Assembly: GCF_000425485.1 (NCBI RefSeq)
Contig: NZ_AUDN01000008.1
Location: 124,001-188,000 of the forward strand
DNA: 64,000 bases
From: Flavobacterium tegetincola DSM 22377
GTDB lineage: Bacteria > Bacteroidota > Bacteroidia > Flavobacteriales > Flavobacteriaceae
Direction: 5' to 3'
Shown: positions 1-64,000 of the stretch, piece after piece
Numbering within the stretch: the stretch's first letter is position 1
Layout: each line of letters begins with the position of its first letter
Program-made: the position numbers and the translations under genes
Notes under the pieces: generated by a model
Told to the model about the DNA's origin: nothing
What the model saw: only the letters and a program-made list of their open reading frames with translations
Database searches by the model: none

Positions 1-357
1 TCGATAGATATCTCTTGAAACAAACTCAAATTGCATTCCGTTTTCCGAAGCGAATTTCAAGGTTGGGTTATCATTTATTTTTTCAGCTAATTCATCGCCT
101 CTTATAATTCCAATTGTTTTGAGTCCTTCAAATTTTCCAGCAAAAGCAACTGCTGCAATGTGATTGGAAAATGCACCACCGAAAGTCAAAAGTGTTGTGC
201 AATTTTGTTTTTTGGCTTCCGCCAAATTATATTTGAGTTTCCTGAATTTATTACCACTCACAAACGGATGAATTAGGTCTTCTCGCTTGATGTAAACGTC
301 GATATTTCTTTCTTTATCAGAAAATGCGAATTGGTTTTTTACTTTTAGTGGAATCAT
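1..357 (-). CDS. D-cysteine desulfhydrase / ACC deaminase family PLP enzyme, partial (C-terminus beyond left edge)
   Basis: Only the first 119 codons are inside the window; the gene runs off the left edge. The start is an ATG whose complement lies at 355-357. The protein opens with MIPLKVKNQF and carries the family's signature around residues 24-45, KREDLIHPFVSGNKFRKL. The lysine in SGNK (about residue 37) is the expected Schiff-base lysine for pyridoxal phosphate. A second conserved patch, FGGAFSNHIAA, follows near residue 60. Members of this fold-type II family either deaminate 1-aminocyclopropane-1-carboxylate or release sulfide from D-cysteine; the N-terminal part alone does not say which. 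The next gene upstream is an unrelated secreted protein, so no operon is evident. Confidence 0.85.
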   Translation of the reverse strand, partial: MIPLKVKNQFAFSDKERNIDVYIKREDLIHPFVSGNKFRKLKYNLAEAKKQNCTTLLTFGGAFSNHIAAVAFAGKFEGLKTIGIIRGDELAEKINDNPTLKFASENGMQFEFVSRDIYR

Positions 358-449
358 ATAAGAATCTATTACAGTTTTTTTTAAATTTTATTGGATATAA
401 TGGTTTTTAATTTGTGAAAAAAATATTCATTAATTACACTCAATAAACT

Positions 450-1391
450 TTAATAATACAGATTAAATACACCTACTTTAACTTCTTTAATTTTTAGTTT
501 CTCATCACTAATTTCATCTTTGTCAATAATGAAAACTTTTCGTATATTTGAGTTGATTAGTTGGTTTAAATCATAATTATTAAATTTCTTCAAATAATTC
601 ATACTTATTATTTTACTCGAATTTGTTTTTAAAAATGTTTTGTCTCTGTAAAACACATCCGCTGGTTCGCTAAAACTTTTAAGATTCACACTCATAAAAA
701 TACCCGAAGTGCATTTAAATTGCCACAAATATTGTTGTCCAAAAGTATTCCTTTCTTTATTAGAAATTTCACCAAGTTGTATTTCCTTGCCTCTTTCAAC
801 GTACAAATAAATCGTATCTAAGGACTTAACTCTTTCAAATTCCTCGTCATAAAAATAATTTCTCAAATTTAAGTACGACTTTGAAAACTTTTCTCTAACT
901 TCTGGGAATGTGTATTTAGGCTGCCAATTATTTCCATGTGAAGTTATAAGTTTCAAAATTTTACCACCTTTACTTATTGAAACCACACTTGTATCTTTAT
1001 CGTAATGGGAATAATAGCTCTTTTGAGTAGTGTCGGCTTCAATAAGCTTTTCAGGATTAATTTTAACTAATGCATCTATTAGAATTTCACATTTTAACTT
1101 ATCTTCCTTGCTAAGTGTGATGGTGTTAATAAGACTGTCTTCGCAGCGCGTATAAAATATGATTTCATTGTTTTTCATAGAAATGTATCGATTATATTGC
1201 ATGTCAATGATTAAAGCAGATGTACCTTCGTTCAAGAGCTTTCTGACTTTATGTCCTTCATTTTTATAATCGAATGTCTCGTAGTTAGAAAAGACAAAAC
1301 TAGAATCAGCTTTACTTTTTGGGATTATTGATTGTGAATAAGTATCAGCGTAAATTAAAACCGTTAAAATTAAAATGTATTTCATGTTCAT
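450..1391 (-). CDS. secreted protein of unknown function
   Basis: This 313-residue protein is not recognised. It begins with a short hydrophobic stretch (MKYILILTVLIYADTYSQS) that looks like a Sec signal peptide, with cleavage probable after about residue 20. The first ATG gives MNMKYI; the ATG two codons later is an equally good start. The remainder is soluble, rich in lysine, serine, asparagine and tyrosine, with no repeats and no membrane segment. No catalytic motif was seen. It lies alone between the PLP enzyme and the small HExxH protein, with about 90 bases of AT-rich DNA on its downstream side. The likely location is the periplasm. Confidence 0.7.
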   Translation of the reverse strand: MNMKYILILTVLIYADTYSQSIIPKSKADSSFVFSNYETFDYKNEGHKVRKLLNEGTSALIIDMQYNRYISMKNNEIIFYTRCEDSLINTITLSKEDKLKCEILIDALVKINPEKLIEADTTQKSYYSHYDKDTSVVSISKGGKILKLITSHGNNWQPKYTFPEVREKFSKSYLNLRNYFYDEEFERVKSLDTIYLYVERGKEIQLGEISNKERNTFGQQYLWQFKCTSGIFMSVNLKSFSEPADVFYRDKTFLKTNSSKIISMNYLKKFNNYDLNQLINSNIRKVFIIDKDEISDEKLKIKEVKVGVFNLYY

Positions 1392-1429
1392 TTATTTAAG
1401 GAATTGTAGAAGTCTCCCAACGGAAATAT

Positions 1430-1762
1430 TTACTGTTTCATATAATTTAAAAAATTCCAAAACCTTCTTTTGCGCAAAAAATACTCCTTCGATTCATTGG
1501 CGTAAGCCTCACGTTCAAAACTAATATTTCTATAAGCCGTATGTTTATCCTTATATTGCAATATTCGTATGAAATATTCGATTCCGTACCAAATGAAAAA
1601 CGGCAAAATCAATAATTCCATTTGTTGCTGAATATGGATTTTCTCATGTTGCATTATTATTGGATTGGAGATATTTTTCCTATCTTTTAAAATAATAAAA
1701 GGAAAGACTGTGAGTCCCGCAAAACCCTTTGGAATTAAATATTTTGCAACAGTAACGAACAT
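1430..1762 (-). CDS. small HExxH-containing conserved protein
   Basis: A 110-residue protein with the motif QHEKIHIQQQ near residue 40, followed by a hydrophobic aromatic stretch (LLILPFFIWYGIEYFI) and then ISFEREAYANE near residue 85. HEKIH fits the HExxH zinc-binding consensus, and the downstream glutamate in FEREAY could be a third ligand, as in gluzincin-like peptidases. Similar short proteins are, from memory, common in Flavobacteriia and usually left as hypothetical. It is far shorter than any established metallopeptidase, so catalysis is only a possibility. It is divergently arranged with the DUF5522 gene, with 28 bases between the two starts. Confidence 0.7.
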   Translation of the reverse strand: MFVTVAKYLIPKGFAGLTVFPFIILKDRKNISNPIIMQHEKIHIQQQMELLILPFFIWYGIEYFIRILQYKDKHTAYRNISFEREAYANESKEYFLRKRRFWNFLNYMKQ

Positions 1763-1777
1763 TTGCCTTAAAGTTTT

Positions 1778-1785
1778 TAAATTTG
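1778..1785 (+). promoter_or_regulatory. candidate -7 element for the DUF5522 gene
   Basis: TAAATTTG fits the Bacteroidetes -7 consensus TAnnTTTG and sits 5 bases before the ATG at 1791, so the transcript would be almost leaderless. No good -33 TTG was found at the usual distance, so this is a weak call. Confidence 0.35.
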
Positions 1786-1790
1786 CCTCT

Positions 1791-1967
1791 ATGAACGAGC
1801 AAAATAAGGAAAATAAATTAATTGAAGGAGAAGATTTTTACTATACGCCCGAAGGTTACAAATGTTTTACCGAAAAACACCACTTAAAACGCGGTTATTG
1901 CTGCAAAAGTGGCTGTAGACATTGTCCGTATGGATATGATAAGAAAACGGGAACAGTCAAGAAGTAG
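1791..1967 (+). CDS. DUF5522 small cysteine-rich protein
   Basis: A 58-residue protein starting at the ATG MNEQNKENK; a longer reading frame upstream overlaps the divergent neighbour and is not needed. The conserved core is EGEDFYYTPEGYKCFT, then HHLKRGYCCKSGCRHCPYGY, which is the hallmark of the DUF5522 family. The cluster C-C-x3-C-x2-C plus histidines suggests a metal or iron-sulfur site, but the function of the family is unknown. The tail is lysine-rich. It is probably monocistronic, followed by an intergenic repeat and then hutU. Confidence 0.85.
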   Translation: MNEQNKENKLIEGEDFYYTPEGYKCFTEKHHLKRGYCCKSGCRHCPYGYDKKTGTVKK

Positions 1968-1969
1968 AA

Positions 1970-2106
1970 CAGTTTTCAGTTGTCAGTTGACGGTTGTCAG
2001 TTAACCTCTGGAATAGAACAACACTATAATAAATGATGCGAGATATTTTTAAATAGACGATAAAAAACCGATTACAATTATAACAGACAACTGTAAACCG
2101 ACAACA
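1970..2106. repeat. 7-bp tandem repeats in inverted orientation upstream of hutU
   Basis: Bases 1970-2004 are five degenerate 7-base units of the form CAGTTGT. Bases 2086-2106 hold three units of the complementary form (GACAACT, GTAAACC, GACAACA). The two blocks face each other across about 80 bases, so the RNA could fold into a long imperfect hairpin just before hutU. Similar CAGTTGT/ACAACTG runs are, from memory, frequent in Flavobacterium intergenic regions. Confidence 0.7.
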
Positions 2107-2112
2107 AATATT

Positions 2113-4095
2113 ATGACTTTCAAAGAACAAATACAACAAGGAATTCCATCCACTTTACCACAAGTAAAACCATACGAAACTCAAATTAACCATGCTCCAA
2201 AACGTAAAGAAATTCTTTCGGACGACGAGAAAAAATTAGCATTGCGAAATGCGTTGCGTTATTTTGACAAGGAACATCACGCGGTTTTGGCAAAGGAATT
2301 TTTAGAGGAATTGAATACCTACGGTCGAATTTACATGTACCGTTTTCGTCCCGATTATGAGATGAAAGCGCGACCAATTTCAAAATATCCTGGAAAATCC
2401 GAACAAGCGAAAGCGATTATGTTGATGATTCAGAATAATTTGGATTATGCAGTCGCTCAACATCCACATGAGTTAATTACTTATGGTGGAAATGGTGCTG
2501 TTTTTCAAAACTGGGCTCAATATTTATTGACGATGAAATATTTGTCAGAAATGACTGACCAACAGACATTGACCATGTATTCTGGTCATCCGATGGGATT
2601 ATTTCCTTCACACACAGAAGCTCCAAGAGTTGTGGTGACGAATGGAATGGTAATACCAAATTATTCGAAACCGGATGATTGGGAAAAAATGAACGCGTTG
2701 GGAGTTTCTCAATACGGCCAAATGACAGCGGGAAGTTATATGTACATTGGTCCACAAGGAATTGTACATGGAACGACAATTACGGTTTTGAACGGCTTCA
2801 GAAAAATTAAAAAAGAACCAAAAGGCGGTTTATTCGTGACTTCTGGTTTAGGCGGAATGTCTGGAGCTCAACCAAAAGCAGGAAATATTGCAGGTTGTGT
2901 GACGGTTTGTGCAGAAGTAAATCCAAAAATAACGCATATTCGTCATTCGCAAGGTTGGATTAACGAAGTGGTTGAAAACATTGAAGATTTAGTTCCAAGA
3001 GTTCAAAAAGCATTAGAAAATAAAGAAACCGTTTCCATCGCTTATTTAGGAAATATCGTTGATGTTTGGGAACGTTTTGACCAAGACAATGTACATATTG
3101 ATTTAGGTTCTGACCAAACTTCGCTGCACAATCCTTGGGCTGGAGGTTATTATCCAACTGGTTTTACATTTGAAGAGTCGAATGAAATGATGGCGAATAA
3201 TCCGGAACAATTCAAAACGGAAGTTCAAAAAACACTTCGTCGACATGCGGATGCAATTAACAAACATACTGCAAAAGGCACTTATTTCTTTGACTATGGA
3301 AATGCATTTTTACTAGAGGCTTCAAGAGCTGGGGCAGATATTATGGCCGAAAACGGAATTGATTTTAAATACCCAAGTTACGTTCAAGATATTATGGGCC
3401 CCATGTGTTTTGATTACGGATTTGGTCCGTTCCGATGGGTTTGTGCTTCAGGGAAATCAGAAGATTTAGCAAAAACAGATAAAATTGCTTGTGATGTTTT
3501 AGAGGAAATGATTCAACATTCGCCTGAAGAAATTCAGCAGCAAATGGCGGATAATATTCAATGGATCAAAGGCGCTCAAGAAAATAAATTAGTAGTAGGT
3601 TCTCAAGCTCGGATTTTATATGCAGATGCAGAAGGTAGAGCTAAAATTGCAGAAGCGTTCAATCAAGCTATTGCAAAAGGAGAAATTGACACTGTAATTC
3701 TAGGTCGCGACCACCATGATGTTTCGGGAACGGATTCTCCTTACCGCGAAACTTCTAACATTTATGATGGCTCACGATTTACGGCTGATATGGCGATTCA
3801 GAATGTAATTGGCGATAGTTTCCGCGGTGCTACTTGGGTTTCTATTCATAATGGCGGTGGCGTTGGCTGGGGCGAAGTAATCAATGGCGGCTTCGGTATG
3901 GTTCTTGATGGTTCTAAAGAAGCGTCAAAACGTTTAGCATCAATGCTTTTCTGGGATGTAAACAACGGAATTTCACGTAGAAATTGGGCTCGGAATGAAG
4001 GAGCTATTTTCGCAATAAAAAGAGCAATGGAAACGCAACCTTTATTAAAAGTTACCATCCCTAATATGGTGGACGATTCAATCTTAAACTGGTAG
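2113..4095 (+). CDS. hutU: urocanate hydratase
   Basis: Urocanase (EC 4.2.1.49) converts urocanate to 4-imidazolone-5-propionate, the second step of histidine breakdown, with tightly bound NAD+. The 660-residue protein carries the family landmarks: TYGGNGAVFQNWAQY near residue 120, the glycine-rich TSGLGGMSGAQPKAGN near 245, GGYYPTGFTFEESN near 345, FGPFRWVCASGKSEDL near 440 and GRDHHDVSGTDSPYRET near 530. It is longer than the roughly 550-residue proteobacterial enzyme, a size that is usual in Bacteroidetes. No other functional hut gene is adjacent; an arginase/formimidoylglutamase relative at 38 kb is degenerate. The gene follows a repeat-rich leader and is trailed after 4 bases by a tiny membrane-protein gene. 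Confidence 0.97.
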   Translation: MTFKEQIQQGIPSTLPQVKPYETQINHAPKRKEILSDDEKKLALRNALRYFDKEHHAVLAKEFLEELNTYGRIYMYRFRPDYEMKARPISKYPGKSEQAKAIMLMIQNNLDYAVAQHPHELITYGGNGAVFQNWAQYLLTMKYLSEMTDQQTLTMYSGHPMGLFPSHTEAPRVVVTNGMVIPNYSKPDDWEKMNALGVSQYGQMTAGSYMYIGPQGIVHGTTITVLNGFRKIKKEPKGGLFVTSGLGGMSGAQPKAGNIAGCVTVCAEVNPKITHIRHSQGWINEVVENIEDLVPRVQKALENKETVSIAYLGNIVDVWERFDQDNVHIDLGSDQTSLHNPWAGGYYPTGFTFEESNEMMANNPEQFKTEVQKTLRRHADAINKHTAKGTYFFDYGNAFLLEASRAGADIMAENGIDFKYPSYVQDIMGPMCFDYGFGPFRWVCASGKSEDLAKTDKIACDVLEEMIQHSPEEIQQQMADNIQWIKGAQENKLVVGSQARILYADAEGRAKIAEAFNQAIAKGEIDTVILGRDHHDVSGTDSPYRETSNIYDGSRFTADMAIQNVIGDSFRGATWVSIHNGGGVGWGEVINGGFGMVLDGSKEASKRLASMLFWDVNNGISRRNWARNEGAIFAIKRAMETQPLLKVTIPNMVDDSILNW

Positions 4096-4099
4096 TAGT

Positions 4100-4261
4100 A
4101 TGATGTCGATGAGTATGAAATTAATGGCGTTAGGTATTTGTCTGTTGGCAATCAGTTTGTTTGTAAAAAACATTTACATTCAATACCCTTTACTATTTAC
4201 TTCAATTGTTTTGAACGTTTTTGCTGTGGTAAAGAGTTTCCAAGAGAAAAAAAATAAATAA
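4100..4261 (+). CDS. 53-residue predicted two-helix membrane protein
   Basis: This short frame begins at ATG 4100, four bases after the hutU stop, and ends with TAA at 4259-4261. The translation starts MMSMSMKLMALGICLLAISL and ends KSFQEKKNK. Two hydrophobic segments (about residues 8-22 and 29-44) are separated by KNIYIQYP, and the C-terminus is basic, as expected for a small inner-membrane protein with the tail in the cytoplasm. The tight spacing to hutU suggests co-transcription. Several in-frame ATG codons (positions 1, 2, 4 and 6) leave the exact start open. No family was recognised. Confidence 0.65.
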   Translation: MMSMSMKLMALGICLLAISLFVKNIYIQYPLLFTSIVLNVFAVVKSFQEKKNK

Positions 4262-4277
4262 TCCTAAATTTTATACT

Positions 4278-4814
4278 ATGAAAATTATCAGATGCCTTCC
4301 AATTTTACTCGTTTTTATACTTGCTTCCTGTTCCTCTGTAAGCGTATACAACGATTTTGATAAAAATGCCGATTTCACACAATACAAAACTTTTGCTTTT
4401 TATAAAGCGGGAGTGGATAAAGTGGAAATTTCAGATTTAGACAAAAAAAGAGTTTTAAAAGCTATTGAAGCTCAAATGCTTGCCAAAGGGTTTACTAAAA
4501 GTGAAAATCCTGATATTTTAATTAACTTCTTTACCAAATCACGCGAGCAAGTAGATGTCAATTCATTTAACAGCGGCTGGGGTTACGGTTGGGGATTTGG
4601 TTGGAATCCATACATGTGGGGCGGAAATCGCACATCCGTTCGGACGTCAACTAATGGCACTTTATTCATCGATATGATTGATGCAAAAAAGAAGGAAATG
4701 ATTTGGCAAGGTGAAGGACAAGGCGAAATTTTTAGAAATCAAGACAAGAAAGAGGAACGGATTCAAGAGTTTGTGACCCAAATTTTGAAACAATATCCAC
4801 CACAGATTAAGTAA
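4278..4814 (+). CDS. DUF4136 lipoprotein
   Basis: A 178-residue lipoprotein: the signal peptide ends in the lipobox L-A-S-C at residues 15-18, so the mature protein would be lipid-anchored at Cys18. The next residues, SVYNDFDKNADFTQYKTFAF, match the start of DUF4136 domains. The domain continues through ILINFFTKS and ends with the typical MIWQGEGQG and a C-terminal helix. A glycine/tryptophan-rich loop (GWGYGWGFGWNPYMWGG, about residues 95-112) is also typical. The function of the family is unknown. It lies 16 bases after the small membrane protein and before a clear terminator. Confidence 0.9.
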   Translation: MKIIRCLPILLVFILASCSSVSVYNDFDKNADFTQYKTFAFYKAGVDKVEISDLDKKRVLKAIEAQMLAKGFTKSENPDILINFFTKSREQVDVNSFNSGWGYGWGFGWNPYMWGGNRTSVRTSTNGTLFIDMIDAKKKEMIWQGEGQGEIFRNQDKKEERIQEFVTQILKQYPPQIK

Positions 4815-4837
4815 TAATTTATCAAATTAAGAGTTTT

Positions 4838-4868
4838 AAACCGTAGCAAAACTGTTACGGTTTTTTTT
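4838..4868 (+). terminator. Rho-independent terminator after the DUF4136 gene
   Basis: AAACCGTA at 4838-4845 pairs with TACGGTTT at 4856-4863 and is followed by a run of T to 4868. It closes the hutU/DUF4136 group. Confidence 0.85.
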
Positions 4869-4905
4869 ATATAGCATAGTCTAATATGTTTTAAGGCTAT
4901 ACCTC

Positions 4906-4913
4906 TAAATTTG
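4906..4913 (+). promoter_or_regulatory. candidate -7 element for the AsmA-like gene
   Basis: TAAATTTG matches TAnnTTTG and lies 23 bases before the GTG start at 4937. A matching -33 TTG was not found. Confidence 0.4.
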
Positions 4914-4936
4914 TCAATCCAAAAAAAGTTAAATAA

Positions 4937-7672
4937 GTGAATCAAAATAAGCAATCCGTTCTTGTAAGAATTTTAAAAATCAGTGGTATTACTTTTGGTG
5001 TGACGCTGTTGCTTCTTATCCTAATTCCATTTGTATTTGCCGACACCATTACAGAAAAAATTAAAGGTTTAGCCAATGACAATTTAGATGGAGAAATCAG
5101 TTTTGCTGCATCTGATCTTTCCTTTTTCAAGCATTTCCCTTCCTTAACGCTAACCTTGACTGATTTTAATTTAAAGGGATCACTTCCATTTAAAAATCAA
5201 TCTTTGGTTGCTGCACAAGACATTTCACTAGGAATTGATATTATGAGCTTGTTTTTTGAAAGTCAAATGAATGTTGACAAAATTTACATCAATGACGCTG
5301 CTTTTAATATCCAAGTCAATGAGAAAGGAGAAGCCAATTATAACGTTTATACTTCCGATGGAAAGGCAAAAAGCAATACTACTGAAAACGCTTCCCTTAA
5401 ATTAAAACGCATCCAAATTGAAAATTCTACGATAATCTATAATGATTTAGCTACAAAGATAAATATTGACGCTTCAGGTTTTAATTATACTGGAAATGGG
5501 AATTTAAAGAAATCCAATTTTGATTTGCAAACCAAAGCTGTAATTGAGAATCTAAATTTTAGTTACAACAATGACGCATATCTGACCAATAAGAGAATTT
5601 CGGCTGAACTTTTGACACAAGTCAACACCAATTCCTTGTCTTTTATATTTGAAAAAAACGACTTAATCATCAATAAACTTCCTGTAGAATTCAAGGGAAA
5701 ACTGGACATATTGAACAATGGTTATGCACTTGATTTTAATGTCAAAACAGAAAACAGTAATTTACACGACGTCTTTACGGCACTTCCTCCTAAATTTATT
5801 GTTTGGATGAATAAAACAGAAATTAAGGGTAAAACTGACGGTTTTTTGAAATTAAAAGGAATATACAGCGCTTCTGAAAATCGTAAACCAAGCATCATAA
5901 TGGGTTTAAAAGTGCGAGATGGTTTTGTAGCTCATAATAAATCTGATAGCGCTGCCGAAAAAATCTACATGGATTACGAAACTGAATTACCTGAATTGGA
6001 TATTAATAAATTGAAAGTGACTGTTGACTCGCTATATTTTACAGTAGGTAAAGAGTATTTTAGCGGAAATATCAAGACGCAAGGCATTGGAAAATCAATC
6101 CAAATTAACAGCAAAATAAAGTCAAAGTTAGACCTTGAAAAACTAAACAGAGCTATCGGAATTGAAAATTTACTTATGAAAGGTCAAATGGATCTTGACT
6201 TAATTGTAAACGGAATTTACAATGCTAATGAAAGAAAATTTCCTGTGACAAATGGCAAATTTCACTTGACCAATGGCATGCTAAAAACCACCTATTATCC
6301 AAAACCCATTCAAAACATTACGCTTAATGCCACTCTAGAAAACAAGAAAGGAACATTTGAAGATGTCAAATTAGTAATTCCCAAAGCAGGATTTAAATTT
6401 GAGGGCGAACCTTTTGTGATCAATGCTTCTTTTGAAAATTTTACTGATATCTTGTACGATGTAAAAGCAAAAGGAACCATCAATATGTCTAAAATCTACA
6501 AAGTATTTTCGCAAAAAGGAATCGATTTTGATGGATATATTAAAGCAGATTTGAGTCTTGCTGGTAAACAAAGCGACGCAACTAACCGAAGGTATGGAAA
6601 TTTAAAAAATAGTGGCACCTTGGAACTTAAAAACATTGTCACTAAAAGTTCTTACTTACAAAAACCATTTACCATTACCGAAGGTCTGTTTACTTTCAAT
6701 CAAGATAAGATGCATTTCCAAAATTTTAACGGCGTTTATGGTACGGCAACTGTAAAGATGAATGGATATGTAGAAAATGCAATCAATTTTATTTTAGCGG
6801 ATGATCAAACGCTGCATGGTAATTTTAGCTTTACATCTGACGAAGTAAACATTAATGAATTGATGCCCACCGAGGTTGAAAAAACCAATGATCCTGATCC
6901 AAAGAAAAATACTAAAACGGTATCCACTGTAATTGAAATTCCAAAAAATCTGGATCTAAATATGCGTTTTAACGCTGCAAAAGTAGTATATGATGATTTA
7001 ATAGTAAAAAATCTTATTGGAAATATACAAATTAAAAATGGTGGTTTGACGATGCAAAATGGGACTTTAAATATCATTGGAGCTACTGCGAAAATGGACG
7101 CCTTCTATAAAAATGATGGCAATCGCAAAGCCAACTTCAATTATAAAATAGTTGCCAGTGAATTTGATATTAAACGTGCATACAATGAAATTAAGCTTTT
7201 TAGAGAAATCGTTACAGCAGCTGAAAAGGCAGAAGGAATTGTTGCACTAGATTATAAAATTTCAGGGGTTTTGGACAATAATTTGCAACCCATAATGCCT
7301 TCTTTAGTGGGCGGAGGCATACTTTCGGTTAACAATGTAAAAATGAAGGGCTTCAAATTATTGAACGCAGTTTCACAAAAAACCGAAACAGACGTCTTTA
7401 ATAATCCTGATATTTCTAAAGTTGACATCAAAACATCTATTAAAAACAATTTAGTAACCATTGAACCATTTACCATTAAAGCATCCTTATTCCGCCTTCG
7501 ATTCTCAGGGCAAACAAGCTTTGATGGGAAATTAAATTTACAAATGCGTTTGGGTTTGCCACCTTTAGGAATCATTGGAATTCCTATGAAAATTTCTGGA
7601 ACGCACGACAATCCCGATGTAAAATTAGGAAAAAAAGGAAAAGAACTGAAGGAGACCAAATATAAAAAGTGA
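4937..7672 (+). CDS. AsmA-like family protein
   Basis: A 911-residue envelope protein with one N-terminal membrane helix (about residues 15-36, ITFGVTLLLLILIPFVFA). Repeated beta-rich AsmA/TamB-like segments follow: SLTLTDFNLKG near residue 75 and an AsmA C-terminal module near 770-890 (RLRFSGQTSFDGKLNLQMRL). Proteins of this group are anchored in the inner membrane with a long periplasmic beta-groove, thought to carry phospholipid toward the outer membrane. The start is GTG: the codon immediately upstream is a stop (TAA 4934-4936) and no ATG lies before the membrane helix. The C-terminus is lysine-rich. It appears to be a single-gene unit ended by a hairpin that overlaps its stop codon. Confidence 0.85.
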   Translation: MNQNKQSVLVRILKISGITFGVTLLLLILIPFVFADTITEKIKGLANDNLDGEISFAASDLSFFKHFPSLTLTLTDFNLKGSLPFKNQSLVAAQDISLGIDIMSLFFESQMNVDKIYINDAAFNIQVNEKGEANYNVYTSDGKAKSNTTENASLKLKRIQIENSTIIYNDLATKINIDASGFNYTGNGNLKKSNFDLQTKAVIENLNFSYNNDAYLTNKRISAELLTQVNTNSLSFIFEKNDLIINKLPVEFKGKLDILNNGYALDFNVKTENSNLHDVFTALPPKFIVWMNKTEIKGKTDGFLKLKGIYSASENRKPSIIMGLKVRDGFVAHNKSDSAAEKIYMDYETELPELDINKLKVTVDSLYFTVGKEYFSGNIKTQGIGKSIQINSKIKSKLDLEKLNRAIGIENLLMKGQMDLDLIVNGIYNANERKFPVTNGKFHLTNGMLKTTYYPKPIQNITLNATLENKKGTFEDVKLVIPKAGFKFEGEPFVINASFENFTDILYDVKAKGTINMSKIYKVFSQKGIDFDGYIKADLSLAGKQSDATNRRYGNLKNSGTLELKNIVTKSSYLQKPFTITEGLFTFNQDKMHFQNFNGVYGTATVKMNGYVENAINFILADDQTLHGNFSFTSDEVNINELMPTEVEKTNDPDPKKNTKTVSTVIEIPKNLDLNMRFNAAKVVYDDLIVKNLIGNIQIKNGGLTMQNGTLNIIGATAKMDAFYKNDGNRKANFNYKIVASEFDIKRAYNEIKLFREIVTAAEKAEGIVALDYKISGVLDNNLQPIMPSLVGGGILSVNNVKMKGFKLLNAVSQKTETDVFNNPDISKVDIKTSIKNNLVTIEPFTIKASLFRLRFSGQTSFDGKLNLQMRLGLPPLGIIGIPMKISGTHDNPDVKLGKKGKELKETKYKK

Positions 7673-7694
7673 GTACAGCATATGCTCACTTCTT
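7667..7694 (+). terminator. hairpin over the AsmA-like stop codon
   Basis: AAGTGAG (7667-7673) pairs with CTCACTT (7685-7691). The stem includes the TGA stop codon. The following T-run is weak (CTTT), so termination is probable but not certain. Confidence 0.5.
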
Positions 7695-7799
7695 TATGGT
7701 TTCCTAAAAAAGGTTTGACGGCAAAAGATTGTAGCGAAAACCAGGAAATAGCTCCAAAAAAAATGTGTAACTTTACGACCAACTACAACGATTGAAAAC

Positions 7800-9557
7800 A
7801 TGAGCCAGACATTTGAAAGTAACCCACTGATTGACAGATTGCCTAAACACTTAAAGCAGTTTATCAAACCGCAAGATTATGAGGATTATACTCCGATTAA
7901 CCAAGCCGTGTGGCGTTATGTGATGCGAAAAAACGTGGATTACTTAAGTAAAGTAGCGCATAATTCCTACATAGATGGACTTAAAAAAACCGGTTTAGAA
8001 GTCGAAAACATTCCAAATATGTATGGAATGAATCGTATTTTAAAAGAAATTGGTTGGGCCGCTGTGGCTGTTGACGGATTTATTCCGCCTAACGCTTTTA
8101 TGGAATTTCAAGCCTTTAATGTTCTTGTAATTGCATCGGATATCAGGCAATTAGAACACATTGAGTACACACCGGCACCAGATATTATTCATGAAGGAGC
8201 TGGACATGCACCTATTATTGCAAATCCAGAATATGCCGAATATTTAAGACGTTTTGGTGAAATTGGCTGCAAAGCCATTTCTTCAAGCAAAGATTATGAA
8301 ATGTACGAAGCCATCCGTTTACTTTCTATTCTAAAAGAAGCAGAAGGCACCCCACAGCAAGAAATTGATGCTGCCGAGAAAGCTGTTGAAGATTTACAGA
8401 ACAATATGGGCGAACTTTCTGAAATGTCGCAAATTAGAAATTTACATTGGTGGACGGTAGAATATGGTTTAATTGGAACAGTTGAAAACCCAAAAATTTA
8501 CGGCGCTGGATTATTATCTTCCATCGGCGAAAGTGCTTGGTGTATGACCGATGAAGTGAAAAAAATTCCTTATTCTCTTGCTGCGGCAGAGCAAAGTTTT
8601 GACATCACAAAACCACAACCACAGCTATTTGTAACACCTGATTTTGCTTATTTAAATCAAGTTTTAGAAGAATTTGCAAGTACAATGGCATTGCGAAAAG
8701 GAGGTCCAAAAAGCGTTAAAAAACTAATTGATTCTCAAGCATTAGGCACAATAGAATTGAGTACAGGATTACAAGTTTCTGGAAATTTCAGCGCTGTTAT
8801 TGAACACAACGGAAAATCTGTTTATGTTCAAACTACGGGCAAAACAGCTCTGTCTTACAGAGGCAAAGAACTTGTAGGTCACGGTACAAACGTCCATAAG
8901 GATGGTTTTGGAAGTCCAATTGGAATGCTTAAAGGAATCAACTTGGCTATTGAAGACATGAGCCCAAGAGATTTAAAAGCCTACAACATTTACGAAGGTG
9001 AAAAAATCACACTTGACTTTGAGGGAGATATTACGGTTTCTGGTGAAATCATTACAGGTTCAAGAAACTTACAAGGTGAAATCATTATAATCAGCTTTAA
9101 AAACTGTACGGTTATGCATGGCGAAAAAGTACTTTTCCAGCCAGATTGGGGAATCTATGATATGGCTGTAGGTAAAAAAGTGGTTTCTGCTTTTTCAGGA
9201 CCTGCAGATACAAACAGTTTTGACCTCATCACTCACGTACCTTCAAGTCAGACTATTAAGGCTTCCAAAACAGAAGAACGAACCGAATTGGAACATTTGT
9301 ACAGAAAAGTACGATCCATCCGTGAAAACAATAAGCACGGAGAATCCATTAAAAATATATTCTTAGAACTGAAGGCAAATCACCCTAAAGATTGGTTGCT
9401 TCCCCTGGAATTAATTGAAATACTCAAAGAGCGAGACGAACCTGCATTAATGCAAGAAATCTTGATCTATATTGAGAAAATAAAGGAAAACCGACCGGCA
9501 GTAAGCCAACTGATCAGCAATGGATTGGAACTGATTTTTGAAAAAGAGCCGGTTTAG
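7800..9557 (+). CDS. aromatic amino acid hydroxylase (phenylalanine hydroxylase type) with long C-terminal extension
   Basis: A pterin- and iron-dependent hydroxylase, most likely making tyrosine from phenylalanine. The iron ligands are visible: His131 and His136 in PDIIHEGAGHAPI, and Glu221 in WWTVEYGLIG, followed by YGAGLLSSIGES as in phenylalanine hydroxylases. Between them, residues 160-210 contain an unusual helical insert (YEAIRLLSILKEAEGTPQQE). After the catalytic domain, about 250 further residues (roughly 330-585) form an extension with a beta-rich part and a helical end; I do not recognise it, and bacterial PhhA enzymes of about 270-300 residues lack it. The matching cofactor recycler, pterin-4a-carbinolamine dehydratase, is encoded at 26158-26439. 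Substrate choice (Phe, Tyr or Trp) cannot be read from the sequence alone. Confidence 0.88.
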   Translation: MSQTFESNPLIDRLPKHLKQFIKPQDYEDYTPINQAVWRYVMRKNVDYLSKVAHNSYIDGLKKTGLEVENIPNMYGMNRILKEIGWAAVAVDGFIPPNAFMEFQAFNVLVIASDIRQLEHIEYTPAPDIIHEGAGHAPIIANPEYAEYLRRFGEIGCKAISSSKDYEMYEAIRLLSILKEAEGTPQQEIDAAEKAVEDLQNNMGELSEMSQIRNLHWWTVEYGLIGTVENPKIYGAGLLSSIGESAWCMTDEVKKIPYSLAAAEQSFDITKPQPQLFVTPDFAYLNQVLEEFASTMALRKGGPKSVKKLIDSQALGTIELSTGLQVSGNFSAVIEHNGKSVYVQTTGKTALSYRGKELVGHGTNVHKDGFGSPIGMLKGINLAIEDMSPRDLKAYNIYEGEKITLDFEGDITVSGEIITGSRNLQGEIIIISFKNCTVMHGEKVLFQPDWGIYDMAVGKKVVSAFSGPADTNSFDLITHVPSSQTIKASKTEERTELEHLYRKVRSIRENNKHGESIKNIFLELKANHPKDWLLPLELIEILKERDEPALMQEILIYIEKIKENRPAVSQLISNGLELIFEKEPV

Positions 9558-9592
9558 CAACATTTGTTACAGTAGGACGCGTTTCATTCTTT

Positions 9593-9600
9593 TAACTTTG
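9593..9600 (+). promoter_or_regulatory. candidate -7 element for the rhodanese gene
   Basis: TAACTTTG fits TAnnTTTG and ends 17 bases before the ATG at 9618. A TTTG at 9563-9566 is too far away (26 bases) for a standard -33 box, so only the -7 part is supported. Confidence 0.4.
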
Positions 9601-9617
9601 TCAAAAAATTAAACAAT

Positions 9618-9935
9618 ATGGGATTTTTAGATTTTATAGGCTTAGGAAGTAAAGTAAGTGACATTGAAGAATATGCAAAAAAAAGCGCCATAATAATTGA
9701 TGTCCGAAGTCACGCAGAATATGCAAATGGTCACGTGATGGGTTCAAAAAATATTCCGCTGCAAACTTTGACGCATGAAATAGAAAAAATAAAAAGTTGG
9801 AACAAACCGATTATTGCCTGCTGTCAATCGGGCATGCGAAGTGCTCAAGCAACGACTATTTTAAAGAAGAATGGCATTGACTGCATTAACGGTGGCGGAT
9901 GGAGTTCCTTGAATAACAAACTTGCCGCGATGTAA
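9618..9935 (+). CDS. rhodanese-like single-domain protein
   Basis: A 105-residue rhodanese domain with no signal peptide, so probably cytoplasmic. IIIDVRSHAEYANGHVMGSK (about residues 25-44) is the conserved CH2A-like region. The active loop is Cys69-Gln-Ser-Gly-Met-Arg74-Ser, matching C-x4-R-[ST] with an intact catalytic cysteine. It would carry a persulfide on Cys69 as a small sulfurtransferase. The partner is unknown. A short gap separates it from the GSCFA gene, and the two may be co-transcribed. Confidence 0.92.
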   Translation: MGFLDFIGLGSKVSDIEEYAKKSAIIIDVRSHAEYANGHVMGSKNIPLQTLTHEIEKIKSWNKPIIACCQSGMRSAQATTILKKNGIDCINGGGWSSLNNKLAAM

Positions 9936-9975
9936 TGCCTTCGCAGCTATGATTCAAATTATTTACTAATTTATA

Positions 9976-10938
9976 ATGCAATTTTTCACCAAGGTTCCAA
10001 TCGTCGCGACTTCTAATCCTATAAATTATCAGTCAAAGATTATTTCTGTCGGTTCTTGTTTTGCCGAAAACATGGGTGAAAAATTGCAATTTTTTCAGTT
10101 TCAAAATACGGTTAATCCTTTCGGTATTATATTCAATCCCAATTCGATTGAAAAACTAATTGCACGAGCCATTCACAACCAAATTTTTACAGACGACGAC
10201 ATCTTTTTTTACAATGAAAGATGGCAGTGTTTTGAAGTACATTCGGACCTTTCACATCAGGATAAAGAGATTTTTCTGTTGCAATTAAATCAAACTTTAG
10301 CCTCTTTTTTTAAAGAAATCAAAACGGCAACTCATTTCATACTCACGTTGGGTACTTCTTGGGTTTATAAAACAGTTGATACAAATGAAATTGTAGCCAA
10401 TTGTCATAAAGTACCTCAAAAGCAATTTGTAAAACAGCTACTTTCAAGCACTGAAATAGCCACTTCTTTGCAGAATAGTGTTGCATCTATAAAACGGGTT
10501 AATCCTAACTGTCACTTCATTTTTACAGTTTCGCCCGTCCGCCACATTAAGGATGGTTTTGTAGAAAATCAGGTGAGTAAAGCACATCTTATCGCTGCTA
10601 TCTATGATTTAATTACTCACTATAATGAAGCAGCGTATTTAAGTTATTTTCCATCTTATGAAATTATGATGGATGAACTGCGGGACTATCGTTTTTACAA
10701 TCCTGATTTGCTGCATCCAAATCAGACGGCTGTGGACTATATTTGGTCACGATTTGTAGAAACACACATTGAAAAGACTGCATTACCAACGATGCACACT
10801 GTAGAAACCATTCAAAAGGGGTTACAGCACCGCGCTTTTAATCCCGAATCTGTTTCGCATAAAAAATTTTTAGATAACCTAAAGCAAAAGACAACGAAAC
10901 TGCAATCCATCCATCCGCATATGTATTTTAAAATTTGA
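9976..10938 (+). CDS. GSCFA domain protein
   Basis: A 320-residue protein with the family's namesake motif at residues 25-32 (SVGSCFAENMG), then TVNPFGIIFNP near residue 48 and TLGTSWVYK near residue 125. A late VSPVRHIKDGF and LLHPNQTAVDYIW complete the pattern. GSCFA proteins resemble SGNH/GDSL hydrolases: the serine in GSCF, the asparagine in FNP and a DxxH-like late motif (DLLHPN) would form the active site. The substrate is unknown. No signal peptide is seen. The gene is convergent with alaS. Confidence 0.9.
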   Translation: MQFFTKVPIVATSNPINYQSKIISVGSCFAENMGEKLQFFQFQNTVNPFGIIFNPNSIEKLIARAIHNQIFTDDDIFFYNERWQCFEVHSDLSHQDKEIFLLQLNQTLASFFKEIKTATHFILTLGTSWVYKTVDTNEIVANCHKVPQKQFVKQLLSSTEIATSLQNSVASIKRVNPNCHFIFTVSPVRHIKDGFVENQVSKAHLIAAIYDLITHYNEAAYLSYFPSYEIMMDELRDYRFYNPDLLHPNQTAVDYIWSRFVETHIEKTALPTMHTVETIQKGLQHRAFNPESVSHKKFLDNLKQKTTKLQSIHPHMYFKI

Positions 10939-11022
10939 TGCTCTTATTTCCTCGTTAAATTTTGCGAACGTAGAAACATACATCAAAATTTTAAATTGGT
11001 GTATTGCGCTTTCATTTTAGTC

Positions 11023-11054
11023 AAAAAAAATAGCGCCAATATACTTGACGCTAT
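11023..11054 (-). terminator. terminator of alaS
   Basis: On the minus strand ATAGCG (11054-11049) pairs with CGCTAT (11035-11030) and is followed by eight T (complement of the A-run 11023-11030). It lies 27 bases after the alaS stop. Confidence 0.85.
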
Positions 11055-11080
11055 CCTTACTTAATTTTCTAAAACCTTGA

Positions 11081-13717
11081 CTATTTAATATAATGTAGTA
11101 CTTGATTCAGGACTGCCGTAATACCATCCACATTTTTTCCTTTTCCAGAAGCAAAGAAAGGCTGACCTCCTCCATTTCCATCAATTAATTTTCCTAATTC
11201 TCGAATAATAGCACCTGCATTTAATCCTTTTTCTGCAACTAATTCCTTTGAAATGTAGCAGTGAATATTAGGCAAATTATCTTCGATAGAAGCTAGAAAT
11301 ACAAATGAATTTGGCATTGAAGTTCCAATTGCCATTGCTAAATCTTTTGTAGCACTCATGGATAAATTAACTTGTTTTGATAAAAAATGAATCCCATCAA
11401 TTTCTTGAAATTCAGAAACTAAATCACTTTTCAATCCGTCAATTTTATCTCTCAACAATACCTCAACTTGCTTCTTTAACTTCGCATTTTCATCTTGCAA
11501 AGAAACCACCGCTTTCATCGTATCTTGCGGATTTTTCAACGTTTCCTTGATATCAGCTAATGTGTTTTCTTGTTTTGCAAAATAATCTTTAACAGCATCT
11601 CCAGTAATTGCTTCAATTCTGCGAATTCCAGCTGCAACCGCTCCTTCAGAAATAATTTTAAAATACCAAATATTCGCTGTATTTTCCACGTGAATTCCTC
11701 CACAAAGTTCCATGCTTTCGCCAAATTTAATCGCACGAACATTATCACCATATTTCTCACCAAACAACGCCATTGCACCTTCATCTAAAGCTTGCTGAAT
11801 TGGAATATTTCTTCTTTCAACTAAAGGCAATTGTTGCTGAATTCTTTCATTCACAAAATCTTCAACTTCCTTAATTTGTTCATCACTCACTTTTGAAAAG
11901 TGTGAAAAATCGAATCGCAAATTATTTGGATTAACCAATGAACCTTTTTGTTCTACATGTGTTCCTAAAATGGTTCGCAAAGCCAAATGCATCAAGTGTG
12001 TTGCCGTATGGTTTTTAGAAGAAGCCGTTCTTAGATTTGAGTTTACTCTTGCAGTAAAAGTACCTTCAAGATTTTCAGGTAAACTTTTAGCAATATGTAA
12101 AATCAGGTTATTTTCTTTTTTAGTGTCTAGAATTTCAATTGTTTCATTTGCAGAAATCAAGGTTCCTTTGTCTCCCACTTGTCCTCCACCTTCTGGATAA
12201 AATGGCGTATTATCTAAAACAATTTGATATAAAACACCGTCTTTCTTGGAATCAACTTTACGAACTCGTGTAATTTTTACTTCGTTTTCAGTTTGGTCGT
12301 AACCCACAAAAGTTTCCGTATTTCCTTGCACTAAAATTTTCCAGTCGTCAGTAGAAACTTCTGAAGCTGCACGAGAACGCGTTTTTTGCTCTAACATCGC
12401 TTTTTCAAAACCGGCTTCATCCAACTCATAACCTCTTTCTCTTAAAATCAAAGCCGTTAAATCAATTGGAAATCCGAAAGTATCGTATAATTCAAACGCT
12501 CTTGTTCCATCAACAAGTTTACCTTCAGTAGATGAAATAACATTGTCTAAAAGCTGTAATCCTTGGTCCAAAGTTCTTAAAAATGAGGCTTCTTCTTCAC
12601 GAATTACATTGGTCACTAAATTTTGTTGTGCTTTTATTTCTGGGAAAAATTCGCCCATTTGATTCGCCAAAACTTCAACCAACTTGTAAATAAAAGGCTC
12701 TTTGGTATCCAAAAATGTAAATCCGTAACGAATGGCACGACGCAAAATTCTACGAATTACATAACCAGCTCCTGTATTGGATGGTAATTGTCCATCAGCA
12801 ATTGCAAAAGCTACAGCTCGAACGTGATCTACAACGACACGAATCGCAATATTGGTTTTATTCTGCGTTTCTGAAATATCATGAACGTCATCTGAAGTAT
12901 ATTTCAAACCCGTAATTTCTTCTACTTTCTCAATTAATGGTGTAAAAACATCGGTATCGTAATTTGAAGTTTTTCCTTGCAATGCCATACATAAACGCTC
13001 AAATCCCATTCCAGTATCGACGTGTTGTGCTGGTAATTTTTCTAATGAACCATCTGCTTTACGGTTGAATTCCATAAATACATTATTCCAAATTTCCACA
13101 ACTTGTGGATGATCTGCATTTACTAATGAAAAACCTGAAACTGCAGCTCTTTCTTCATCTGAACGTAAATCAATATGGATTTCAGAACATGGACCACAAG
13201 GGCCTTGATCGCCCATTTCCCAGAAATTATCTTTTTTGTTTCCTTTTATGATTCGGTCTTCGTTTACAAATTGTTTCCACAAATCGAATGCTTCTTGATC
13301 AAACGGAACATTTTCTGAAGGGTTTCCCTCAAAAACCGACACATAGATTCTATCTTTATCTAATTTTAAAACTTCTGTTAAAAATTCCCAAGACCAATTA
13401 ATTGCTTCTTTCTTGAAATAATCACCGAAAGACCAGTTTCCAAGCATTTCAAACATGGTGTGATGATATGTATCAAAACCTACGTCTTCTAAATCGTTGT
13501 GTTTTCCTGAAACACGAAGACATTTTTGAGTATCGGCAATTCGAGTACTTTTTGGCACAGCATTTCCTAAGAAATATTCTTTAAATTGAGCCATTCCTGA
13601 GTTGTTGAACATCAAAGTTGGATCGTCTTTTAAAACGATTGGTGCTGATGGAACGATTAAGTGTCCTTTGCTTTGAAAAAAATCTAAAAATTGCTTTCTA
13701 ATATCTTGTGACTTCAT
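11081..13717 (-). CDS. alaS: alanine-tRNA ligase
   Basis: Class II synthetase charging tRNA-Ala, 878 residues from the ATG of [14 protein letters not shown]. An upstream in-frame ATG adds 11 residues that belong to an intergenic repeat, so the shorter start is chosen. The catalytic domain shows [10 protein letters not shown] and [18 protein letters not shown] near the N-terminus, and [13 protein letters not shown] near residue 235. The editing domain has [12 protein letters not shown] and the conserved CGGIHVENT, which hold zinc and remove Ser/Gly from tRNA-Ala. A C-Ala domain with [15 protein letters not shown] ends the protein. Length and domain order are normal for bacteria. Confidence 0.98.
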
Positions 13718-13823
13718 TTTTGAAAATTTGAAAATTTGGAAATTGAGCAATTAGAACATTTGTCATTTTTTAAACATTTGAACAAGTATCAAAATGTGTA
13801 AAATATCAAATTATCTAATTAAA
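13718..13823. repeat. AT-rich intergenic repeat (GAAAATTTG units)
   Basis: Just upstream of the alaS start there are tandem 9-base units of the type GAAAATTTG (about 13721-13742), followed by related pieces such as ATTTGTCATTTTTT, CATTTGAACAAG and CAAATTATCTAATT. Similar AAATTTGAAAATTTG runs are, from memory, a recurrent Flavobacterium intergenic repeat. They create a false N-terminal extension of alaS. Confidence 0.55.
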
Positions 13824-13904
13824 ATCACCCGAACCAATGAAACATTCATTAAATTTGTTCGACTAACCTTTTTAATAAGGTGCAAAAATAGCATTTTTTA
13901 ACTC

Positions 13905-14882
13905 ATGAAGAAGGTAAAATATTACTTCGATTCTGAAAATTTGGCCTACCGAAAAATTGTAACTAAAAAGCGTAAACGTTTTGGTTACATTGCGTTGTTT
14001 TTACTTTCGACAGCCGTTTTTGGAATTCTAAGTTTTATTGTGTTATTAAATACGCCATTTTTTGAAACACCAAAAGACCGTTTACAAGCGCGAGAAATTG
14101 AAAATTTGAAAATTAGATATGCCATTTTGAACACTAAAATGTCGGAAATTGAAGATGTGTTGGAAAATATTGAGGACCGCGACAATAATTTATACCGCAC
14201 TTATTTTAATACTTCCGTCATTCCCGACGAGCAGCGAAAAGCAGGTTTTGGTGGTGTAAATCGGTATAAGGATTTGGAAGGATTTAATAACTCAGAATTG
14301 GTTATCAATACATCTAAACGTGTGGATGTTTTGTCTAAACAAGCAGCGATTCAGTCGCGTTCTTTGGACGAAATTGTTAAATTAGCCAAAGCAAAGGAGA
14401 AACTCTTAGCGGCAATTCCTGCCATTCAGCCGGTGAAAAATGAAAATTTACGTCAGATGGCATCAGGTTTTGGATACAGAAGTGATCCATTTACAAAAGT
14501 CAGGAAGTTTCATGCAGGAATGGATTTTTCGGCAAAAACGGGAACGCCTATTTACGCAACAGGAGACGGCGTTGTGGATCGAGCAGACAGTAACGCTTCT
14601 GGATACGGAAATCACATCGTAATCAGGCACGGTTTTGGATACGAAACGCTTTATGCACATTTGAGCAAATACAACATTAAAAAAGGTCAGAAAGTCAAGC
14701 GTGGCGACCTTATAGGTTTTGTAGGAAGTACAGGACGAAGCGAAGCGCCCCATTTGCATTATGAGGTTCACAAAAATGGCGAAGTGGTCAATCCATTGAA
14801 TTACTATTACGGAAATATTTCTGCAGCAGAATTTGCTGTAATTTCAAAATTGGCGAGTCAGGAAAATCAGTCTTTGGATTAA
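13905..14882 (+). CDS. M23 family metallopeptidase (LytM domain, membrane-anchored)
   Basis: A 325-residue envelope protein with a basic N-terminus, one membrane helix (about residues 27-50, GYIALFLLSTAVFGILSFIV), a coiled-coil region (about 60-110) and a C-terminal LytM/M23 domain. The zinc motifs are present: HAGMDFSAKTGTP, and HLHYEV near residue 285 with the preceding YAHLSKY. M23 peptidases cut cross-links in peptidoglycan, or act as activators when degenerate; here the residues appear intact. From memory, homologues often sit near alaS in Flavobacteriia. The gene is followed by a MerR regulator after 67 bases. Confidence 0.92.
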   Translation: MKKVKYYFDSENLAYRKIVTKKRKRFGYIALFLLSTAVFGILSFIVLLNTPFFETPKDRLQAREIENLKIRYAILNTKMSEIEDVLENIEDRDNNLYRTYFNTSVIPDEQRKAGFGGVNRYKDLEGFNNSELVINTSKRVDVLSKQAAIQSRSLDEIVKLAKAKEKLLAAIPAIQPVKNENLRQMASGFGYRSDPFTKVRKFHAGMDFSAKTGTPIYATGDGVVDRADSNASGYGNHIVIRHGFGYETLYAHLSKYNIKKGQKVKRGDLIGFVGSTGRSEAPHLHYEVHKNGEVVNPLNYYYGNISAAEFAVISKLASQENQSLD

Positions 14883-14949
14883 GATTTAAACATTAAATTA
14901 TAATTAGGATTGTTATTTACATTGAAAAAAGATTTAAAAATAGAAAAAT

Positions 14950-15282
14950 ATGCATCTTGAATTAAATCCAGATAAACGGTATTACAGCATGGGCGAATTA
15001 GCTAAAGCGTTTGACGTTAATGCTTCGTTGATTCGATTTTGGGATAAGGAATTCGACATTTTGAAACCCAAGAAAAATGCAAAAGGAAATCGGATGTTTA
15101 CTCCTGAAGATGTTAAGAATTTACAGTTGATTTATCATCTAGTCAAAGAACGTGGATTTACGCTTGAAGGTGCAAAAACGCATTTGAAAGTGGGACAACA
15201 AAAAACATTAGACAGCTTTGATATTATCAGTAAACTAGAAAGTATTAAAGCACAATTGAACCAGATTAAAAGCGAATTATAA
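14950..15282 (+). CDS. MerR family transcriptional regulator
   Basis: A 110-residue protein with a winged helix-turn-helix of MerR type: RYYSMGELAKAFDVNASLIR then FWDKEFDILKPKKNAKGNRM (about residues 10-55), and a C-terminal coiled coil. No cysteines or ligand-binding domain follow, so it is a short MerR without an evident effector pocket. It could regulate the next operon (LemA-TPM-TPM) or the preceding peptidase, but nothing in the sequence proves this. It is 42 bases from lemA, so co-transcription is plausible. Confidence 0.9.
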   Translation: MHLELNPDKRYYSMGELAKAFDVNASLIRFWDKEFDILKPKKNAKGNRMFTPEDVKNLQLIYHLVKERGFTLEGAKTHLKVGQQKTLDSFDIISKLESIKAQLNQIKSEL

Positions 15283-15324
15283 AGACCAAATTGAACAAAT
15301 AATAAAAATTAAAAAAAAGAACAC

Positions 15325-15912
15325 ATGAAAAGATTTTTGCCTTGGATTATTGTAGCAGCTGTAGTATTTATTGGCTACTTCTGGATTAAAGGAATTAACA
15401 ACACAGCGGTTGCCTTAAACGAAAACATCAGAGAATCATGGGGAAATGTTGAAACATCTTACCAGAGAAGAAATGACCTGATTGGAAATTTGGTAAATAC
15501 AGTAAAAGGTGCTGCTGAATTTGAAAAAGGAACTTTAACAGCAGTTATTGAAGCACGTTCAAAAGCAACTTCTACAACTATTGATCCGACAAATATTTCA
15601 CCAGAACAATTGGCTGAATTTAGCAAAGCACAAAGCGGTGTTTCTTCTGCATTATCTAGGTTGTTAGTAACTGTAGAACGCTATCCTGATCTTAAAGCGA
15701 ATGCAAATTTCTTAAAGTTGCAAGATGAATTAGCCAGTACAGAAAATCAAATTTTAACTGCAAGAACGCGATTCAATGAAGCGGTTAAACCGTATAATAA
15801 TCATGTATTGACATTCCCAAATTCAATTTTTGCTGGAATGTTCGGATTTAAGGAAAAAGCATACTTTGCAGCAGTTGAAGGCGCTGACAAACCAGTTGAA
15901 GTTCAATTCTAA
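15325..15912 (+). CDS. lemA: LemA family protein
   Basis: A 195-residue protein with an N-terminal membrane helix (FLPWIIVAAVVFIGYFWI) and the LemA core: NENIRESWGNVETSYQRRND near residue 35, then helices with VERYPDLKANANFLKLQDEL and ENQILTARTRFNEAVKPYN. LemA proteins are anchored in the membrane with a helical bundle outside; their biochemical role is unknown. The pairing with two TPM-domain genes directly downstream is recurrent in Bacteroidetes and suggests a joint membrane function. It lies 10 bases from the next start. Confidence 0.93.
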   Translation: MKRFLPWIIVAAVVFIGYFWIKGINNTAVALNENIRESWGNVETSYQRRNDLIGNLVNTVKGAAEFEKGTLTAVIEARSKATSTTIDPTNISPEQLAEFSKAQSGVSSALSRLLVTVERYPDLKANANFLKLQDELASTENQILTARTRFNEAVKPYNNHVLTFPNSIFAGMFGFKEKAYFAAVEGADKPVEVQF

Positions 15913-15922
15913 AATAAAAAAA

Positions 15923-16360
15923 ATGTCAAAAGTTGAGGAGTTTTTAACCAAAGAAGAAGAGCAAGAAATCGTAAATGCAATTCAAACTGCAGAAAAAAAT
16001 ACTTCTGGCGAGATTAGAGTTCATATTGAAAAAACAACTTCCAAGGACACGTTTGATCGTGCCTTGGAAGTTTTTCATTTATTACAAATGAATGAAACCA
16101 AACTCAAAAATGGCGTTTTAATTTATCTTGCTGTTGAAGACAAATCATTTGTTATTTGCGGTGATGAAGGAATTAACGATGTCGTAGAAAATGATTTTTG
16201 GGATTGTACGAAAGACGCTATGGTCGCTCACTTTAAAACCGGAAATTTCAAACAAGGTTTGATTGATGGCATTTTAAGAGCGGGTGAACAACTTCGCACT
16301 TATTTCCCTTACGAGGAAGGCGATGAGAATGAATTATCAAATGAAATATCTAAAGGATAA
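15923..16360 (+). CDS. TPM domain protein, soluble
   Basis: A 145-residue TPM-domain protein (TLP18.3/Psb32/MOLO-1 fold). The start is ATG 15923, ten bases after lemA; a longer frame overlapping lemA is not real. Conserved features are the leading FLTKEEEQEIVNAIQTAEKN, the strand GEIRVHIEK, and KNGVLIYLAVEDKSFVICGD. There is no signal peptide or membrane helix, so it is probably cytoplasmic. Its partner downstream carries the same fold with a signal peptide, implying a pair on the two sides of the membrane. The biochemical function is unknown. Confidence 0.85.
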   Translation: MSKVEEFLTKEEEQEIVNAIQTAEKNTSGEIRVHIEKTTSKDTFDRALEVFHLLQMNETKLKNGVLIYLAVEDKSFVICGDEGINDVVENDFWDCTKDAMVAHFKTGNFKQGLIDGILRAGEQLRTYFPYEEGDENELSNEISKG

Positions 16361-16363
16361 AGA

Positions 16364-17188
16364 ATGAAGTTCCAAAAAATAAAGAATACAAATTCCAAGT
16401 GGAAAAATAAATTGCTGCTTTTGGCGCTCTTGCTTCAAGTTGGATTTAGTTTTGCACAGTTTACCATTCCTGAAATTCCAAAATTTCAAACCAGTGTTTA
16501 TGACTATGCGGGTGTTTTAAATGCACAGGAGAAAGCAGCTTTAGAACAAAAGTTAATCAATTATAGTGATTCTACTTCAACACAAATTGTGATCATTACT
16601 ATTGAAAGTTTGAAAGGCGAAGATATTGGTTTTCTTACGCCAAAGTGGGGCCAAACTTGGGGAATTGGTGGAAGCGAAAAAAATGACAACGGTGTAATTA
16701 TACTTCTTGCCGAAAAAGAACGCAAAATATGGATTTCGGCAGGTTATGGAGTGGAAGACCGTTTAACAGCAGGAATTGGCGGCGAAATTACGCGAAATAA
16801 CATTTTGCCTGAATTTAAAGCCGGTAGTTATTACCGCGGACTTGACGCAGGAACGGATGCTATTTTTGAGGTTTTAAAAGGAAAATACAAAGGAGAACGG
16901 AAAAACAACAAAAGCGATGGAAGTCCCTTTCCAATTGTGCTCATACTTATTTTTATTGTCATTATTTTTTTAATTGCAAAGAAAAATGGCGGTGGTAATA
17001 ATGGCAAAAACGGCAATAATGGTGGTGGTTTTGGCTTGGCCGAAATGATCATCCTGAGCAGTTTAGGCCGAGGTGGCGGATTTGGCGGAGGTTCTTCTGG
17101 CGGCGGATTTGGCGGCGGAGGCGGTGGCTTCGGTGGTGGATTTGGCGGAGGAGGATTTTCTGGAGGTGGCTCTGGTGGAAGTTGGTAA
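16364..17188 (+). CDS. TPM domain protein with glycine-rich tail (YgcG-like)
   Basis: A 274-residue envelope protein: a signal peptide (LLLLALLLQVGFSFAQ), a TPM domain (about residues 40-165, with YDYAGVLNAQEKAALEQKL, then RKIWISAGYGVEDRLT), a membrane helix (FPIVLILIFIVIIFLIA, about 190-206), and a tail of almost pure glycine, serine and phenylalanine ending GGSSGGGFGGGGGGFGGG and so on. This is the classic YgcG layout. It begins 3 bases after the preceding stop, so it is in the LemA operon. The glycine coding run raises local G+C and creates a false overlapping frame. Homologues in other bacteria localise to the envelope; no enzyme activity is assigned with confidence. Confidence 0.88.
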   Translation: MKFQKIKNTNSKWKNKLLLLALLLQVGFSFAQFTIPEIPKFQTSVYDYAGVLNAQEKAALEQKLINYSDSTSTQIVIITIESLKGEDIGFLTPKWGQTWGIGGSEKNDNGVIILLAEKERKIWISAGYGVEDRLTAGIGGEITRNNILPEFKAGSYYRGLDAGTDAIFEVLKGKYKGERKNNKSDGSPFPIVLILIFIVIIFLIAKKNGGGNNGKNGNNGGGFGLAEMIILSSLGRGGGFGGGSSGGGFGGGGGGFGGGFGGGGFSGGGSGGSW

Positions 17189-17207
17189 TTTAAATATAAA
17201 AAAGCAC

Positions 17208-17537
17208 ATGAATATTCAGGAATTAATCAATCAGCAAATGGATCATTTCATTGAAAAGCTGATGTCAAAAGATCAATTGTCGCACGAAAAACTCATTGAA
17301 GTTGCTTCTCACGTTGGCGCTTATCTCATTCGTACCCGACACATACAAAACAAGGGCATTGCAAGCCAAGAAATTGATTTGGTTTTACAAAGTGTATTTG
17401 CCTTCATTCATACTAATTTTGAAAATCAGTTTCACACTGAAGACTTTATCCTGATAAAGGAAACGACCTCAAATCTTTTAAAAGATCCAAGTTTTGATCA
17501 AGAGATAGAAGATTATTTTAAAGAATTTTATACATAA
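17208..17537 (+). CDS. conserved hypothetical helical protein
   Basis: A 109-residue protein, mostly predicted alpha-helix, beginning MNIQELINQQMDHFIEKLMS. A longer frame starting inside the glycine-rich gene is an artefact. It has no signal peptide, membrane segment or recognised motif. It sits 19 bases after the TPM gene and ahead of a strong bidirectional terminator, so it is probably the last gene of the LemA-TPM operon. The function is unknown. Confidence 0.65.
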   Translation: MNIQELINQQMDHFIEKLMSKDQLSHEKLIEVASHVGAYLIRTRHIQNKGIASQEIDLVLQSVFAFIHTNFENQFHTEDFILIKETTSNLLKDPSFDQEIEDYFKEFYT

Positions 17538-17568
17538 AAAAAGGAGCTTAATTGCTCCTTTTTCTTTT
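17536..17568. terminator. bidirectional terminator between the LemA operon and a TonB receptor
   Basis: GGAGC (17543-17547) pairs with GCTCC (17554-17558), flanked by an A-run on the left and a T-run on the right, with loop TTAATT. It works for the plus-strand operon and for the convergent minus-strand receptor. Confidence 0.85.
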
Positions 17569-17575
17569 TGTTCAT

Positions 17576-20347
17576 TTAGTCTTCCCAGCGGCTCTTTTTC
17601 TTGCCTCCAAATTTCTCAATCTTGTAAGTCAATGAAAACATCGCATACCTTCTTAAAACTGTGTTTTCTACATCTTGTATAGCCGTTGGAGTTATCGTTC
17701 TAGTAGCATTTACGTTTTGATCTAGCAAATCATAAATTTTAACTTTGGCTAATAACTGATCGTTAAAAAAGTTGTAGCCCAAACTCATGTTCCATAAATA
17801 AAAATCTTTTTGAAATCCGTCAGCTATATTGGAGTTGTATGTATACCCAAAATCATTTCCGAAGACCACATTTTTGGGCCAATAAGAAGTTGTTTCTAAC
17901 TTTAACGTATGTACAAAGTTGGACAAACCGTCAATGGAATAGTTTTTAAACTTCGTATCACTAAAATTGTAATTGTAACTTGGAGTAATGGTCAATAATT
18001 CTCCATATTCCCAAGACAACTCTATGCTTGGGTTTAAAGATAATGCTTCCGCTTCGTACGCTTGATTATTAGTCAACCCTTTTGAAAGACCGTAATTAGT
18101 ACTTAAACCCAAACTGTATTTAAAAGTATGCTCTTCTTTTTTGATACTTTCATCCCAATTGAAGCCAAGAAAACCATTGTAAGTAATACTTGTGTTTTCA
18201 AAAGTTGTATTTCTTTTAGCACTTGCGTCAAAAACGGTCGAGGAAACAATTTGATTATTGTAAAAACTACCACCAGAATATAAATAAAAACCGGAACGCG
18301 TTGCATAATCGTAATTATTAAAACCAAGGTAAAAATTATTCCTCTTAGTGGGTTTCAAATCTGGATTTCCAACGATGGTATTTAATGGATTGGATAAGTT
18401 TTCTACCGGTAAAATTTGGTTCGCAGTAGGCAAACTTACTGAATAACGGTAATTCATATATATCGATTTAGATTTTGAAAATCTATAATTTAAATACCCG
18501 TTTACATTGGGCAAGACATAATCTTTATTTAAAACCGTGCTTTGATCTAAATAATTTGAGAAGTTTTCAAAACGCGTAATTTCTGTTCCGACGCTAATTC
18601 TTGCATTGAATTTTTTCTTACGAATACTTAAAGTTAAAAATGGATTTACCTCTTTTGTAGCAGATGTGATGTAATTGGAAAGCAATTCATTTTTAATGGA
18701 ATAATTTCCACTTGCTTCATCAAAATCAAAAGTTGCTTTATCATTAACAGATTTACTCCACTTATATCTTGTTCCAACAGAAAAAGTAAGCGAGTCTGTA
18801 ATTGGCTCTGAGTACGTTAACGAAGTAGAAAACCGGTCGTCTTTTTCTTTGTTGTTTTCAATTAAATTCCGATTAATCACTTCATCTCCAGCATCTCTGT
18901 ATAAAATAGTTGTGGAAATATCCTGACTTTCCGTCTTATCATTAGTATTTTCATTGTCAAAATTAAAAGACAAACTTCTTCCCTTCTTCTTAAATTTTCT
19001 AAAAAGGTATAAATCATTTTCAAACGCCAAGTTAGTCGCATTGTTATTACTATAACTATTGCTTTCATTTAAAGCTTCGCCAAATTCATCTACTGAAAAT
19101 TGAGATCGATTTGCTGTGTACCTCGAGTTGCTTTTCTTTAAATTTGGACGAATGTCCAACGTGGTAAGTGAATCAATTTTGTACTCAAATTCTACATTCA
19201 AATTGTGTCCGTTACTTACGTTTCTTGTTTTACCTAAAGATTCTGTTGTAAATTTATTTTCTGGCAATAGGTTCTCCACCTTGCTGCGTGAATCATTATT
19301 ATTTTCAGAAGAGTTATAGAAATAGCTGGCGCTTGGATCAATTTTTTTTCCAAACTTGTCGGAATAATTCACTCCAATCATATTGGATTCGGTAATCCCA
19401 TTTCCGCCACCAAATTGCTGACCATTAATATTAAAACTTCCATCGCCACTAGAATAAACGTTTCTACCGCCACCCATGGAATCAAAAACTTCGTCCATCG
19501 AAAATCCGATAGAGTTAATATTATTAGAAGAACCTAAAAAACTAAACTTTTGGTCGTTTTTAAAATAATTGATCAATCCACTGGATTCGTATCGATCTTT
19601 AGTTCCTAAACCACCACTAAATTTTCCAAACAATCCTTTGTTTTTATCTTCTTGAATAGTCAAATTAATCGTTTTTTCTTCCGCACTTGCCGCTTGACCC
19701 GCTAATTCTTCCTCCTTGGTTTTAGTATCAGAAATCTGTACTTTATCTATAATGTCGGACGGCAAATTTTTAGTGGCCACTTTACCATCTTTACCAAAGA
19801 ATGGTTTTCCGTTGACCAAAATATTATTTACTTCCTTACCGTTTACTGTAATTTTTCCATCCGAAGAAACTTCCACACCAGGCAATTGCTTCAGCAAAGT
19901 TTCAACATTAGAATCGGGACGCACTTTAAAAGAAGAAGCATTGAACTCCAAAGTATCTTGCTTAATCCGAACTGGTGGAGCTTGGCCTTGAATCACTACT
20001 TCATTTAAATCATTGGCTTGATCTAAGACTTTAATTACACCAAAATCTTTAGATTCGGTTAGCGATTCTAATTTCACAGTGTAATCTTGAAATCCGACGA
20101 ATGAAATTTTAAAGTAAACAGGCTGCGAGATTTTCCGAGTTGACAATGAAAAATTTCCGTTTTTGTCTGAAATAGTATAATCCACAATCGCAGAATCTTT
20201 TACTGTGGTAATAAAAATGGTGGCTGATTCTAGCGGAAGTTTAGAAGTATCTTCAATTATTTTTCCTTTAATCGTTACCGTGTTTTGAGCAAGGAGCGAA
20301 GAGGACATCACTAAAAAAAAGAGCACTGATGCGTAGATTTTTGACAT
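17576..20347 (-). CDS. outer-membrane TonB-dependent receptor-like beta-barrel protein
   Basis: A 923-residue outer-membrane protein: signal peptide (ASVLFFLVMSSSLLAQ), a carboxypeptidase-regulatory-like beta-sandwich (about residues 23-105), a plug region with LKQLPGVEVSSDGKITVNGK and NNILVNGKPFFG (about 145-185), then a long barrel of the OMP_b-brl_3 type ending KIEFGGKKKSRWED. Such proteins are common in Bacteroidetes and import unidentified ligands or act as envelope proteins. No SusD-like partner is nearby, so a polysaccharide locus is unlikely. It stands alone, convergent with the LemA operon, with der as the next gene upstream on the same strand. Confidence 0.88.
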   Translation of the reverse strand: MSKIYASVLFFLVMSSSLLAQNTVTIKGKIIEDTSKLPLESATIFITTVKDSAIVDYTISDKNGNFSLSTRKISQPVYFKISFVGFQDYTVKLESLTESKDFGVIKVLDQANDLNEVVIQGQAPPVRIKQDTLEFNASSFKVRPDSNVETLLKQLPGVEVSSDGKITVNGKEVNNILVNGKPFFGKDGKVATKNLPSDIIDKVQISDTKTKEEELAGQAASAEEKTINLTIQEDKNKGLFGKFSGGLGTKDRYESSGLINYFKNDQKFSFLGSSNNINSIGFSMDEVFDSMGGGRNVYSSGDGSFNINGQQFGGGNGITESNMIGVNYSDKFGKKIDPSASYFYNSSENNNDSRSKVENLLPENKFTTESLGKTRNVSNGHNLNVEFEYKIDSLTTLDIRPNLKKSNSRYTANRSQFSVDEFGEALNESNSYSNNNATNLAFENDLYLFRKFKKKGRSLSFNFDNENTNDKTESQDISTTILYRDAGDEVINRNLIENNKEKDDRFSTSLTYSEPITDSLTFSVGTRYKWSKSVNDKATFDFDEASGNYSIKNELLSNYITSATKEVNPFLTLSIRKKKFNARISVGTEITRFENFSNYLDQSTVLNKDYVLPNVNGYLNYRFSKSKSIYMNYRYSVSLPTANQILPVENLSNPLNTIVGNPDLKPTKRNNFYLGFNNYDYATRSGFYLYSGGSFYNNQIVSSTVFDASAKRNTTFENTSITYNGFLGFNWDESIKKEEHTFKYSLGLSTNYGLSKGLTNNQAYEAEALSLNPSIELSWEYGELLTITPSYNYNFSDTKFKNYSIDGLSNFVHTLKLETTSYWPKNVVFGNDFGYTYNSNIADGFQKDFYLWNMSLGYNFFNDQLLAKVKIYDLLDQNVNATRTITPTAIQDVENTVLRRYAMFSLTYKIEKFGGKKKSRWED

Positions 20348-20502
20348 AAATTGACTTGGTTTAGATTTACTTTCTGGTTCAATCTTATTTACAGCGAATT
20401 ACGATATTTAGTACGTAAAGAAATAATTTCTTACAAAATAATTAACAAATTTTTAATTACTGTAAAAAGTGTGATTACCTGAATAAAATTATTAAACCAA
20501 AA

Positions 20503-20530
20503 AAAAACCAGAACTTTCGCTCTGGTTTTT
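20503..20530 (-). terminator. terminator of der
   Basis: AAAAACCAGA (20503-20512) pairs with TCTGGTTTTT (20521-20530) around loop ACTTTCGC. On the minus strand it ends in a T-run a few bases after the der stop. Confidence 0.85.
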
Positions 20531-20534
20531 ACTA

Positions 20535-21842
20535 TTATTTTTCTCTGATATACACATCAATTGGTACACCTGAAAAATCCCATTTTTCACGGATTTTATT
20601 TTCTAAAAAGCGTTTGTACGGTTCTTTTACATATTGCGGTAAATTTGCAAAAAACACAAACTGAGGCGTTGGCGTAGGAAGTTGCATGCAATATTTAATT
20701 TTTACATATTTTCCTTTCAAAGCCGGTGGCGGATAACCTTCAATTACTTTCAACATATAATCGTTGAACTTAGAAGTAGGTATACGTTGTTTTTTATTTT
20801 CAAATACTTGAACAGTTGCTTCCAAAGCTTTCAATAAACGTTGTTTCGTTAAAGCTGATACAAACAAAATGGGCACATCTGTAAAAGGCATTAATTCTTT
20901 TCGAATTTTCTCCTCGTAATCCCGTGTAGACATGGTTTCTTTTTCTACTAAATCCCATTTGTTTACCAAAATTACTACTCCTTTACGGTTCTTTTCGGCC
21001 AACCAAAAAATCGACTGATCTTGACCTTCAAATCCACGAGTGGCATCAATAATCAAAATACAAACGTCTGCATATTCAATAGCACGAACGGATCGCATTA
21101 CCGAATAAAATTCTAAATCTTCCTTTACTTTTGCTTTACGACGAATTCCCGCTGTATCTACTAAGTTAAATTCAAATCCAAAACGGTCAAATTTTGTATC
21201 AATAGAATCACGCGTAGTTCCAGCAATATCTGTTACCATAAAACGGTCTTGACCGATCAAAGCATTGATAAAACTTGACTTTCCAGCGTTTGGTCTTCCC
21301 ACTACTGCAAATCTTGGCAATTCAACTTCGTCAACAGGTTCTTGTCGTTCTGGAAAAGATTCTACCAAGGCATCCATTAAATCCCCTGTTCCACTTCCTG
21401 AAATACTTGCAAACGTATAATAATCGCCTAAACCAAGGTTGTAAAACTCAATAGCGTCTTTTTCACGCATGGCATTATCTACCTTATTTACAGCCAATAA
21501 GACTGGTTTTTTTACTTTTCTCAATAATTTTGCAACAGTGTCATCCATAGGAGTAATTCCCTCTTCTACATCCACTACAAAAATAATTACATCCGCTTCA
21601 TCAATGGCTAATTCCACTTGTTTGCGAATTTCACTTTCAAAAACATCGTCTGAACCTTTGATGTATCCACCCGTGTCAATCACAGAAAACTCCTGCCCGT
21701 TCCATTCACTTTTTCCGTAATTACGGTCACGAGTTACCCCGGAAACCGAATCTACAATCGCTTCTCTTCTCTTAATCAACCTATTAAAAAGGGTTGATTT
21801 TCCAACATTTGGACGTCCAACTATGGCTACAATATTGTTCAT
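20535..21842 (-). CDS. der: ribosome biogenesis GTPase Der (EngA)
   Basis: A 435-residue protein with two GTPase domains in tandem and a C-terminal KH-like domain. G1 motifs are GRPNVGKST (first domain, near residue 10) and GRPNAGKSS (near residue 182). G3 motifs are DTGGY and DTAGI; G4 motifs are NKVD and NKWD. Der assists 50S subunit assembly. The start is the ATG of [11 protein letters not shown]; an upstream in-frame ATG adds seven residues and lies within the untranslated leader predicted from the promoter. A second ribosome GTPase, era, is encoded just upstream on the same strand. Confidence 0.98.
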
Positions 21843-21860
21843 AAAATAATTTTCAATTTG

Positions 21861-21868
21861 CAAAAGTA
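21861..21868 (-). promoter_or_regulatory. candidate -7 element for der
   Basis: On the minus strand this reads TACTTTTG (TAnnTTTG), 18 bases upstream of the der ATG. A transcript starting here would exclude the longer alternative start. No clear -33 TTG. Confidence 0.45.
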
Positions 21869-22094
21869 CGCTTTTTTGCCCCTATTATTTGCTAGGAAAC
21901 GTAAGTATTTTCAATTTTTAATACTTAAAAGCCTTATAAAATGGATAATCACTTACTTTTATTACATTGGAATGGCACATAAATGATCTGAATTTATTAT
22001 TTGTAAAAAAAATACGTCGGGAAAATAGTTGCAGATTTATTGCAATTTAAAATAATTTGAATATTTTAGTCGCACAATTGTTAAAATAATTAGG

Positions 22095-22592
22095 ATGGAA
22101 ATAGATGATCAAATTGCTTTACGTCCGTCTTTCAATGTAGACGTTCCAAAATCAGTGGGCGAAATTTTAAAAAATGCCACAAAAATAGAACAGGAAGTAC
22201 GAGAAAATTATCGAATTAAAATTTCAGACCATCACATTTTCTTCTTCATCATTGGTGCAAAAAAAAAGTATTATTCACCGCACTTACATATTGAACTGAC
22301 AGAAAACGAAGACAAAACCACACATGTAAAAGGTTTATATGGCCCGGATCAAATGGTTTGGACCTTTTTTATGTTTCTGCATTTTATAATTGCAGGACTT
22401 TTTTTAATTTTTGCAGTCATCGCTTATTCGCATTGGACTTTAAAACAATCCACCACTTTTGACTTTGTCATTATGGGACTACTGCTTGTGTCTTGGTTCG
22501 CACTCTATTTTCAAGCGCGAATCAACAGAAAAAAATGCCAACCTCAGATGCACAATTTAGAACAATTGATGCAAAGAATGTTGACATTTTAA
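22095..22592 (+). CDS. conserved membrane protein of unknown function
   Basis: A 165-residue protein with a soluble N-terminal part (about 1-90, with KISDHHIFFFIIGAKKKYYS and a HLHIEL strand) and two C-terminal membrane helices (about 97-118 and 127-145, WTFFMFLHFIIAGLFLIFAV and FVIMGLLLVSWFALYF). The C-terminus is a short amphipathic helix. No domain was recognised. It lies between der and era, on the opposite strand, and does not share their function as far as can be seen. Confidence 0.7.
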   Translation: MEIDDQIALRPSFNVDVPKSVGEILKNATKIEQEVRENYRIKISDHHIFFFIIGAKKKYYSPHLHIELTENEDKTTHVKGLYGPDQMVWTFFMFLHFIIAGLFLIFAVIAYSHWTLKQSTTFDFVIMGLLLVSWFALYFQARINRKKCQPQMHNLEQLMQRMLTF

Positions 22593-22637
22593 TTTTTAGC
22601 GAAAGAGGGGTTTTTCAACTTTCACTTCTTGTATTTT

Positions 22638-22722
22638 GAGGAGCTTGATCCAGCTGTTCACTTTATCTTTTCTGTCTTAAAGAAAGCCAGAAAAGGATGC
22701 CGCTTCCATCTGGGCTATGGAA
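22638..22722 (-). ncRNA. candidate structured RNA element downstream of era
   Basis: Reading the minus strand, the element begins CCATAGCCCAGATGGAAGCG and contains a hairpin CTTTTCTG/CAGAAAAG (22688-22695 with 22667-22674). CCAG near its start can pair with CTGG near its end, closing a larger fold. It starts 24 bases after the era stop. I recall very similar GATGGAAGCGGCATCC sequences in many Flavobacteriia intergenic regions; a relation to a published RNA motif is only a suspicion. It may be part of the era transcript or an independent RNA. Confidence 0.5.
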
Positions 22723-22745
22723 TTATTTTTCAGCAGAACCGTTTT

Positions 22746-23627
22746 TTAATTATTGTAACCAAATCGTTTCAACATATTGGTGTTGCTTCTCCAGTTTTTG
22801 TTGACTTTCACATACATCTCAATATGGATTTGTTTTCCAAAAAACTTTTCTAAATCAGCACGTGCTTCCACTCCTACTCTTTTTAGCGCTTCACCTTTGT
22901 GTCCGATGATAATTCCTTTTTGAGTATCGCGTTCTACCATGATTAAGGCACGAATTCGGATGATATTTTCATCTTCAAAAAACTCTTCGGTTTCAATTTC
23001 CACAGAATAAGGAATTTCCTTCTTATAATGAAGCAAGATTTTCTCACGAATGGTTTCGTTTACAAAGAAACGCTCTGGCTTATCTGTCAACTGGTCTTTT
23101 GGATAATACGCTGGAGATTCCGGCAATAAATCCAAAATTCGATTGAAAACTTCTTTTACATTAAAGTTTTGCAACGCCGAAATTGGGAAAATTTCTGCAT
23201 TAGGTACTTTTGCCGTCCAATACGCCACTTGCTCTTCCAATTGGATTTGATCTGAAGTGTCAATTTTATTTAGAAGCAACAAAATTGGAATTTGAGCATG
23301 AATGATTTTATTAAAAAAAGCTTCATCTTTTAAGTCTTGTTCTCCAATTTCAACCATGTAAATCAAGATATCCGCATCTTCAAATGCTGATTTTACAAAG
23401 TTCATCATGGAAGTTTGCATCTCGTAAGCGGGTTTAATAATACCTGGAGTATCCGACAAAATCACTTGAAAATCATCCCCATTTACAATTCCCAAAATAC
23501 GGTGACGTGTAGTTTGTGCTTTTGAAGTAATGATCGACAAGCGTTCGCCTACGAAAGCATTCATTAAGGTTGATTTTCCAACGTTTGGATTTCCAATAAT
23601 ATTTACAAAACCTGCTTTATGTGACAT
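22746..23627 (-). CDS. era: GTPase Era
   Basis: A 293-residue GTPase that binds the 3' end of 16S rRNA in 30S assembly. The GTPase domain has [12 protein letters not shown] (G1, residues 12-23), SDTPGI (G3) and NKID (G4). The C-terminal KH domain has IRALIMVERDTQKGIIIGHK, ending with the GEALKRVG loop. The ATG at 23625-23627 is the natural start, with a good -7 element 20 bases upstream. It ends 24 bases before the candidate structured RNA. Confidence 0.98.
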   Translation of the reverse strand: MSHKAGFVNIIGNPNVGKSTLMNAFVGERLSIITSKAQTTRHRILGIVNGDDFQVILSDTPGIIKPAYEMQTSMMNFVKSAFEDADILIYMVEIGEQDLKDEAFFNKIIHAQIPILLLLNKIDTSDQIQLEEQVAYWTAKVPNAEIFPISALQNFNVKEVFNRILDLLPESPAYYPKDQLTDKPERFFVNETIREKILLHYKKEIPYSVEIETEEFFEDENIIRIRALIMVERDTQKGIIIGHKGEALKRVGVEARADLEKFFGKQIHIEMYVKVNKNWRSNTNMLKRFGYNN

Positions 23628-23646
23628 TTACAATTTATTTAGTTTG

Positions 23647-23654
23647 CAAAGATA
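23647..23654 (-). promoter_or_regulatory. candidate -7 element for era
   Basis: On the minus strand this reads TATCTTTG, matching TAnnTTTG, about 20 bases before the era ATG. No clear -33 box. Confidence 0.45.
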
Positions 23655-23702
23655 CTGATATCAGTGGAATAGACGAAATAAAACATTTTTTAAAAAAAAT
23701 GC

Positions 23703-23732
23703 TTGTTTATCAAGATAAACGTTGTAAATTTG
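23703..23732 (+). promoter_or_regulatory. promoter of the tandem initiator tRNAs
   Basis: TTG at 23703-23705 is followed by exactly 19 bases and then TAAATTTG at 23725-23732. This is the textbook Bacteroidetes -33/-7 arrangement. The first tRNA starts 12 bases later. Confidence 0.8.
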
Positions 23733-23744
23733 CACCCGAAACAT

Positions 23745-23817
<73 letters not shown>

Positions 23818-23872
23818 CTAAGTTTACTAATTCGATTAGTAAAAAAATCATTTTGAGATTACAAACGCACAT

Positions 23873-23945
<73 letters not shown>

Positions 23946-23948
23946 CAA

Positions 23949-23982
23949 AGAAAAAGCTTCATAGAAATATGAAGCTTTTTCT
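23949..23982 (+). terminator. terminator of the tRNA pair
   Basis: AGAAAAAGCTTCATA (23949-23963) pairs perfectly with TATGAAGCTTTTTCT (23968-23982) around loop GAAA. The next 230 bases (23983-24214) to the AraC-type gene hold no gene that I can see, only AT-rich DNA. Confidence 0.93.
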
Positions 23983-24214
23983 GTTTTATAGCGTTTCGTG
24001 AAACATTAGAATTTTTTCAACTCTTACCCACTTCTTAAATAGAATTTTTCAATTCTAAATTATATTAAGTTAATCATTTCTTAATCGCTTGAAAAAGTTA
24101 TTGCTATTCATTTAAATTCGTCACGTCAATTTGCTGTGGAAAAACCGCATTTGAAAATTGATCTTTTATTTAGATGCTTGCTCCTAATTTTCAAGAATTA
24201 AATTATAGTAGAAA

Positions 24215-25351
24215 TTGATTTATACAACACTTTTAAATATTGCAATTTTTCAAGGAGTGCTTTTGGGCTTAATTATTTTAAAGTCTTCGTTATTCAATAG
24301 TAATTCAAATAAATATCTAGCCTATTTATTATTTACACTTTCCATTCTTTTACTGAATCATGTTCTTGCGATTGAAGATGCATACAAACCTTATCCTTTT
24401 TTACAGTTTATTGATGATGTTGAATGGGCATTTCTATTACCTGTTTTTATATTTCTATTTATTATAAACCGGATTGAAGATGCTGTAAAAAGCAAACAAA
24501 AAATTTATTTGTGTTTTATTCCATTTGTCTATTCCGCTGTTCTTAATATTACAAACGATCTTGATAGTGTTGCAGGAATTTATAAAATCCCTGCAACATT
24601 ATTCGATATAATAAATGTACTTGGCCTTATTCATCTACTTTTAGCCGTTACTTTTATTCCTTTCTTACTGATTTACTCTTTTTTTATGGTAAAGCATTTA
24701 AAAGTCAAGGAAGAAGAAAATTGGGTTGTTATCCTATTAAGTCTTGTTAGTTTATTGCTAATGTCTTGGCTTATTACTGCTCTAACAGGCTTGATTCTTA
24801 AATATGATATTTCTTCTACAATGAGCGGAGTGGCTTTATTTGGCACATTTATAATTCATTGGACAGCTTATAAAGGCATTTACAAATACAAGTTAGCAAA
24901 GAATAAGGAAGCTGTTCATAATTTTCTACATACAGATCTGCTGGTTACTTATCCCGATTCGCAAATTGTAGAAATTAGACCATCGGAAGAGAACAAAGAA
25001 TGCATTGCAGCGGATAATATCTATTTTCAAAAACTGCAACTTCTTTGCAACGAGCAACACATTTATACGGATAGCACTTTAAACAGAGAAAAAGTAGCTG
25101 AAAAATTGGGAATAAGTCCTGGCTATGTTTCGCAAATTGTAAATGCGATAACCGGAGACAACTTTGCCAATTACATAAATAACTACCTGGTAGAAGCCGT
25201 AAAGGAAATGATTTCAAATTCTGAATTTGAAAACTACAATTTATTAGCGATGGGATTAGAATCTGGCTTTACTTCCAAGACCACTTTTTATAAAAGCTTC
25301 AAAAAAGCTACGGGTCAAACACCAAATGAATATAAGAATAGCGGTAAATAA
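24215..25351 (+). CDS. membrane-bound AraC-family transcriptional regulator
   Basis: A 378-residue protein with about seven N-terminal membrane helices (residues 1-230: IFQGVLLGLIIL, YLAYLLFTLSILLLNHVL, WAFLLPVFIFLFIIN and others) and a C-terminal AraC DNA-binding domain (about 280-375) with KLGISPGYVSQIVNAITGDN and ESGFTSKTTFYKSFKKATGQ. Such regulators sense an unknown signal in the membrane. The start is a TTG: an in-frame TAG lies two codons upstream, and no ATG precedes the first helix. The gene just downstream encodes a small outer-membrane barrel, which may be a target. Confidence 0.88.
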   Translation: MIYTTLLNIAIFQGVLLGLIILKSSLFNSNSNKYLAYLLFTLSILLLNHVLAIEDAYKPYPFLQFIDDVEWAFLLPVFIFLFIINRIEDAVKSKQKIYLCFIPFVYSAVLNITNDLDSVAGIYKIPATLFDIINVLGLIHLLLAVTFIPFLLIYSFFMVKHLKVKEEENWVVILLSLVSLLLMSWLITALTGLILKYDISSTMSGVALFGTFIIHWTAYKGIYKYKLAKNKEAVHNFLHTDLLVTYPDSQIVEIRPSEENKECIAADNIYFQKLQLLCNEQHIYTDSTLNREKVAEKLGISPGYVSQIVNAITGDNFANYINNYLVEAVKEMISNSEFENYNLLAMGLESGFTSKTTFYKSFKKATGQTPNEYKNSGK

Positions 25352-25439
25352 GTACCAATTTATCCATTTTTAAGGTTTTGACACCTCTTCTCGCTTTTCT
25401 TTGAGGACTTTTGCCATCAAATAATTCAAAACACATATT

Positions 25440-25994
25440 ATGAAAAAATTTTTTTTACTAACTGTTCTTACAGTTTTAGGGTTTACAAATGTCAATGCTC
25501 AAGAGGTTGAATTTGGCGTTAAAGGAGGTTTAAACTTTGCAAATATCAGCGGTGATAACACGAAAGATCTTGGCGCTGTTACAGCATTTAATTTTGGTGT
25601 TGTATCAGAAATTCACATTTCAGAAAAATTTTCCTTTCAACCTGAATTAATGTACTCGGGTCAGGGATACAGTCCTGACAACGATATTGTTGCTTTAAGT
25701 TACTTGAACCTTCCATTAATTGGAAAATATTATGTAACAAAAGGATTGAGTCTTGAAGCCGGACCGCAATTAGGTTTTTTACTTGCAGCGAAAAATGAAA
25801 AGACAGATGTGAAAGATGCGTTTAAAACTTTTGATTTTGGTGTTAATTTCGGCTTAGGTTACAAACTTGAAAGCGGACTTAATTTTGGCGCACGATACAA
25901 CCTGGGATTGACTAACATTAATAACTTAGATAATTCGTCTTTTAAAAATAAAAACAGCGTAATTCAAGTATCGATTGGGTACTTCTTTTTCTAA
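25440..25994 (+). CDS. outer-membrane beta-barrel protein (PorT/OMP_b-brl_2 type)
   Basis: A 184-residue protein with a signal peptide (FFLLTVLTVLGFTNVNAQ) followed by GVKGGLNFANISGDNTK, the typical opening of small eight-stranded Bacteroidetes barrels. Alternating hydrophobic strands run to the terminal ...VIQVSIGYFFF, which ends in phenylalanine as outer-membrane proteins do. No enzymatic motif. It follows the AraC-type regulator after 88 bases and is closed by its own terminator. Confidence 0.87.
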   Translation: MKKFFLLTVLTVLGFTNVNAQEVEFGVKGGLNFANISGDNTKDLGAVTAFNFGVVSEIHISEKFSFQPELMYSGQGYSPDNDIVALSYLNLPLIGKYYVTKGLSLEAGPQLGFLLAAKNEKTDVKDAFKTFDFGVNFGLGYKLESGLNFGARYNLGLTNINNLDNSSFKNKNSVIQVSIGYFFF

Positions 25995-26003
25995 AAAAAT
26001 TGG

Positions 26004-26034
26004 AGAGGCTGTCTTAAATGGACAGCCTCTTTTT
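26004..26034 (+). terminator. terminator of the beta-barrel gene
   Basis: AGAGGCTGTC (26004-26013) pairs with GACAGCCTCT (26021-26030) around loop TTAAATG, followed by TTTT. Confidence 0.93.
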
Positions 26035-26157
26035 ATTTAATTTTCGCATTAAAAACGTCTCTGCAGAATTATGGATTAATAATTTACGTCTTTTCAAAGA
26101 CACCATAATACCGATCTGCAAAACTCGCATTTAATGCTTAAAATTCATTAAAACCGA

Positions 26158-26439
26158 CTATGATACGCTTTCAATCTCTAAAGCAAGACGAAGGTCTTTT
26201 TCAGTAATACCTCCCGCATCATGCGTTGTCAAACAAATCTTTACTTTATTATACACATTTGACCATTCTGGATGGTGATTAGATTGCTGAGCAAGAAGCG
26301 CTACTTTTGTCATGAAGCCAAACGCTTCGATAAAATCTTTAAACTTATATTCACGAACAAGTTGTTCGTTTTCTAATTTCCAAGACTTCAAAGTTCCTGT
26401 TAACTCCTTTTTAATTTCTTCTGCGGTTGATTTCTCCAT
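26158..26439 (-). CDS. 4a-hydroxytetrahydrobiopterin dehydratase
   Basis: A 93-residue pterin-4a-carbinolamine dehydratase (EC 4.2.1.96, PhhB/PCD type). The active-site motif is [14 protein letters not shown] (His55-His56-Pro57) with a second histidine in TTHDAGGIT (His73). It restores the pterin cofactor after each turnover of an aromatic amino acid hydroxylase; the matching hydroxylase is at 7800-9557. The length is normal. The gene is alone on its strand, flanked by intergenic DNA on both sides. Confidence 0.95.
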
Positions 26440-26538
26440 AATTCAAATTTTAAAACGTTTTACCGCTAATTTACGTAAACACTAGTAATTATAATCTTAA
26501 ACTTTAGAATGTTATTTTAGCACTCGTTTAAAAACAAT

Positions 26539-26546
26539 TACTTTTG
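26539..26546 (+). promoter_or_regulatory. candidate -7 element for the GNAT/FemAB-like gene
   Basis: TACTTTTG fits TAnnTTTG and ends 17 bases before the TTG start at 26564. No good -33 box. Confidence 0.4.
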
Positions 26547-26563
26547 TACTTCTTAAAACAAAT

Positions 26564-27727
26564 TTGAAAAACACTTTTAGCCACATTCTCTTCAATCGCA
26601 TCCAAGATCTTCCTAGCAATTGGGATGATTTTGCCACGCATACTATTTTTCTTTCTACCAATTACCTGAAGGTGCTCGAAGAATCGGCTCCGGAAAACAT
26701 GAATTGTTTTTACATTGGAATTTATAATGCAGAAAATTTGGTAGGAATTGCAATTGCGCAATATTTAGACGGAAGTGCGATGCAGAGTTTTGGAAATCGC
26801 GACCGTTGCATAAAAACAGCGTCTAGAAATTTTACATTTAAAAATTTTGCCAGTCGCAATCTTTTCATTGGAAACAACATGTTGACAGGTCAAAATGCTT
26901 TTTCATTTTCACCGACTATTTCACTGGAAAATGGACTATTAGAATTAAAGAAAGCCAGTTACTCTTTAGAACAGCAATTGCAAAAGCAAGGTAGAAAAGC
27001 GCATTTGACCAGTTTTAAAGATTTTACAAATCAGGAACTTTCTCTTTTTGAAGCTGCTGATTTTTCTTCTTTTTATCAGTTTCAGATTCAACCGAATATG
27101 ATTTTAGAAATCAAAGACAACTGGCATTCAATGGATGATTACGTTTTTGATTTGAACAAAAAATACCGTGATCAGTACAAGCGTGCACGAAAAAAGGCAA
27201 TTGATGTTGAAAAAAGAAAATTAAGTTTAGAAGAAATTATTGCTTCCGAATCCTTTATTTATGAGTTGTATTTGCATGTGGCAGAAAGTGCTCCTTTCAA
27301 TACATTTTTATTGCGTAAAAATCATTTCAGTTCATTAAAAAGGCATTTGGACCACGACTTTCTGTTTTACGGCTATTTTTTAAATGGTGTTCTGATTGGA
27401 TTCAACACATTAATAAAAAATGGAGATACGATGGACACTTATTTCTTGGGCTACGATGATAAAATCCAGCGCGAAAAGATGTTGTATCTGAATATGTTGT
27501 ACGATATGATTGGCTATTCGATTAAAAAGAAATTCAAGACCATCATCTTTGGTAGAACGGCTTTGGAAATAAAAAGCAGTGTAGGAGCCATTCCTGAAGA
27601 CACATTTGGGTATATCAAACATAGCAATCCACTGGTCCAATGGCAAATGCCGCGCATTTTTAATTCGTTACAACCTTCCTTATCTTGGCAACCAAGAAAT
27701 CCTTTTAAGACAAATGCTCCGGAATAG
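26564..27727 (+). CDS. GNAT/FemAB-like acyltransferase of unknown substrate
   Basis: A 387-residue cytoplasmic protein resembling the double-GNAT (FemAB-like) proteins. The N-terminal part begins MKNTFSHILFNRIQDLPSNW; the second half has the repeated GNAT-like pattern with NKKYRDQYKRARKKAIDVEK, then FLFYGYFLNGVLIGFNTLIK, and YLNMLYDMIGYSI. The start is TTG at 26564, preceded by a -7 element; the first in-frame ATG lies about 45 codons later and would remove conserved sequence. The 3' end overlaps the convergent lipid-kinase gene by 23 bases. Confidence 0.72.
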   Translation: MKNTFSHILFNRIQDLPSNWDDFATHTIFLSTNYLKVLEESAPENMNCFYIGIYNAENLVGIAIAQYLDGSAMQSFGNRDRCIKTASRNFTFKNFASRNLFIGNNMLTGQNAFSFSPTISLENGLLELKKASYSLEQQLQKQGRKAHLTSFKDFTNQELSLFEAADFSSFYQFQIQPNMILEIKDNWHSMDDYVFDLNKKYRDQYKRARKKAIDVEKRKLSLEEIIASESFIYELYLHVAESAPFNTFLLRKNHFSSLKRHLDHDFLFYGYFLNGVLIGFNTLIKNGDTMDTYFLGYDDKIQREKMLYLNMLYDMIGYSIKKKFKTIIFGRTALEIKSSVGAIPEDTFGYIKHSNPLVQWQMPRIFNSLQPSLSWQPRNPFKTNAPE

Positions 27728-28589
27728 CAACTTTAAGCTGTTTATGCAAAATGTGAATATCTAATTCAGTGACTTCTCCCATGAACTCGCCATCAATTTG
27801 AAAAGGAACGGGTTCCTCAGTTGTAATTAGTGCTTGGTCTGTCGAAATAATTAAGACATCTTCGGAATCAAGTGGCATGTTTCCAGTGATAATTTGCCCA
27901 AAAACAAAAAGATCAAGATTTTTTATAATTACCAGTTCAAACTTTCCATCGTCCATTTTTCCATTTGGATTTACGGTAATTCCTGTACCATACTTTTGCG
28001 AATTTGCAATAATAATAATTCGCGCCACTACTTCAAACTGGACGTTATCTGCAAAAATTTTAGCAACAAAAGGCTCCTTCATTTCAGAAAGCGTTGAAAA
28101 AGTTTGCAAAGCATAACCCAATTTTCCACGAGTAGTACCTTTTTCGTAATTTTTAACCAGTTCTGCATTCAATCCCAAATCACTTAAATGCATACTTTTC
28201 TTACCGTTAATGGAAATCATATCCATGTCCATTGGTTCATTAGTAAACGCAATTTTTACATTTTCGGGTAAGCTGGAAGGTAAATTTAGATCGACCGAAA
28301 GTCCGTTTGCAGAACCTGCTGGTAAAATCCCGATAATCACATCGCAATCGGCAAGTGCTTCTGCAACCAATTTAATGGTTCCATCGCCACCAGCTACTAA
28401 AATACGTTCGGGTTGGTGTAAATCAAAAAGCTTTTTAATCGATTCCTCATCCTTCTTACCGGTAGTTTCATATACAATAAAACGTAAGAAAAGGGCATCA
28501 GCAAAAAACTTAGCCTCCTGAATGAATTCGGATTTATCCAAGTCGCCTGAAATTGGATTGACCACCATTATGACACTTTTCTTTATCAT
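27705..28589 (-). CDS. diacylglycerol kinase family lipid kinase (YegS-like)
   Basis: A 294-residue kinase of the DAGK_cat family. VVNPISGDLDKSEF (residues 9-22) leads the nucleotide-binding domain, followed by the glycine-rich VAGGDGTIKLVAEAL near residue 82 and ILPAGSANGLSVDLNLP near residue 95. The C-terminal part has the YegS-like beta-sandwich with ENVKIAFTNEPMDMDMISIN, then QIDGEFMGEV. It would phosphorylate diacylglycerol or a related lipid. It is divergent (35 bases apart) from an App1-type phosphatidate phosphatase gene, an arrangement suggestive of opposing lipid reactions. Confidence 0.9.
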   Translation of the reverse strand: MIKKSVIMVVNPISGDLDKSEFIQEAKFFADALFLRFIVYETTGKKDEESIKKLFDLHQPERILVAGGDGTIKLVAEALADCDVIIGILPAGSANGLSVDLNLPSSLPENVKIAFTNEPMDMDMISINGKKSMHLSDLGLNAELVKNYEKGTTRGKLGYALQTFSTLSEMKEPFVAKIFADNVQFEVVARIIIIANSQKYGTGITVNPNGKMDDGKFELVIIKNLDLFVFGQIITGNMPLDSEDVLIISTDQALITTEEPVPFQIDGEFMGEVTELDIHILHKQLKVAIPEHLS

Positions 28590-28624
28590 TTTAAATTTTA
28601 TATTGCTAAAAAACCATTACGTTA

Positions 28625-29710
28625 ATGTACATCAAATGTAGTAAATATATAAGATGGCTTGTGAAAAATTTTTTCAAAAAATACCGCAAAAAAGTTATAA
28701 TCGATTCGGTAAATACAGATATACCACTTAACTTTACCGTTATGAAACCCATCTTAAAGTTATACAGAGGCTATGCGAATGAGCAAGAATTAATTGTCAT
28801 GGGTCATGTTTTTAGACCTACCACCCAAGAAGAATACGATTTTCAAAAAAAGAAGTTTAAAAACGCACGTTCGATTATCCGAATGTTTCAAACCAAAACA
28901 CAGTCAAATGCGGATGTTTATTTAGAACGCAATGGAAAAATCATTCATACCAAAACACTTGCAGATGGGTATTTTAAATTCTGTATTCCAATAAAAGAAA
29001 TTTTAGGCTACGGCTGGTTGGATTATAAAGTGCATATATTTTATGAGGGAAAAAAGATTGAAGAAATTGGAACTTACGTCCGACCAATTGATGGGAATTT
29101 AGGTTTTATTTCAGATATTGATGATACTTTTTTAGTTTCCCATACCCATAATGCGTTTAAAAAACTATTCATTTTATTGTTTAGAAACGTAAATACAAGG
29201 AAAGTTTTTGAAGGAGTGGTACCGCATTATCAAGCTTTAAGTACTGCCGGAAGAAACAATAAAGAAGAGCAAAATGCTTTTTTCTATGTTTCAAGTAGCG
29301 AGTGGAATTTGTACCGTTTTATTGTTGAATTTACAGAATTGAACCAGTTGCCACGAGCGGTGCTTTTATTGAAAGACATCAAAACGAGTTTAATGGATTT
29401 TTTCTTGACGGGACGTGGTGATCACAATCATAAATTTGAAAAAATCAAGCACATTTTGGAGTTTTATCCTAACTTAAATTATACGTTGCTTGGCGATGAT
29501 TCGCAAGAAGATCCGTATTTATACGAGAGTATTTGCAAGATTTTCCCCGTAAATGTAATGGCAGTTTACATCAGGCAAACCGGAAAGAACAAAAAACAAA
29601 AAACCCAAAGTGCCTTAGAAAACATAAGCACTTTGGGTGTTAAAATTTGTTATTTTCGCGACAGCAATGAAGCCATTGCACATTCCAAGCGAATTGGATT
29701 GATCAAATAA
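28625..29710 (+). CDS. App1-type phosphatidate phosphatase domain protein
   Basis: A 361-residue protein with the catalytic DxDxT/V loop DIDDTF near residue 165 in LGFISDIDDTFLVSHT, the hallmark of the App1/DUF2183 family of phosphatidate phosphatases. A beta-rich N-terminal domain precedes it (LKLYRGYANEQELIVMGHVF). Further conserved pieces are FYVSSSEWNLYRFIVEF and LLGDDSQEDPYLYESI. The ATG at 28625 is used; an internal ATG at 28742 (MKPILKLYRG) is a plausible shorter start, since the first 39 residues are basic and unlike the family. Its 3' end contains the antisense terminator of the ABC-F gene, and its stop codon ends one base before that gene's stop begins. Confidence 0.85.
   Translation: MYIKCSKYIRWLVKNFFKKYRKKVIIDSVNTDIPLNFTVMKPILKLYRGYANEQELIVMGHVFRPTTQEEYDFQKKKFKNARSIIRMFQTKTQSNADVYLERNGKIIHTKTLADGYFKFCIPIKEILGYGWLDYKVHIFYEGKKIEEIGTYVRPIDGNLGFISDIDDTFLVSHTHNAFKKLFILLFRNVNTRKVFEGVVPHYQALSTAGRNNKEEQNAFFYVSSSEWNLYRFIVEFTELNQLPRAVLLLKDIKTSLMDFFLTGRGDHNHKFEKIKHILEFYPNLNYTLLGDDSQEDPYLYESICKIFPVNVMAVYIRQTGKNKKQKTQSALENISTLGVKICYFRDSNEAIAHSKRIGLIK
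29589..29638 (-). terminator. terminator of the ABC-F gene, embedded in the App1-type coding sequence
   Basis: ACCCAAAGTGC (29603-29613) pairs perfectly, 11 bases, with GCACTTTGGGT (29628-29638). Read on the minus strand the hairpin is followed by a T-rich run (complement of 29589-29602). It lies 73 bases past the ABC-F stop, inside the 3' end of the convergent phosphatase gene. Confidence 0.85.
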
Positions 29711-31618
29711 TTACAGAGCGTCAATTTCGCCTTGTACCACTTCCCAATCTGCTAAAAGTTGATCTAGATCTTTCTTCTTTTTGTTGTATGCCATAAAGAA
29801 ACTCGCATCTTCAATATGCTTGTCGTAATTTGCCGCTAAGGCTTTATCGTCTTTCTGAATGTCGTTTTCCAACTGTTTAATCTGGCTTTCCACTTTGCTT
29901 AAACGGTTTTGCAACGATTTATTTTTCTTCTGATCTTCGTAAGAAGATTTGTTATTTTCCTTGGCATTCTCTTTTTTTGCAATGTCTTTCTTCTCCACTT
30001 CACGCATGTTCTCCAAATTGCGTTGTTCCAAGAAATAATTAATATCGCCTAAATATTCCTTGATTTTCTGGTCTCTAAATTCGTAAACCAAATTGGACAT
30101 TCCTTGAAGAAAATCTCTATCGTGTGAAACGAGTAATAATGTTCCTTCATATTTTTGCAACGCTGCTTTCAACACATTTTTGGATTTTATATCCAAGTGA
30201 TTCGTAGGCTCATCCATCACAAGAACGTTGATGGGTTGTAGAAGCAATTTACACAACGCTAAACGGTTTCTTTCGCCACCAGAAAGCACTTTTACCTTTT
30301 TTTCTACATCATCACCTCTGAACAAGAAAGAACCCAGCATATCGCGAACTTTGGCCCGATTGGTATCGGTTGCCGCATCCTCCATGGTTTGCAAAAGCGT
30401 GATTTCTCCGTCTAAATATTCGGCTTGATTTTGTGCAAAATATCCAATTTGAACGTTATGTCCCAATTTAATTTCACCTTCAAATTCAAATTCATTTACA
30501 ATCGCTTTGATAAATGTTGATTTCCCTTGACCATTCTGACCTACAAAAGCAATTTTACTTCCGCGTTCCACCAAAAGCGAAATGTCTTTCAAAATGGTAT
30601 TGCTACCGTATGCCTTTGTTACATGTTCTGCTTCAACAACAACTCTACCTGGAACTTTTGAAACTGGAAAAGAGATGTTCATCACTGAGTTATCGTCTTC
30701 ATCCACTTCAATACGTTCTACTTTATCCAGCTTTTTAATTAAAGATTGTGCCATCGATGCTTTAGATGCTTTTGCTCTAAACTTCTCAATAAGTTTCTCC
30801 GTTTCTTCAATTTTTTTTGCTTGGTTTTTCTGCGTTGCCAACTGTTTTTCACGAATTTCATGACGCAATTCTAAATATTCCGAATACGGTTTATTGAAAT
30901 CGTAGGCTTTTCCCAACGAAATTTCTATAGTACGGTTGGTTACGTTATCTAAAAACATTTTATCATGCGAAACAATTACCACCACTCCGGGGTAATTTCT
31001 CAAGAAGCTTTCCAACCAAATGATACTTTCTATATCCAAGTGATTGGTAGGCTCATCCAGAAGTAATACGTCGTTATTTTGCAAAAGCAGTTTCGCTAAT
31101 TCAATACGCATTCTCCATCCACCCGAAAAAGTTTCGGTTTGATTATTGAAAACTTCTCTTTTAAAACCTAATCCTAAAAGAATTTTCTCTGTATCTCCAA
31201 CATAATTATAACCGCCCAAAAGTTCGAATCGGTGGGTATAATCTCCTAAATCTTCAATGATTTTGCTATATTCTTCGGATTCATAATCGGTACGAGTAAC
31301 CAATTGGTGATTTACTTCCTCTAGTTTTTTCTCTACAATTTTAATATCTACAAAAGCTTCATATGCTTCTTCTAAAACCGTTCGACCTTGTTCAAAATCA
31401 ATATCTTGACGTAAAAAACCCATACGGATTTCTTTTTCCTGTGAAATTACTCCACTATCCGGAGCAAAATCTCCAGCCAAAATTTTTAGCATGGTTGATT
31501 TCCCAGCGCCATTTTTCCCAACAAGACCTACGCGATCTCCCGCTCCCAAACGAAAGGTTACTTCTTCAAAAAGAAACGTCCCACCAAACGAAACGGATAA
31601 ATTGTGTATGTTAAGCAT
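29711..31618 (-). CDS. ABC-F family ATPase (ribosome-associated)
   Basis: A 635-residue protein with two ABC ATPase domains and no membrane domain. Walker A motifs are GLVGKNGAGKST (near residue 34) and AFVGQNGQGKST (near 355). Signatures are FSGGWRMRIELAKLL and LSGGERNRLALCKLL, with Walker B motifs VLLLDEPTNHLD and VLVMDEPTNHLD. The linker carries the charged helix typical of ABC-F (LIEKFRAKASKASMAQSLIK). A C-terminal coiled coil of about 90 residues (NRLSKVESQIKQLENDIQK) resembles the Uup extension. Members act on the ribosomal E site or peptidyl-transferase region; which subfamily this is cannot be fixed by eye. The stop abuts the App1-type gene's stop. Confidence 0.93.
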   Translation of the reverse strand: MLNIHNLSVSFGGTFLFEEVTFRLGAGDRVGLVGKNGAGKSTMLKILAGDFAPDSGVISQEKEIRMGFLRQDIDFEQGRTVLEEAYEAFVDIKIVEKKLEEVNHQLVTRTDYESEEYSKIIEDLGDYTHRFELLGGYNYVGDTEKILLGLGFKREVFNNQTETFSGGWRMRIELAKLLLQNNDVLLLDEPTNHLDIESIIWLESFLRNYPGVVVIVSHDKMFLDNVTNRTIEISLGKAYDFNKPYSEYLELRHEIREKQLATQKNQAKKIEETEKLIEKFRAKASKASMAQSLIKKLDKVERIEVDEDDNSVMNISFPVSKVPGRVVVEAEHVTKAYGSNTILKDISLLVERGSKIAFVGQNGQGKSTFIKAIVNEFEFEGEIKLGHNVQIGYFAQNQAEYLDGEITLLQTMEDAATDTNRAKVRDMLGSFLFRGDDVEKKVKVLSGGERNRLALCKLLLQPINVLVMDEPTNHLDIKSKNVLKAALQKYEGTLLLVSHDRDFLQGMSNLVYEFRDQKIKEYLGDINYFLEQRNLENMREVEKKDIAKKENAKENNKSSYEDQKKNKSLQNRLSKVESQIKQLENDIQKDDKALAANYDKHIEDASFFMAYNKKKKDLDQLLADWEVVQGEIDAL

Positions 31619-31672
31619 AATAAATTTTTAAATTCTTTGAAGATAAACTTCAAAATTGAATGAGTTAATTTG

Positions 31673-31680
31673 TAAATTTG
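31673..31680 (+). promoter_or_regulatory. candidate -7 element for the DUF983 gene
   Basis: TAAATTTG matches TAnnTTTG and lies 46 bases before the ATG at 31727. No clear -33 box. Confidence 0.4.
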
Positions 31681-31726
31681 CATATCGATAATTCGAACGA
31701 AAATTTAAATCAGTAATAATCTGCAA

Positions 31727-32104
31727 ATGTTAAAAAAAGGATCCAAATTATATAGTATTTTAACAGGAACTTGTCCTCGATGTCAAAAAGAATCGATGTA
31801 CCAAGACAAAAACCTCTTACATTTGAGTAATATTATCAAAATGAAGGAGAATTGCAGCCACTGCGGACTGAAATATCAGATCGAGCCTTCATTTTTTTAC
31901 GGTGCAATGTATGTAAGTTATGGTCTAAATGTAGCCATAGGTATTTTGACTTTTATTATTGTTTTTCAATTTGACAGAAGCATGTTAACTTCGTTCATTA
32001 GTATCATGGTTGTACTTATTTTATCATTTCCATTAGTGATGCGTCTGTCCCGAAATATTTACATCAATCTGTTTGTTTCCTATAAACCAGATTTAAAGAG
32101 CTAG
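31727..32104 (+). CDS. DUF983 family membrane protein
   Basis: A 125-residue protein beginning with a zinc-ribbon-like knuckle (GTCPRCQKESMYQ, then ENCSHCGLKY) followed by two membrane helices (FFYGAMYVSYGLNVAIGILT and FISIMVVLILSFPLVMRL). This is the DUF983 pattern, function unknown. The four cysteines of the two C-x2-C pairs (CPRC and CSHC) suggest metal binding. The stop codon shares the sequence CTAG with the convergent oxidoreductase gene. Confidence 0.9.
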   Translation: MLKKGSKLYSILTGTCPRCQKESMYQDKNLLHLSNIIKMKENCSHCGLKYQIEPSFFYGAMYVSYGLNVAIGILTFIIVFQFDRSMLTSFISIMVVLILSFPLVMRLSRNIYINLFVSYKPDLKS

Positions 32105-33150
32105 ACACTCTTTTTCTTGAAACGGGCAATAGAGTAATGTAAAGGAATTTCAGTGCCATTTTCAGCAAACTGAAATAACATCCGTGCAGAATAAGGTCCT
32201 AACATAACTCCTCTTGTTCCTAAACCATTTAAGACCAAAATATTTCTATGCATAGCATGTGAACCTAAAAGTGGTTTTCGATCTTTCACTGTAGGACGGA
32301 CACCCGCCATGTGCGAGATAATTTCAAAATCACATTGTAGAATTTCCTTAATTCTTGACACTAACTCCTCTTTACCTTCCTCTGTAGGAACATCAGTTTT
32401 GTCGTGCCAATTGTAAGTTGCACCAACCTTGAAAAAATCGCCGCCTAATGGCAAAATAAAGACACTAGTATTCATTATATCTGTTAACTTCAATTCAGGT
32501 GCTTTGATGATAAAAAGTTCGCCTTTTGTACCGTCAAGAGGCAAATAGTTGAAATAAGGATTCGCGTGAATACCAAAACCTTCTGCAAACACCACTTTTT
32601 TGGCTTCAATTCCATTATAGGCACAACTATCGTCTTTAATTTTGAGTGTTGAATGATCAAAACTTTCAGAAAACAAGTCTCCATTACAATCTAAGAAATG
32701 CTGGTAGGTTTCCACAAAGAGTAAAGTATCTAAATAACCCGTTCTTAAGACACGTCCATAATTAAAAGGAGCATCTATACCTGGAATCACTTTTTTAACG
32801 ATTGTTGTGGAAAGGAATGGAGTCATTTTGGGTTGATCGGCAGCTTGATACCAATTATTTTGTTCTTCGACAGAAAAAAATTTTCTTAGTAATGGCAATG
32901 GAAAATTGATCTGAACGCCAATTCTTTTTTCAATTGTACTATAGAATTCCTCCAAGTAATCCAATTGCAATCCAGCGTCTTCTAATCCCGTAAATCTTTT
33001 TAGTATGACTGGGTTGTACAATCCTCCAGCAATTCGGGAGGAATTTTGGGAAGCATCAGTAACTAACTTAAAACTTTTACCGTTTTGGTAACAAAGTTCT
33101 GCAAAGCATAAGCCTGCAATACCGCCTCCAACAATTAAATAATCTACCAT
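32101..33150 (-). CDS. FAD-dependent oxidoreductase, DAO family
   Basis: A 349-residue protein beginning MVDYLIVGGGIAGLCFAELC, the Rossmann glycine motif for FAD. The later VVFAEGFGIHANPYFNYLPL, then PLGGDFFKVGATYNWHDKTD and NILVLNGLGTRGVMLGPYSA complete the DAO (glycine oxidase/D-amino acid oxidase) fold. Flavobacterial homologues are annotated only as FAD-dependent oxidoreductases; the amine substrate is not known. The last four bases overlap the DUF983 stop. A terminator lies between its start and the gldN gene. Confidence 0.88.
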   Translation of the reverse strand: MVDYLIVGGGIAGLCFAELCYQNGKSFKLVTDASQNSSRIAGGLYNPVILKRFTGLEDAGLQLDYLEEFYSTIEKRIGVQINFPLPLLRKFFSVEEQNNWYQAADQPKMTPFLSTTIVKKVIPGIDAPFNYGRVLRTGYLDTLLFVETYQHFLDCNGDLFSESFDHSTLKIKDDSCAYNGIEAKKVVFAEGFGIHANPYFNYLPLDGTKGELFIIKAPELKLTDIMNTSVFILPLGGDFFKVGATYNWHDKTDVPTEEGKEELVSRIKEILQCDFEIISHMAGVRPTVKDRKPLLGSHAMHRNILVLNGLGTRGVMLGPYSARMLFQFAENGTEIPLHYSIARFKKKSV

Positions 33151-33155
33151 AGTGC

Positions 33156-33192
33156 AAAAATAAAAAAACTCTTACCAAATGGTAAGAGTTTT
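33156..33192 (-). terminator. terminator of the gldKLMN operon
   Basis: On the plus strand AAAACTCTTACC (33165-33176) pairs with GGTAAGAGTTTT (33181-33192) around loop AAAT. On the minus strand it ends in a T-rich run. It lies just after the gldN stop. Confidence 0.92.
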
Positions 33193-33213
33193 AGTTTTAA
33201 AATGAAACTACAA

Positions 33214-34128
33214 TTAGTAATTCCACATATCTTGTTCAAAATCTCTGATTTTGTCCTTCACGCGTTCTGCTTCTAGCAATTGCAACTGTGAATTATCCTT
33301 CATGTATTTTTCAATCTCACGATCTCCGTACACATTCTCTTCTTGATAAATTACCGCGCTAAAACGTCTAGAGTTTAGCAAACGGTCAAATGAAACTGGA
33401 GCTGCTGAATTCCTATCGTTAAATGCATAGGACTGATTCAATATTTCTCGTGCTGCTGGAAAGTAAATCCAAAACAACTCAATAGCTATCGCATCATCAT
33501 TCCCAGAATCTCTTGCCTCTTTTGCAACAGGACAAATCCCGATCATTCTGTATTTTAATTCGCCTTGACGTTTGTCAAAATACCACATTCCTTTGATCTT
33601 GTAACCCGAAACATCTTGCGACACTAAAAATCGTTCGTCAATGTACTGTGGATCCAACACTTTTTTACCCGACATATAGTCATCGTAATACGTGTTAATC
33701 TCATCACGTCCAGCATCAATAGTATCTCTAAATTTGAAAGAGTTTTCCATTTCTTTCAAAGTACGTTTTGTATTGAAATAGCTATCAGCATACACTTCAG
33801 TTATACTACCATCTTTAATACCTCCAAGAAGTACATGAAAAAGGGATCTTCTGTTTGGTCCGATGTTAGCCGTATCAATAGGGAAATATAGAGGGAAATT
33901 CACTCTTTCATCTAGATCGATGACTTCCCAAACTGCTTTGCCCATTAAGATATCACGATCGTCCACAAACCCGTAAGGCAATGGCTTATCATTATCTGCG
34001 AGCAATTGCGCCTCCGATTTCTTACCGATTTCTTCTGGAGTTTTTGCGTTCAACAAGTTAGATTGTGCAGAAGCTGTAACGCTACCTGCTACTAAAATGA
34101 TTAGTGATAAAAAGTTTCTACAATTCAT
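33214..34128 (-). CDS. gldN: gliding motility / type IX secretion protein GldN
   Basis: A 304-residue periplasmic protein: signal peptide (LSLIILVAGSVTASAQS), then the mature GldN/PorN domain with PLPYGFVDDRDILMGKAVWE, FPLYFPIDTANIGPNRRSLF and KGMWYFDKRQGELKYRMIGI. GldN binds the GldK ring lipoprotein at the outer membrane of the type IX secretion system and is needed for protein export and gliding. It is the last gene of the run gldK-gldL-gldM-gldN, 49 bases after gldM. Confidence 0.97.
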   Translation of the reverse strand: MNCRNFLSLIILVAGSVTASAQSNLLNAKTPEEIGKKSEAQLLADNDKPLPYGFVDDRDILMGKAVWEVIDLDERVNFPLYFPIDTANIGPNRRSLFHVLLGGIKDGSITEVYADSYFNTKRTLKEMENSFKFRDTIDAGRDEINTYYDDYMSGKKVLDPQYIDERFLVSQDVSGYKIKGMWYFDKRQGELKYRMIGICPVAKEARDSGNDDAIAIELFWIYFPAAREILNQSYAFNDRNSAAPVSFDRLLNSRRFSAVIYQEENVYGDREIEKYMKDNSQLQLLEAERVKDKIRDFEQDMWNY

Positions 34129-34177
34129 AGTTCGTGTTAATGTGATTTGAGTTTAAAACGTCAAAACAGTATTATTA

Positions 34178-35710
34178 TTATTTAATTTCGTAAAAAGCAG
34201 GTGCAGTTTGACGCAAGATAATTGGAGAACCTTCAATTTTAGTTTTAATCTCAGAAATTGTAACGATATCACCTCTCGATGCTCTAGCCATTGCAGCCTC
34301 ACATTGCTTGTTAACTCTATCACCATTCACAACAACTGAAGGCTGACCTGACACTCTAAAAGTAAATTGTGTTACTTTTAAGTTTACATCAAAATCAAAA
34401 TCAACTAATTGTGCTGTAATTTGAGAAACAGCTAAACGCCCTTTTGCTCCAGATGTTTCACCAACAGTTCCACCAATTGCACCTTGTGGAGCAGGAATAT
34501 TTTTAATCCTGAATACTTTCTTATCATTTGCGGAAGTTCCATCAGGCAACTTACCAGTAACGTTAATCACAACTTCAGCACCTTGACCAGGACTCATATT
34601 ATATTTACCATTTCCTGCTTTAGTTAATCCTGCTCCTGATGCATTAACATCTGAATCAGAAACACCTGCAAAAGATATAGTCATTGGATTAACAACACCT
34701 CTGTACACAACATTCATTTTATCAGCAGAAATCGTAGCAGAATTAGGACGAGGTACAACAACGTACGTACCATTAAAAGGTAAATTAATTGGTTTACCAT
34801 TTTCCATGAAGTTAAAAGATCCTCCAATTTTTTGCTCACCAACTCCACCAGCTACCATAGATAAAACAGCTTGACCATTTTCTAATTTTCCTGGACCTTT
34901 AAAATCTGTAAATTTTGCGTTAGGGTCATATTTCCCTAAAACTACTTTACCAGTAACTTTTTCGCCTTGGAAATAAGCATTCTTATCAAGAACCACGATT
35001 GCTTGAAACTTACTCATAGAAGCTTCACTCATAGCCGCTTTTCCTAAAGCAGCACTGATTACATCAGATTCTGCTTTTTTTGCATCACTTTGCCAAGCTG
35101 ATAATTTTGCTAAAGATGCAATTGCTGGAAAGCCTTGAAAATGATATTCTAAAAACTTTACTTTAATACCATCTTTATTTTCAACATCAGATATATCAAA
35201 AGCGTTATTTACTTGATTCAAAACACTAGCGTATTTTGCTTCTGTTCCTAAAGCAGCTTTCATTTCAGATTTGTAAGTCTCGATCGCACTCATAACCGCA
35301 TTTCCACGATCAGACAAACCTGTACTTGCAAACCAACTGTTATTTAGGTTATCTGCCTTATCCATTTCTTCGTAAGGAAGTTTTCCCTCTTCTGCTTCTA
35401 CTCCTGTTAAAACTTCTCCTTTTGCTGTTGCAACAAAGTCAAAGAATTTTTTTGTAGCTGCTTCAACTTTATGTCCTGTAACTGCAGCTGCGATAAAGTC
35501 ACCTTTCGATTCACTAGCTTTCGCATCAAGCGCAGCCATCATTTGTTGATTGGATAGATTTGAAGTCTCATTTGCAGCTTCGAATTTTTCATTCATCATA
35601 CCAAATGCCGAAAGTACTTCTTTGGACATATTTAATGCTAACATCGCGATGAAAACCAAGTACATTAGGTTAATCATCTTTTGTCTAGGGGTTAATTTTC
35701 CTCCTGCCAT
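34178..35710 (-). CDS. gldM: gliding motility / type IX secretion motor protein GldM
   Basis: A 510-residue protein with a short cytoplasmic N-terminus (MAGGKLTPRQKMINLMYLVF), a single membrane helix (about residues 13-30, LMYLVFIAMLALNMS) and a long periplasmic part with several Ig-like domains, the last with KVTQFTFRVSGQPSVVVNGD. GldM dimers form the motor shaft with GldL and use the proton gradient to drive secretion and gliding. Length and layout are as in Flavobacterium johnsoniae. Confidence 0.97.
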   Translation of the reverse strand: MAGGKLTPRQKMINLMYLVFIAMLALNMSKEVLSAFGMMNEKFEAANETSNLSNQQMMAALDAKASESKGDFIAAAVTGHKVEAATKKFFDFVATAKGEVLTGVEAEEGKLPYEEMDKADNLNNSWFASTGLSDRGNAVMSAIETYKSEMKAALGTEAKYASVLNQVNNAFDISDVENKDGIKVKFLEYHFQGFPAIASLAKLSAWQSDAKKAESDVISAALGKAAMSEASMSKFQAIVVLDKNAYFQGEKVTGKVVLGKYDPNAKFTDFKGPGKLENGQAVLSMVAGGVGEQKIGGSFNFMENGKPINLPFNGTYVVVPRPNSATISADKMNVVYRGVVNPMTISFAGVSDSDVNASGAGLTKAGNGKYNMSPGQGAEVVINVTGKLPDGTSANDKKVFRIKNIPAPQGAIGGTVGETSGAKGRLAVSQITAQLVDFDFDVNLKVTQFTFRVSGQPSVVVNGDRVNKQCEAAMARASRGDIVTISEIKTKIEGSPIILRQTAPAFYEIK

Positions 35711-35761
35711 CTTTAATTAGTTTTGTTTTATTTTGTTAATGAAAATATAGTGTAAAACTAA

Positions 35762-36409
35762 TTATCCTTTGTTACTCATTGCAGAAAGCATTCCACCATA
35801 AACGTTGTTCAATGAAGCAATATTTGCTGTCATAGACTGCATTTGGTCTTTTAATTTAGATGCGTTATCAGCGATTTCTTTGTTAGCCTCAGCATTTCTA
35901 GAAGCACTTTCCAATTGTACTTTGTACAAACTGTTTAATGATTCCATTTGCGCAGCAGCCATAGACAATTCTTCACTGTATTTTTTAGTTGCAGCAATTC
36001 CGTCAGCAGCTGGAGAAATACCTTTAGCAGCAGATTCGAAATTCTTGATGCTGTTTCCTAAACTTGCCATCATTTGACCGTCAATTTTTGCTTCTTTTAA
36101 TAAGTTATCCAATTTTTGAGATAATAAACCTTGTGCTTCAGTAGGATTTTCTTTTTTCAATTCTACTTTTTTAGCTTGACCACCTGCTAATTCTGGGTAA
36201 ACCAATGTCCAATCCAGTTCGTTGTCTACTGGTTCAAAAGCCGAAAGTGCAAAAATCAATGCCTCCACGACAAGACCAATTGTAAGCATTAAATTACCTG
36301 TAAGAAATCCAAATTCGATGTGAGTAATTTTAAATAATGCTCCAAGGATAACAACCGCAGCTCCCATACCGTAAGCGAAATTCATTGTTTTTTTGCTTAA
36401 TAATGCCAT
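35762..36409 (-). CDS. gldL: gliding motility / type IX secretion motor protein GldL
   Basis: A 215-residue inner-membrane protein with two N-terminal helices (NFAYGMGAAVVILGALFKI and LMLTIGLVVEALIFALSAFE), followed by a cytoplasmic helical tail (MAALLSKKTM-type start, coiled coil near 95-200). The conserved glutamates in the second helix (EALIF and AFEP) are likely proton-path residues. GldL and GldM form the rotary motor of type IX secretion. It is 51 bases from gldM and 68 from gldK. Confidence 0.96.
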   Translation of the reverse strand: MALLSKKTMNFAYGMGAAVVILGALFKITHIEFGFLTGNLMLTIGLVVEALIFALSAFEPVDNELDWTLVYPELAGGQAKKVELKKENPTEAQGLLSQKLDNLLKEAKIDGQMMASLGNSIKNFESAAKGISPAADGIAATKKYSEELSMAAAQMESLNSLYKVQLESASRNAEANKEIADNASKLKDQMQSMTANIASLNNVYGGMLSAMSNKG

Positions 36410-36477
36410 AATAATAATTTGTTTTAGTTAATTTAGTTAGTTATAAAGTTTGGTTAAATACAATTTGATTTGAGGGA

Positions 36478-37860
36478 TTATTTATTCACCCCTGTGGTTT
36501 CAGTTCCCATATAATCTTGAACAGTACGGAATCCGATGTAACTTCTCGCTGTATCAGCATATTCGAAATCACGTGTGCTTACTTGTAACATATAAGCTAC
36601 ATCTTTCCAAGAACCACCACGTAATACTTTTCTGAAGTTTTTACTGTCTGGCACATTTGGATTCATTGTAGAAACAAATTCGTAAGCTCCTGCATCATAA
36701 GAAGAATCCGTCCATTCTGAAACGTTTCCTGCCATGTTATAAAGGTTATATCCATTTGGATCGTATGACTTGGCTTCAACAGTGTACAAAGCACCATCAG
36801 CAGCATAGTCACCACGATTTGGTTTAAAGTTAGCTAAGAAACATGCTCTATCGTTTTTAGTGTAAGGACCACCCCATGGGTAAGTACCTGATTGCAAACC
36901 ACCTCTAGCAGCGTATTCCCATTCTGCTTCCATCGGCAAACGGAAAGAGTTAATTAAATTACGACCTTTCTTACCTTTAGATTTAATGTGTGAGTTTTTA
37001 TACAAAGTTCTCCATGCACAGAACGCTTTTGCTTGCTTCCAGTTTACACCCACTACAGGATAATCGCTGTATGCTTGGTGCCAGAAATAATCATTGTGCA
37101 TTGGCTCATTATAAGAGTAAGCAAAATCTTTAATCCAAGATGTAGTATCTGGATAAATTTCTACTGGTTCAGATTTTTTAATAAAACCTTTTCTTCCTTT
37201 TTTCTTAACGGCGTCATTTAAATTAACTTCCGTGTAACGAAATTGCAATTTACTAACGTCGATTGTGCGCAATCCATTGTAAGATTCCTCTAAAGGTAAG
37301 TACATCGAGTCCATTACTTCAGAATAATACTCATCTGGATACTTTGCCGTATCGGTAATCAACTTCACTTTCTTATTTACTTTACGTCCTGCATACATAT
37401 CGTCTTCTGTACCGATACTGTAATAGTTTTCGTACATGTATTTATCATAAGGAGTCATGGTCTCTGGATTTGCATCAGCAAACGCAAAATCTCCAATGGA
37501 GGTACCTTTATTTCCACCAGTACTTGTCTGACCTTGATCTTCAGCCATAATAGCCAATCGAACACGGATTGTAGAATCTTTTACCCATTCTACAAACTGA
37601 CGGTACTCACTGTTTGTGATTTCAGTTTCATCCATATAGAATGAACGAACTGTAACTGTTTTAGTTGGAGCATCACCAATATTAGCCAAATCATCATCTG
37701 ATTTACCCATAATGTAGGAACCTCCAGGAACTAAAGACATTCCATAAGGTTTTTCAGGATGCCATTTTTTTCCTTGAACTCCGACTAACTCCCCTTTGTC
37801 TCCTGAACCACAGCTGAACAAAAATGAGGATAATGCTGCAAATGCAATGAACTTCTTCAT
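36478..37860 (-). CDS. gldK: gliding motility / type IX secretion lipoprotein GldK
   Basis: A 460-residue lipoprotein: the lipobox is LFSC with Cys17. The body has the formylglycine-generating-enzyme (SUMF1) fold: MGKSDDDLANIGDAPTKTV near residue 52, FYMDETEITNSEYRQFVEW, RLPMEAEWEYAARGGLQSGT and MAGNVSEWTDSSYD, ending LRGGSWKDVAYMLQVSTRDF. GldK forms the outer-membrane ring of type IX secretion with GldN. It is not thought to have catalytic activity; the copper ligands of true formylglycine enzymes were not looked for residue by residue. It is the first gene of the gld operon. Confidence 0.96.
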   Translation of the reverse strand: MKKFIAFAALSSFLFSCGSGDKGELVGVQGKKWHPEKPYGMSLVPGGSYIMGKSDDDLANIGDAPTKTVTVRSFYMDETEITNSEYRQFVEWVKDSTIRVRLAIMAEDQGQTSTGGNKGTSIGDFAFADANPETMTPYDKYMYENYYSIGTEDDMYAGRKVNKKVKLITDTAKYPDEYYSEVMDSMYLPLEESYNGLRTIDVSKLQFRYTEVNLNDAVKKKGRKGFIKKSEPVEIYPDTTSWIKDFAYSYNEPMHNDYFWHQAYSDYPVVGVNWKQAKAFCAWRTLYKNSHIKSKGKKGRNLINSFRLPMEAEWEYAARGGLQSGTYPWGGPYTKNDRACFLANFKPNRGDYAADGALYTVEAKSYDPNGYNLYNMAGNVSEWTDSSYDAGAYEFVSTMNPNVPDSKNFRKVLRGGSWKDVAYMLQVSTRDFEYADTARSYIGFRTVQDYMGTETTGVNK

Positions 37861-37899
37861 ATAAATTTGGGTTATAAAATATTCTTAATTTTAAGGTCG

Positions 37900-37930
37900 T
37901 AAACCTATTTATTTTTTTTTATATAAACAA
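37900..37930 (-). promoter_or_regulatory. candidate promoter for the gldKLMN operon
   Basis: On the minus strand TTG (37930-37928) is followed after 20 bases by TAGGTTTA (37907-37900), one base off TAnnTTTG. It lies in the 144-base gap between the arginase-like gene and gldK, which is otherwise A/T-rich. Confidence 0.45.
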
Positions 37931-38004
37931 TTTTTTTTAAAACAATTACTTAAAATTATGTGAAATGTTTCTTGCAAAAAATTTATATCTACGTTAACTT
38001 GCTG

Positions 38005-39156
38005 TTAAATAATGCTTTTTCGTTGCGTCTTCCACCAGCGCTCAGGGATTTCCTGTTCAATTGCACCTAAATAATCTTCATACGAACACGGTAATAACGT
38101 TTTTTTCACTGTTTTAGTATGAGAATGAATCATTTGCGAGACTTCAATCCACCATCGGTCTGTGATATCACTCTTGTAAAACACCAATTCTTCTTGTTCG
38201 AGTGGCACAATATATTTAAAATAATTATCTTTTGCACTAAAAGGATACTCATTTGACCGATATTGATAGCCTTCCAAAAAGTACCAAATGATTTGTGCAA
38301 TTAAAGCCGCTTCTGGTTTTGAATTATTATGATTAAATATCCCAAATAATGTGACTTTATCACTAATTCCCGCATATCGTGCTAAAGAACATATTTCTTT
38401 ACCGTTAAAACCATTCGGGGTAAAAGTAACAAAATTACCTGAACTTGACGATTGGATTGATGTTAAATCTACACTTACTATATCAGCATCTCTAAATATG
38501 GGTTCAGAAACACTAATATTATTGCAGATCTCGCCCAAACGGTAGCTTTCAAAGAATAATTTGTCCATCAAATCAATTTCTTCTTGCGCATTTAAGTAGG
38601 TTTGATACCCCACAACACTATAATTAAACAGGTTATTGGGCTCTTCAATGATCATGCGTGTTAAGTATGACGAGGACATGTCTGCGGCGTTTTCCTTTCC
38701 TAAATCAAATTTACTATCAATAGAAACTAAATTTACCATTTGCTCCAATACATCATAAGCGCGGTACATGGCGTACGTTAGATCCTGACTACCGCCAATG
38801 ATAATTGGAATAATATTTTTCTTAATAAGGGATGAAACCACGGATTTTACCGCAAAATAGGTATCGCTTAATTCCTCACCTGCACGAATATCGCCTAAAT
38901 CTGCAAAACTTGTATGCCAATTTCCAGGATATAAGCCGTAAAATTCTTTGCGGATTTCTGTTAAATCAAGTTCACCCACTTGTATTGCTCCACCTCTATT
39001 TTCCAAAACGCCAATAATCGCAATTTGAACTTTATCTAAATCTGGAAAATCAGTTTCTGAATGCAGAACCACTTTGCTTCCCAGATTTTGAGAAGAAAGC
39101 GATTGAACATAGTGGATCATTTCTTTATTCAGTGGATGTAAAAAATCAAATTCCAT
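38005..39156 (-). CDS. arginase/formimidoylglutamase-like protein with degenerate metal site
   Basis: A 383-residue protein of the ureohydrolase fold (IIPIIIGGSQDLTYAMYRAY near residue 117, LVSIDSKFDLG near 143, VSVDLTSIQSS near 228). In active family members these read GGxHD, DAHxD and DxDxxDP. Here His is replaced by Gln124, His by Lys149, and the first and last Asp of the third motif by Ser228 and Ser233, with Asp147, Asp151 and Asp230 kept. About half of the manganese ligands are gone, so catalysis is unlikely, even though annotation pipelines often call such proteins formimidoylglutamase. Three bases separate it from topA upstream and 144 from gldK downstream; the linkage is, from memory, conserved in Flavobacterium. 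Confidence 0.85.
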   Translation of the reverse strand: MEFDFLHPLNKEMIHYVQSLSSQNLGSKVVLHSETDFPDLDKVQIAIIGVLENRGGAIQVGELDLTEIRKEFYGLYPGNWHTSFADLGDIRAGEELSDTYFAVKSVVSSLIKKNIIPIIIGGSQDLTYAMYRAYDVLEQMVNLVSIDSKFDLGKENAADMSSSYLTRMIIEEPNNLFNYSVVGYQTYLNAQEEIDLMDKLFFESYRLGEICNNISVSEPIFRDADIVSVDLTSIQSSSSGNFVTFTPNGFNGKEICSLARYAGISDKVTLFGIFNHNNSKPEAALIAQIIWYFLEGYQYRSNEYPFSAKDNYFKYIVPLEQEELVFYKSDITDRWWIEVSQMIHSHTKTVKKTLLPCSYEDYLGAIEQEIPERWWKTQRKSII

Positions 39157-39159
39157 TTA

Positions 39160-41700
39160 TTATTTCTTTTTTACTGGTGCTTTTTTTGCTGTTGTTGTTG
39201 TTTTCTTTGTTGCAGTTGCTTTCTTCGCAGGTGCTTTTTTCGCAGCTGTTTTCTTAGCAGGCGTCTTTTTAGCAATCATCTCTGTTACTTCCGCAAATGT
39301 CAATGCAGCCGCGTCTACTTCTTTAGGCAACTCAATTTTAATTTTACCTTTTGTAATTACTGAGCGACCCCAACGCGCTTTTTCCACCTTAATTCCTTCG
39401 TCAGGCCAATGATGGAGTACTTTATCAATTTCCTTCTGAATTTTATCTTCAATCAACTCAACAATATCTGCTTGTGAAAGGTTATCAAAATTGTATTTCT
39501 TGTTCACATTGATGAACATACCGCTCCACTTCAAGAATGGACCAAAACGCCCCACTCCTTTTTGGACCGGTTCTTCTTTGTAAGTTGCAATGGGTGCGTC
39601 CGCTTTTTCCTTCTCATCAATCAGTTCTTCTGCACGAACTAAAGTCACATCCATTGGATCTTCTCCTTTAGGCAATGAAATAAACATCGTTCCGAAACGA
39701 ACGTAAGGTCCAAAACGACCGTTATTTACTTCTACTTCTTCTCCTTTATATACGCCAAGATTTTTTGGCAATAAAAACAATTTTAACGCATCTTCTAAAG
39801 TGATTGTACCAATATTTTGCTCATTCAATAAACTTGCAAATATTTTTTCTTCATCTTCAGCATTACCTATTTGAGCCATCGGGCCAAATTTACCTAAACG
39901 AACACTCACCGGCTTCCCTGATTTTGGGTCGGTTCCTAAAATACGTTCTCCTGATTCCCGTTCAGCGTTTGCTTCAACATCTTTTACATTAGGATGAAAC
40001 TGGTCGTAAAACTCTTGCATCATTTTATGCCAATCGACGTTTCCTTCTGCAATTTCATCAAAATCTTGCTCTACTTTCGCTGTAAAATTGTAATCTAAAA
40101 TGCGTTCAAAGTTTTTAACTAAGAAATCAGTCACGATTGTACCAATATCCGTAGGTACTAATTTCCCTTTATCAGAACCTGTATTTTCTGTTAACAACTT
40201 CTCTCCTACTTTTCCAGCAGCCAAAGTAAGTTGTGTGTAATTTCGTTCTTGACCTTCTAATGTTCCTTTTTCAACATAATTTCTGTTGATGATAGTTGAA
40301 ATAGTTGGGGCATAAGTAGAAGGACGACCAATACCTAATTCTTCCAATTTCTTCACTAGAGAAGCTTCCGTATATCGAGCAGGAGCTCTTGTATAACGTT
40401 CGGTTGCTGTAATATAATTATTTTGTAGTTTTTCACTTACTTTTAAAGCAGGCAATAACCCTTCTTGTTCTTCATCATCCTCGTCATTTCCTTCCAAATA
40501 TACTTTTAAGAATCCTTCAAAAAGCAATACTTCTCCAGTTGCCGCGAAAATTTCGTCGTGATTATTGGCTTGAATTTTTACGTTTGTACGTTCCAATTTA
40601 GCATCACTCATTTGCGAAGCCAATGTTCTTTTCCAAATCAAATCGTACAGTCTTGCTTGATCACGGTCAATATTTACCGTATGTTGCGACATATCGGTTG
40701 GACGAATCGCTTCGTGGGCTTCTTGAGCTCCTTTACTTTTATTGGTAAATGTTCTCGGATGAGAAAATTCCTTTCCATAAGAACGAATAATCTCCGCTTC
40801 AGCCGCATTCATTGCATCTTTTGAAAGATTCACACTGTCCGTTCTCATATAGGTAATAAGTCCCGCTTCGTATAATCTTTGTGCCAATTGCATCGTGATT
40901 CCAACAGGCAAATACAATTTACGAGCTGCTTCTTGTTGCAAAGTCGAAGTCGTAAAAGGTGCTGTTGGCGATTTTTTGGTAGGTTTTGTTTCTAAATCCG
41001 CTACCTTATATATAGAGCTACTATTTTTATTTAAAAAGTCTTCTGCTTCTTTTTTCGTGGAAAAATTCTTAGGTAATTTTGCTTTGAATGTTTTTCCAGA
41101 CTCGTTTGCAAATTCAGCTACAATTGAATACGATGCTATTGCATTAAAGTTTTGAATTTCTCGTTCACGTTCTACAATCAAACGCACTGAAACCGACTGA
41201 ACACGTCCGGCAGATAATCCGCCTTTAATTTTTCGCCATAAAACAGGCGACAATTCATAACCCACTAAACGGTCTAAAACGCGTCGCGCTTGTTGCGCAT
41301 TTACCAAATTATAATCAATCTCTCTTGGATTATCAATTGCTTTTAAAATTGCTGTCTTTGTAATTTCGTGAAAAACAATTCGCTTGGTTTTACTTTTATC
41401 CAATTTCAATTCTTCGGCTAAATGCCAAGAAATCGCTTCACCCTCGCGATCCTCATCGGAAGCCAACCAAACCATATCGGCTTTCTTGGCAAGTCCTTTA
41501 AGTTTGGTCACCAAGGCTTTTTTATCAGGAGAAACTTCGTATTTTGGTTTAAATTTATTTTCAACATCAACCCCAATTTCTTTGGAAGGTAAATCTGCAA
41601 TATGTCCATAACTGGACTCTACTTGATAATCACTTCCTAAAAATTTCTCTATCGTTTTTGCTTTCGCAGGTGACTCCACTATCACTAAATTCTTTGCCAT
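39160..41700 (-). CDS. topA: DNA topoisomerase I
   Basis: An 846-residue type IA topoisomerase. The TOPRIM domain opens NLVIVESPAKAKTIEKFLG and has WLASDEDREGEAISWHL (residues 78-94); the catalytic tyrosine is Tyr284 in LITYMRTDS. The C-terminal half holds several topo-C repeats (GKFGPMAQIG, GRFGPYVRFG, GRFGPFLKW) with no zinc-finger cysteines, and a lysine/alanine tail (about residues 810-846) resembling histone H1 tails, which may aid DNA binding. It relaxes negative supercoils. It is the first gene of a minus-strand run that continues to the gld operon. Confidence 0.98.
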   Translation of the reverse strand: MAKNLVIVESPAKAKTIEKFLGSDYQVESSYGHIADLPSKEIGVDVENKFKPKYEVSPDKKALVTKLKGLAKKADMVWLASDEDREGEAISWHLAEELKLDKSKTKRIVFHEITKTAILKAIDNPREIDYNLVNAQQARRVLDRLVGYELSPVLWRKIKGGLSAGRVQSVSVRLIVEREREIQNFNAIASYSIVAEFANESGKTFKAKLPKNFSTKKEAEDFLNKNSSSIYKVADLETKPTKKSPTAPFTTSTLQQEAARKLYLPVGITMQLAQRLYEAGLITYMRTDSVNLSKDAMNAAEAEIIRSYGKEFSHPRTFTNKSKGAQEAHEAIRPTDMSQHTVNIDRDQARLYDLIWKRTLASQMSDAKLERTNVKIQANNHDEIFAATGEVLLFEGFLKVYLEGNDEDDEEQEGLLPALKVSEKLQNNYITATERYTRAPARYTEASLVKKLEELGIGRPSTYAPTISTIINRNYVEKGTLEGQERNYTQLTLAAGKVGEKLLTENTGSDKGKLVPTDIGTIVTDFLVKNFERILDYNFTAKVEQDFDEIAEGNVDWHKMMQEFYDQFHPNVKDVEANAERESGERILGTDPKSGKPVSVRLGKFGPMAQIGNAEDEEKIFASLLNEQNIGTITLEDALKLFLLPKNLGVYKGEEVEVNNGRFGPYVRFGTMFISLPKGEDPMDVTLVRAEELIDEKEKADAPIATYKEEPVQKGVGRFGPFLKWSGMFINVNKKYNFDNLSQADIVELIEDKIQKEIDKVLHHWPDEGIKVEKARWGRSVITKGKIKIELPKEVDAAALTFAEVTEMIAKKTPAKKTAAKKAPAKKATATKKTTTTAKKAPVKKK

Positions 41701-41719
41701 ATCGCTTTTATATCTGAGG

Positions 41720-41727
41720 CAAAAGTA
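41720..41727 (-). promoter_or_regulatory. candidate -7 element for topA
   Basis: On the minus strand this reads TACTTTTG (TAnnTTTG), about 20 bases before the topA ATG. No clear -33 box. Confidence 0.45.
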
Positions 41728-41831
41728 ATTGTTTTTTTTAAAAATTCGATTTATTGTGTGTTTTTGTGGTCAAATGGCTGATATTGATTACCAATTAATA
41801 ACCATTATTTTGTTAAACTCAATCTGCCAAG

Positions 41832-41863
41832 TTGTCACAACCTATTAAAAAAAGCTATATTTG
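41832..41863 (+). promoter_or_regulatory. candidate promoter of miaB
   Basis: TTG at 41832-41834 and TATATTTG at 41856-41863, spaced 21 bases. The predicted -7 box contains a TTG codon that could be mistaken for the miaB start; the ATG at 41894 lies about 30 bases downstream of the box, leaving a normal leader. Confidence 0.55.
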
Positions 41864-41893
41864 CAAACGGAAAAATTCCTACTTTATACGACC

Positions 41894-43342
41894 ATGGAAA
41901 AGACTATTGAAGAAAGCAAACAAGGCGAAAGCTTGGTTTTAGAAAATAAAGCACAAAATTCAAAGAAATTATTTATTGAAAGTTATGGTTGCGCCATGAA
42001 TTTCTCAGATAGCGAAGTCGTGGCTTCCATTTTATCTGATAATAATTACAACACCACTACTATACTAGAAGAAGCGGATTTAGTGCTAATAAATACGTGT
42101 TCCATCCGTGACAAGGCGGAACAAACCATTCGAAAACGTTTAGAAAAATACAATGCGGTTAAGCGTGATTTGAATCCAAAGATGAAAGTCGGCGTTTTAG
42201 GTTGCATGGCAGAACGTTTGAAAACACAATTTTTAGAAGAAGAAAAAATCGTAGATCTTGTTGTAGGTCCCGATGCTTATAAAGATTTACCTAATTTACT
42301 TGCAGAAGTAGAATCCGGTCATGATGCAATCAACGTAATTTTATCGAAAGACGAAACTTATGGCGATATTTCTCCTGTCCGTTTGAACTCAAATGGAATT
42401 TCGGCTTTTGTTTCCATTACTCGTGGATGTGATAATATGTGTACATTTTGCGTAGTTCCGTTCACACGTGGCCGTGAAAGAAGTCGCGAACCGGAAAGTA
42501 TTATTACTGAAATTCAAAAACTTTGGGACACAGGTTATAAAGAAATTACACTTTTAGGTCAAAATGTAGACAGCTATTTATGGTATGGTGGCGGATTGAA
42601 AAAAGACTTTGACAATGCTTCTGATTTTGCGAAAGCGACTTCCGTAGATTTTGCCCAGCTTTTAGAAACAGTTGCCGTAACATTTCCTAAAATGCGTATT
42701 CGATTTTCAACGTCGAATCCGCAAGATATGCACGAACCGGTTTTGCACATTATTGCAAAATATGATAATATTTGTAAACACATTCATTTGCCTGTTCAAT
42801 CGGGAAGCGATAGAATTCTGAAAGCAATGAATCGCTTGCACACCAGAGAAGAGTATTTTACCTTAATTGATAAAATCCGTTCTATTATTCCAAATTGTGC
42901 CGTAACGCAAGATATGATTGCTGGATTTCCAACAGAAACGGAACAAGACCACAAAGATACGATGAGTTTGATGTCTCACGTAAAATATAGTTTTGGTTAC
43001 ATGTATGCTTATTCTGAACGACCAGGAACAATGGCGGGAAGAAAAATGGAAGACGATGTTCCAGAACTGACAAAATCACGTCGTTTGCAAGAAATTGTAG
43101 ATTTGCAACGCGAACACAGTGCTTTTAGAACACAAGAATTTCTAAACCAAACGGTAGAAGTTTTAATTGAAAAAGAATCCAAACGTTCTACGAATGAATG
43201 GGCTGGTAGAACTTCACAAAGTATTATGGTTGTTTTTCCAAAGGAACATTACAAAGTAGGAGAATTTGTAAATATTAAAATCACTGATTGCACCAGCGGA
43301 ACTTTAAAAGGAATTGCACAAGGCTACTCGGAAATGAATTAA
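41894..43342 (+). CDS. miaB: tRNA-2-methylthio-N6-dimethylallyladenosine synthase MiaB
   Basis: A 482-residue radical-SAM methylthiotransferase that adds the methylthio group to i6A37 in tRNA. The N-terminal UPF0004 domain has cluster cysteines Cys33, Cys69 and Cys104 (SYGCAMN, NTCSIR, LGCMAE). The radical-SAM motif is Cys179-x3-Cys183-x2-Cys186 in RGCDNMCTFC. A C-terminal TRAM domain ends the protein. The ATG at 41894 is chosen because an upstream TTG lies inside the promoter. From memory, the next gene in relatives is the sigma-54 type activator; here a GxxExxY gene lies between them. Confidence 0.98.
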   Translation: MEKTIEESKQGESLVLENKAQNSKKLFIESYGCAMNFSDSEVVASILSDNNYNTTTILEEADLVLINTCSIRDKAEQTIRKRLEKYNAVKRDLNPKMKVGVLGCMAERLKTQFLEEEKIVDLVVGPDAYKDLPNLLAEVESGHDAINVILSKDETYGDISPVRLNSNGISAFVSITRGCDNMCTFCVVPFTRGRERSREPESIITEIQKLWDTGYKEITLLGQNVDSYLWYGGGLKKDFDNASDFAKATSVDFAQLLETVAVTFPKMRIRFSTSNPQDMHEPVLHIIAKYDNICKHIHLPVQSGSDRILKAMNRLHTREEYFTLIDKIRSIIPNCAVTQDMIAGFPTETEQDHKDTMSLMSHVKYSFGYMYAYSERPGTMAGRKMEDDVPELTKSRRLQEIVDLQREHSAFRTQEFLNQTVEVLIEKESKRSTNEWAGRTSQSIMVVFPKEHYKVGEFVNIKITDCTSGTLKGIAQGYSEMN

Positions 43343-43349
43343 AAAGATA

Positions 43350-43365
43350 TGCCACAGATTTAAAA
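43350..43365. repeat. left arm of an inverted repeat around the GxxExxY gene
   Basis: TGCCACAGATTTAAAA, 7 bases after the miaB stop. It is the inverse of the right arm at 43834-43849, with one extra T. It is followed by two copies of a TTAAAAGAT-like unit. Confidence 0.75.
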
Positions 43366-43425
43366 GATTTAAAAGATTTTTATGAAATTAAAACTAGTGA
43401 AAGTTATTTAAAAAGAAAATAATTT

Positions 43426-43800
43426 ATGGAGAATCACTACAAAGAAGAAGAGACTTATAAGATTATAGGACTTTGTATGGAAGTGCATAGAAATTTAGGC
43501 CCTGGACTATTAGAAATAATTTATAAGGATGCTTTAGAAATAGAATTCAAAGAAAATAATATCCCTTTTGTAAGAGAGAAAGAATTCATTGTAGAATATA
43601 AAGGAATAATTTTACCCCATAGATTTAATGCAGATTTTGTAGTAAATGAAGATATAATATTAGAAGTTAAAGCCATAAAAGAATTTTCAAATGAACATGT
43701 TGCTCAAATTTTAAATTATATAAAATTATCTAATTCAGGAATTGGCTTGTTAGTAAATTTCCAAACCAAATCTTTACAATATAAAAGATATGTGATTTAG
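43426..43800 (+). CDS. GxxExxY protein (PDDEXK_3 nuclease-like)
   Basis: A 124-residue protein with the family's namesake motif Gly27-Leu-Leu-Glu30-Ile-Ile-Tyr33 and the likely nuclease core Asp70-x9-Glu80-x-Lys82 (RFNADFVV ... ILEVKAIKE), matching PD-(D/E)xK. Opening residues EEETYKIIGLCMEVHRNLGP are typical. The role of the family is unknown; copies are scattered through Bacteroidetes, Planctomycetes and others between unrelated genes. It lies between miaB and the sigma-54 type activator, inside an inverted repeat. Confidence 0.9.
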   Translation: MENHYKEEETYKIIGLCMEVHRNLGPGLLEIIYKDALEIEFKENNIPFVREKEFIVEYKGIILPHRFNADFVVNEDIILEVKAIKEFSNEHVAQILNYIKLSNSGIGLLVNFQTKSLQYKRYVI

Positions 43801-43833
43801 CTACCAGGATTTAAAAATAAATCTGTGCTTATC

Positions 43834-43849
43834 ATTTTAATCTGTGGCA
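43834..43849. repeat. right arm of the inverted repeat around the GxxExxY gene
   Basis: ATTTTAATCTGTGGCA is the reverse complement of the left arm except for one base. A GTG inside it opens a slightly longer frame of the next gene and should not be used as its start. Confidence 0.75.
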
Positions 43850-43861
43850 AAACAAAAAAAC

Positions 43862-45130
43862 ATGGAATCAGTTCAAGCTATAAAACAACGATTTGAAATT
43901 ATTGGAAATAATCCAAAGCTCAATCGTGCCATTGAAAAAGCAATTCAGGTTGCACCAACGGATATTTCAGTATTAGTTGTAGGAGAAAGTGGTGTCGGAA
44001 AAGAAAGTATTCCAAAAATCATCCATTCGCTTTCACATAGAAAACATGGGAAATACATCGCGGTAAACTGTGGTGCAATTCCTGAAGGAACCATCGACAG
44101 TGAATTATTCGGACACGAAAAAGGTGCTTTTACAGGAGCAACTTCCACTCGTGAAGGCTATTTTGAAGTGGCAAGTGGCGGAACTATTTTCTTAGACGAA
44201 GTAGGCGAATTACCTTTAACAACGCAAGTTCGATTGTTACGTGTTTTGGAAAACGGAGAATTCATCAAAGTAGGTTCTTCTCAAGTTCAAAAAACAGACG
44301 TTAGAATCGTTGCAGCAACAAATGTAAATATGTTTGAAGCAATTGAAAAAGGAAAGTTTAGAGAAGACTTGTATTACAGACTAAGCACTGTAGACATTGC
44401 CCTTCCGCCACTTCGGGAACGAAAAGAAGACATTCATTTGTTGTTCAGGAAATTTTCATCTGATTTCGCTCATAAATATAAAATGCCGTCGATAAAACTG
44501 GACGACCAAGCAGTTCAACTATTGTTGCAATTTCGCTGGAGCGGAAACATTCGACAACTTCGAAATGTAGCCGAACAAATATCCGTTTTAGAAACGACAA
44601 GAGACATTTCAATTGCAACATTAAAATCGTATCTACCATCGGAAGGCAGTAATTTACCTTCGGTTATTAAAGATAAAAAAAGCGATTCTGATTTTGGCAC
44701 AGAAAGAGAAATTCTGTACAAAGTTTTGTTTGACATGAAAAGTGACTTAAATGATTTGAAGAAATTGACCATGGAATTAATGGAAAATGGCGCAAGTCAA
44801 GTGCAAGAAAAGAACAAAAATCTCATTCAGAAAATTTACGGATCTGGCCAGGAAGACAATGAAATTGAATTTGAAGACGAAAATGATTTGTCTGTAATTC
44901 CAATGGCATCTAAAACGCAAACTTCGAGCACCAATTATGATGAAAACGAGGACAATTATCTTTTTGCGGAAACCGTTGAAGAAGAAGAGGTCTTGAAATT
45001 GGAACAAAAGGAGATCGAAATGATTAAAAAATCATTAGAAAAAAACAAAGGAAAACGGAAAGCTGCAGCGGACGAGTTGGGGATTTCTGAAAGAACTTTG
45101 TACAGAAAAATAAAACAATTTGATTTATAG
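43862..45130 (+). CDS. sigma-54 interaction domain transcriptional activator without receiver domain
   Basis: A 422-residue AAA+ activator of sigma-54 holoenzyme. Walker A is GESGVGKE (residues 41-48), the GAFTGA loop that contacts sigma-54 is at residues 88-93, and Walker B is GGTIFLDEVGELPL. The C-terminus has a Fis-type helix-turn-helix (KRKAAADELGISERTLYRKI). Between them is a charged linker (about 260-385) rich in Asp/Glu. There is no N-terminal receiver, GAF or PAS domain, so activity is probably constitutive or controlled by partners. The ATG at 43862 is preferred; an upstream GTG lies in the repeat arm. It heads a group with lptE, a TPR gene and secG. Confidence 0.92.
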   Translation: MESVQAIKQRFEIIGNNPKLNRAIEKAIQVAPTDISVLVVGESGVGKESIPKIIHSLSHRKHGKYIAVNCGAIPEGTIDSELFGHEKGAFTGATSTREGYFEVASGGTIFLDEVGELPLTTQVRLLRVLENGEFIKVGSSQVQKTDVRIVAATNVNMFEAIEKGKFREDLYYRLSTVDIALPPLRERKEDIHLLFRKFSSDFAHKYKMPSIKLDDQAVQLLLQFRWSGNIRQLRNVAEQISVLETTRDISIATLKSYLPSEGSNLPSVIKDKKSDSDFGTEREILYKVLFDMKSDLNDLKKLTMELMENGASQVQEKNKNLIQKIYGSGQEDNEIEFEDENDLSVIPMASKTQTSSTNYDENEDNYLFAETVEEEEVLKLEQKEIEMIKKSLEKNKGKRKAAADELGISERTLYRKIKQFDL

Positions 45131-45138
45131 TATCTTTG
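45131..45138 (+). promoter_or_regulatory. possible -7 element before lptE
   Basis: TATCTTTG matches TAnnTTTG and starts immediately after the activator's stop codon, 8 bases before the lptE ATG. No -33 box at the normal distance, so it may be coincidental. Confidence 0.3.
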
Positions 45139-45146
45139 AATTTTAA

Positions 45147-45659
45147 ATGACAATGAATAAATTAAAACACATCGCATTCCTTTCATTGATTGTATTTGTA
45201 TGCAACAGTTGTTCTGTTTACAACTTTACAGGAACGGGAAAAATAGATGCCAAAACCTTTCAAGTAAATTATTTTCAAAACACGGCCGACTTGATTGAGC
45301 CGGGAATTGAGCGTACATTTACGTTGCGTTTGCAAGATTTAATTCAGAATCAAACCAATCTAAGTTTGACCAACTCCGGAGGTGATTTGGTTTATGAAGG
45401 CGAAATAACGGATTACCGAATTTCACCGATGACGGCAACTGCAGATCAACGCGCAGCCCAAAACCGATTGACCATTCGAATTAACGTGCGTTTTACCAAT
45501 AGAAAAAAAGAAGCAGATGATTTTGAAAAAAGTTTTTCATTTTTCTATGACTTCCCTGGCACAAATTTACCAGCTGGAGCACAGTTGACTACTGCTTTAG
45601 ATGAGATTTTTGAACGCATTACACAGGACATTTTCAACGAGTCATTAGCCAAATGGTAA
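45147..45659 (+). CDS. lptE: LptE family lipoprotein
   Basis: A 170-residue lipoprotein: the signal peptide ends in a lipobox-like N-S-C (Cys22) in FVCNSCSVYNFTG. The mature part has the LptE-like pattern with KTFQVNYFQNTADLIEPGIE, then LVYEGEITDYRISPM and RLTIRINVRFTNRKKEAD. LptE is the plug protein of the LptD outer-membrane translocon for lipopolysaccharide. The start is either ATG 45147 or the ATG two codons later. The gene follows the sigma-54 type activator by 16 bases. Confidence 0.9.
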   Translation: MTMNKLKHIAFLSLIVFVCNSCSVYNFTGTGKIDAKTFQVNYFQNTADLIEPGIERTFTLRLQDLIQNQTNLSLTNSGGDLVYEGEITDYRISPMTATADQRAAQNRLTIRINVRFTNRKKEADDFEKSFSFFYDFPGTNLPAGAQLTTALDEIFERITQDIFNESLAKW

Positions 45660-45683
45660 ATATAACGCTATAACACATTTATT

Positions 45684-46565
45684 TTGAACACTTTTGAATT
45701 CACTTACCTGCTCAACAAACCCAATGCTATTAAAGACAAGCACACCGCTGGTTTGGAGAAAATCGTGAACGAATTTCCCTTTTTTCAAAGTGCACGAGCA
45801 TTACTTTTAAAAGGTTTACACAATCAAGAAAGTTTTCAGTATAATCCTGCTTTACGAAAAACGGCAGCGTACACGACCGATCGGAGTGTCCTATTTGACT
45901 TCATTACAAGCGGAGACTTTTTACCCGTGCAAAAATTATTTATTGACGAGAAAGAAGCGTTTATCAATGATATCATGGTTCATGATCTTCAAATTGTAAC
46001 TGTAGCACCAACAGTTGCTAAAGATTTAGTAGCACCTTCCACATTAGAGCAATCCATTGTGAGTTCGATTAATGCTGTTCAAGAAGAAGAAGAAATCGCA
46101 TCGACTTCCGAGGAAAAAGCAGCACAAGTTTCAGAAAAACTGGAGATTGGAAAGCCACTTGATTTTTCAAAAGAAGAAAAGCATTCCTTTCAAGAATGGC
46201 TTCAACTGGCCAATTTCAATCCTATTGAACGCGAAAAGACTCCAGACAAAGCAGAGACTAAGCTTCCAGATCCAATAATTGACCCCGAAAAGAAGAAAAA
46301 AATAGCATTAATTGACCGATTTATTGAAACCAATCCAAAGATTTCTCCTGTGCGAGAAATGTCCAAAATAGCCCATATACCTGAGCAAAACCAAGACCAA
46401 TCCTATCTAATGACTGAAACTTTAGCCAAAGTATACTTAGAACAAAGGAAGTTTCAAAAAGCAATTCAAGCATATGAGATATTAATTTTGAAATATCCAG
46501 AAAAAAGTACTTTCTTTGCAAACCGTATTTCGGATATTAGAGTTTTACAACAAAATAACAATTAA
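45684..46565 (+). CDS. TPR-containing conserved protein, TTG start
   Basis: A 293-residue cytoplasmic protein beginning MNTFEFTYLLNKPNAIKDKH, with a stretch KIVNEFPFFQSARALLLKGL that is, from memory, conserved in Flavobacteriia. A variable acidic middle follows, then a C-terminal TPR unit (AKVYLEQRKFQKAIQAYEIL, about residues 255-275). An in-frame TAA lies at 45663-45665 and no ATG exists before residue 98, so the TTG at 45684 is the start. It is tightly packed between lptE and secG, with 24 and 12 base spacings, suggesting co-transcription. The function is unknown. Confidence 0.85.
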   Translation: MNTFEFTYLLNKPNAIKDKHTAGLEKIVNEFPFFQSARALLLKGLHNQESFQYNPALRKTAAYTTDRSVLFDFITSGDFLPVQKLFIDEKEAFINDIMVHDLQIVTVAPTVAKDLVAPSTLEQSIVSSINAVQEEEEIASTSEEKAAQVSEKLEIGKPLDFSKEEKHSFQEWLQLANFNPIEREKTPDKAETKLPDPIIDPEKKKKIALIDRFIETNPKISPVREMSKIAHIPEQNQDQSYLMTETLAKVYLEQRKFQKAIQAYEILILKYPEKSTFFANRISDIRVLQQNNN

Positions 46566-46577
46566 TTTAAGATAATC

Positions 46578-46910
46578 ATGTTTTCAATTTTTTTAGTACT
46601 AATCGTAATCGTTTGCTTTTTATTAATCGTGGTAGTCATGGTTCAAAATCCTAAAGGTGGTGGATTATCTTCTACATTGGGAGGTTCACAACAAATGGGT
46701 GGTGTACAAAAAACAACCGACTTTTTAGATAAAAGTACATGGACACTTGGCGTATTGCTAATTGTATTGATTATGTTTTCTAGTTTAAGTTTCAATTCAG
46801 GAAGTACAGACGTTAAAATTCTTAACGACACTACACCAGCTCCTGCTAAAATGGAAACTCCAGCTCCTGCAGCACCAGTAACTCCTGCAGCTGAATTGCC
46901 TGCAAAGTAA
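46578..46910 (+). CDS. secG: preprotein translocase subunit SecG
   Basis: A 110-residue inner-membrane protein with two helices (FLVLIVIVCFLLIVVVMVQ and LGVLLIVLIMFSSLSFNSG) and the conserved glycine-rich loop NPKGGGLSSTLGGSQQMGG between them. A proline/alanine-rich tail (about residues 88-110) is typical of Bacteroidetes SecG. It is part of the Sec translocon. It closes the lptE-TPR-secG group and is followed by a strong terminator. Confidence 0.96.
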   Translation: MFSIFLVLIVIVCFLLIVVVMVQNPKGGGLSSTLGGSQQMGGVQKTTDFLDKSTWTLGVLLIVLIMFSSLSFNSGSTDVKILNDTTPAPAKMETPAPAAPVTPAAELPAK

Positions 46911-46932
46911 TCCACATCAAAATATAATAGAG

Positions 46933-46963
46933 ATGCCAGCTTGTCAAAGCTGGCATTTTTTTT
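46933..46963 (+). terminator. terminator after secG
   Basis: ATGCCAGCTT (46933-46942) pairs with AAGCTGGCAT (46947-46956) around GTCA, followed by TTTTTTT. Confidence 0.95.
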
Positions 46964-46988
46964 AGGTAAAAATGACAGTTTTTCCGCC

Positions 46989-47004
46989 TTGGCATCATTT
47001 CTGA
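46989..47004 (+). promoter_or_regulatory. possible sigma-54-like promoter before groES
   Basis: TTGGCATCATTTCTGA resembles the -24/-12 pattern TGGCAC-N5-TTGCA: the GG of the -24 box is kept, but the GC of the -12 box is GA. A preceding TGACAGTTTTTCCGCC may be part of the control region. No TAnnTTTG box was seen upstream of groES. A sigma-54 type activator is encoded 2-3 kb upstream. Confidence 0.35.
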
Positions 47005-47047
47005 AATAGACAAAGAAAATCTAATAATTTACATTAAACATAGTATT

Positions 47048-47323
47048 ATGGCATTAAGTATTAAACCTCTTGCGGATCGCGTTTTAATTGAACCCGTAGC
47101 TGCTGAAACCAAAACGGCTTCAGGAATTTTTATTCCAGATACAGCAAAAGAAAAACCACAAAAAGGTACAGTTGTAGCAGTTGGAAATGGAACAAAAGAC
47201 CACCTGATGACGGTAAAAATTGGAGATACAGTTTTATACGGAAAATACGCAGGAACAGAATTAAAATTAGAAGGAATTGATTATTTGATTATGCGTGAGG
47301 ATGACATTCTTGCAATAATTTAA
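47048..47323 (+). CDS. groS: co-chaperonin GroES
   Basis: A 91-residue co-chaperonin: [20 protein letters not shown] opens the fold, the mobile loop follows with [20 protein letters not shown] (about residues 20-40), and [20 protein letters not shown] closes it. It caps GroEL. The gene begins 85 bases after the secG terminator and is followed by groEL after 76 bases containing two copies of AAGTATTAAG. Confidence 0.98.
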
Positions 47324-47378
47324 AAGTATTAAGTAGAGAGAATTAAGTATTAAGATTCTCGCAACTTTAAACAAATAA

Positions 47379-49028
<1,650 letters not shown>

Positions 49029-49053
49029 TTCTCAATCTCAATGAAATAAAAAG

Positions 49054-49085
49054 ATCCGAAGTTTAAAAGCTTCGGATTTTTTTAT
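49054..49085 (+). terminator. terminator of groESL
   Basis: ATCCGAAG (49054-49061) pairs with CTTCGGAT (49070-49077) around TTTAAAAG, followed by a T-run. Confidence 0.92.
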
Positions 49086-49130
49086 ACATTTACTTTTCAA
49101 TTTTAACGCTAAACGCCTTACACTTATTCT

Positions 49131-51482
49131 ATGCGATCAAAATTCAAATTGTTATTCGTACTGGCACTTTCGTTGAGTGTCAAAACTTTCAGCCAAGCTC
49201 CCGACACCAAGCAAATCATTGCTGAAAAATTAAACTCTTACTTTGCACTAGAACGTGAAAACATTCACCTTCACCTCAACAAAGACACATTCTCAACCGA
49301 GGAATCCATCTGGTTCAAAGGCTATGCATACAATAGAAAAGAACTAGTACCTTTTTTTAGCACGATGAATGTATTTGTAGCATTGTACGATCAGACGGGT
49401 ACAAAAATAACGCAGCAACTTGCTTATTCCAATACAGGAACTTTTGACGGTGCATTTAAAAATTTAGAAAATTTGTCTTCTGGAAATTATTACATTCAAG
49501 TGTTTACCAATTGGATGAATAATTTTCAAGAAAATGAATCCGGAATATATCCTATAAAAATCATCAATGCGGAAACACCTAACTTTTTCGACACAAAAAA
49601 AACTAATTTTGCTTCTGCTAAAATAATGATTCAACCTGAAGGCGGCACGCTTGTAAACGGAATTCCAAACACAGTTGGCGTGAAAATAGTGGATCAATTC
49701 AATAATCCAATCGGAAATGTGACCGCAGAATTGAAAAACAGTGCCAATAAAGTAGTTACTGAAATTCCAATCAACAAAGACGGATTGGGTAAATTTTTGA
49801 TCACACCTATTAATGAAAATTACTCAGTCTCTGTAAAAATGAATGAGCGAGTGCTTGAACAAGCACTTCCACCCGCATCCATTATAGGAATGGCACTTGA
49901 GGTAAACAGTTATGCCCTTCCGAACAAAGCGTCTGTTAAGATCAAAACCAACGCTGCTACACTTAGCGCTTTAAATTCTAAAAAAATATTTCTAGTTGTG
50001 CATCAAGACCAGCGTGCACTAATTTTTGACGTTGAAATAGATGCCAAAACGTTAGAAAAAACCGTACTGTTTTCTACTGAAAACATGCCAATTGGCGTAA
50101 ACACTATACGAATTGTTGATGAAGACATGAACCAGATAGCCGAACGAGCACTGATCAAATTTGGTAATTCAGCTCAGACATTCAATCTATCGAGAAATAT
50201 GAATACCAATGGGCAATTGCAATTGGATGGATTATCTAATAAAGGTAATGTCAATATAAGTGTTTCCATCTTACCTGTAAATACAAAAGCTACGGCAAAA
50301 AGCACTTCCATTACCGCAGATTTATTGTATAATTCTTATTTGACAGAACCAATACGTGATTTGAACTCTTACAATCCAACACTTGCACAAAAATATGAAT
50401 TGGATTTAGCCGTTTTAAATCAGTCGACTTCAAAATACAAATGGATCGACATTACAACAAATCCGCCTGTTGCCACTTTTGAATTTGATATGGGTCTTAC
50501 CATAAAAGGACAACTACTAAGTCCTGTTTTAAAAAACACCGATGCATACAACATACGTCTTCGATCCTACTTTCATCAGATTTTGGTACAATCGCCCATT
50601 AATTCTTTGAAAGAATTTGAATTCAAGCATTTACTAATGAATGATTCTACTACAGTAGATTTTGGTTTATATAAAAACACTGAAGCAACTCCTTTAAAGT
50701 TGACACACAACGGCAGAATTACTAATGGAAACAGAATCTTTAAATATGCTTTTAAAGGATACAATGCTACAGAATTAAATCAACCGTCCAATACAACTTT
50801 TGAAGATTTACCAGATTTTTATGACGGCTCCATTCGTCTGAAAGCCGTTGAAGTGGAAGTTAAAAAATTCGAGTTAAAAAGGGCTTCTAACATTGAAAAT
50901 CGAAATTTGAGAGGTTTTAAAGTACCGGAAAGCATGACGATTGGCGTTATTACGTATATTGAAACCAACGGCTTCAAAGTTTCCACAAATGGTATTGATG
51001 TGGATATAACCACTCGTGCTGTAACCTCCATAAATGGTCGACTTCAACGTCCAATTATATTTTTAGATAATGTTCAGATCAGAGACAATTCCTTTTTGCA
51101 AGATCTTCGGATGGATGACTTAGACGAAATTTACACAAGTACTACGGCAATTGTTCCTTCCATGCAAAACTATTCTGGAATCATTCGCATGTATCGAAAA
51201 ACGCCCACTTTCAGCGTACAAAAAACTAATTTGAAAAATTCAGTATTGACAAATGCTTTCGCTCGTGCACCAAAATTTGAGAACTACAATTACAACTCTA
51301 CTTCAAGTCAAGGATTTCTGCAGTACGGCGTTATTAACTGGATTCCATTTATTTTAACAGACGAAAATAATCAGTTTGAAATTCCAGTACCCAATTACAA
51401 TCAAAAGAAGGTAAAAGTACTCATCGAAGGATTTACTTTTGATGGAGCGATTATCTCTGAAACACAAATAATTGATTTATAA
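49131..51482 (+). CDS. secreted MG2-like (macroglobulin-type) protein of unknown function
   Basis: A 783-residue envelope protein with a signal peptide (LLFVLALSLSVKTFSQ) and an N-terminal part resembling the macroglobulin MG2-type domain: SYFALERENIHLHLNKDTFS, then TEESIWFKGYAYNRKELVPF and SSGNYYIQVFTNWM. The middle has FEFDMGLTIKGQLLSPVLKN (a carboxypeptidase-regulatory-like segment), and the end is a TonB-receptor plug-like segment with RPIIFLDNVQIRDNSFLQDL. No barrel follows. Similar proteins in Flavobacteriia are hypothetical. It is alone, ended by a bidirectional terminator. Confidence 0.75.
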   Translation: MRSKFKLLFVLALSLSVKTFSQAPDTKQIIAEKLNSYFALERENIHLHLNKDTFSTEESIWFKGYAYNRKELVPFFSTMNVFVALYDQTGTKITQQLAYSNTGTFDGAFKNLENLSSGNYYIQVFTNWMNNFQENESGIYPIKIINAETPNFFDTKKTNFASAKIMIQPEGGTLVNGIPNTVGVKIVDQFNNPIGNVTAELKNSANKVVTEIPINKDGLGKFLITPINENYSVSVKMNERVLEQALPPASIIGMALEVNSYALPNKASVKIKTNAATLSALNSKKIFLVVHQDQRALIFDVEIDAKTLEKTVLFSTENMPIGVNTIRIVDEDMNQIAERALIKFGNSAQTFNLSRNMNTNGQLQLDGLSNKGNVNISVSILPVNTKATAKSTSITADLLYNSYLTEPIRDLNSYNPTLAQKYELDLAVLNQSTSKYKWIDITTNPPVATFEFDMGLTIKGQLLSPVLKNTDAYNIRLRSYFHQILVQSPINSLKEFEFKHLLMNDSTTVDFGLYKNTEATPLKLTHNGRITNGNRIFKYAFKGYNATELNQPSNTTFEDLPDFYDGSIRLKAVEVEVKKFELKRASNIENRNLRGFKVPESMTIGVITYIETNGFKVSTNGIDVDITTRAVTSINGRLQRPIIFLDNVQIRDNSFLQDLRMDDLDEIYTSTTAIVPSMQNYSGIIRMYRKTPTFSVQKTNLKNSVLTNAFARAPKFENYNYNSTSSQGFLQYGVINWIPFILTDENNQFEIPVPNYNQKKVKVLIEGFTFDGAIISETQIIDL

Positions 51483-51484
51483 AA

Positions 51485-51514
51485 AAAGGGCTGAAAATTA
51501 AATTTCAGCCCTTT
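51485..51514. terminator. bidirectional terminator between the MG2-like gene and the DedA gene
   Basis: AAAGGGCTGAAA (51485-51496) pairs with TTTCAGCCCTTT (51503-51514), with T-rich DNA on the right and A-rich DNA on the left. It ends both convergent genes. Confidence 0.92.
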
Positions 51515-51517
51515 CTT

Positions 51518-52204
51518 TTAATCTAAATTTTCGCCTTTGGATTTTTTACTAAATTTCAAAATCACAGGAATTATCGTTACCACTACTAAGAAGAGCACAA
51601 TTAATTCTATATGTTCTTTTAAATTTATTTGATAATTTGCCAATAGAAAACCATATAAATAATGACCTGCAAATATCAAACTGAACGACCATACCACCGA
51701 ACTTATAATATTATAAATCATAAACTTCTTTTTCTCCATCATCACAATTCCAGCTACAATAGGTGCAAACGTTCTGAAAATTGGTAAAAAACGAGCTAAG
51801 ATTATAGCACGACCTCCGTGTTTTTCAAAAAAATCTTTTGATTGAACCAAGTACTTTTTCTTAAACCAAAATGTATCCTGCTTGTTGTATAAATAATAAC
51901 CACTTTTTGAGCCAAACCAGTACCCTACTGTATTACCAATTATTCCCGCAAAGGCAACAAGTGCAGCCAATATAGTAACATTTAGAAAGTCGCTCTCCAC
52001 TACCATAAAATTTTCAATCAATTCTCGACTGAAAATTCCTGCTAAAAAAAGCAAACTATCGCCCGGCAGGAAAAAACCAGCGAATAAACCTGTTTCAGCA
52101 AAAACAATAAAAAGCACGAGCCAAAGCCCTACTTTGATTCCATTGATATCAAAATTTATATAAAACAGAGGATCAATGAGATTTTTCCAATCAAATTCGT
52201 TCAT
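51518..52204 (-). CDS. DedA family membrane protein
   Basis: A 228-residue inner-membrane protein of the DedA/VTT family, beginning at the ATG MNEFDWKNLIDPLFYIN; an upstream ATG adds 12 residues from the leader and is not preferred. Conserved features: VFAETGLFAGFFLPGDSLLF (re-entrant loop), GNTVGYWFGSKSGYYLYN, and ARFLPIFRTFAPIVAGIVMM. About five helices. DedA members flip phospholipids or undecaprenyl phosphate carriers and support membrane homeostasis. It is alone on its strand. Confidence 0.93.
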   Translation of the reverse strand: MNEFDWKNLIDPLFYINFDINGIKVGLWLVLFIVFAETGLFAGFFLPGDSLLFLAGIFSRELIENFMVVESDFLNVTILAALVAFAGIIGNTVGYWFGSKSGYYLYNKQDTFWFKKKYLVQSKDFFEKHGGRAIILARFLPIFRTFAPIVAGIVMMEKKKFMIYNIISSVVWSFSLIFAGHYLYGFLLANYQINLKEHIELIVLFLVVVTIIPVILKFSKKSKGENLD

Positions 52205-52326
52205 TGTTTTTGTGTTAATTTTACGCCGTGAAAGTAACAATTTTTTAATTCAACGCCAATCTTATTCTGATACATTTATATATTTATTTACCAAATACGC
52301 TGTCACTTTAATAAATGCTAGAGCCA

Positions 52327-52356
52327 AAAAAACCGAGAATCATCTCGGTTTTTTAT
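52327..52356 (-). terminator. terminator of the metal-handling gene group
   Basis: AAACCGAGA (52331-52339) pairs with TCTCGGTTT (52344-52352) around ATCA, with A-runs on the left that read as T on the minus strand. It lies directly after the HMA gene stop. Confidence 0.88.
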
Positions 52357-52357
52357 T

Positions 52358-52699
52358 TTAATTTCTTTCGTAAGCACAACATTCGTGCAAATTGGCGTAA
52401 TCTTCACTGGCGGCCTTTTCATTTTTAGTGTCGTGACCCGCTTTAGCTACAGCTTTCTCAATTTGATCCGTCGCTGACTTTTGCTCATTTAAAATCACAC
52501 TGAGTTGTTGATTCTCGGAACTCCAAATGGCTGACTTTACCCCAGAAACCGAATAAGCCGCTTTCTCGATCCGTTTTTTGCACATGTCGCAATTACCTTT
52601 TACAGTAATTTCGCGTTTTGCATTCTTATCCTTCTTCTCTTGCGCTTGTGTAGAAAATCCCATGATGGAAATCAAAAGCACTAACAGTATATTTTTCAT
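52358..52699 (-). CDS. heavy-metal-associated (HMA) domain secreted protein
   Basis: A 113-residue protein with a signal peptide (NILLVLLISIMGFSTQAQ) and an HMA domain whose metal-binding loop is GNCDMCKKR (Cys37-x-x-Cys40). The rest follows the ferredoxin-like fold (IEKAAYSVSGVKSAIWSSEN, then LSVILNEQKSATDQIEKAVA). Two further cysteines lie near the C-terminus (HECCAYE). It probably binds copper in the periplasm. It is 29 bases from the receptor gene upstream, so co-transcribed with it. Confidence 0.92.
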   Translation of the reverse strand: MKNILLVLLISIMGFSTQAQEKKDKNAKREITVKGNCDMCKKRIEKAAYSVSGVKSAIWSSENQQLSVILNEQKSATDQIEKAVAKAGHDTKNEKAASEDYANLHECCAYERN

Positions 52700-52728
52700 A
52701 ATTAATTATTTTAAAATTGATGTTGAAT

Positions 52729-54744
52729 CTATTTTATTTTGAAACGCAATCCCGCATAAAACATTTGCCCAAAAACAGGTGCATATACGATTGAGGTATC
52801 AAAATTTGTTCCGAAAGGATTTTCGTTTCCAAGAATCGCTTTATCTTGCTTATAATTCCCTAAATTTTCTGCACCCGCATACATTTCAAAACTAGAAGAA
52901 AAAGTACGTGTCACTTGCGCATTCATCAAAGAAAATGATGGAGAATATTCTGGTAATCTGTCGGCAACTGGATTAGAAGCTGTGTTGGGTAATTGCTGTT
53001 TTCCCAACCAATTGTATGTGAAATCAAATTTCCATTGACGTCCTTTTTCACCAATGTGCGTTGCGTAACCTAAATTTGCAAAATATCGGTGCTTGGCTTG
53101 CAAAGGTCTTTGGGCTTCACCGCTGATGTATTCTGTTTGAACATCATAATACTTGTATGCCGTTCTAAAATTAAGATGCGTCATTAAGTCAATGTTGAAC
53201 TCCAATTGAAAACTATTAGCAAACGATTTACCATTATAAAACAAGGCTTGTTGCGGACTTGCATATAAATCTACTATGGCCTGATTTTGGAAATCCGTAC
53301 GATAAAAATCAAGTGTTACATCAGCACTTTTGGTAAATAAAGTAAATCCTTGCAGGAAGCTCACCCCGTAATTCCAAGCGATTTCAGGATTTAACCCATA
53401 AATTTTTCCAGAACTATTTAAGATGTCAAATGCACGTGAACTGGCAAAAAGTTGCTGATTTTCTGCAAAAATATTAGCCGATCGTTTTCCCCTTCCAACG
53501 GATGCTCTCAAAACCCCTTTTTCCCACGGATTGTAACGCACATGAATTCTTGGCGTAGCAAAAACGCCCAATCGATTGTGGTTGTCCACTCGTGCTCCCG
53601 CTACTAAACTAAAATTATCTAAATTGTCATACGTATATTCAAAAAATGCACCGAACGAAGTATCTATTCGATCATAAACGCCCGAAATTGATGGAACAGC
53701 CAAGAACTCGTTGTAGTCATCATAGGTGAAATTAAGTCCCGTAGCAAAACGGTGTTTGGTATTTTGAATAATTGAATTTAAAATCAAGTTGGAATAAAAA
53801 CTTTTCTGAGTGATCTGATAATCGTTCAATCCAAAGTAAGAATCTTGTTTGTGACTGGTAAAGGCATTTTGAAATCCTATGCTTTGGTACGGCATATTTG
53901 GAAATACATACCCCAACTTTGTTGAAACATCAAAACGTTCTGTGTTGATCTCTGAACCCCAAAAATTGGTAGTTCCCTTGTCGCGATTTGGATCAAAATC
54001 AAGCTCTCCAGTTTGTTTTTCATCATTCATGTACCTAAAATTAATGAAACTCACCCAACCCTTTTCGGCATCGGCAAATTGCCAACGGTTCAATATATTA
54101 ATTTGTTTTCCCAACGGATTATCCATGAAACCATCATCATTATTATCCATTTTTTGCACACGCGTATTTCCATGAACAAAAAGGCTGCTGCTCCATTTTT
54201 CTGTAATTTTTTTATTGAAATGGGTATTGACTTCAAAACGCGAATCGCTTGAACCATACACATTCAGGAAAAATGGAATATCGCTAATCGGTTTAATCAA
54301 TTCGGTATTAATTTGCCCCGAAATACTTTCATAACCGTTGACCACAGAACCTGCTCCTTTGGTAATTTGAATACTTTCAATCCACGTTCCGGGTGTAAAA
54401 GTCAGTCCATACGCTTGGGAAGCACCACGTACTGAAGGAATATTTTCTTCTGTGATCATTAAGTAAGGACTCGTCAATCCCAACATCTTGATTTGTTTGG
54501 TTCCCGTTAATGCATCTGAAAAATTAACGTCTATGGAAGGATTGGTTTCAAAACTCTCGGCAAGATTACAGCAGGCAGCTTTCAGCAATTCCTTGCTTGT
54601 CATGGTTGCCGTATTGGTTACTTTTCTATAGGATTTTTTTGTGGAGCTGGCATCAGTTTTAATTTCTACTGATCTTAAGGTATCTTGCGCTTTTGCCTGC
54701 AAAGCAATAAAGAGCACTAAAACTAGCGCATAAAATTTATTCAT
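52729..54744 (-). CDS. TonB-dependent receptor, probably metal-related
   Basis: A 671-residue outer-membrane receptor with a signal peptide (FYALVLVLFIALQAKAQ), a plug (about residues 45-165) and a beta-barrel ending in GQMFYAGLRFKIK. The plug contains ELLKAACCNLAESFETNPSI, a CC motif that recurs in receptors next to HMA and HYC_CC_PP genes, then SPYLMITEENIPSVRGASQA. The CC-containing plug and neighbours suggest metal uptake or sensing. The barrel strands are typical. It is the middle gene of the HMA-receptor-HYC_CC_PP group. Confidence 0.92.
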   Translation of the reverse strand: MNKFYALVLVLFIALQAKAQDTLRSVEIKTDASSTKKSYRKVTNTATMTSKELLKAACCNLAESFETNPSIDVNFSDALTGTKQIKMLGLTSPYLMITEENIPSVRGASQAYGLTFTPGTWIESIQITKGAGSVVNGYESISGQINTELIKPISDIPFFLNVYGSSDSRFEVNTHFNKKITEKWSSSLFVHGNTRVQKMDNNDDGFMDNPLGKQINILNRWQFADAEKGWVSFINFRYMNDEKQTGELDFDPNRDKGTTNFWGSEINTERFDVSTKLGYVFPNMPYQSIGFQNAFTSHKQDSYFGLNDYQITQKSFYSNLILNSIIQNTKHRFATGLNFTYDDYNEFLAVPSISGVYDRIDTSFGAFFEYTYDNLDNFSLVAGARVDNHNRLGVFATPRIHVRYNPWEKGVLRASVGRGKRSANIFAENQQLFASSRAFDILNSSGKIYGLNPEIAWNYGVSFLQGFTLFTKSADVTLDFYRTDFQNQAIVDLYASPQQALFYNGKSFANSFQLEFNIDLMTHLNFRTAYKYYDVQTEYISGEAQRPLQAKHRYFANLGYATHIGEKGRQWKFDFTYNWLGKQQLPNTASNPVADRLPEYSPSFSLMNAQVTRTFSSSFEMYAGAENLGNYKQDKAILGNENPFGTNFDTSIVYAPVFGQMFYAGLRFKIK

Positions 54745-54815
54745 CGTAATGTATTTTAAAGTTGTAAAATAATAAGCCGCTTTAACTATAACGGCGCGTT
54801 TTTAAACTTTAAAAT

Positions 54816-55241
54816 TCAGGCGTAAAAAATATATTGTTGGTACAATTTGAATAACGGCGGTGCATTTGGGCTGCAATAATAGGCCGTTTGATTTGAGGTT
54901 GCTGCGTTATTTTCTGCTTTTGCAAAAATCAATTCTTTTTGTACAGCGGGAATAAACGGCGCTTGTATGTGATAAGAAAATGTTTTGGTGGTAACTTCTT
55001 TGCTTTCTTTTTTTAAATCAACTACTTTATCTTTACAGCACGAGTCTTTTTTATTTTCGATTTGAATACAACAACAGTTGTCTTTAGTAGATTCCTGTTT
55101 TGACTGCAGCTGCACAGTTTCAAATACCGAAGAAAATGAAGCAATTTCATCTCCACAATAATGCACATTGAAAGCCAATCCGAAATTGGAAATCAAAAGC
55201 ATAAGTGCTAAAAATAAACTTGTGACATTTTTAATTCGCAT
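54816..55241 (-). CDS. HYC_CC_PP family small protein
   Basis: A 141-residue secreted protein with the family pattern. A signal-like helix (LFLALMLLISNFGLAFN) is followed by His27-Tyr28-Cys29, then Cys56-Cys57-Cys58 and Cys68-Cys69, and finally Cys123-Ser-Pro-Asn-Ala-Pro128-Pro129 before FKLYQQYIF. The cysteines suggest metal binding or disulfides. These proteins recur beside the HMA and CC-plug receptor genes in Bacteroidetes; their role is unknown. It lies 71 bases from the receptor gene. Confidence 0.92.
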   Translation of the reverse strand: MRIKNVTSLFLALMLLISNFGLAFNVHYCGDEIASFSSVFETVQLQSKQESTKDNCCCIQIENKKDSCCKDKVVDLKKESKEVTTKTFSYHIQAPFIPAVQKELIFAKAENNAATSNQTAYYCSPNAPPLFKLYQQYIFYA

Positions 55242-55277
55242 ACTGCAAATGTAGTTTAAATAATTACTTTAAAAGAA

Positions 55278-55733
55278 TTACAGATTCTGTTTCTTCACCT
55301 GTTCTTGCTGAAAGTAAAATCCAGGAATAAACAACAGTAAGAAAATCGGCTGGATTAAAAACCTTCTCACGTAGAAAACAGCCATAACTTTTTCACTAAA
55401 AAAATGAATAAGTCCAATAAAAAGCAACATCAGTACCACAAAGAAGAAGAAATACAAATATGCAGTCAATTTTACATGCTCCTTATTTTTAAAAATAATA
55501 TATATAATGAATACTGACAATGCGGAATTTAAAAAATACCTGACAAACAAACTTAAATAGAGCTTCCATTCTATTAAAGCAGGAATAGAATTATTAGAAT
55601 ATTCTCCTTTAAAAAAAACCAATAGAGGATCGTAGAATAGCGTATTCTCAAAATTCCTAATTAAAGCAAACCCGAATACGGCAAGCACAAACAAGAAAAC
55701 TCTAGCTTTATGCTGTAGTAGGTTTTGAAACAT
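55278..55733 (-). CDS. exosortase F system-associated protein
   Basis: A 151-residue membrane protein with about four helices (ARVFLFVLAVFGFALIRNFE, LFVRYFLNSALSVFIIYIIF, YFFFFVVLMLLFIGLIHFFS, LIQPIFLLLFIPGFYF). It is recognised by position and pattern as the protein family that accompanies XrtF: it directly follows xrtF and its start overlaps the xrtF 3' end by 26 bases, implying translational coupling. The YDPLLVFFKGEY loop is typical. No enzyme motif is seen. Confidence 0.88.
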   Translation of the reverse strand: MFQNLLQHKARVFLFVLAVFGFALIRNFENTLFYDPLLVFFKGEYSNNSIPALIEWKLYLSLFVRYFLNSALSVFIIYIIFKNKEHVKLTAYLYFFFFVVLMLLFIGLIHFFSEKVMAVFYVRRFLIQPIFLLLFIPGFYFQQEQVKKQNL

Positions 55734-56265
55734 CTTTTGTAAATTTAGTTACCCAAATAATCCAAAGAACAAATACGGTTCCGTAAATAACCAATGGAAA
55801 AACGGTGCCATGCAATAAATGTTCGTATTCAGGATATTTAATAATTCCAATGGTCAATAATGCAATTCGGAATATATTTAGAAAGTGTATGACTAGAAGA
55901 CCAAACGCAATAAAACACAACGTTTTTCCAAATCCTTTACTAAATGCCAAAATAAAAGCGACAAAGAGAATCATCACACTTATGGCATTACATCCTTCCA
56001 CAATTCGAACGATTGACCTACCGCCTACGCTAACTATTACCGATGGATCAAATGTACTTGGTCTCAAATCAATCGTATAATCGAATGCTTCCAATACCAC
56101 TTTTGTTTGCAGTGCCACTACATTGGTAAAGCCATCGTACTCCAAATCAGCAGCATTAAATTGACTTAAATAAAGCTGATAAAAGCCTACAAGTATCAAA
56201 TACGAGAGTAAGAAAACGCCTAAAAACTGCAAGAAAGGACGGTATTGTATTAAATATTCCTTCAA
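55708..56265 (-). CDS. xrtF: exosortase family protein XrtF
   Basis: A 185-residue membrane protease/transpeptidase of the exosortase family. The catalytic triad is Cys92 in VEGCNAISVMILF, Arg133 in LNIFRIALL, and His152 in HGTVFPLVIYG. Membrane helices flank these motifs. Exosortases process proteins with C-terminal sorting tails; XrtF is the flavobacterial type, whose substrates are not defined with confidence. The start is TTG (complement of CAA 56263-56265), behind a good promoter. The overlapping downstream gene is its usual partner. Confidence 0.93.
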   Translation of the reverse strand: MKEYLIQYRPFLQFLGVFLLSYLILVGFYQLYLSQFNAADLEYDGFTNVVALQTKVVLEAFDYTIDLRPSTFDPSVIVSVGGRSIVRIVEGCNAISVMILFVAFILAFSKGFGKTLCFIAFGLLVIHFLNIFRIALLTIGIIKYPEYEHLLHGTVFPLVIYGTVFVLWIIWVTKFTKDVSKPTTA

Positions 56266-56278
56266 AATTAATTTTTAA

Positions 56279-56308
56279 CAAATTTATATAATTTTCCAAA
56301 GCTACAAA
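56279..56308 (-). promoter_or_regulatory. promoter of xrtF
   Basis: On the minus strand TTTG (56308-56305) is followed after 18 bases by TAAATTTG (56286-56279), a near-perfect -33/-7 pair. The TTG start codon of xrtF lies 13 bases after the -7 box, so the leader is very short. It is divergent from the GAF-protein promoter. Confidence 0.7.
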
Positions 56309-56312
56309 TAAA

Positions 56313-56320
56313 TACTTTTG
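56313..56320 (+). promoter_or_regulatory. candidate -7 element for the GAF protein gene
   Basis: TACTTTTG matches TAnnTTTG. Its TTG could be taken as a start codon, but the ATG at 56336 is the better start, 15 bases after the box. No clear -33 box. Confidence 0.5.
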
Positions 56321-56335
56321 CATAAAAAGTACATT

Positions 56336-56791
56336 ATGACATTTGAAGAATTAAAACCGAAAGTCCAAGATATATTGACTAAAACTGACATTCTCCGCAA
56401 TGAGAAACTGGTTCAGATTTGCCATCTATTGAAAGACAATATAGATTATTATGATTGGGTGGGTTTCTATTTTAGAAACGGCGACAAAGAAGAATTACTG
56501 TTAGGACCCTATGTTGGAGAATCAACGGATCATACTGTTATTCCATTTGGTAAAGGAATTTGTGGCCAAGTAGCGGTTTCCAATCAAAATTTTGTAGTGC
56601 CAGATGTTCAAGCACAAGACAATTACATTGCTTGCAGCATTTCTGTAAAATCTGAAATTGTAGTTCCTTTATTTGTAAACGGAGAGAATATTGGACAAAT
56701 TGACATCGATTCAAGTGTGAGAGATCCTTTTACAGAAGCAGATGAACGCTTTTTAGAATTTGTAAATGCAGAGATAGCAAAAACTTTTTAA
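56336..56791 (+). CDS. GAF domain protein, probable free methionine-(R)-sulfoxide reductase
   Basis: A 151-residue single GAF domain. YYDWVGFYFRNGDKEELLLG, VIPFGKGICGQVAVSNQNFV and SEIVVPLFVNGENIGQIDID match the free-Met-R-sulfoxide reductase family. Cys76 in GKGICG and Cys100 in YIACSIS align in spacing (24 residues) with the C94/C118 pair of the E. coli enzyme; the third cysteine (C84) is replaced by His66. It would reduce free methionine sulfoxide with thioredoxin. The activity is plausible but not certain. The start is ATG 56336; the longer frame uses a TTG inside the promoter. Confidence 0.85.
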   Translation: MTFEELKPKVQDILTKTDILRNEKLVQICHLLKDNIDYYDWVGFYFRNGDKEELLLGPYVGESTDHTVIPFGKGICGQVAVSNQNFVVPDVQAQDNYIACSISVKSEIVVPLFVNGENIGQIDIDSSVRDPFTEADERFLEFVNAEIAKTF

Positions 56792-56923
56792 GGAAAGGGG
56801 TCAAGACACTGATTTACTAATCCAATAAGAACTTAAGTATCAGAACCTCAATATATCATTGCGTTAGACGGTAGAAATATAATTTCTTTTCGATCAAAGC
56901 ATTATTTAAATAAAAAAATGTCT

Positions 56924-56953
56924 TACTTTTGCACGCAAATACGATAAACGTAT
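56924..56953 (+). promoter_or_regulatory. rpsO -7 element and leader hairpin
   Basis: TACTTTTG (56924-56931) matches TAnnTTTG. Eight bases later ATACG (56939-56943) pairs with CGTAT (56949-56953) around loop ATAAA, giving a small hairpin near the 5' end of the predicted rpsO leader. S15 is known to regulate its own mRNA in several phyla. Confidence 0.5.
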
Positions 56954-56982
56954 CTACATAATAATCATTAAATAATATTAGC

Positions 56983-57252
56983 ATGTACTTAACTAAAGAA
57001 GTTAAAGCAGAAATCTTCGCTAAACACGGAGGATCAGAAGCAAACACTGGAAAATCTGAATCTCAGATCGCATTGTTTACATTTAGAATCAACCACCTTA
57101 CTGAGCACTTGAAAAAAAATCGTCACGATTTTAACACAGAGCGTTCATTAGTAATGTTGGTAGGTAAAAGAAGAAGTTTGTTGGATTACTTGAAAAAGAC
57201 TGAAATCAACAGATATCGTGAAATTATCAAAGAATTGGGTATTAGAAAATAA
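56983..57252 (+). CDS. rpsO: 30S ribosomal protein S15
   Basis: An 89-residue ribosomal protein binding the central domain of 16S rRNA: MYLTKEVKAEIFAKHGGSEA, KSESQIALFTFRINHLTEHL, KKNRHDFNTERSLVMLVGKR and KTEINRYREIIKELGIRK are all canonical. It has its own promoter and terminator, with pnp beginning 211 bases downstream. The adjacency of rpsO and pnp is shared with many bacteria. Confidence 0.99.
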   Translation: MYLTKEVKAEIFAKHGGSEANTGKSESQIALFTFRINHLTEHLKKNRHDFNTERSLVMLVGKRRSLLDYLKKTEINRYREIIKELGIRK

Positions 57253-57260
57253 TCAATATG

Positions 57261-57290
57261 AAAAAGAGGTGCACACGCGCCTCTTTTTTT
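57261..57290 (+). terminator. terminator of rpsO
   Basis: AAAAAGAGGTGC (57261-57272) pairs with GCGCCTCTTTTT (57277 onward, one G-T wobble) around loop ACAC, followed by T7. Between this and pnp (57291-57463) lies the pnp leader with its palindrome. Confidence 0.9.
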
Positions 57291-57391
57291 ATTTAAGTAT
57301 TTTGATTTTAGAATTCAGAATTCTTGAGAGTTAGCAATTTAAATTCATTTTTGATATTGCTATTGAAATTAAAAAAAGTTTGGTTTTTCAT

Positions 57392-57438
57392 TGGGTTTTA
57401 GAGCAATAACTACGCAACAACAACACAACTAAAACCCA
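57392..57438 (+). promoter_or_regulatory. 10-bp inverted repeat in the pnp leader
   Basis: TGGGTTTTAG (57392-57401) is perfectly complementary to CTAAAACCCA (57429-57438) with a 27-base CA-rich loop (contains CAACAACAACAC). It ends 25 bases before the pnp ATG. It may be a leader hairpin for control of polynucleotide phosphorylase, as in E. coli where a pnp leader stem is cleaved by RNase III and bound by the enzyme. Confidence 0.6.
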
Positions 57439-57463
57439 TGTTTAATCAATAAGAGAAATAATT

Positions 57464-59650
57464 ATGATTCCACAATTATTTGTAGAAAGCATCGATTTAG
57501 GTGATGGAAGAAGCATCACAATCGAGACAGGTCGTTTAGCTAAACAAGCAGACGGTTCTGTAGTAGTAAGAATTGGAAAAACTGTAATTTTAGGTACAGT
57601 TGTTTCCTCAAGAAAAGCAAGTCCTGGTATCGACTTTTTACCGTTAACGGTAGATTACAGAGAGAAATTTGCTGCAGCAGGTCGTTTTCCTGGTGGTTTC
57701 TTCAAAAGAGAAGCACGTCCAAGTGACAACGAAGTATTAACAATGAGATTAGTTGACCGTGTTTTACGTCCACTTTTCCCATCAGATTATCACGCAGAAG
57801 TGCAAGTTATGATTCAGTTGATGTCTCATGACGAAGATGTAATGCCAGATGCATTAGCAGGTTTAGCGGCTTCGGCAGCACTTGCATTGTCTGACATTCC
57901 TTTTGAAACGTTGATTTCTGAAGCTAGAGTTGGAAGAATTGATGGGGAATTCATCATCAATCCATCTCGTGCACAATTAGAAGAATCTGACATCGATATG
58001 ATGATTGGTGCTTCTATGGATTCTATCGCAATGGTAGAAGGAGAAATGAAAGAAATTTCTGAAGCTGAAATGTTAGATGCAATTAAATTTGCACACGAAC
58101 ATATCAAAAATCAAATTTCTGCTCAAATGCGTTTGCAAGCTGCTTTTGGTAAAAAAGAAGTTAGAACGTACGAAGGCGAAAGAGAAGATGAAGCGATTTA
58201 CGAAAAAGTAAAAGCAGCATCTTACGATAAAATTTACGCGATTGCAAGCAAAGGTTCGGCGAAACACGAACGTTCAGCTGCATTTGACGAAGTTAAAGAA
58301 GAAGTAAAAACATTATTTACTGAAGAAGAATTGGCAGCTGATGGAGATTTAGTTTCTAAATATTTCAAGAAAGTCAACAAAGAAGCAGTTCGTAACGTAA
58401 CTTTAGATTTAGGAACTCGTTTAGACGGAAGAAAAACGACTGAAATCAGAGATATCTGGTGTGAAGTAGATTATTTACCATCTGTTCACGGTTCTGCACT
58501 GTTTACACGTGGAGAAACGCAAGCATTGGCAACTGCAACTTTAGGAACTTCTAGAGAAGCGAACCAAATTGATTCTCCATCACAACAAGGAGAAGAGAAA
58601 TTCTATTTGCACTATAATTTCCCACCATTTTCTACAGGAGAAGCTCGTCCATTGAGAGGAACTTCAAGAAGAGAAGTTGGTCACGGAAACTTGGCACAAA
58701 GAGCGCTGAAAAACATGATTCCAACTGATTGTCCTTACACCATTCGTGTAGTTTCTGAAGTTTTAGAATCAAATGGTTCGTCTTCAATGGCAACAGTTTG
58801 TGCTGGAACTTTATCCTTAATGGATGCTGGTATTCAAATGATTCGCCCAGTTTCTGGAATCGCGATGGGATTGATTACTGATGGAGATCGTTTTGCTGTT
58901 TTATCTGATATTTTAGGTGATGAAGATCATTTAGGAGATATGGATTTCAAAGTAACAGGAACTTCTGAAGGAATTACGGCTTGTCAAATGGACATCAAAA
59001 TTGACGGATTGAAATACGAAATCATGGAGCAAGCATTAGCTCAAGCTCGTGATGGACGTTTGCATATTCTTGGTAAATTGGTTGAAACTTTAGCTAAGCC
59101 AAACGAAGATGTAAAAGCACACTCTCCAAAAATCATTACAAGAAGAATTCCAAATGCATTCATTGGAGCCTTAATCGGACCTGGTGGAAAAGTGATTCAA
59201 GAATTGCAAAAAGCAACTGGAACTACAATTGTTATCAATGAAGATCCAGTTACGGAAGAAGGAGTTATTGAAATTTTAGGAACTGATCCTGCCGGAATTG
59301 AAGCAGTATTGGCGAAAATTAAATCGATCACTTTCAAACCTCAAATGAATGAGTCTTACGATGTGAAAGTAATTAAAATGTTGGATTTTGGTGCAGTGGT
59401 TGAATACCTCGAAGCTCCAGGAAACGAAGTTTTATTACACGTATCTGAATTGGCTTGGGAACGTACAGAAAACGTTTCTGATGTAGTAAACATGGGAGAT
59501 ACCTTCCAAGTGAAATACATGGGAATGGATCCTAAAACTAGAAAAGAAAAAGTGTCTAGAAAAGCGTTAATGCCAAGACCTCCAAGAGATGAAAATGCTC
59601 CAAGAGAAGAAAGAGCACCTCGTCCAGAAAGACGTGATGACCGAAGATAA
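57464..59650 (+). CDS. pnp: polynucleotide phosphorylase
   Basis: A 728-residue 3'-5' exoribonuclease using phosphate. Two RNase PH domains are visible ([20 protein letters not shown] near residue 77; [20 protein letters not shown] near 395), with catalytic [20 protein letters not shown] near residue 505. The KH domain has [20 protein letters not shown] and the S1 domain has [20 protein letters not shown]. The C-terminal tail is arginine-rich ([13 protein letters not shown]). It processes and degrades mRNA in the cytoplasm. It is preceded by a long leader and ended by a strong terminator. Confidence 0.99.
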
Positions 59651-59682
59651 GATTACAACTTTATAAAAGGTTTAATTCAATT

Positions 59683-59716
59683 AAAACCCCATTTCATTTA
59701 TTTGAAATGGGGTTTT
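59683..59716 (+). terminator. terminator of pnp (CCCCATTTCA hairpin family)
   Basis: AAAACCCCATTTCA (59683-59696) pairs with TGAAATGGGGTTTT (59703-59716) around TTTATT. Very similar hairpins occur at 60881 and 61703. Confidence 0.93.
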
Positions 59717-59750
59717 TAAGTTTAAAATACATTACTTCTTGAAAATTATT

Positions 59751-59758
59751 TATATTTG
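59751..59758 (+). promoter_or_regulatory. candidate -7 element for the gene at 59778
   Basis: TATATTTG matches TAnnTTTG, 19 bases before the ATG. No clear -33 box. Confidence 0.45.
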
Positions 59759-59777
59759 GGAATCAATTTAAAAGAAT

Positions 59778-60404
59778 ATGTTTACAAAAGAGTTTAAACA
59801 AGCGATTCAAGAACTGCCAAGTGCTGAAAAAGACAAGTTAATCTTTCGACTTTTGAGACGAGATTTGGACCTTGCTAACCGGTTGCATTTTGAATTGGTT
59901 GATGTGGAAACTGTGGAAGAAAAAAGAAACACCTTTGAAAAAGAGATGTTTACTAAAATAAAACACTATTCTGAACGGTTTTATTCTGTAGGTTATTTGC
60001 TGCAAGACACCCGGTTTATGAGTGGGGAGATTACGAATCACGTTAAAATAACCAAAGATAAATTTGGAGAAATTACTTTAAATACAAAAATGCTAATTCA
60101 GCTTTTGACACTGAATAATGATAAAATCCAACAACAAACCTATTCAAAATCCTACACTTTGTGTATTTATGTAATTGCACGAGCTTTTAAAATTTTACTT
60201 TTGATAAAAGCGATTGACGAAGATTATTTCATTGATTTTAAAGAAGACCTTTCTCAACTTGGAAAACTAATAGGACAGAATCCTATGTTAATGCGAACCG
60301 CTATAAATAATGGACTGGATGTAAACTGGCTGCTTTCTGGCGAAATTCCGGAAAACATTGTAGCGATGCATAAAGAAATTCGGGCAAATGGGTTTTTGAA
60401 GTAG
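59778..60404 (+). CDS. conserved hypothetical helical protein
   Basis: A 208-residue, mostly helical cytoplasmic protein. Conserved-looking stretches are FKQAIQELPSAEKDKLIFRL, ADLA-type helices, MSGEITNHVKITKDKFGEI near residue 80 and YTLCIYVIARAFKILLLIKA near residue 125. The end has AINNGLDVNWLLSGEIPENI. From memory, homologues occur throughout Flavobacteriia, some labelled deoxyuridine triphosphatase without clear support; the dUTPase motifs are not visible here. The function is unknown. Confidence 0.8.
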   Translation: MFTKEFKQAIQELPSAEKDKLIFRLLRRDLDLANRLHFELVDVETVEEKRNTFEKEMFTKIKHYSERFYSVGYLLQDTRFMSGEITNHVKITKDKFGEITLNTKMLIQLLTLNNDKIQQQTYSKSYTLCIYVIARAFKILLLIKAIDEDYFIDFKEDLSQLGKLIGQNPMLMRTAINNGLDVNWLLSGEIPENIVAMHKEIRANGFLK

Positions 60405-60433
60405 ATTCTAATTTTATATGATTAGTAAATTTT

Positions 60434-60469
60434 CACCTGCAAGGTTTTTAAAACCTTGTAGGTGTTTTT
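60434..60469 (+). terminator. terminator and palindromic repeat after the gene at 59778
   Basis: CACCTGCAAGGTTTT (60434-60448) pairs with AAAACCTTGTAGGTG (60450-60464), followed by TTTTT. A degenerate copy occurs at 60823-60850, so the palindrome is both terminator-like and repeated. Confidence 0.7.
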
Positions 60470-60569
60470 GATTTTAAAGAACCATCTAATCAAATTTTTT
60501 CATTACAAAATAAATCTAAAACTTAAATTCTAAGAAAGCTATATTTGTTTCTACACTAAATCATACAAA

Positions 60570-60807
60570 ATGCACATCGAAACCATTTTCAGCACTATAG
60601 CCAACAAAATAATAAACGAAATTGAAACTGCGGAAAAATCTGTTTATATTGCAGTTGCTTGGTTTACAAATAGATTAATATTTGAAAAATTAAATCTACA
60701 TCGGAGCTTTCAATGAATTTGGAAATGGAAAAAAAATAAAATATAAATGGAAGAATCTGTTGAAAGAAATTTCAGGTTTAACTCATTTTAAATTGCCTTT
60801 AAATTAG
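60570..60807 (+). pseudogene. decayed phospholipase D-like protein fragment
   Basis: From ATG 60570 a 48-codon frame reads MHIETIFSTIANKIINEIET, then AEKSVYIAVAWFTNRLIFEK and stops at TGA 60714-60716. The start is characteristic of PLD-like (HKD) nuclease proteins, but no HKD motif remains. In the +1 frame an open piece from about 60697 to TAG 60805-60807 encodes YIGAFNEFGNGKKIKYKWKN and more, probably a C-terminal remnant of the same or another gene after internal deletion. It is flanked by palindromic repeats. Confidence 0.6.
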
Positions 60808-60822
60808 TTCAATAAATTAAAA

Positions 60823-60850
60823 ACCTACACCGTTTTAGAAACCTTGCAGG
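60823..60850. repeat. degenerate copy of the CCTGCAAGGTTTT palindrome
   Basis: CCTACACCGTTTTAGAAACC continues to TTGCAGG. It resembles the palindrome at 60434-60464 with several changes, and together the two copies bracket the PLD-like remnant. Confidence 0.5.
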
Positions 60851-60880
60851 ATAATTCAACTTTTTTAATTCAACATGAAT

Positions 60881-60916
60881 AAACCCCATTTTAAATAAAT
60901 GAAAAAAGGGGTTTTT
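60881..60916 (+). terminator. hairpin of the CCCCATTT family
   Basis: AAACCCC (60881-60887) pairs with GGGGTTT (60908-60914), with an imperfect inner helix, then TT. It is a weaker version of the pnp terminator and lies 70 bases before the gene at 60985. Confidence 0.55.
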
Positions 60917-60984
60917 AAGTTTTTATTGTCAAAATTTGCTTTGCAATAACGTACCTTACTCGATAGATTAAAAGAAAAAAAATT

Positions 60985-61641
60985 ATGAAATATCAAGTTA
61001 CCATCAATCACATCAATAATGTTGATGATTTAGAGCATTATTGGACCAACGAAGATTATGTAAATCTGTTGGCTCAATTTGATTATCCAGAGGCAAAAAG
61101 CACGAGTCTAACAGAATTACAAGAACTGCTTTCAATGGCTGTAAGTGATTTTGAACCCAATGATGCTGCTTCAAAGGTATTGGCTTACAAATTAAGTGAC
61201 CATTTGAATGAAGGACAAATTGACCAACTTTCTAATGAAATGCTGATTGATAAAGTGTGTGAAGAATATCCAGAAATAGGTTTGCATGCCGATTTGTATC
61301 AAATCAATCAATTGTTGTACAAAGCCTACAATGGAAAGTTTTTGAATGCTAAAGCAAGTATTATCAGTTGCACGATAACTCCTGATGTTACGGAAAACAG
61401 CGAACCACTCTCAAAAGCAGCAATCTTAAGAGTTCTATATGCCGGATTTTCGCCAAGAAACGTGATCAAGCGACTCTTTAATGAACAATTGACTACTGAT
61501 GTGGAATTTGTTGAAGCCGAAGATATACTTTGGCATTTGAATACCTCAGATAATATAACTTATGAAATAATAACCTCAGAGTATTGGTTGGATAGAGAAG
61601 ACTTTGCAGCAACCTCCTTCCCTTCTGAAGTCAGTTTCTAA
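60985..61641 (+). CDS. conserved hypothetical protein
   Basis: A 218-residue soluble protein with many acidic residues, starting MKYQVTINHINNVDDLEHYW. Features: a leading beta-strand, helical stretches (TELQELLSMAVSDFEPNDAA, LSKAAILRVLYAGFSPRNVI) and a C-terminus with EYWLDREDFAATSFPSEVSF. No signal peptide, membrane helix or catalytic motif. I do not recognise it. It stands alone between two hairpins; the intergenic DNA upstream contains the decayed fragment. Confidence 0.7.
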   Translation: MKYQVTINHINNVDDLEHYWTNEDYVNLLAQFDYPEAKSTSLTELQELLSMAVSDFEPNDAASKVLAYKLSDHLNEGQIDQLSNEMLIDKVCEEYPEIGLHADLYQINQLLYKAYNGKFLNAKASIISCTITPDVTENSEPLSKAAILRVLYAGFSPRNVIKRLFNEQLTTDVEFVEAEDILWHLNTSDNITYEIITSEYWLDREDFAATSFPSEVSF

Positions 61642-61702
61642 TTATTGAAATAGCAATTAATTCTTTAAAGCTTTTACAACAATTCTTTTTTTGCTCCATA
61701 AA

Positions 61703-61737
61703 AAAACCCCATTTCATGAATTTGAAATGGGTTTTTT
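61703..61737. terminator. bidirectional terminator between the gene at 60985 and cysM
   Basis: AAAACCCCATTTCA (61703-61716) pairs with TGAAATGGG plus TTTT (61723 onward) around TGAATT. It is the third member of the CCCCATTTCA hairpin family and serves both convergent genes. Confidence 0.88.
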
Positions 61738-61756
61738 GAGTTTATGTGAGATTGGA

Positions 61757-62665
61757 TTAAAACAGTCCTTCCACTGATAAATAACGTTCTCCTGTATCGT
61801 AATTAAAAGTCAACACCACGGCATCTTGCGGAATTTCTTTCAACTTCTTAGCTACTGCTGCAAGTGAAGATCCTGTAGAAACACCGGTTAGAATTCCTTC
61901 TTTTCGAGCTATCTGTCTTGTAAATTCATATGCTTCGTCCTTACCCACTTGAATCACTTCATCAATCGCGTTTGCATGGTAATTTAATGGAACAAAACCA
62001 GCTCCGATTCCTTGCAAAGGATGTGGACCAGGATTCCCTCCACTTAAAACTGGCGACAATTCGGGTTCAACGGCAATCACTTTTAGATTAGAAAATTTTT
62101 CTTTCAACACTTCAGCAACACCTGTAATATGACCGCCCGTTCCTACTCCAGTAATAATGTAGTCTAAACCGTCTGGAAAATCATTTGCAATTTCTAGTGC
62201 CGTAGTGGTTTTGTGGATTTCAATATTCGCTGGATTGTCAAATTGTTTTGGAGACCAACCGTTAGGCGTTTCTTTTACCAATTCCGCAGCGCGTTCAATG
62301 GCGCCTTTCATTCCTTTCTCTTTCGGAGTCAATTCAAATTCGGCACCGTAGATTTCCATCAATTTTCTACGTTCGACACTCATCGATTCGGGCATTACTA
62401 AAATCACTTTGTAACCCTTTACCGCAGCTACTAGTGACAAACCAATTCCTGTATTTCCAGAAGTGGGTTCAATAATAACGCTATTCGGATTTAAAAGGCC
62501 TTTCTTTTCGGCGTCTTCAATCATTGCTAAAGCAATTCGGTCTTTAATGCTGTTTCCAGGATTATTGCGTTCCAGTTTGATCCAAACATTTCTGTTTTCA
62601 AATAATCGTTCTAATTTAACGACAGGTGTATTTCCAATGGTTTCTAAAATGCTATTCGCTTTCAT
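61757..62665 (-). CDS. cysM: cysteine synthase (O-acetylserine sulfhydrylase, CysM/CysK type)
   Basis: A 302-residue PLP enzyme making L-cysteine from O-acetylserine and sulfide (or thiosulfate in the CysM type). Lys41 in [11 protein letters not shown] binds [23 protein letters not shown] (about residues 66-85) and [16 protein letters not shown] are canonical, and [20 protein letters not shown] lies near the C-terminus. The size and the RxxR-free C-terminus resemble CysM, but the symbol is tentative against cysK. It is the second gene of a cysE-cysM operon, 23 bases after cysE. Confidence 0.95.
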
Positions 62666-62688
62666 ATTGCGGTTTTTTAATTTTTAAA

Positions 62689-63513
62689 TTATATACTAAA
62701 ATTTAGTGCTTCAGGAAATTGGTCCTTGCTCTTTATATTTACTTGACTTTTATGGTATACCAACGATTCAGCGGGAATGGAATTTGTAAGCCAAACATTT
62801 CCACCAATAACAGCATCTTTTCCGATGACTGTTTTTCCACCGAGAATAGTAGCGTTTGCATAAATAGTTACATTATCTTCTATTGTCGGATGCCGTTTTA
62901 CCTCGGCTGCATCTTTAGTTACGGTCAACGCTCCCAAAGTAACACCTTGATACATTTTTACATGTTTACCAATAACCGCCGTTTCACCAATTACAATTCC
63001 GGTTCCGTGGTCAATTAAAAAATGTTCGCCAATTGTGGCTGCGGGATGAATGTCGATCCCTGTTTTGCTGTGTGCGTGTTCGGCAATTAATCGTGCTAGA
63101 ATTCGTGCATTGTTGTTCCATAAAATAAATGCAATCCGGTGTACTGTAATGGCAAAAAATCCTGGATATGCAATCAAGACTTCATTCTTTGATTTGGCCG
63201 CGGGATCAAATTCAAAAATTGCATTTAAGTCGTTTGACAAAACTTGATGCAACTTTTCGCACTGGTCGAAAAAATCAGCGCTCATTTGGGTTGCTTCTTC
63301 TTTTGTAAATTGTTCTGCTTCCAATAATTGAATTAACAACAAGCTCAACTCTTGCTCTTTATCGGCAAAAAACTGATAATCGATGTATTCCTTTTGAGTA
63401 CAAAACAACCATTCGGTCATTTCATTGATCCAATACTTAATTTTCTTTTTACTGAAGAATAATTTCTTTTCAAGAAAATTAGCTTGGTAAATGAGCTTGT
63501 TTTTTGATTTCAT
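62689..63513 (-). CDS. cysE: serine O-acetyltransferase
   Basis: A 274-residue left-handed beta-helix acetyltransferase making O-acetylserine. The hexapeptide region shows GIDIHPAATIGEHFLIDHGT, GIVIGETAVIGKHVKMYQGV and TLGALTVTKDAAEVKRHPTI, then NVTIYANATILGGKTVIGKD. An N-terminal helical domain of about 130 residues precedes it. Cys biosynthesis starts here, and CysE normally complexes with the sulfhydrylase encoded next. No promoter of the TAnnTTTG type was found upstream. Confidence 0.97.
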   Translation of the reverse strand: MKSKNKLIYQANFLEKKLFFSKKKIKYWINEMTEWLFCTQKEYIDYQFFADKEQELSLLLIQLLEAEQFTKEEATQMSADFFDQCEKLHQVLSNDLNAIFEFDPAAKSKNEVLIAYPGFFAITVHRIAFILWNNNARILARLIAEHAHSKTGIDIHPAATIGEHFLIDHGTGIVIGETAVIGKHVKMYQGVTLGALTVTKDAAEVKRHPTIEDNVTIYANATILGGKTVIGKDAVIGGNVWLTNSIPAESLVYHKSQVNIKSKDQFPEALNFSI

Positions 63514-63541
63514 AAAACATCTTTTCTACTATAGTGTATAC

Positions 63542-63569
63542 AAAAAAACTCCCCAATAACGGAGAGTTT
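63542..63569 (-). terminator. minus-strand terminator upstream of cysE
   Basis: AAACTC-C-CC (63546-63554) pairs with GG-A-GAGTTT (63561-63569) with one mismatch, loop AATAAC. On the minus strand it ends in T7. It closes a transcript that must come from the right, before cysE. Confidence 0.7.
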
Positions 63570-63943
63570 CGTGTGATTTTTGAAATTCATCAAAATACTT
63601 TATAGCACAAAACCCTCTGATTTAGAGCAAGTGCAACAATGTGTTCCGATGGAATTTATTCTGGACATTCTATTTCCGTTTAGGCTACAAAGTTCAGAAT
63701 TAATCAATGCGCATCCAAATTAGTAGGGATTACTTTAACGGTTTTTAGATTTGGGAACTTCTAATTGCTGGATTGCAAAATGAATTGTAAACAGCCTGAA
63801 CTTCCCGATCCGCACCTTTTGCATTAGGGATGGGAACAATTGTTTGAGCTCTTAGGGTGGACTCGAAGGGAACCATAAAGCGAGTGTGGACAGCCCGACC
63901 GTAGGGAATGCCCAAAAAACAGCATTTACTAACTATTGAAATA
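63570..63943 (-). other. gene-free interval bounded by two minus-strand terminators
   Basis: No credible coding frame was found in these 374 bases; the longest minus frame is an arbitrary translation. The minus strand holds nested hairpins, such as GCACTTGCTCTAAATCAGAG with GTGC downstream (63604-63634), and CCAAAT/ATTTGG (63714-63752). It could encode a small RNA that ends at the terminator 63542-63569, or simply be a long spacer. Confidence 0.35.
63821..63913 (+). repeat. structured repeat element
   Basis: On the plus strand the element begins GCATTAGGGATGGGAAC and ends GGACAGCCCGACCGTAGGG followed by AATGCCC. GCATT near the start pairs with AATGC near the end, closing a long hairpin. The opening and closing blocks resemble, from memory, a frequent Bacteroidetes intergenic element that also appears behind era in this window in a different version. 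Confidence 0.5.
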
Positions 63944-63982
63944 CAAAAAAGCCCGACAAAATCTGTAATTCTGCCGGACTTT
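63944..63982 (-). terminator. terminator of a gene beyond the right edge
   Basis: On the plus strand AAAGCCCGACA pairs with TGCCGGACTTT (63972-63982) with two mismatches. Read on the minus strand the hairpin is followed by TTTTTTGT, so it ends a minus-strand gene located past 64000. Confidence 0.6.
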
Positions 63983-64000
63983 CTGATGATGTACAAACAA

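Follow-up and report, generated by a model that had tools for sequence, protein, structure and literature searches.

A single-origin pseudo-ureohydrolase family of Bacteroidota, often encoded beside gldKLMN, with a degenerate metal site and its own C-terminal module

Introduction

The closest structural relatives of the protein described here are HutG (TIGR01227) and the T. cruzi formiminoglutamase (2a0m, 4mxr), which share the fold predicted for its residues 20-301 (VIA-align Z about 30). Pseudo-ureohydrolases as such are already known. The arginase-like protein of T. brucei reportedly evolved without a manganese cluster (Hai et al. 2015), and it presumably also lacks the C-terminal module discussed below. 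To judge from the titles of its PDB entries (4rhi, 4rhm), it has an arginase fold without the binuclear metal cluster, as does the protein studied here. In bacteria, MetCb/MfmB (8snf, 8ryi, 8x3g) is a metal-free ureohydrolase-fold subunit of metformin hydrolase that binds the active MetCa (PMC11271267).

The gene under study lies in the window, the whole stretch of 64,000 nt of Flavobacterium tegetincola DNA that was analysed. It adjoins the cluster encoding GldK, GldL, GldM and GldN, whose order is widely kept. The original prediction described it as a full-length gene, tight to topA and upstream of gldKLMN, which encodes an arginase-fold protein with a broken metal site, and suggested that a conserved pseudoenzyme could have a structural or regulatory role in secretion or gliding. 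What was noted about the metal site holds, and for more than this one gene; the suggested role fared differently. ARG is the name used below for this pseudo-ureohydrolase ORF.

Results

The gene, its neighbours and its predicted fold

Measurement agrees with the earlier description of the gene as full length, close to topA and upstream of gldKLMN (Table 1). All five neighbours, topA (TIGR01051), GldK, GldL, GldM and GldN, score above their own NCBIfam cut-offs. By eye, no signal peptide is evident at the start of ARG, MEFDFLHPLNKEM, and the protein is probably cytoplasmic. Further along the window, positions 43426-43800 (+) encode a 124-aa GxxExxY protein (TIGR04256, 139.9 bits vs a cut-off of 35), placed between a miaB-like ORF and a sigma-54-type regulator, both named by eye.

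Table 1. Features of the ARG locus, in window coordinates
Feature	Position	Strand	Basis or remark
ARG, pseudo-ureohydrolase ORF, 383 aa	38005..39156	-	ATG start; Pfam and predicted fold
Degenerate metal motif 1, GGSQD, residues 121-125 (canonical GGxHD)	38782..38796	-	alignment
Degenerate metal motif 2, DSKFD, residues 147-151 (canonical DAHxD)	38704..38718	-	alignment
Degenerate metal motif 3, SVDLTSI, residues 228-234 (canonical SxDxDxx)	38455..38475	-	alignment
C-terminal extension, residues 300-383 (F326, RWW334-336, C357, D361-Y362)	38008..38259	-	alignment
topA, directly upstream of ARG	39160..41700	-	3 nt gap
gldK, next downstream of ARG	36478..37860	-	144 nt gap
gldL	35762..36409	-	NCBIfam profile
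gldM	34178..35710	-	NCBIfam profile
gldN	33214..34128	-	NCBIfam profile

Membership of the arginase/ureohydrolase superfamily is supported by both profile and predicted structure. ARG matches the Pfam family PF00491 (Arginase) with an E-value of 1.3e-8 and 35.1 bits, above the cut-off of 22, and its AlphaFold2 model (mean pLDDT 81) predicts an alpha/beta ureohydrolase-like fold over residues 14-302, with the C-terminal part as an extra. The best VIA-align match of the model is 2a0m (Z 30.2, rmsd 2.6 A, 268 aligned residues), and Foldseek returns an E-value of 5.3e-15. Among NCBIfam models, the best match is hutG (TIGR01227) with 53.8 bits, well short of the equivalog cut-off of 229.15; the name formimidoylglutamase would therefore be a misannotation of ARG.

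Loss of the metal ligands

Three of the six ligand columns are replaced, one in each of the three altered motifs, just as originally noted. In what we take to be rat arginase numbering (H101, D124, H126, D128, D232 and D234), the changes are H101 to Q124, H126 to K149 and D234 to T232, while D124, D128 and D232 are retained as D147, D151 and D230. With three ligands out of six, the protein in the window lacks the complete set of a catalytic Mn-dependent ureohydrolase. The H-to-Q change alone is no proof of inactivity, since the wild-type T. cruzi formiminoglutamase has Asn at the first-His position (N114, as implied by the PDB title 'N114H variant'). The lost second His and the lost last Asp weigh more.

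Relatives were drawn from two sources: one scan of genome contigs supplied 80 loci, kept out of 162 confirmed, and 296 genomes sampled across the phylum supplied another 40 divergent ones. L122, a locus with no match, was left out, as were two copies of the window. Six rows were counted as canonical (two of the window's genome and L124-L127), and 145 family members remain. The two rows of the window's genome are further PF00491 genes that lie on other contigs and keep all six ligands; in two of the six canonical rows, one ligand is changed to Asn.

Within the family, four is the maximum number of ligands kept by any member. The second metal site (B site) is complete in 0/145 members and the first (A site) in 16/145. 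The first His is kept in 17/145 and the second in 5/145, so that the A-site His is missing in 128/145 and the second His in 140/145; Lys or Arg occupies the old second-His position in 102/145. The last Asp is kept in 6/145 and missing in 139/145. The other Asp ligands persist far more widely, with D147 and D230 each kept in 138/145 members and D151 in 123/145. Some lineages depart from this pattern: five f2 members keep the last Asp and have lost others, Asp residues among them, and four f5 members have lost most of their Asp ligands. These counts point to an old loss with a clear pattern: no member has an intact B site, and the A site is only partly taken apart.

A single origin

In a maximum-likelihood tree of 33 ARG rows and 26 canonical rows, ARG forms one clade with support 100/100, and the split between ARG and canonical rows is recovered in 100% of 200 bootstrap trees. 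The placement of L123, a long branch, is unsure. Since twenty of the 26 canonical rows had been chosen by a D-x-H-x-D/N motif, the presence of that motif in them is not a result. This shows that the metal cluster was lost once, in an ancestor common to many families of the class.

Invariant residues and the C-terminal extension

Eight residues are identical in 145/145 family members: Q185, E218, P219, R222, G249, W291, W335 and C357. None is a metal ligand, and G249 is the only one identical in all six canonical rows aligned. Two of them, W335 and C357, are carried by the C-terminal extension of about 80 residues, a part that is missing from all four HutG-like rows of the alignment. In four f5 members (L119, L120, L121 and L123) the core is badly degraded, yet E218, P219, R222, W291, W335 and C357 are kept.

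Modelled alone, the extension reaches a pLDDT of 73. Searches with it returned nothing in Pfam or in PDB sequences, and structural comparison of this only moderate model gave a best Foldseek E-value of 0.77 and a best VIA Z of 3.7. A weak or absent fold match of this kind does not establish a new fold.

Gene order and spacing

The order topA-ARG-gldK is found in 79/80 loci, mostly of Flavobacteriaceae (80 of 162 confirmed); the contig of the remaining locus ends before gldK. A further 15 loci, one from each of 15 other families and chosen for the proximity of ARG to gldL, have the order topA-ARG-porP-gldK-gldL-gldM-gldN in 15/15 cases. Of the 74 genomes with both places listed, 54 have ARG and gldL on one strand with ARG 2.2-4.1 kb upstream, and the other 20 have it elsewhere; proximity to gldL was seen in at least one genome of 17/20 families. 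Neither topA nor gldK was found within the stretch examined in the fetched f3, f4, f8 and f9 loci. Adjacency to gldKLMN, as expected of a type IX or gliding component, is thus present in the window and in many loci, though not universal.

Spacing associates ARG with its upstream neighbour. Between topA and ARG there are no more than 10 nt in 46/80 loci and no more than 50 nt in 59/80, the spacing being loose (>50 nt) in 21/80; the ARG-gldK gap is 88-212 nt in 79/79. Such a pattern is expected of co-transcription of topA and ARG, with gldK transcribed separately, and ARG is probably co-expressed with topA in Flavobacteriaceae. The Bacteroidota promoter motif is TTG-N17-23-TAnnTTTG. A gldK promoter of its own in the 144-nt gap was considered and rejected, the motif being not above chance. 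In the window's gap, 159/1000 shuffles reach the observed score, and the full motif occurs in 3/79 gaps against a shuffled mean of 1.28 and a maximum of 4.

Several divergent loci have other neighbours. The degraded members of L120 and L121, 277-278 aa long and without motif 1, are convergent to a Mur ligase, followed by gldK, porP and a PorU-type C25 peptidase; Pfam was run on L120. Six f4 loci (L129, L147, L149, L151, L152 and L153) share one homologous gene after ARG, an S13 D-Ala-D-Ala carboxypeptidase in the two loci tested. In the f8 loci L141, L144 and L145, one of which was tested, ARG is followed by a BadF-type kinase and a SIS-domain protein. The peptidoglycan theme among these neighbours was set aside because it is different in each lineage, and it may be due to chance.

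Distribution relative to the type IX machinery

Among 345 genomes of the class, the ARG profile is matched in 323 (E 0.001 or better) and GldL in 327. Tables read by eye give 313 genomes with both, 14 with GldL only, 10 with ARG only and 8 with neither. Canonical relatives may account for a few weak ARG profile matches (e.g., G341 and G455, about 5e-4), and incomplete genomes for some of the absences. At least 90% completeness is reached by 10/14 GldL-only genomes and by 2/10 ARG-only genomes (G347 and G517).

The ten near-complete genomes with GldL and without ARG are G190, G249, G388, G571, G590, G443, G469, G492, G311 and G585. GldD is matched in eight of them, in seven over the cut-off, and three of the ten carry porP-gldK-gldL-gldM together. 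As a set, these genomes are the most telling ones for what disappears along with ARG. One of the ten, G311, was re-examined for a hidden family member. Its PF00491 match, on a short contig, was rejected as such, being canonical (GGEHT and DAHAD) with the HutG-like L002 as nearest relative.

Conversely, the genus of G517 retains ARG where secretion genes are gone. GldL is missing in 12/93 genomes of this genus (11/89 counting good assemblies only), and these 12 also lack GldM, which 7/7 GldL-positive controls have. ARG is full length in 93/93 genomes, all 12 without GldL and GldM included; a component of the type IX system would be expected to disappear with them, and in this one genus ARG is kept in 12/12. 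Two of the 12, G624 and G661, are single-contig assemblies. An ARG gene tree was built from 44 sequences, two of them outgroups and the others from 42 genomes of the genus, all 12 negatives among them; on it, GldL presence changes 8 times by parsimony. Several GldL losses follow from this, as read on a gene tree and not a species tree, which suggests repeated loss of type IX secretion inside the genus. G347, which is near-complete and has ARG and GldD without GldL, also lacks GldM; it was not counted as a loss because it is a draft and a contig could be missing.

Selection on ARG is strong in the genus of G517. The dN/dS of ARG is 0.008-0.034 in 11/20 pairs, those with measurable dS. By class, GldL-negative pairs give 0.008-0.028, mixed pairs 0.023-0.034 and GldL-positive pairs 0.009-0.031, so ARG is about equally constrained without the secretion system. 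The idea of a conserved pseudoenzyme is thereby borne out by family-wide ligand loss, single origin and strong purifying selection in this genus.

Discussion

A non-catalytic scaffold as the favoured reading

On balance, we hold it somewhat more likely than not that ARG, a protein family of one origin, is a scaffold of ureohydrolase fold that has no catalytic function and serves in housekeeping, and that its adjacency to the gld genes is inherited gene order. The protein has kept the predicted ureohydrolase fold and lost half of the ligands of the two-metal cluster. Its C-terminal extension carries the invariant W335 and C357, and its core has the invariant E218-P219-xx-R222 and W291, which canonical relatives do not share. 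ARG would carry out no ureohydrolase reaction and would instead be a scaffold or regulator, its invariant residues and C-terminal module serving to bind a partner. In many members, a Lys or Arg has replaced His126 and probably stands in for metal in offsetting the Asp residues that remain. The task of the protein would be general to the cell and independent of type IX secretion and gliding, with gldKLMN next door representing a long-conserved gene order and not a functional partner.

Some observations run counter to this scaffold reading. The ARG-(porP)-gldKLMN order is kept in 54/74 genomes, which is usually a hint of a shared process; ARG and GldL are both missing in 8/345 genomes; and the spacing to topA is loose in about a quarter of the loci (21/80). 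A more far-reaching account is conceivable, though somewhat less likely than not: early in Bacteroidota, on a single occasion, a ureohydrolase lost its activity and became a core component of the cell, its pocket now a remnant, and the C-terminal Trp/Cys module together with EPxxR and Trp291 may carry an undescribed housekeeping function outside type IX secretion, in many families and under a misleading enzyme name.

Alternative explanations

The gene order also invites the reading in the original prediction, namely that ARG assists the type IX secretion system or the gliding motor, its dead fold binding or regulating GldK, GldL, GldM or GldN from the cytoplasm as an accessory factor. The conserved order is the ground for expecting ARG to act on these proteins. 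The topA-ARG-gldK loci (79/80), the porP-type loci fetched for proximity to gldL (15/15) and the 54/74 genomes with ARG near gldL all favour it, as do the two f5 loci in which a degraded member lies two genes from gldK and near porP and a PorU-type C25 peptidase. ARG without GldL is, moreover, rare (10/345, of which only 2 are at least 90% complete). Gene order and overall co-distribution thus spoke for a strict type IX or gliding factor, and the genus of G517 spoke against it, with full-length ARG, strongly constrained where measured, in its 12 genomes without GldL and GldM. The ten near-complete genomes with GldL and no ARG point the same way, eight of them matching GldD and three holding porP-gldK-gldL-gldM together, as do the 20/74 genomes with ARG away from gldL and the gap sizes, which favour topA as the partner in transcription. 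A dedicated role in secretion or gliding is weakened by these comparisons and not supported, and the accessory-factor reading is unlikely; a secondary effect of ARG on the type IX system in Flavobacterium is possible.

ARG could still be an enzyme, with a mononuclear metal at the A site or with chemistry at Cys357 or the EPxxR cluster. Since D147, D151 and D230 are left in most members and the A site is complete in 16/145, one-metal binding or other chemistry is possible, and the invariant Cys could be catalytic. The column of E277, which we take to be the substrate-binding Glu of arginase, is still Glu in 97/145 members, yet the protein in the window has Asn there. The A-site His is missing in 128/145, the Asp residues are also lost in the five f2 members and mostly in the four f5 members, and the C-terminal module has no clear match to a known fold; surviving catalysis is improbable on these grounds. 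An inactive subunit of a mixed ureohydrolase, like MetCb/MfmB, which activates a canonical relative encoded elsewhere, has a precedent in the metal-free MetCb, needed by MetCa (PMC11271267). ARG shows the corresponding ligand substitutions, the window's genome has its two intact canonical genes, and another PF00491 gene occurs in 42/44 ARG-bearing genomes examined (table read by eye). A constant active partner is nevertheless lacking. G517, with its full-length ARG, contains no further PF00491 gene, and in G178 a family member is present where PF00491 finds no match, which makes obligate pairing unlikely; in the window's genome the canonical genes are not on the contig of ARG, whereas metCa and metCb are named together in one cluster (PMC11271267). 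We regard this alternative as very doubtful. Local decay of a formimidoylglutamase in this lineage, finally, is so improbable that it was rejected. It can draw on the weak similarity to the hutG model (53.8 bits), and the alignment, the tree and the dN/dS (near 0.02 in the genus of G517) are all contrary to it. Relatives with all ligands, beside which the present gene would be a local casualty, were not found among the 145 aligned; the loss is family-wide, with 0/145 members keeping more than four ligands and 0/145 a complete B site.

Comparison with known systems

If the scaffold reading is true, a gene present in most sampled genomes of the class (323/345) and liable to a histidine-degradation label encodes a dead enzyme with a conserved job. 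Section 12 of PMC11278836, a genome paper, names formiminoglutamase as the sole detected part of the histidine-to-glutamate pathway; the enzyme named in that section may be a misannotated pseudoenzyme of the ARG type. Species that retain ARG and lack the type IX system offer a clean means to separate the function of ARG from gliding and secretion. A description of the ARG protein was not found in open-licence literature on gldK, topA and gldKLMN, arginase, formiminoglutamase and pseudoenzymes, and may exist elsewhere.

Set against the described systems, ARG resembles each in part. Unlike HutG, it lacks the full set of metal ligands and continues at the C-terminus for about 80 further residues. 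The T. brucei arginase-like protein, also without its metal cluster, is eukaryotic, and ARG is 14% identical to 4rhi in the Foldseek alignment. MetCb and ARG are alike in being bacterial ureohydrolase-fold proteins whose metal site is lost, and the job of MetCb is that of a protein partner (PMC11271267). MetCb works with an active cognate subunit, however, and ARG has no such neighbour in the window. From GldK, GldL, GldM and GldN, finally, ARG differs in distribution, being present in genomes that lack GldL and GldM and absent from some that have GldL. What is new in comparison with these systems is a pseudo-ureohydrolase family of Bacteroidota that has a single origin and a C-terminal module of its own.
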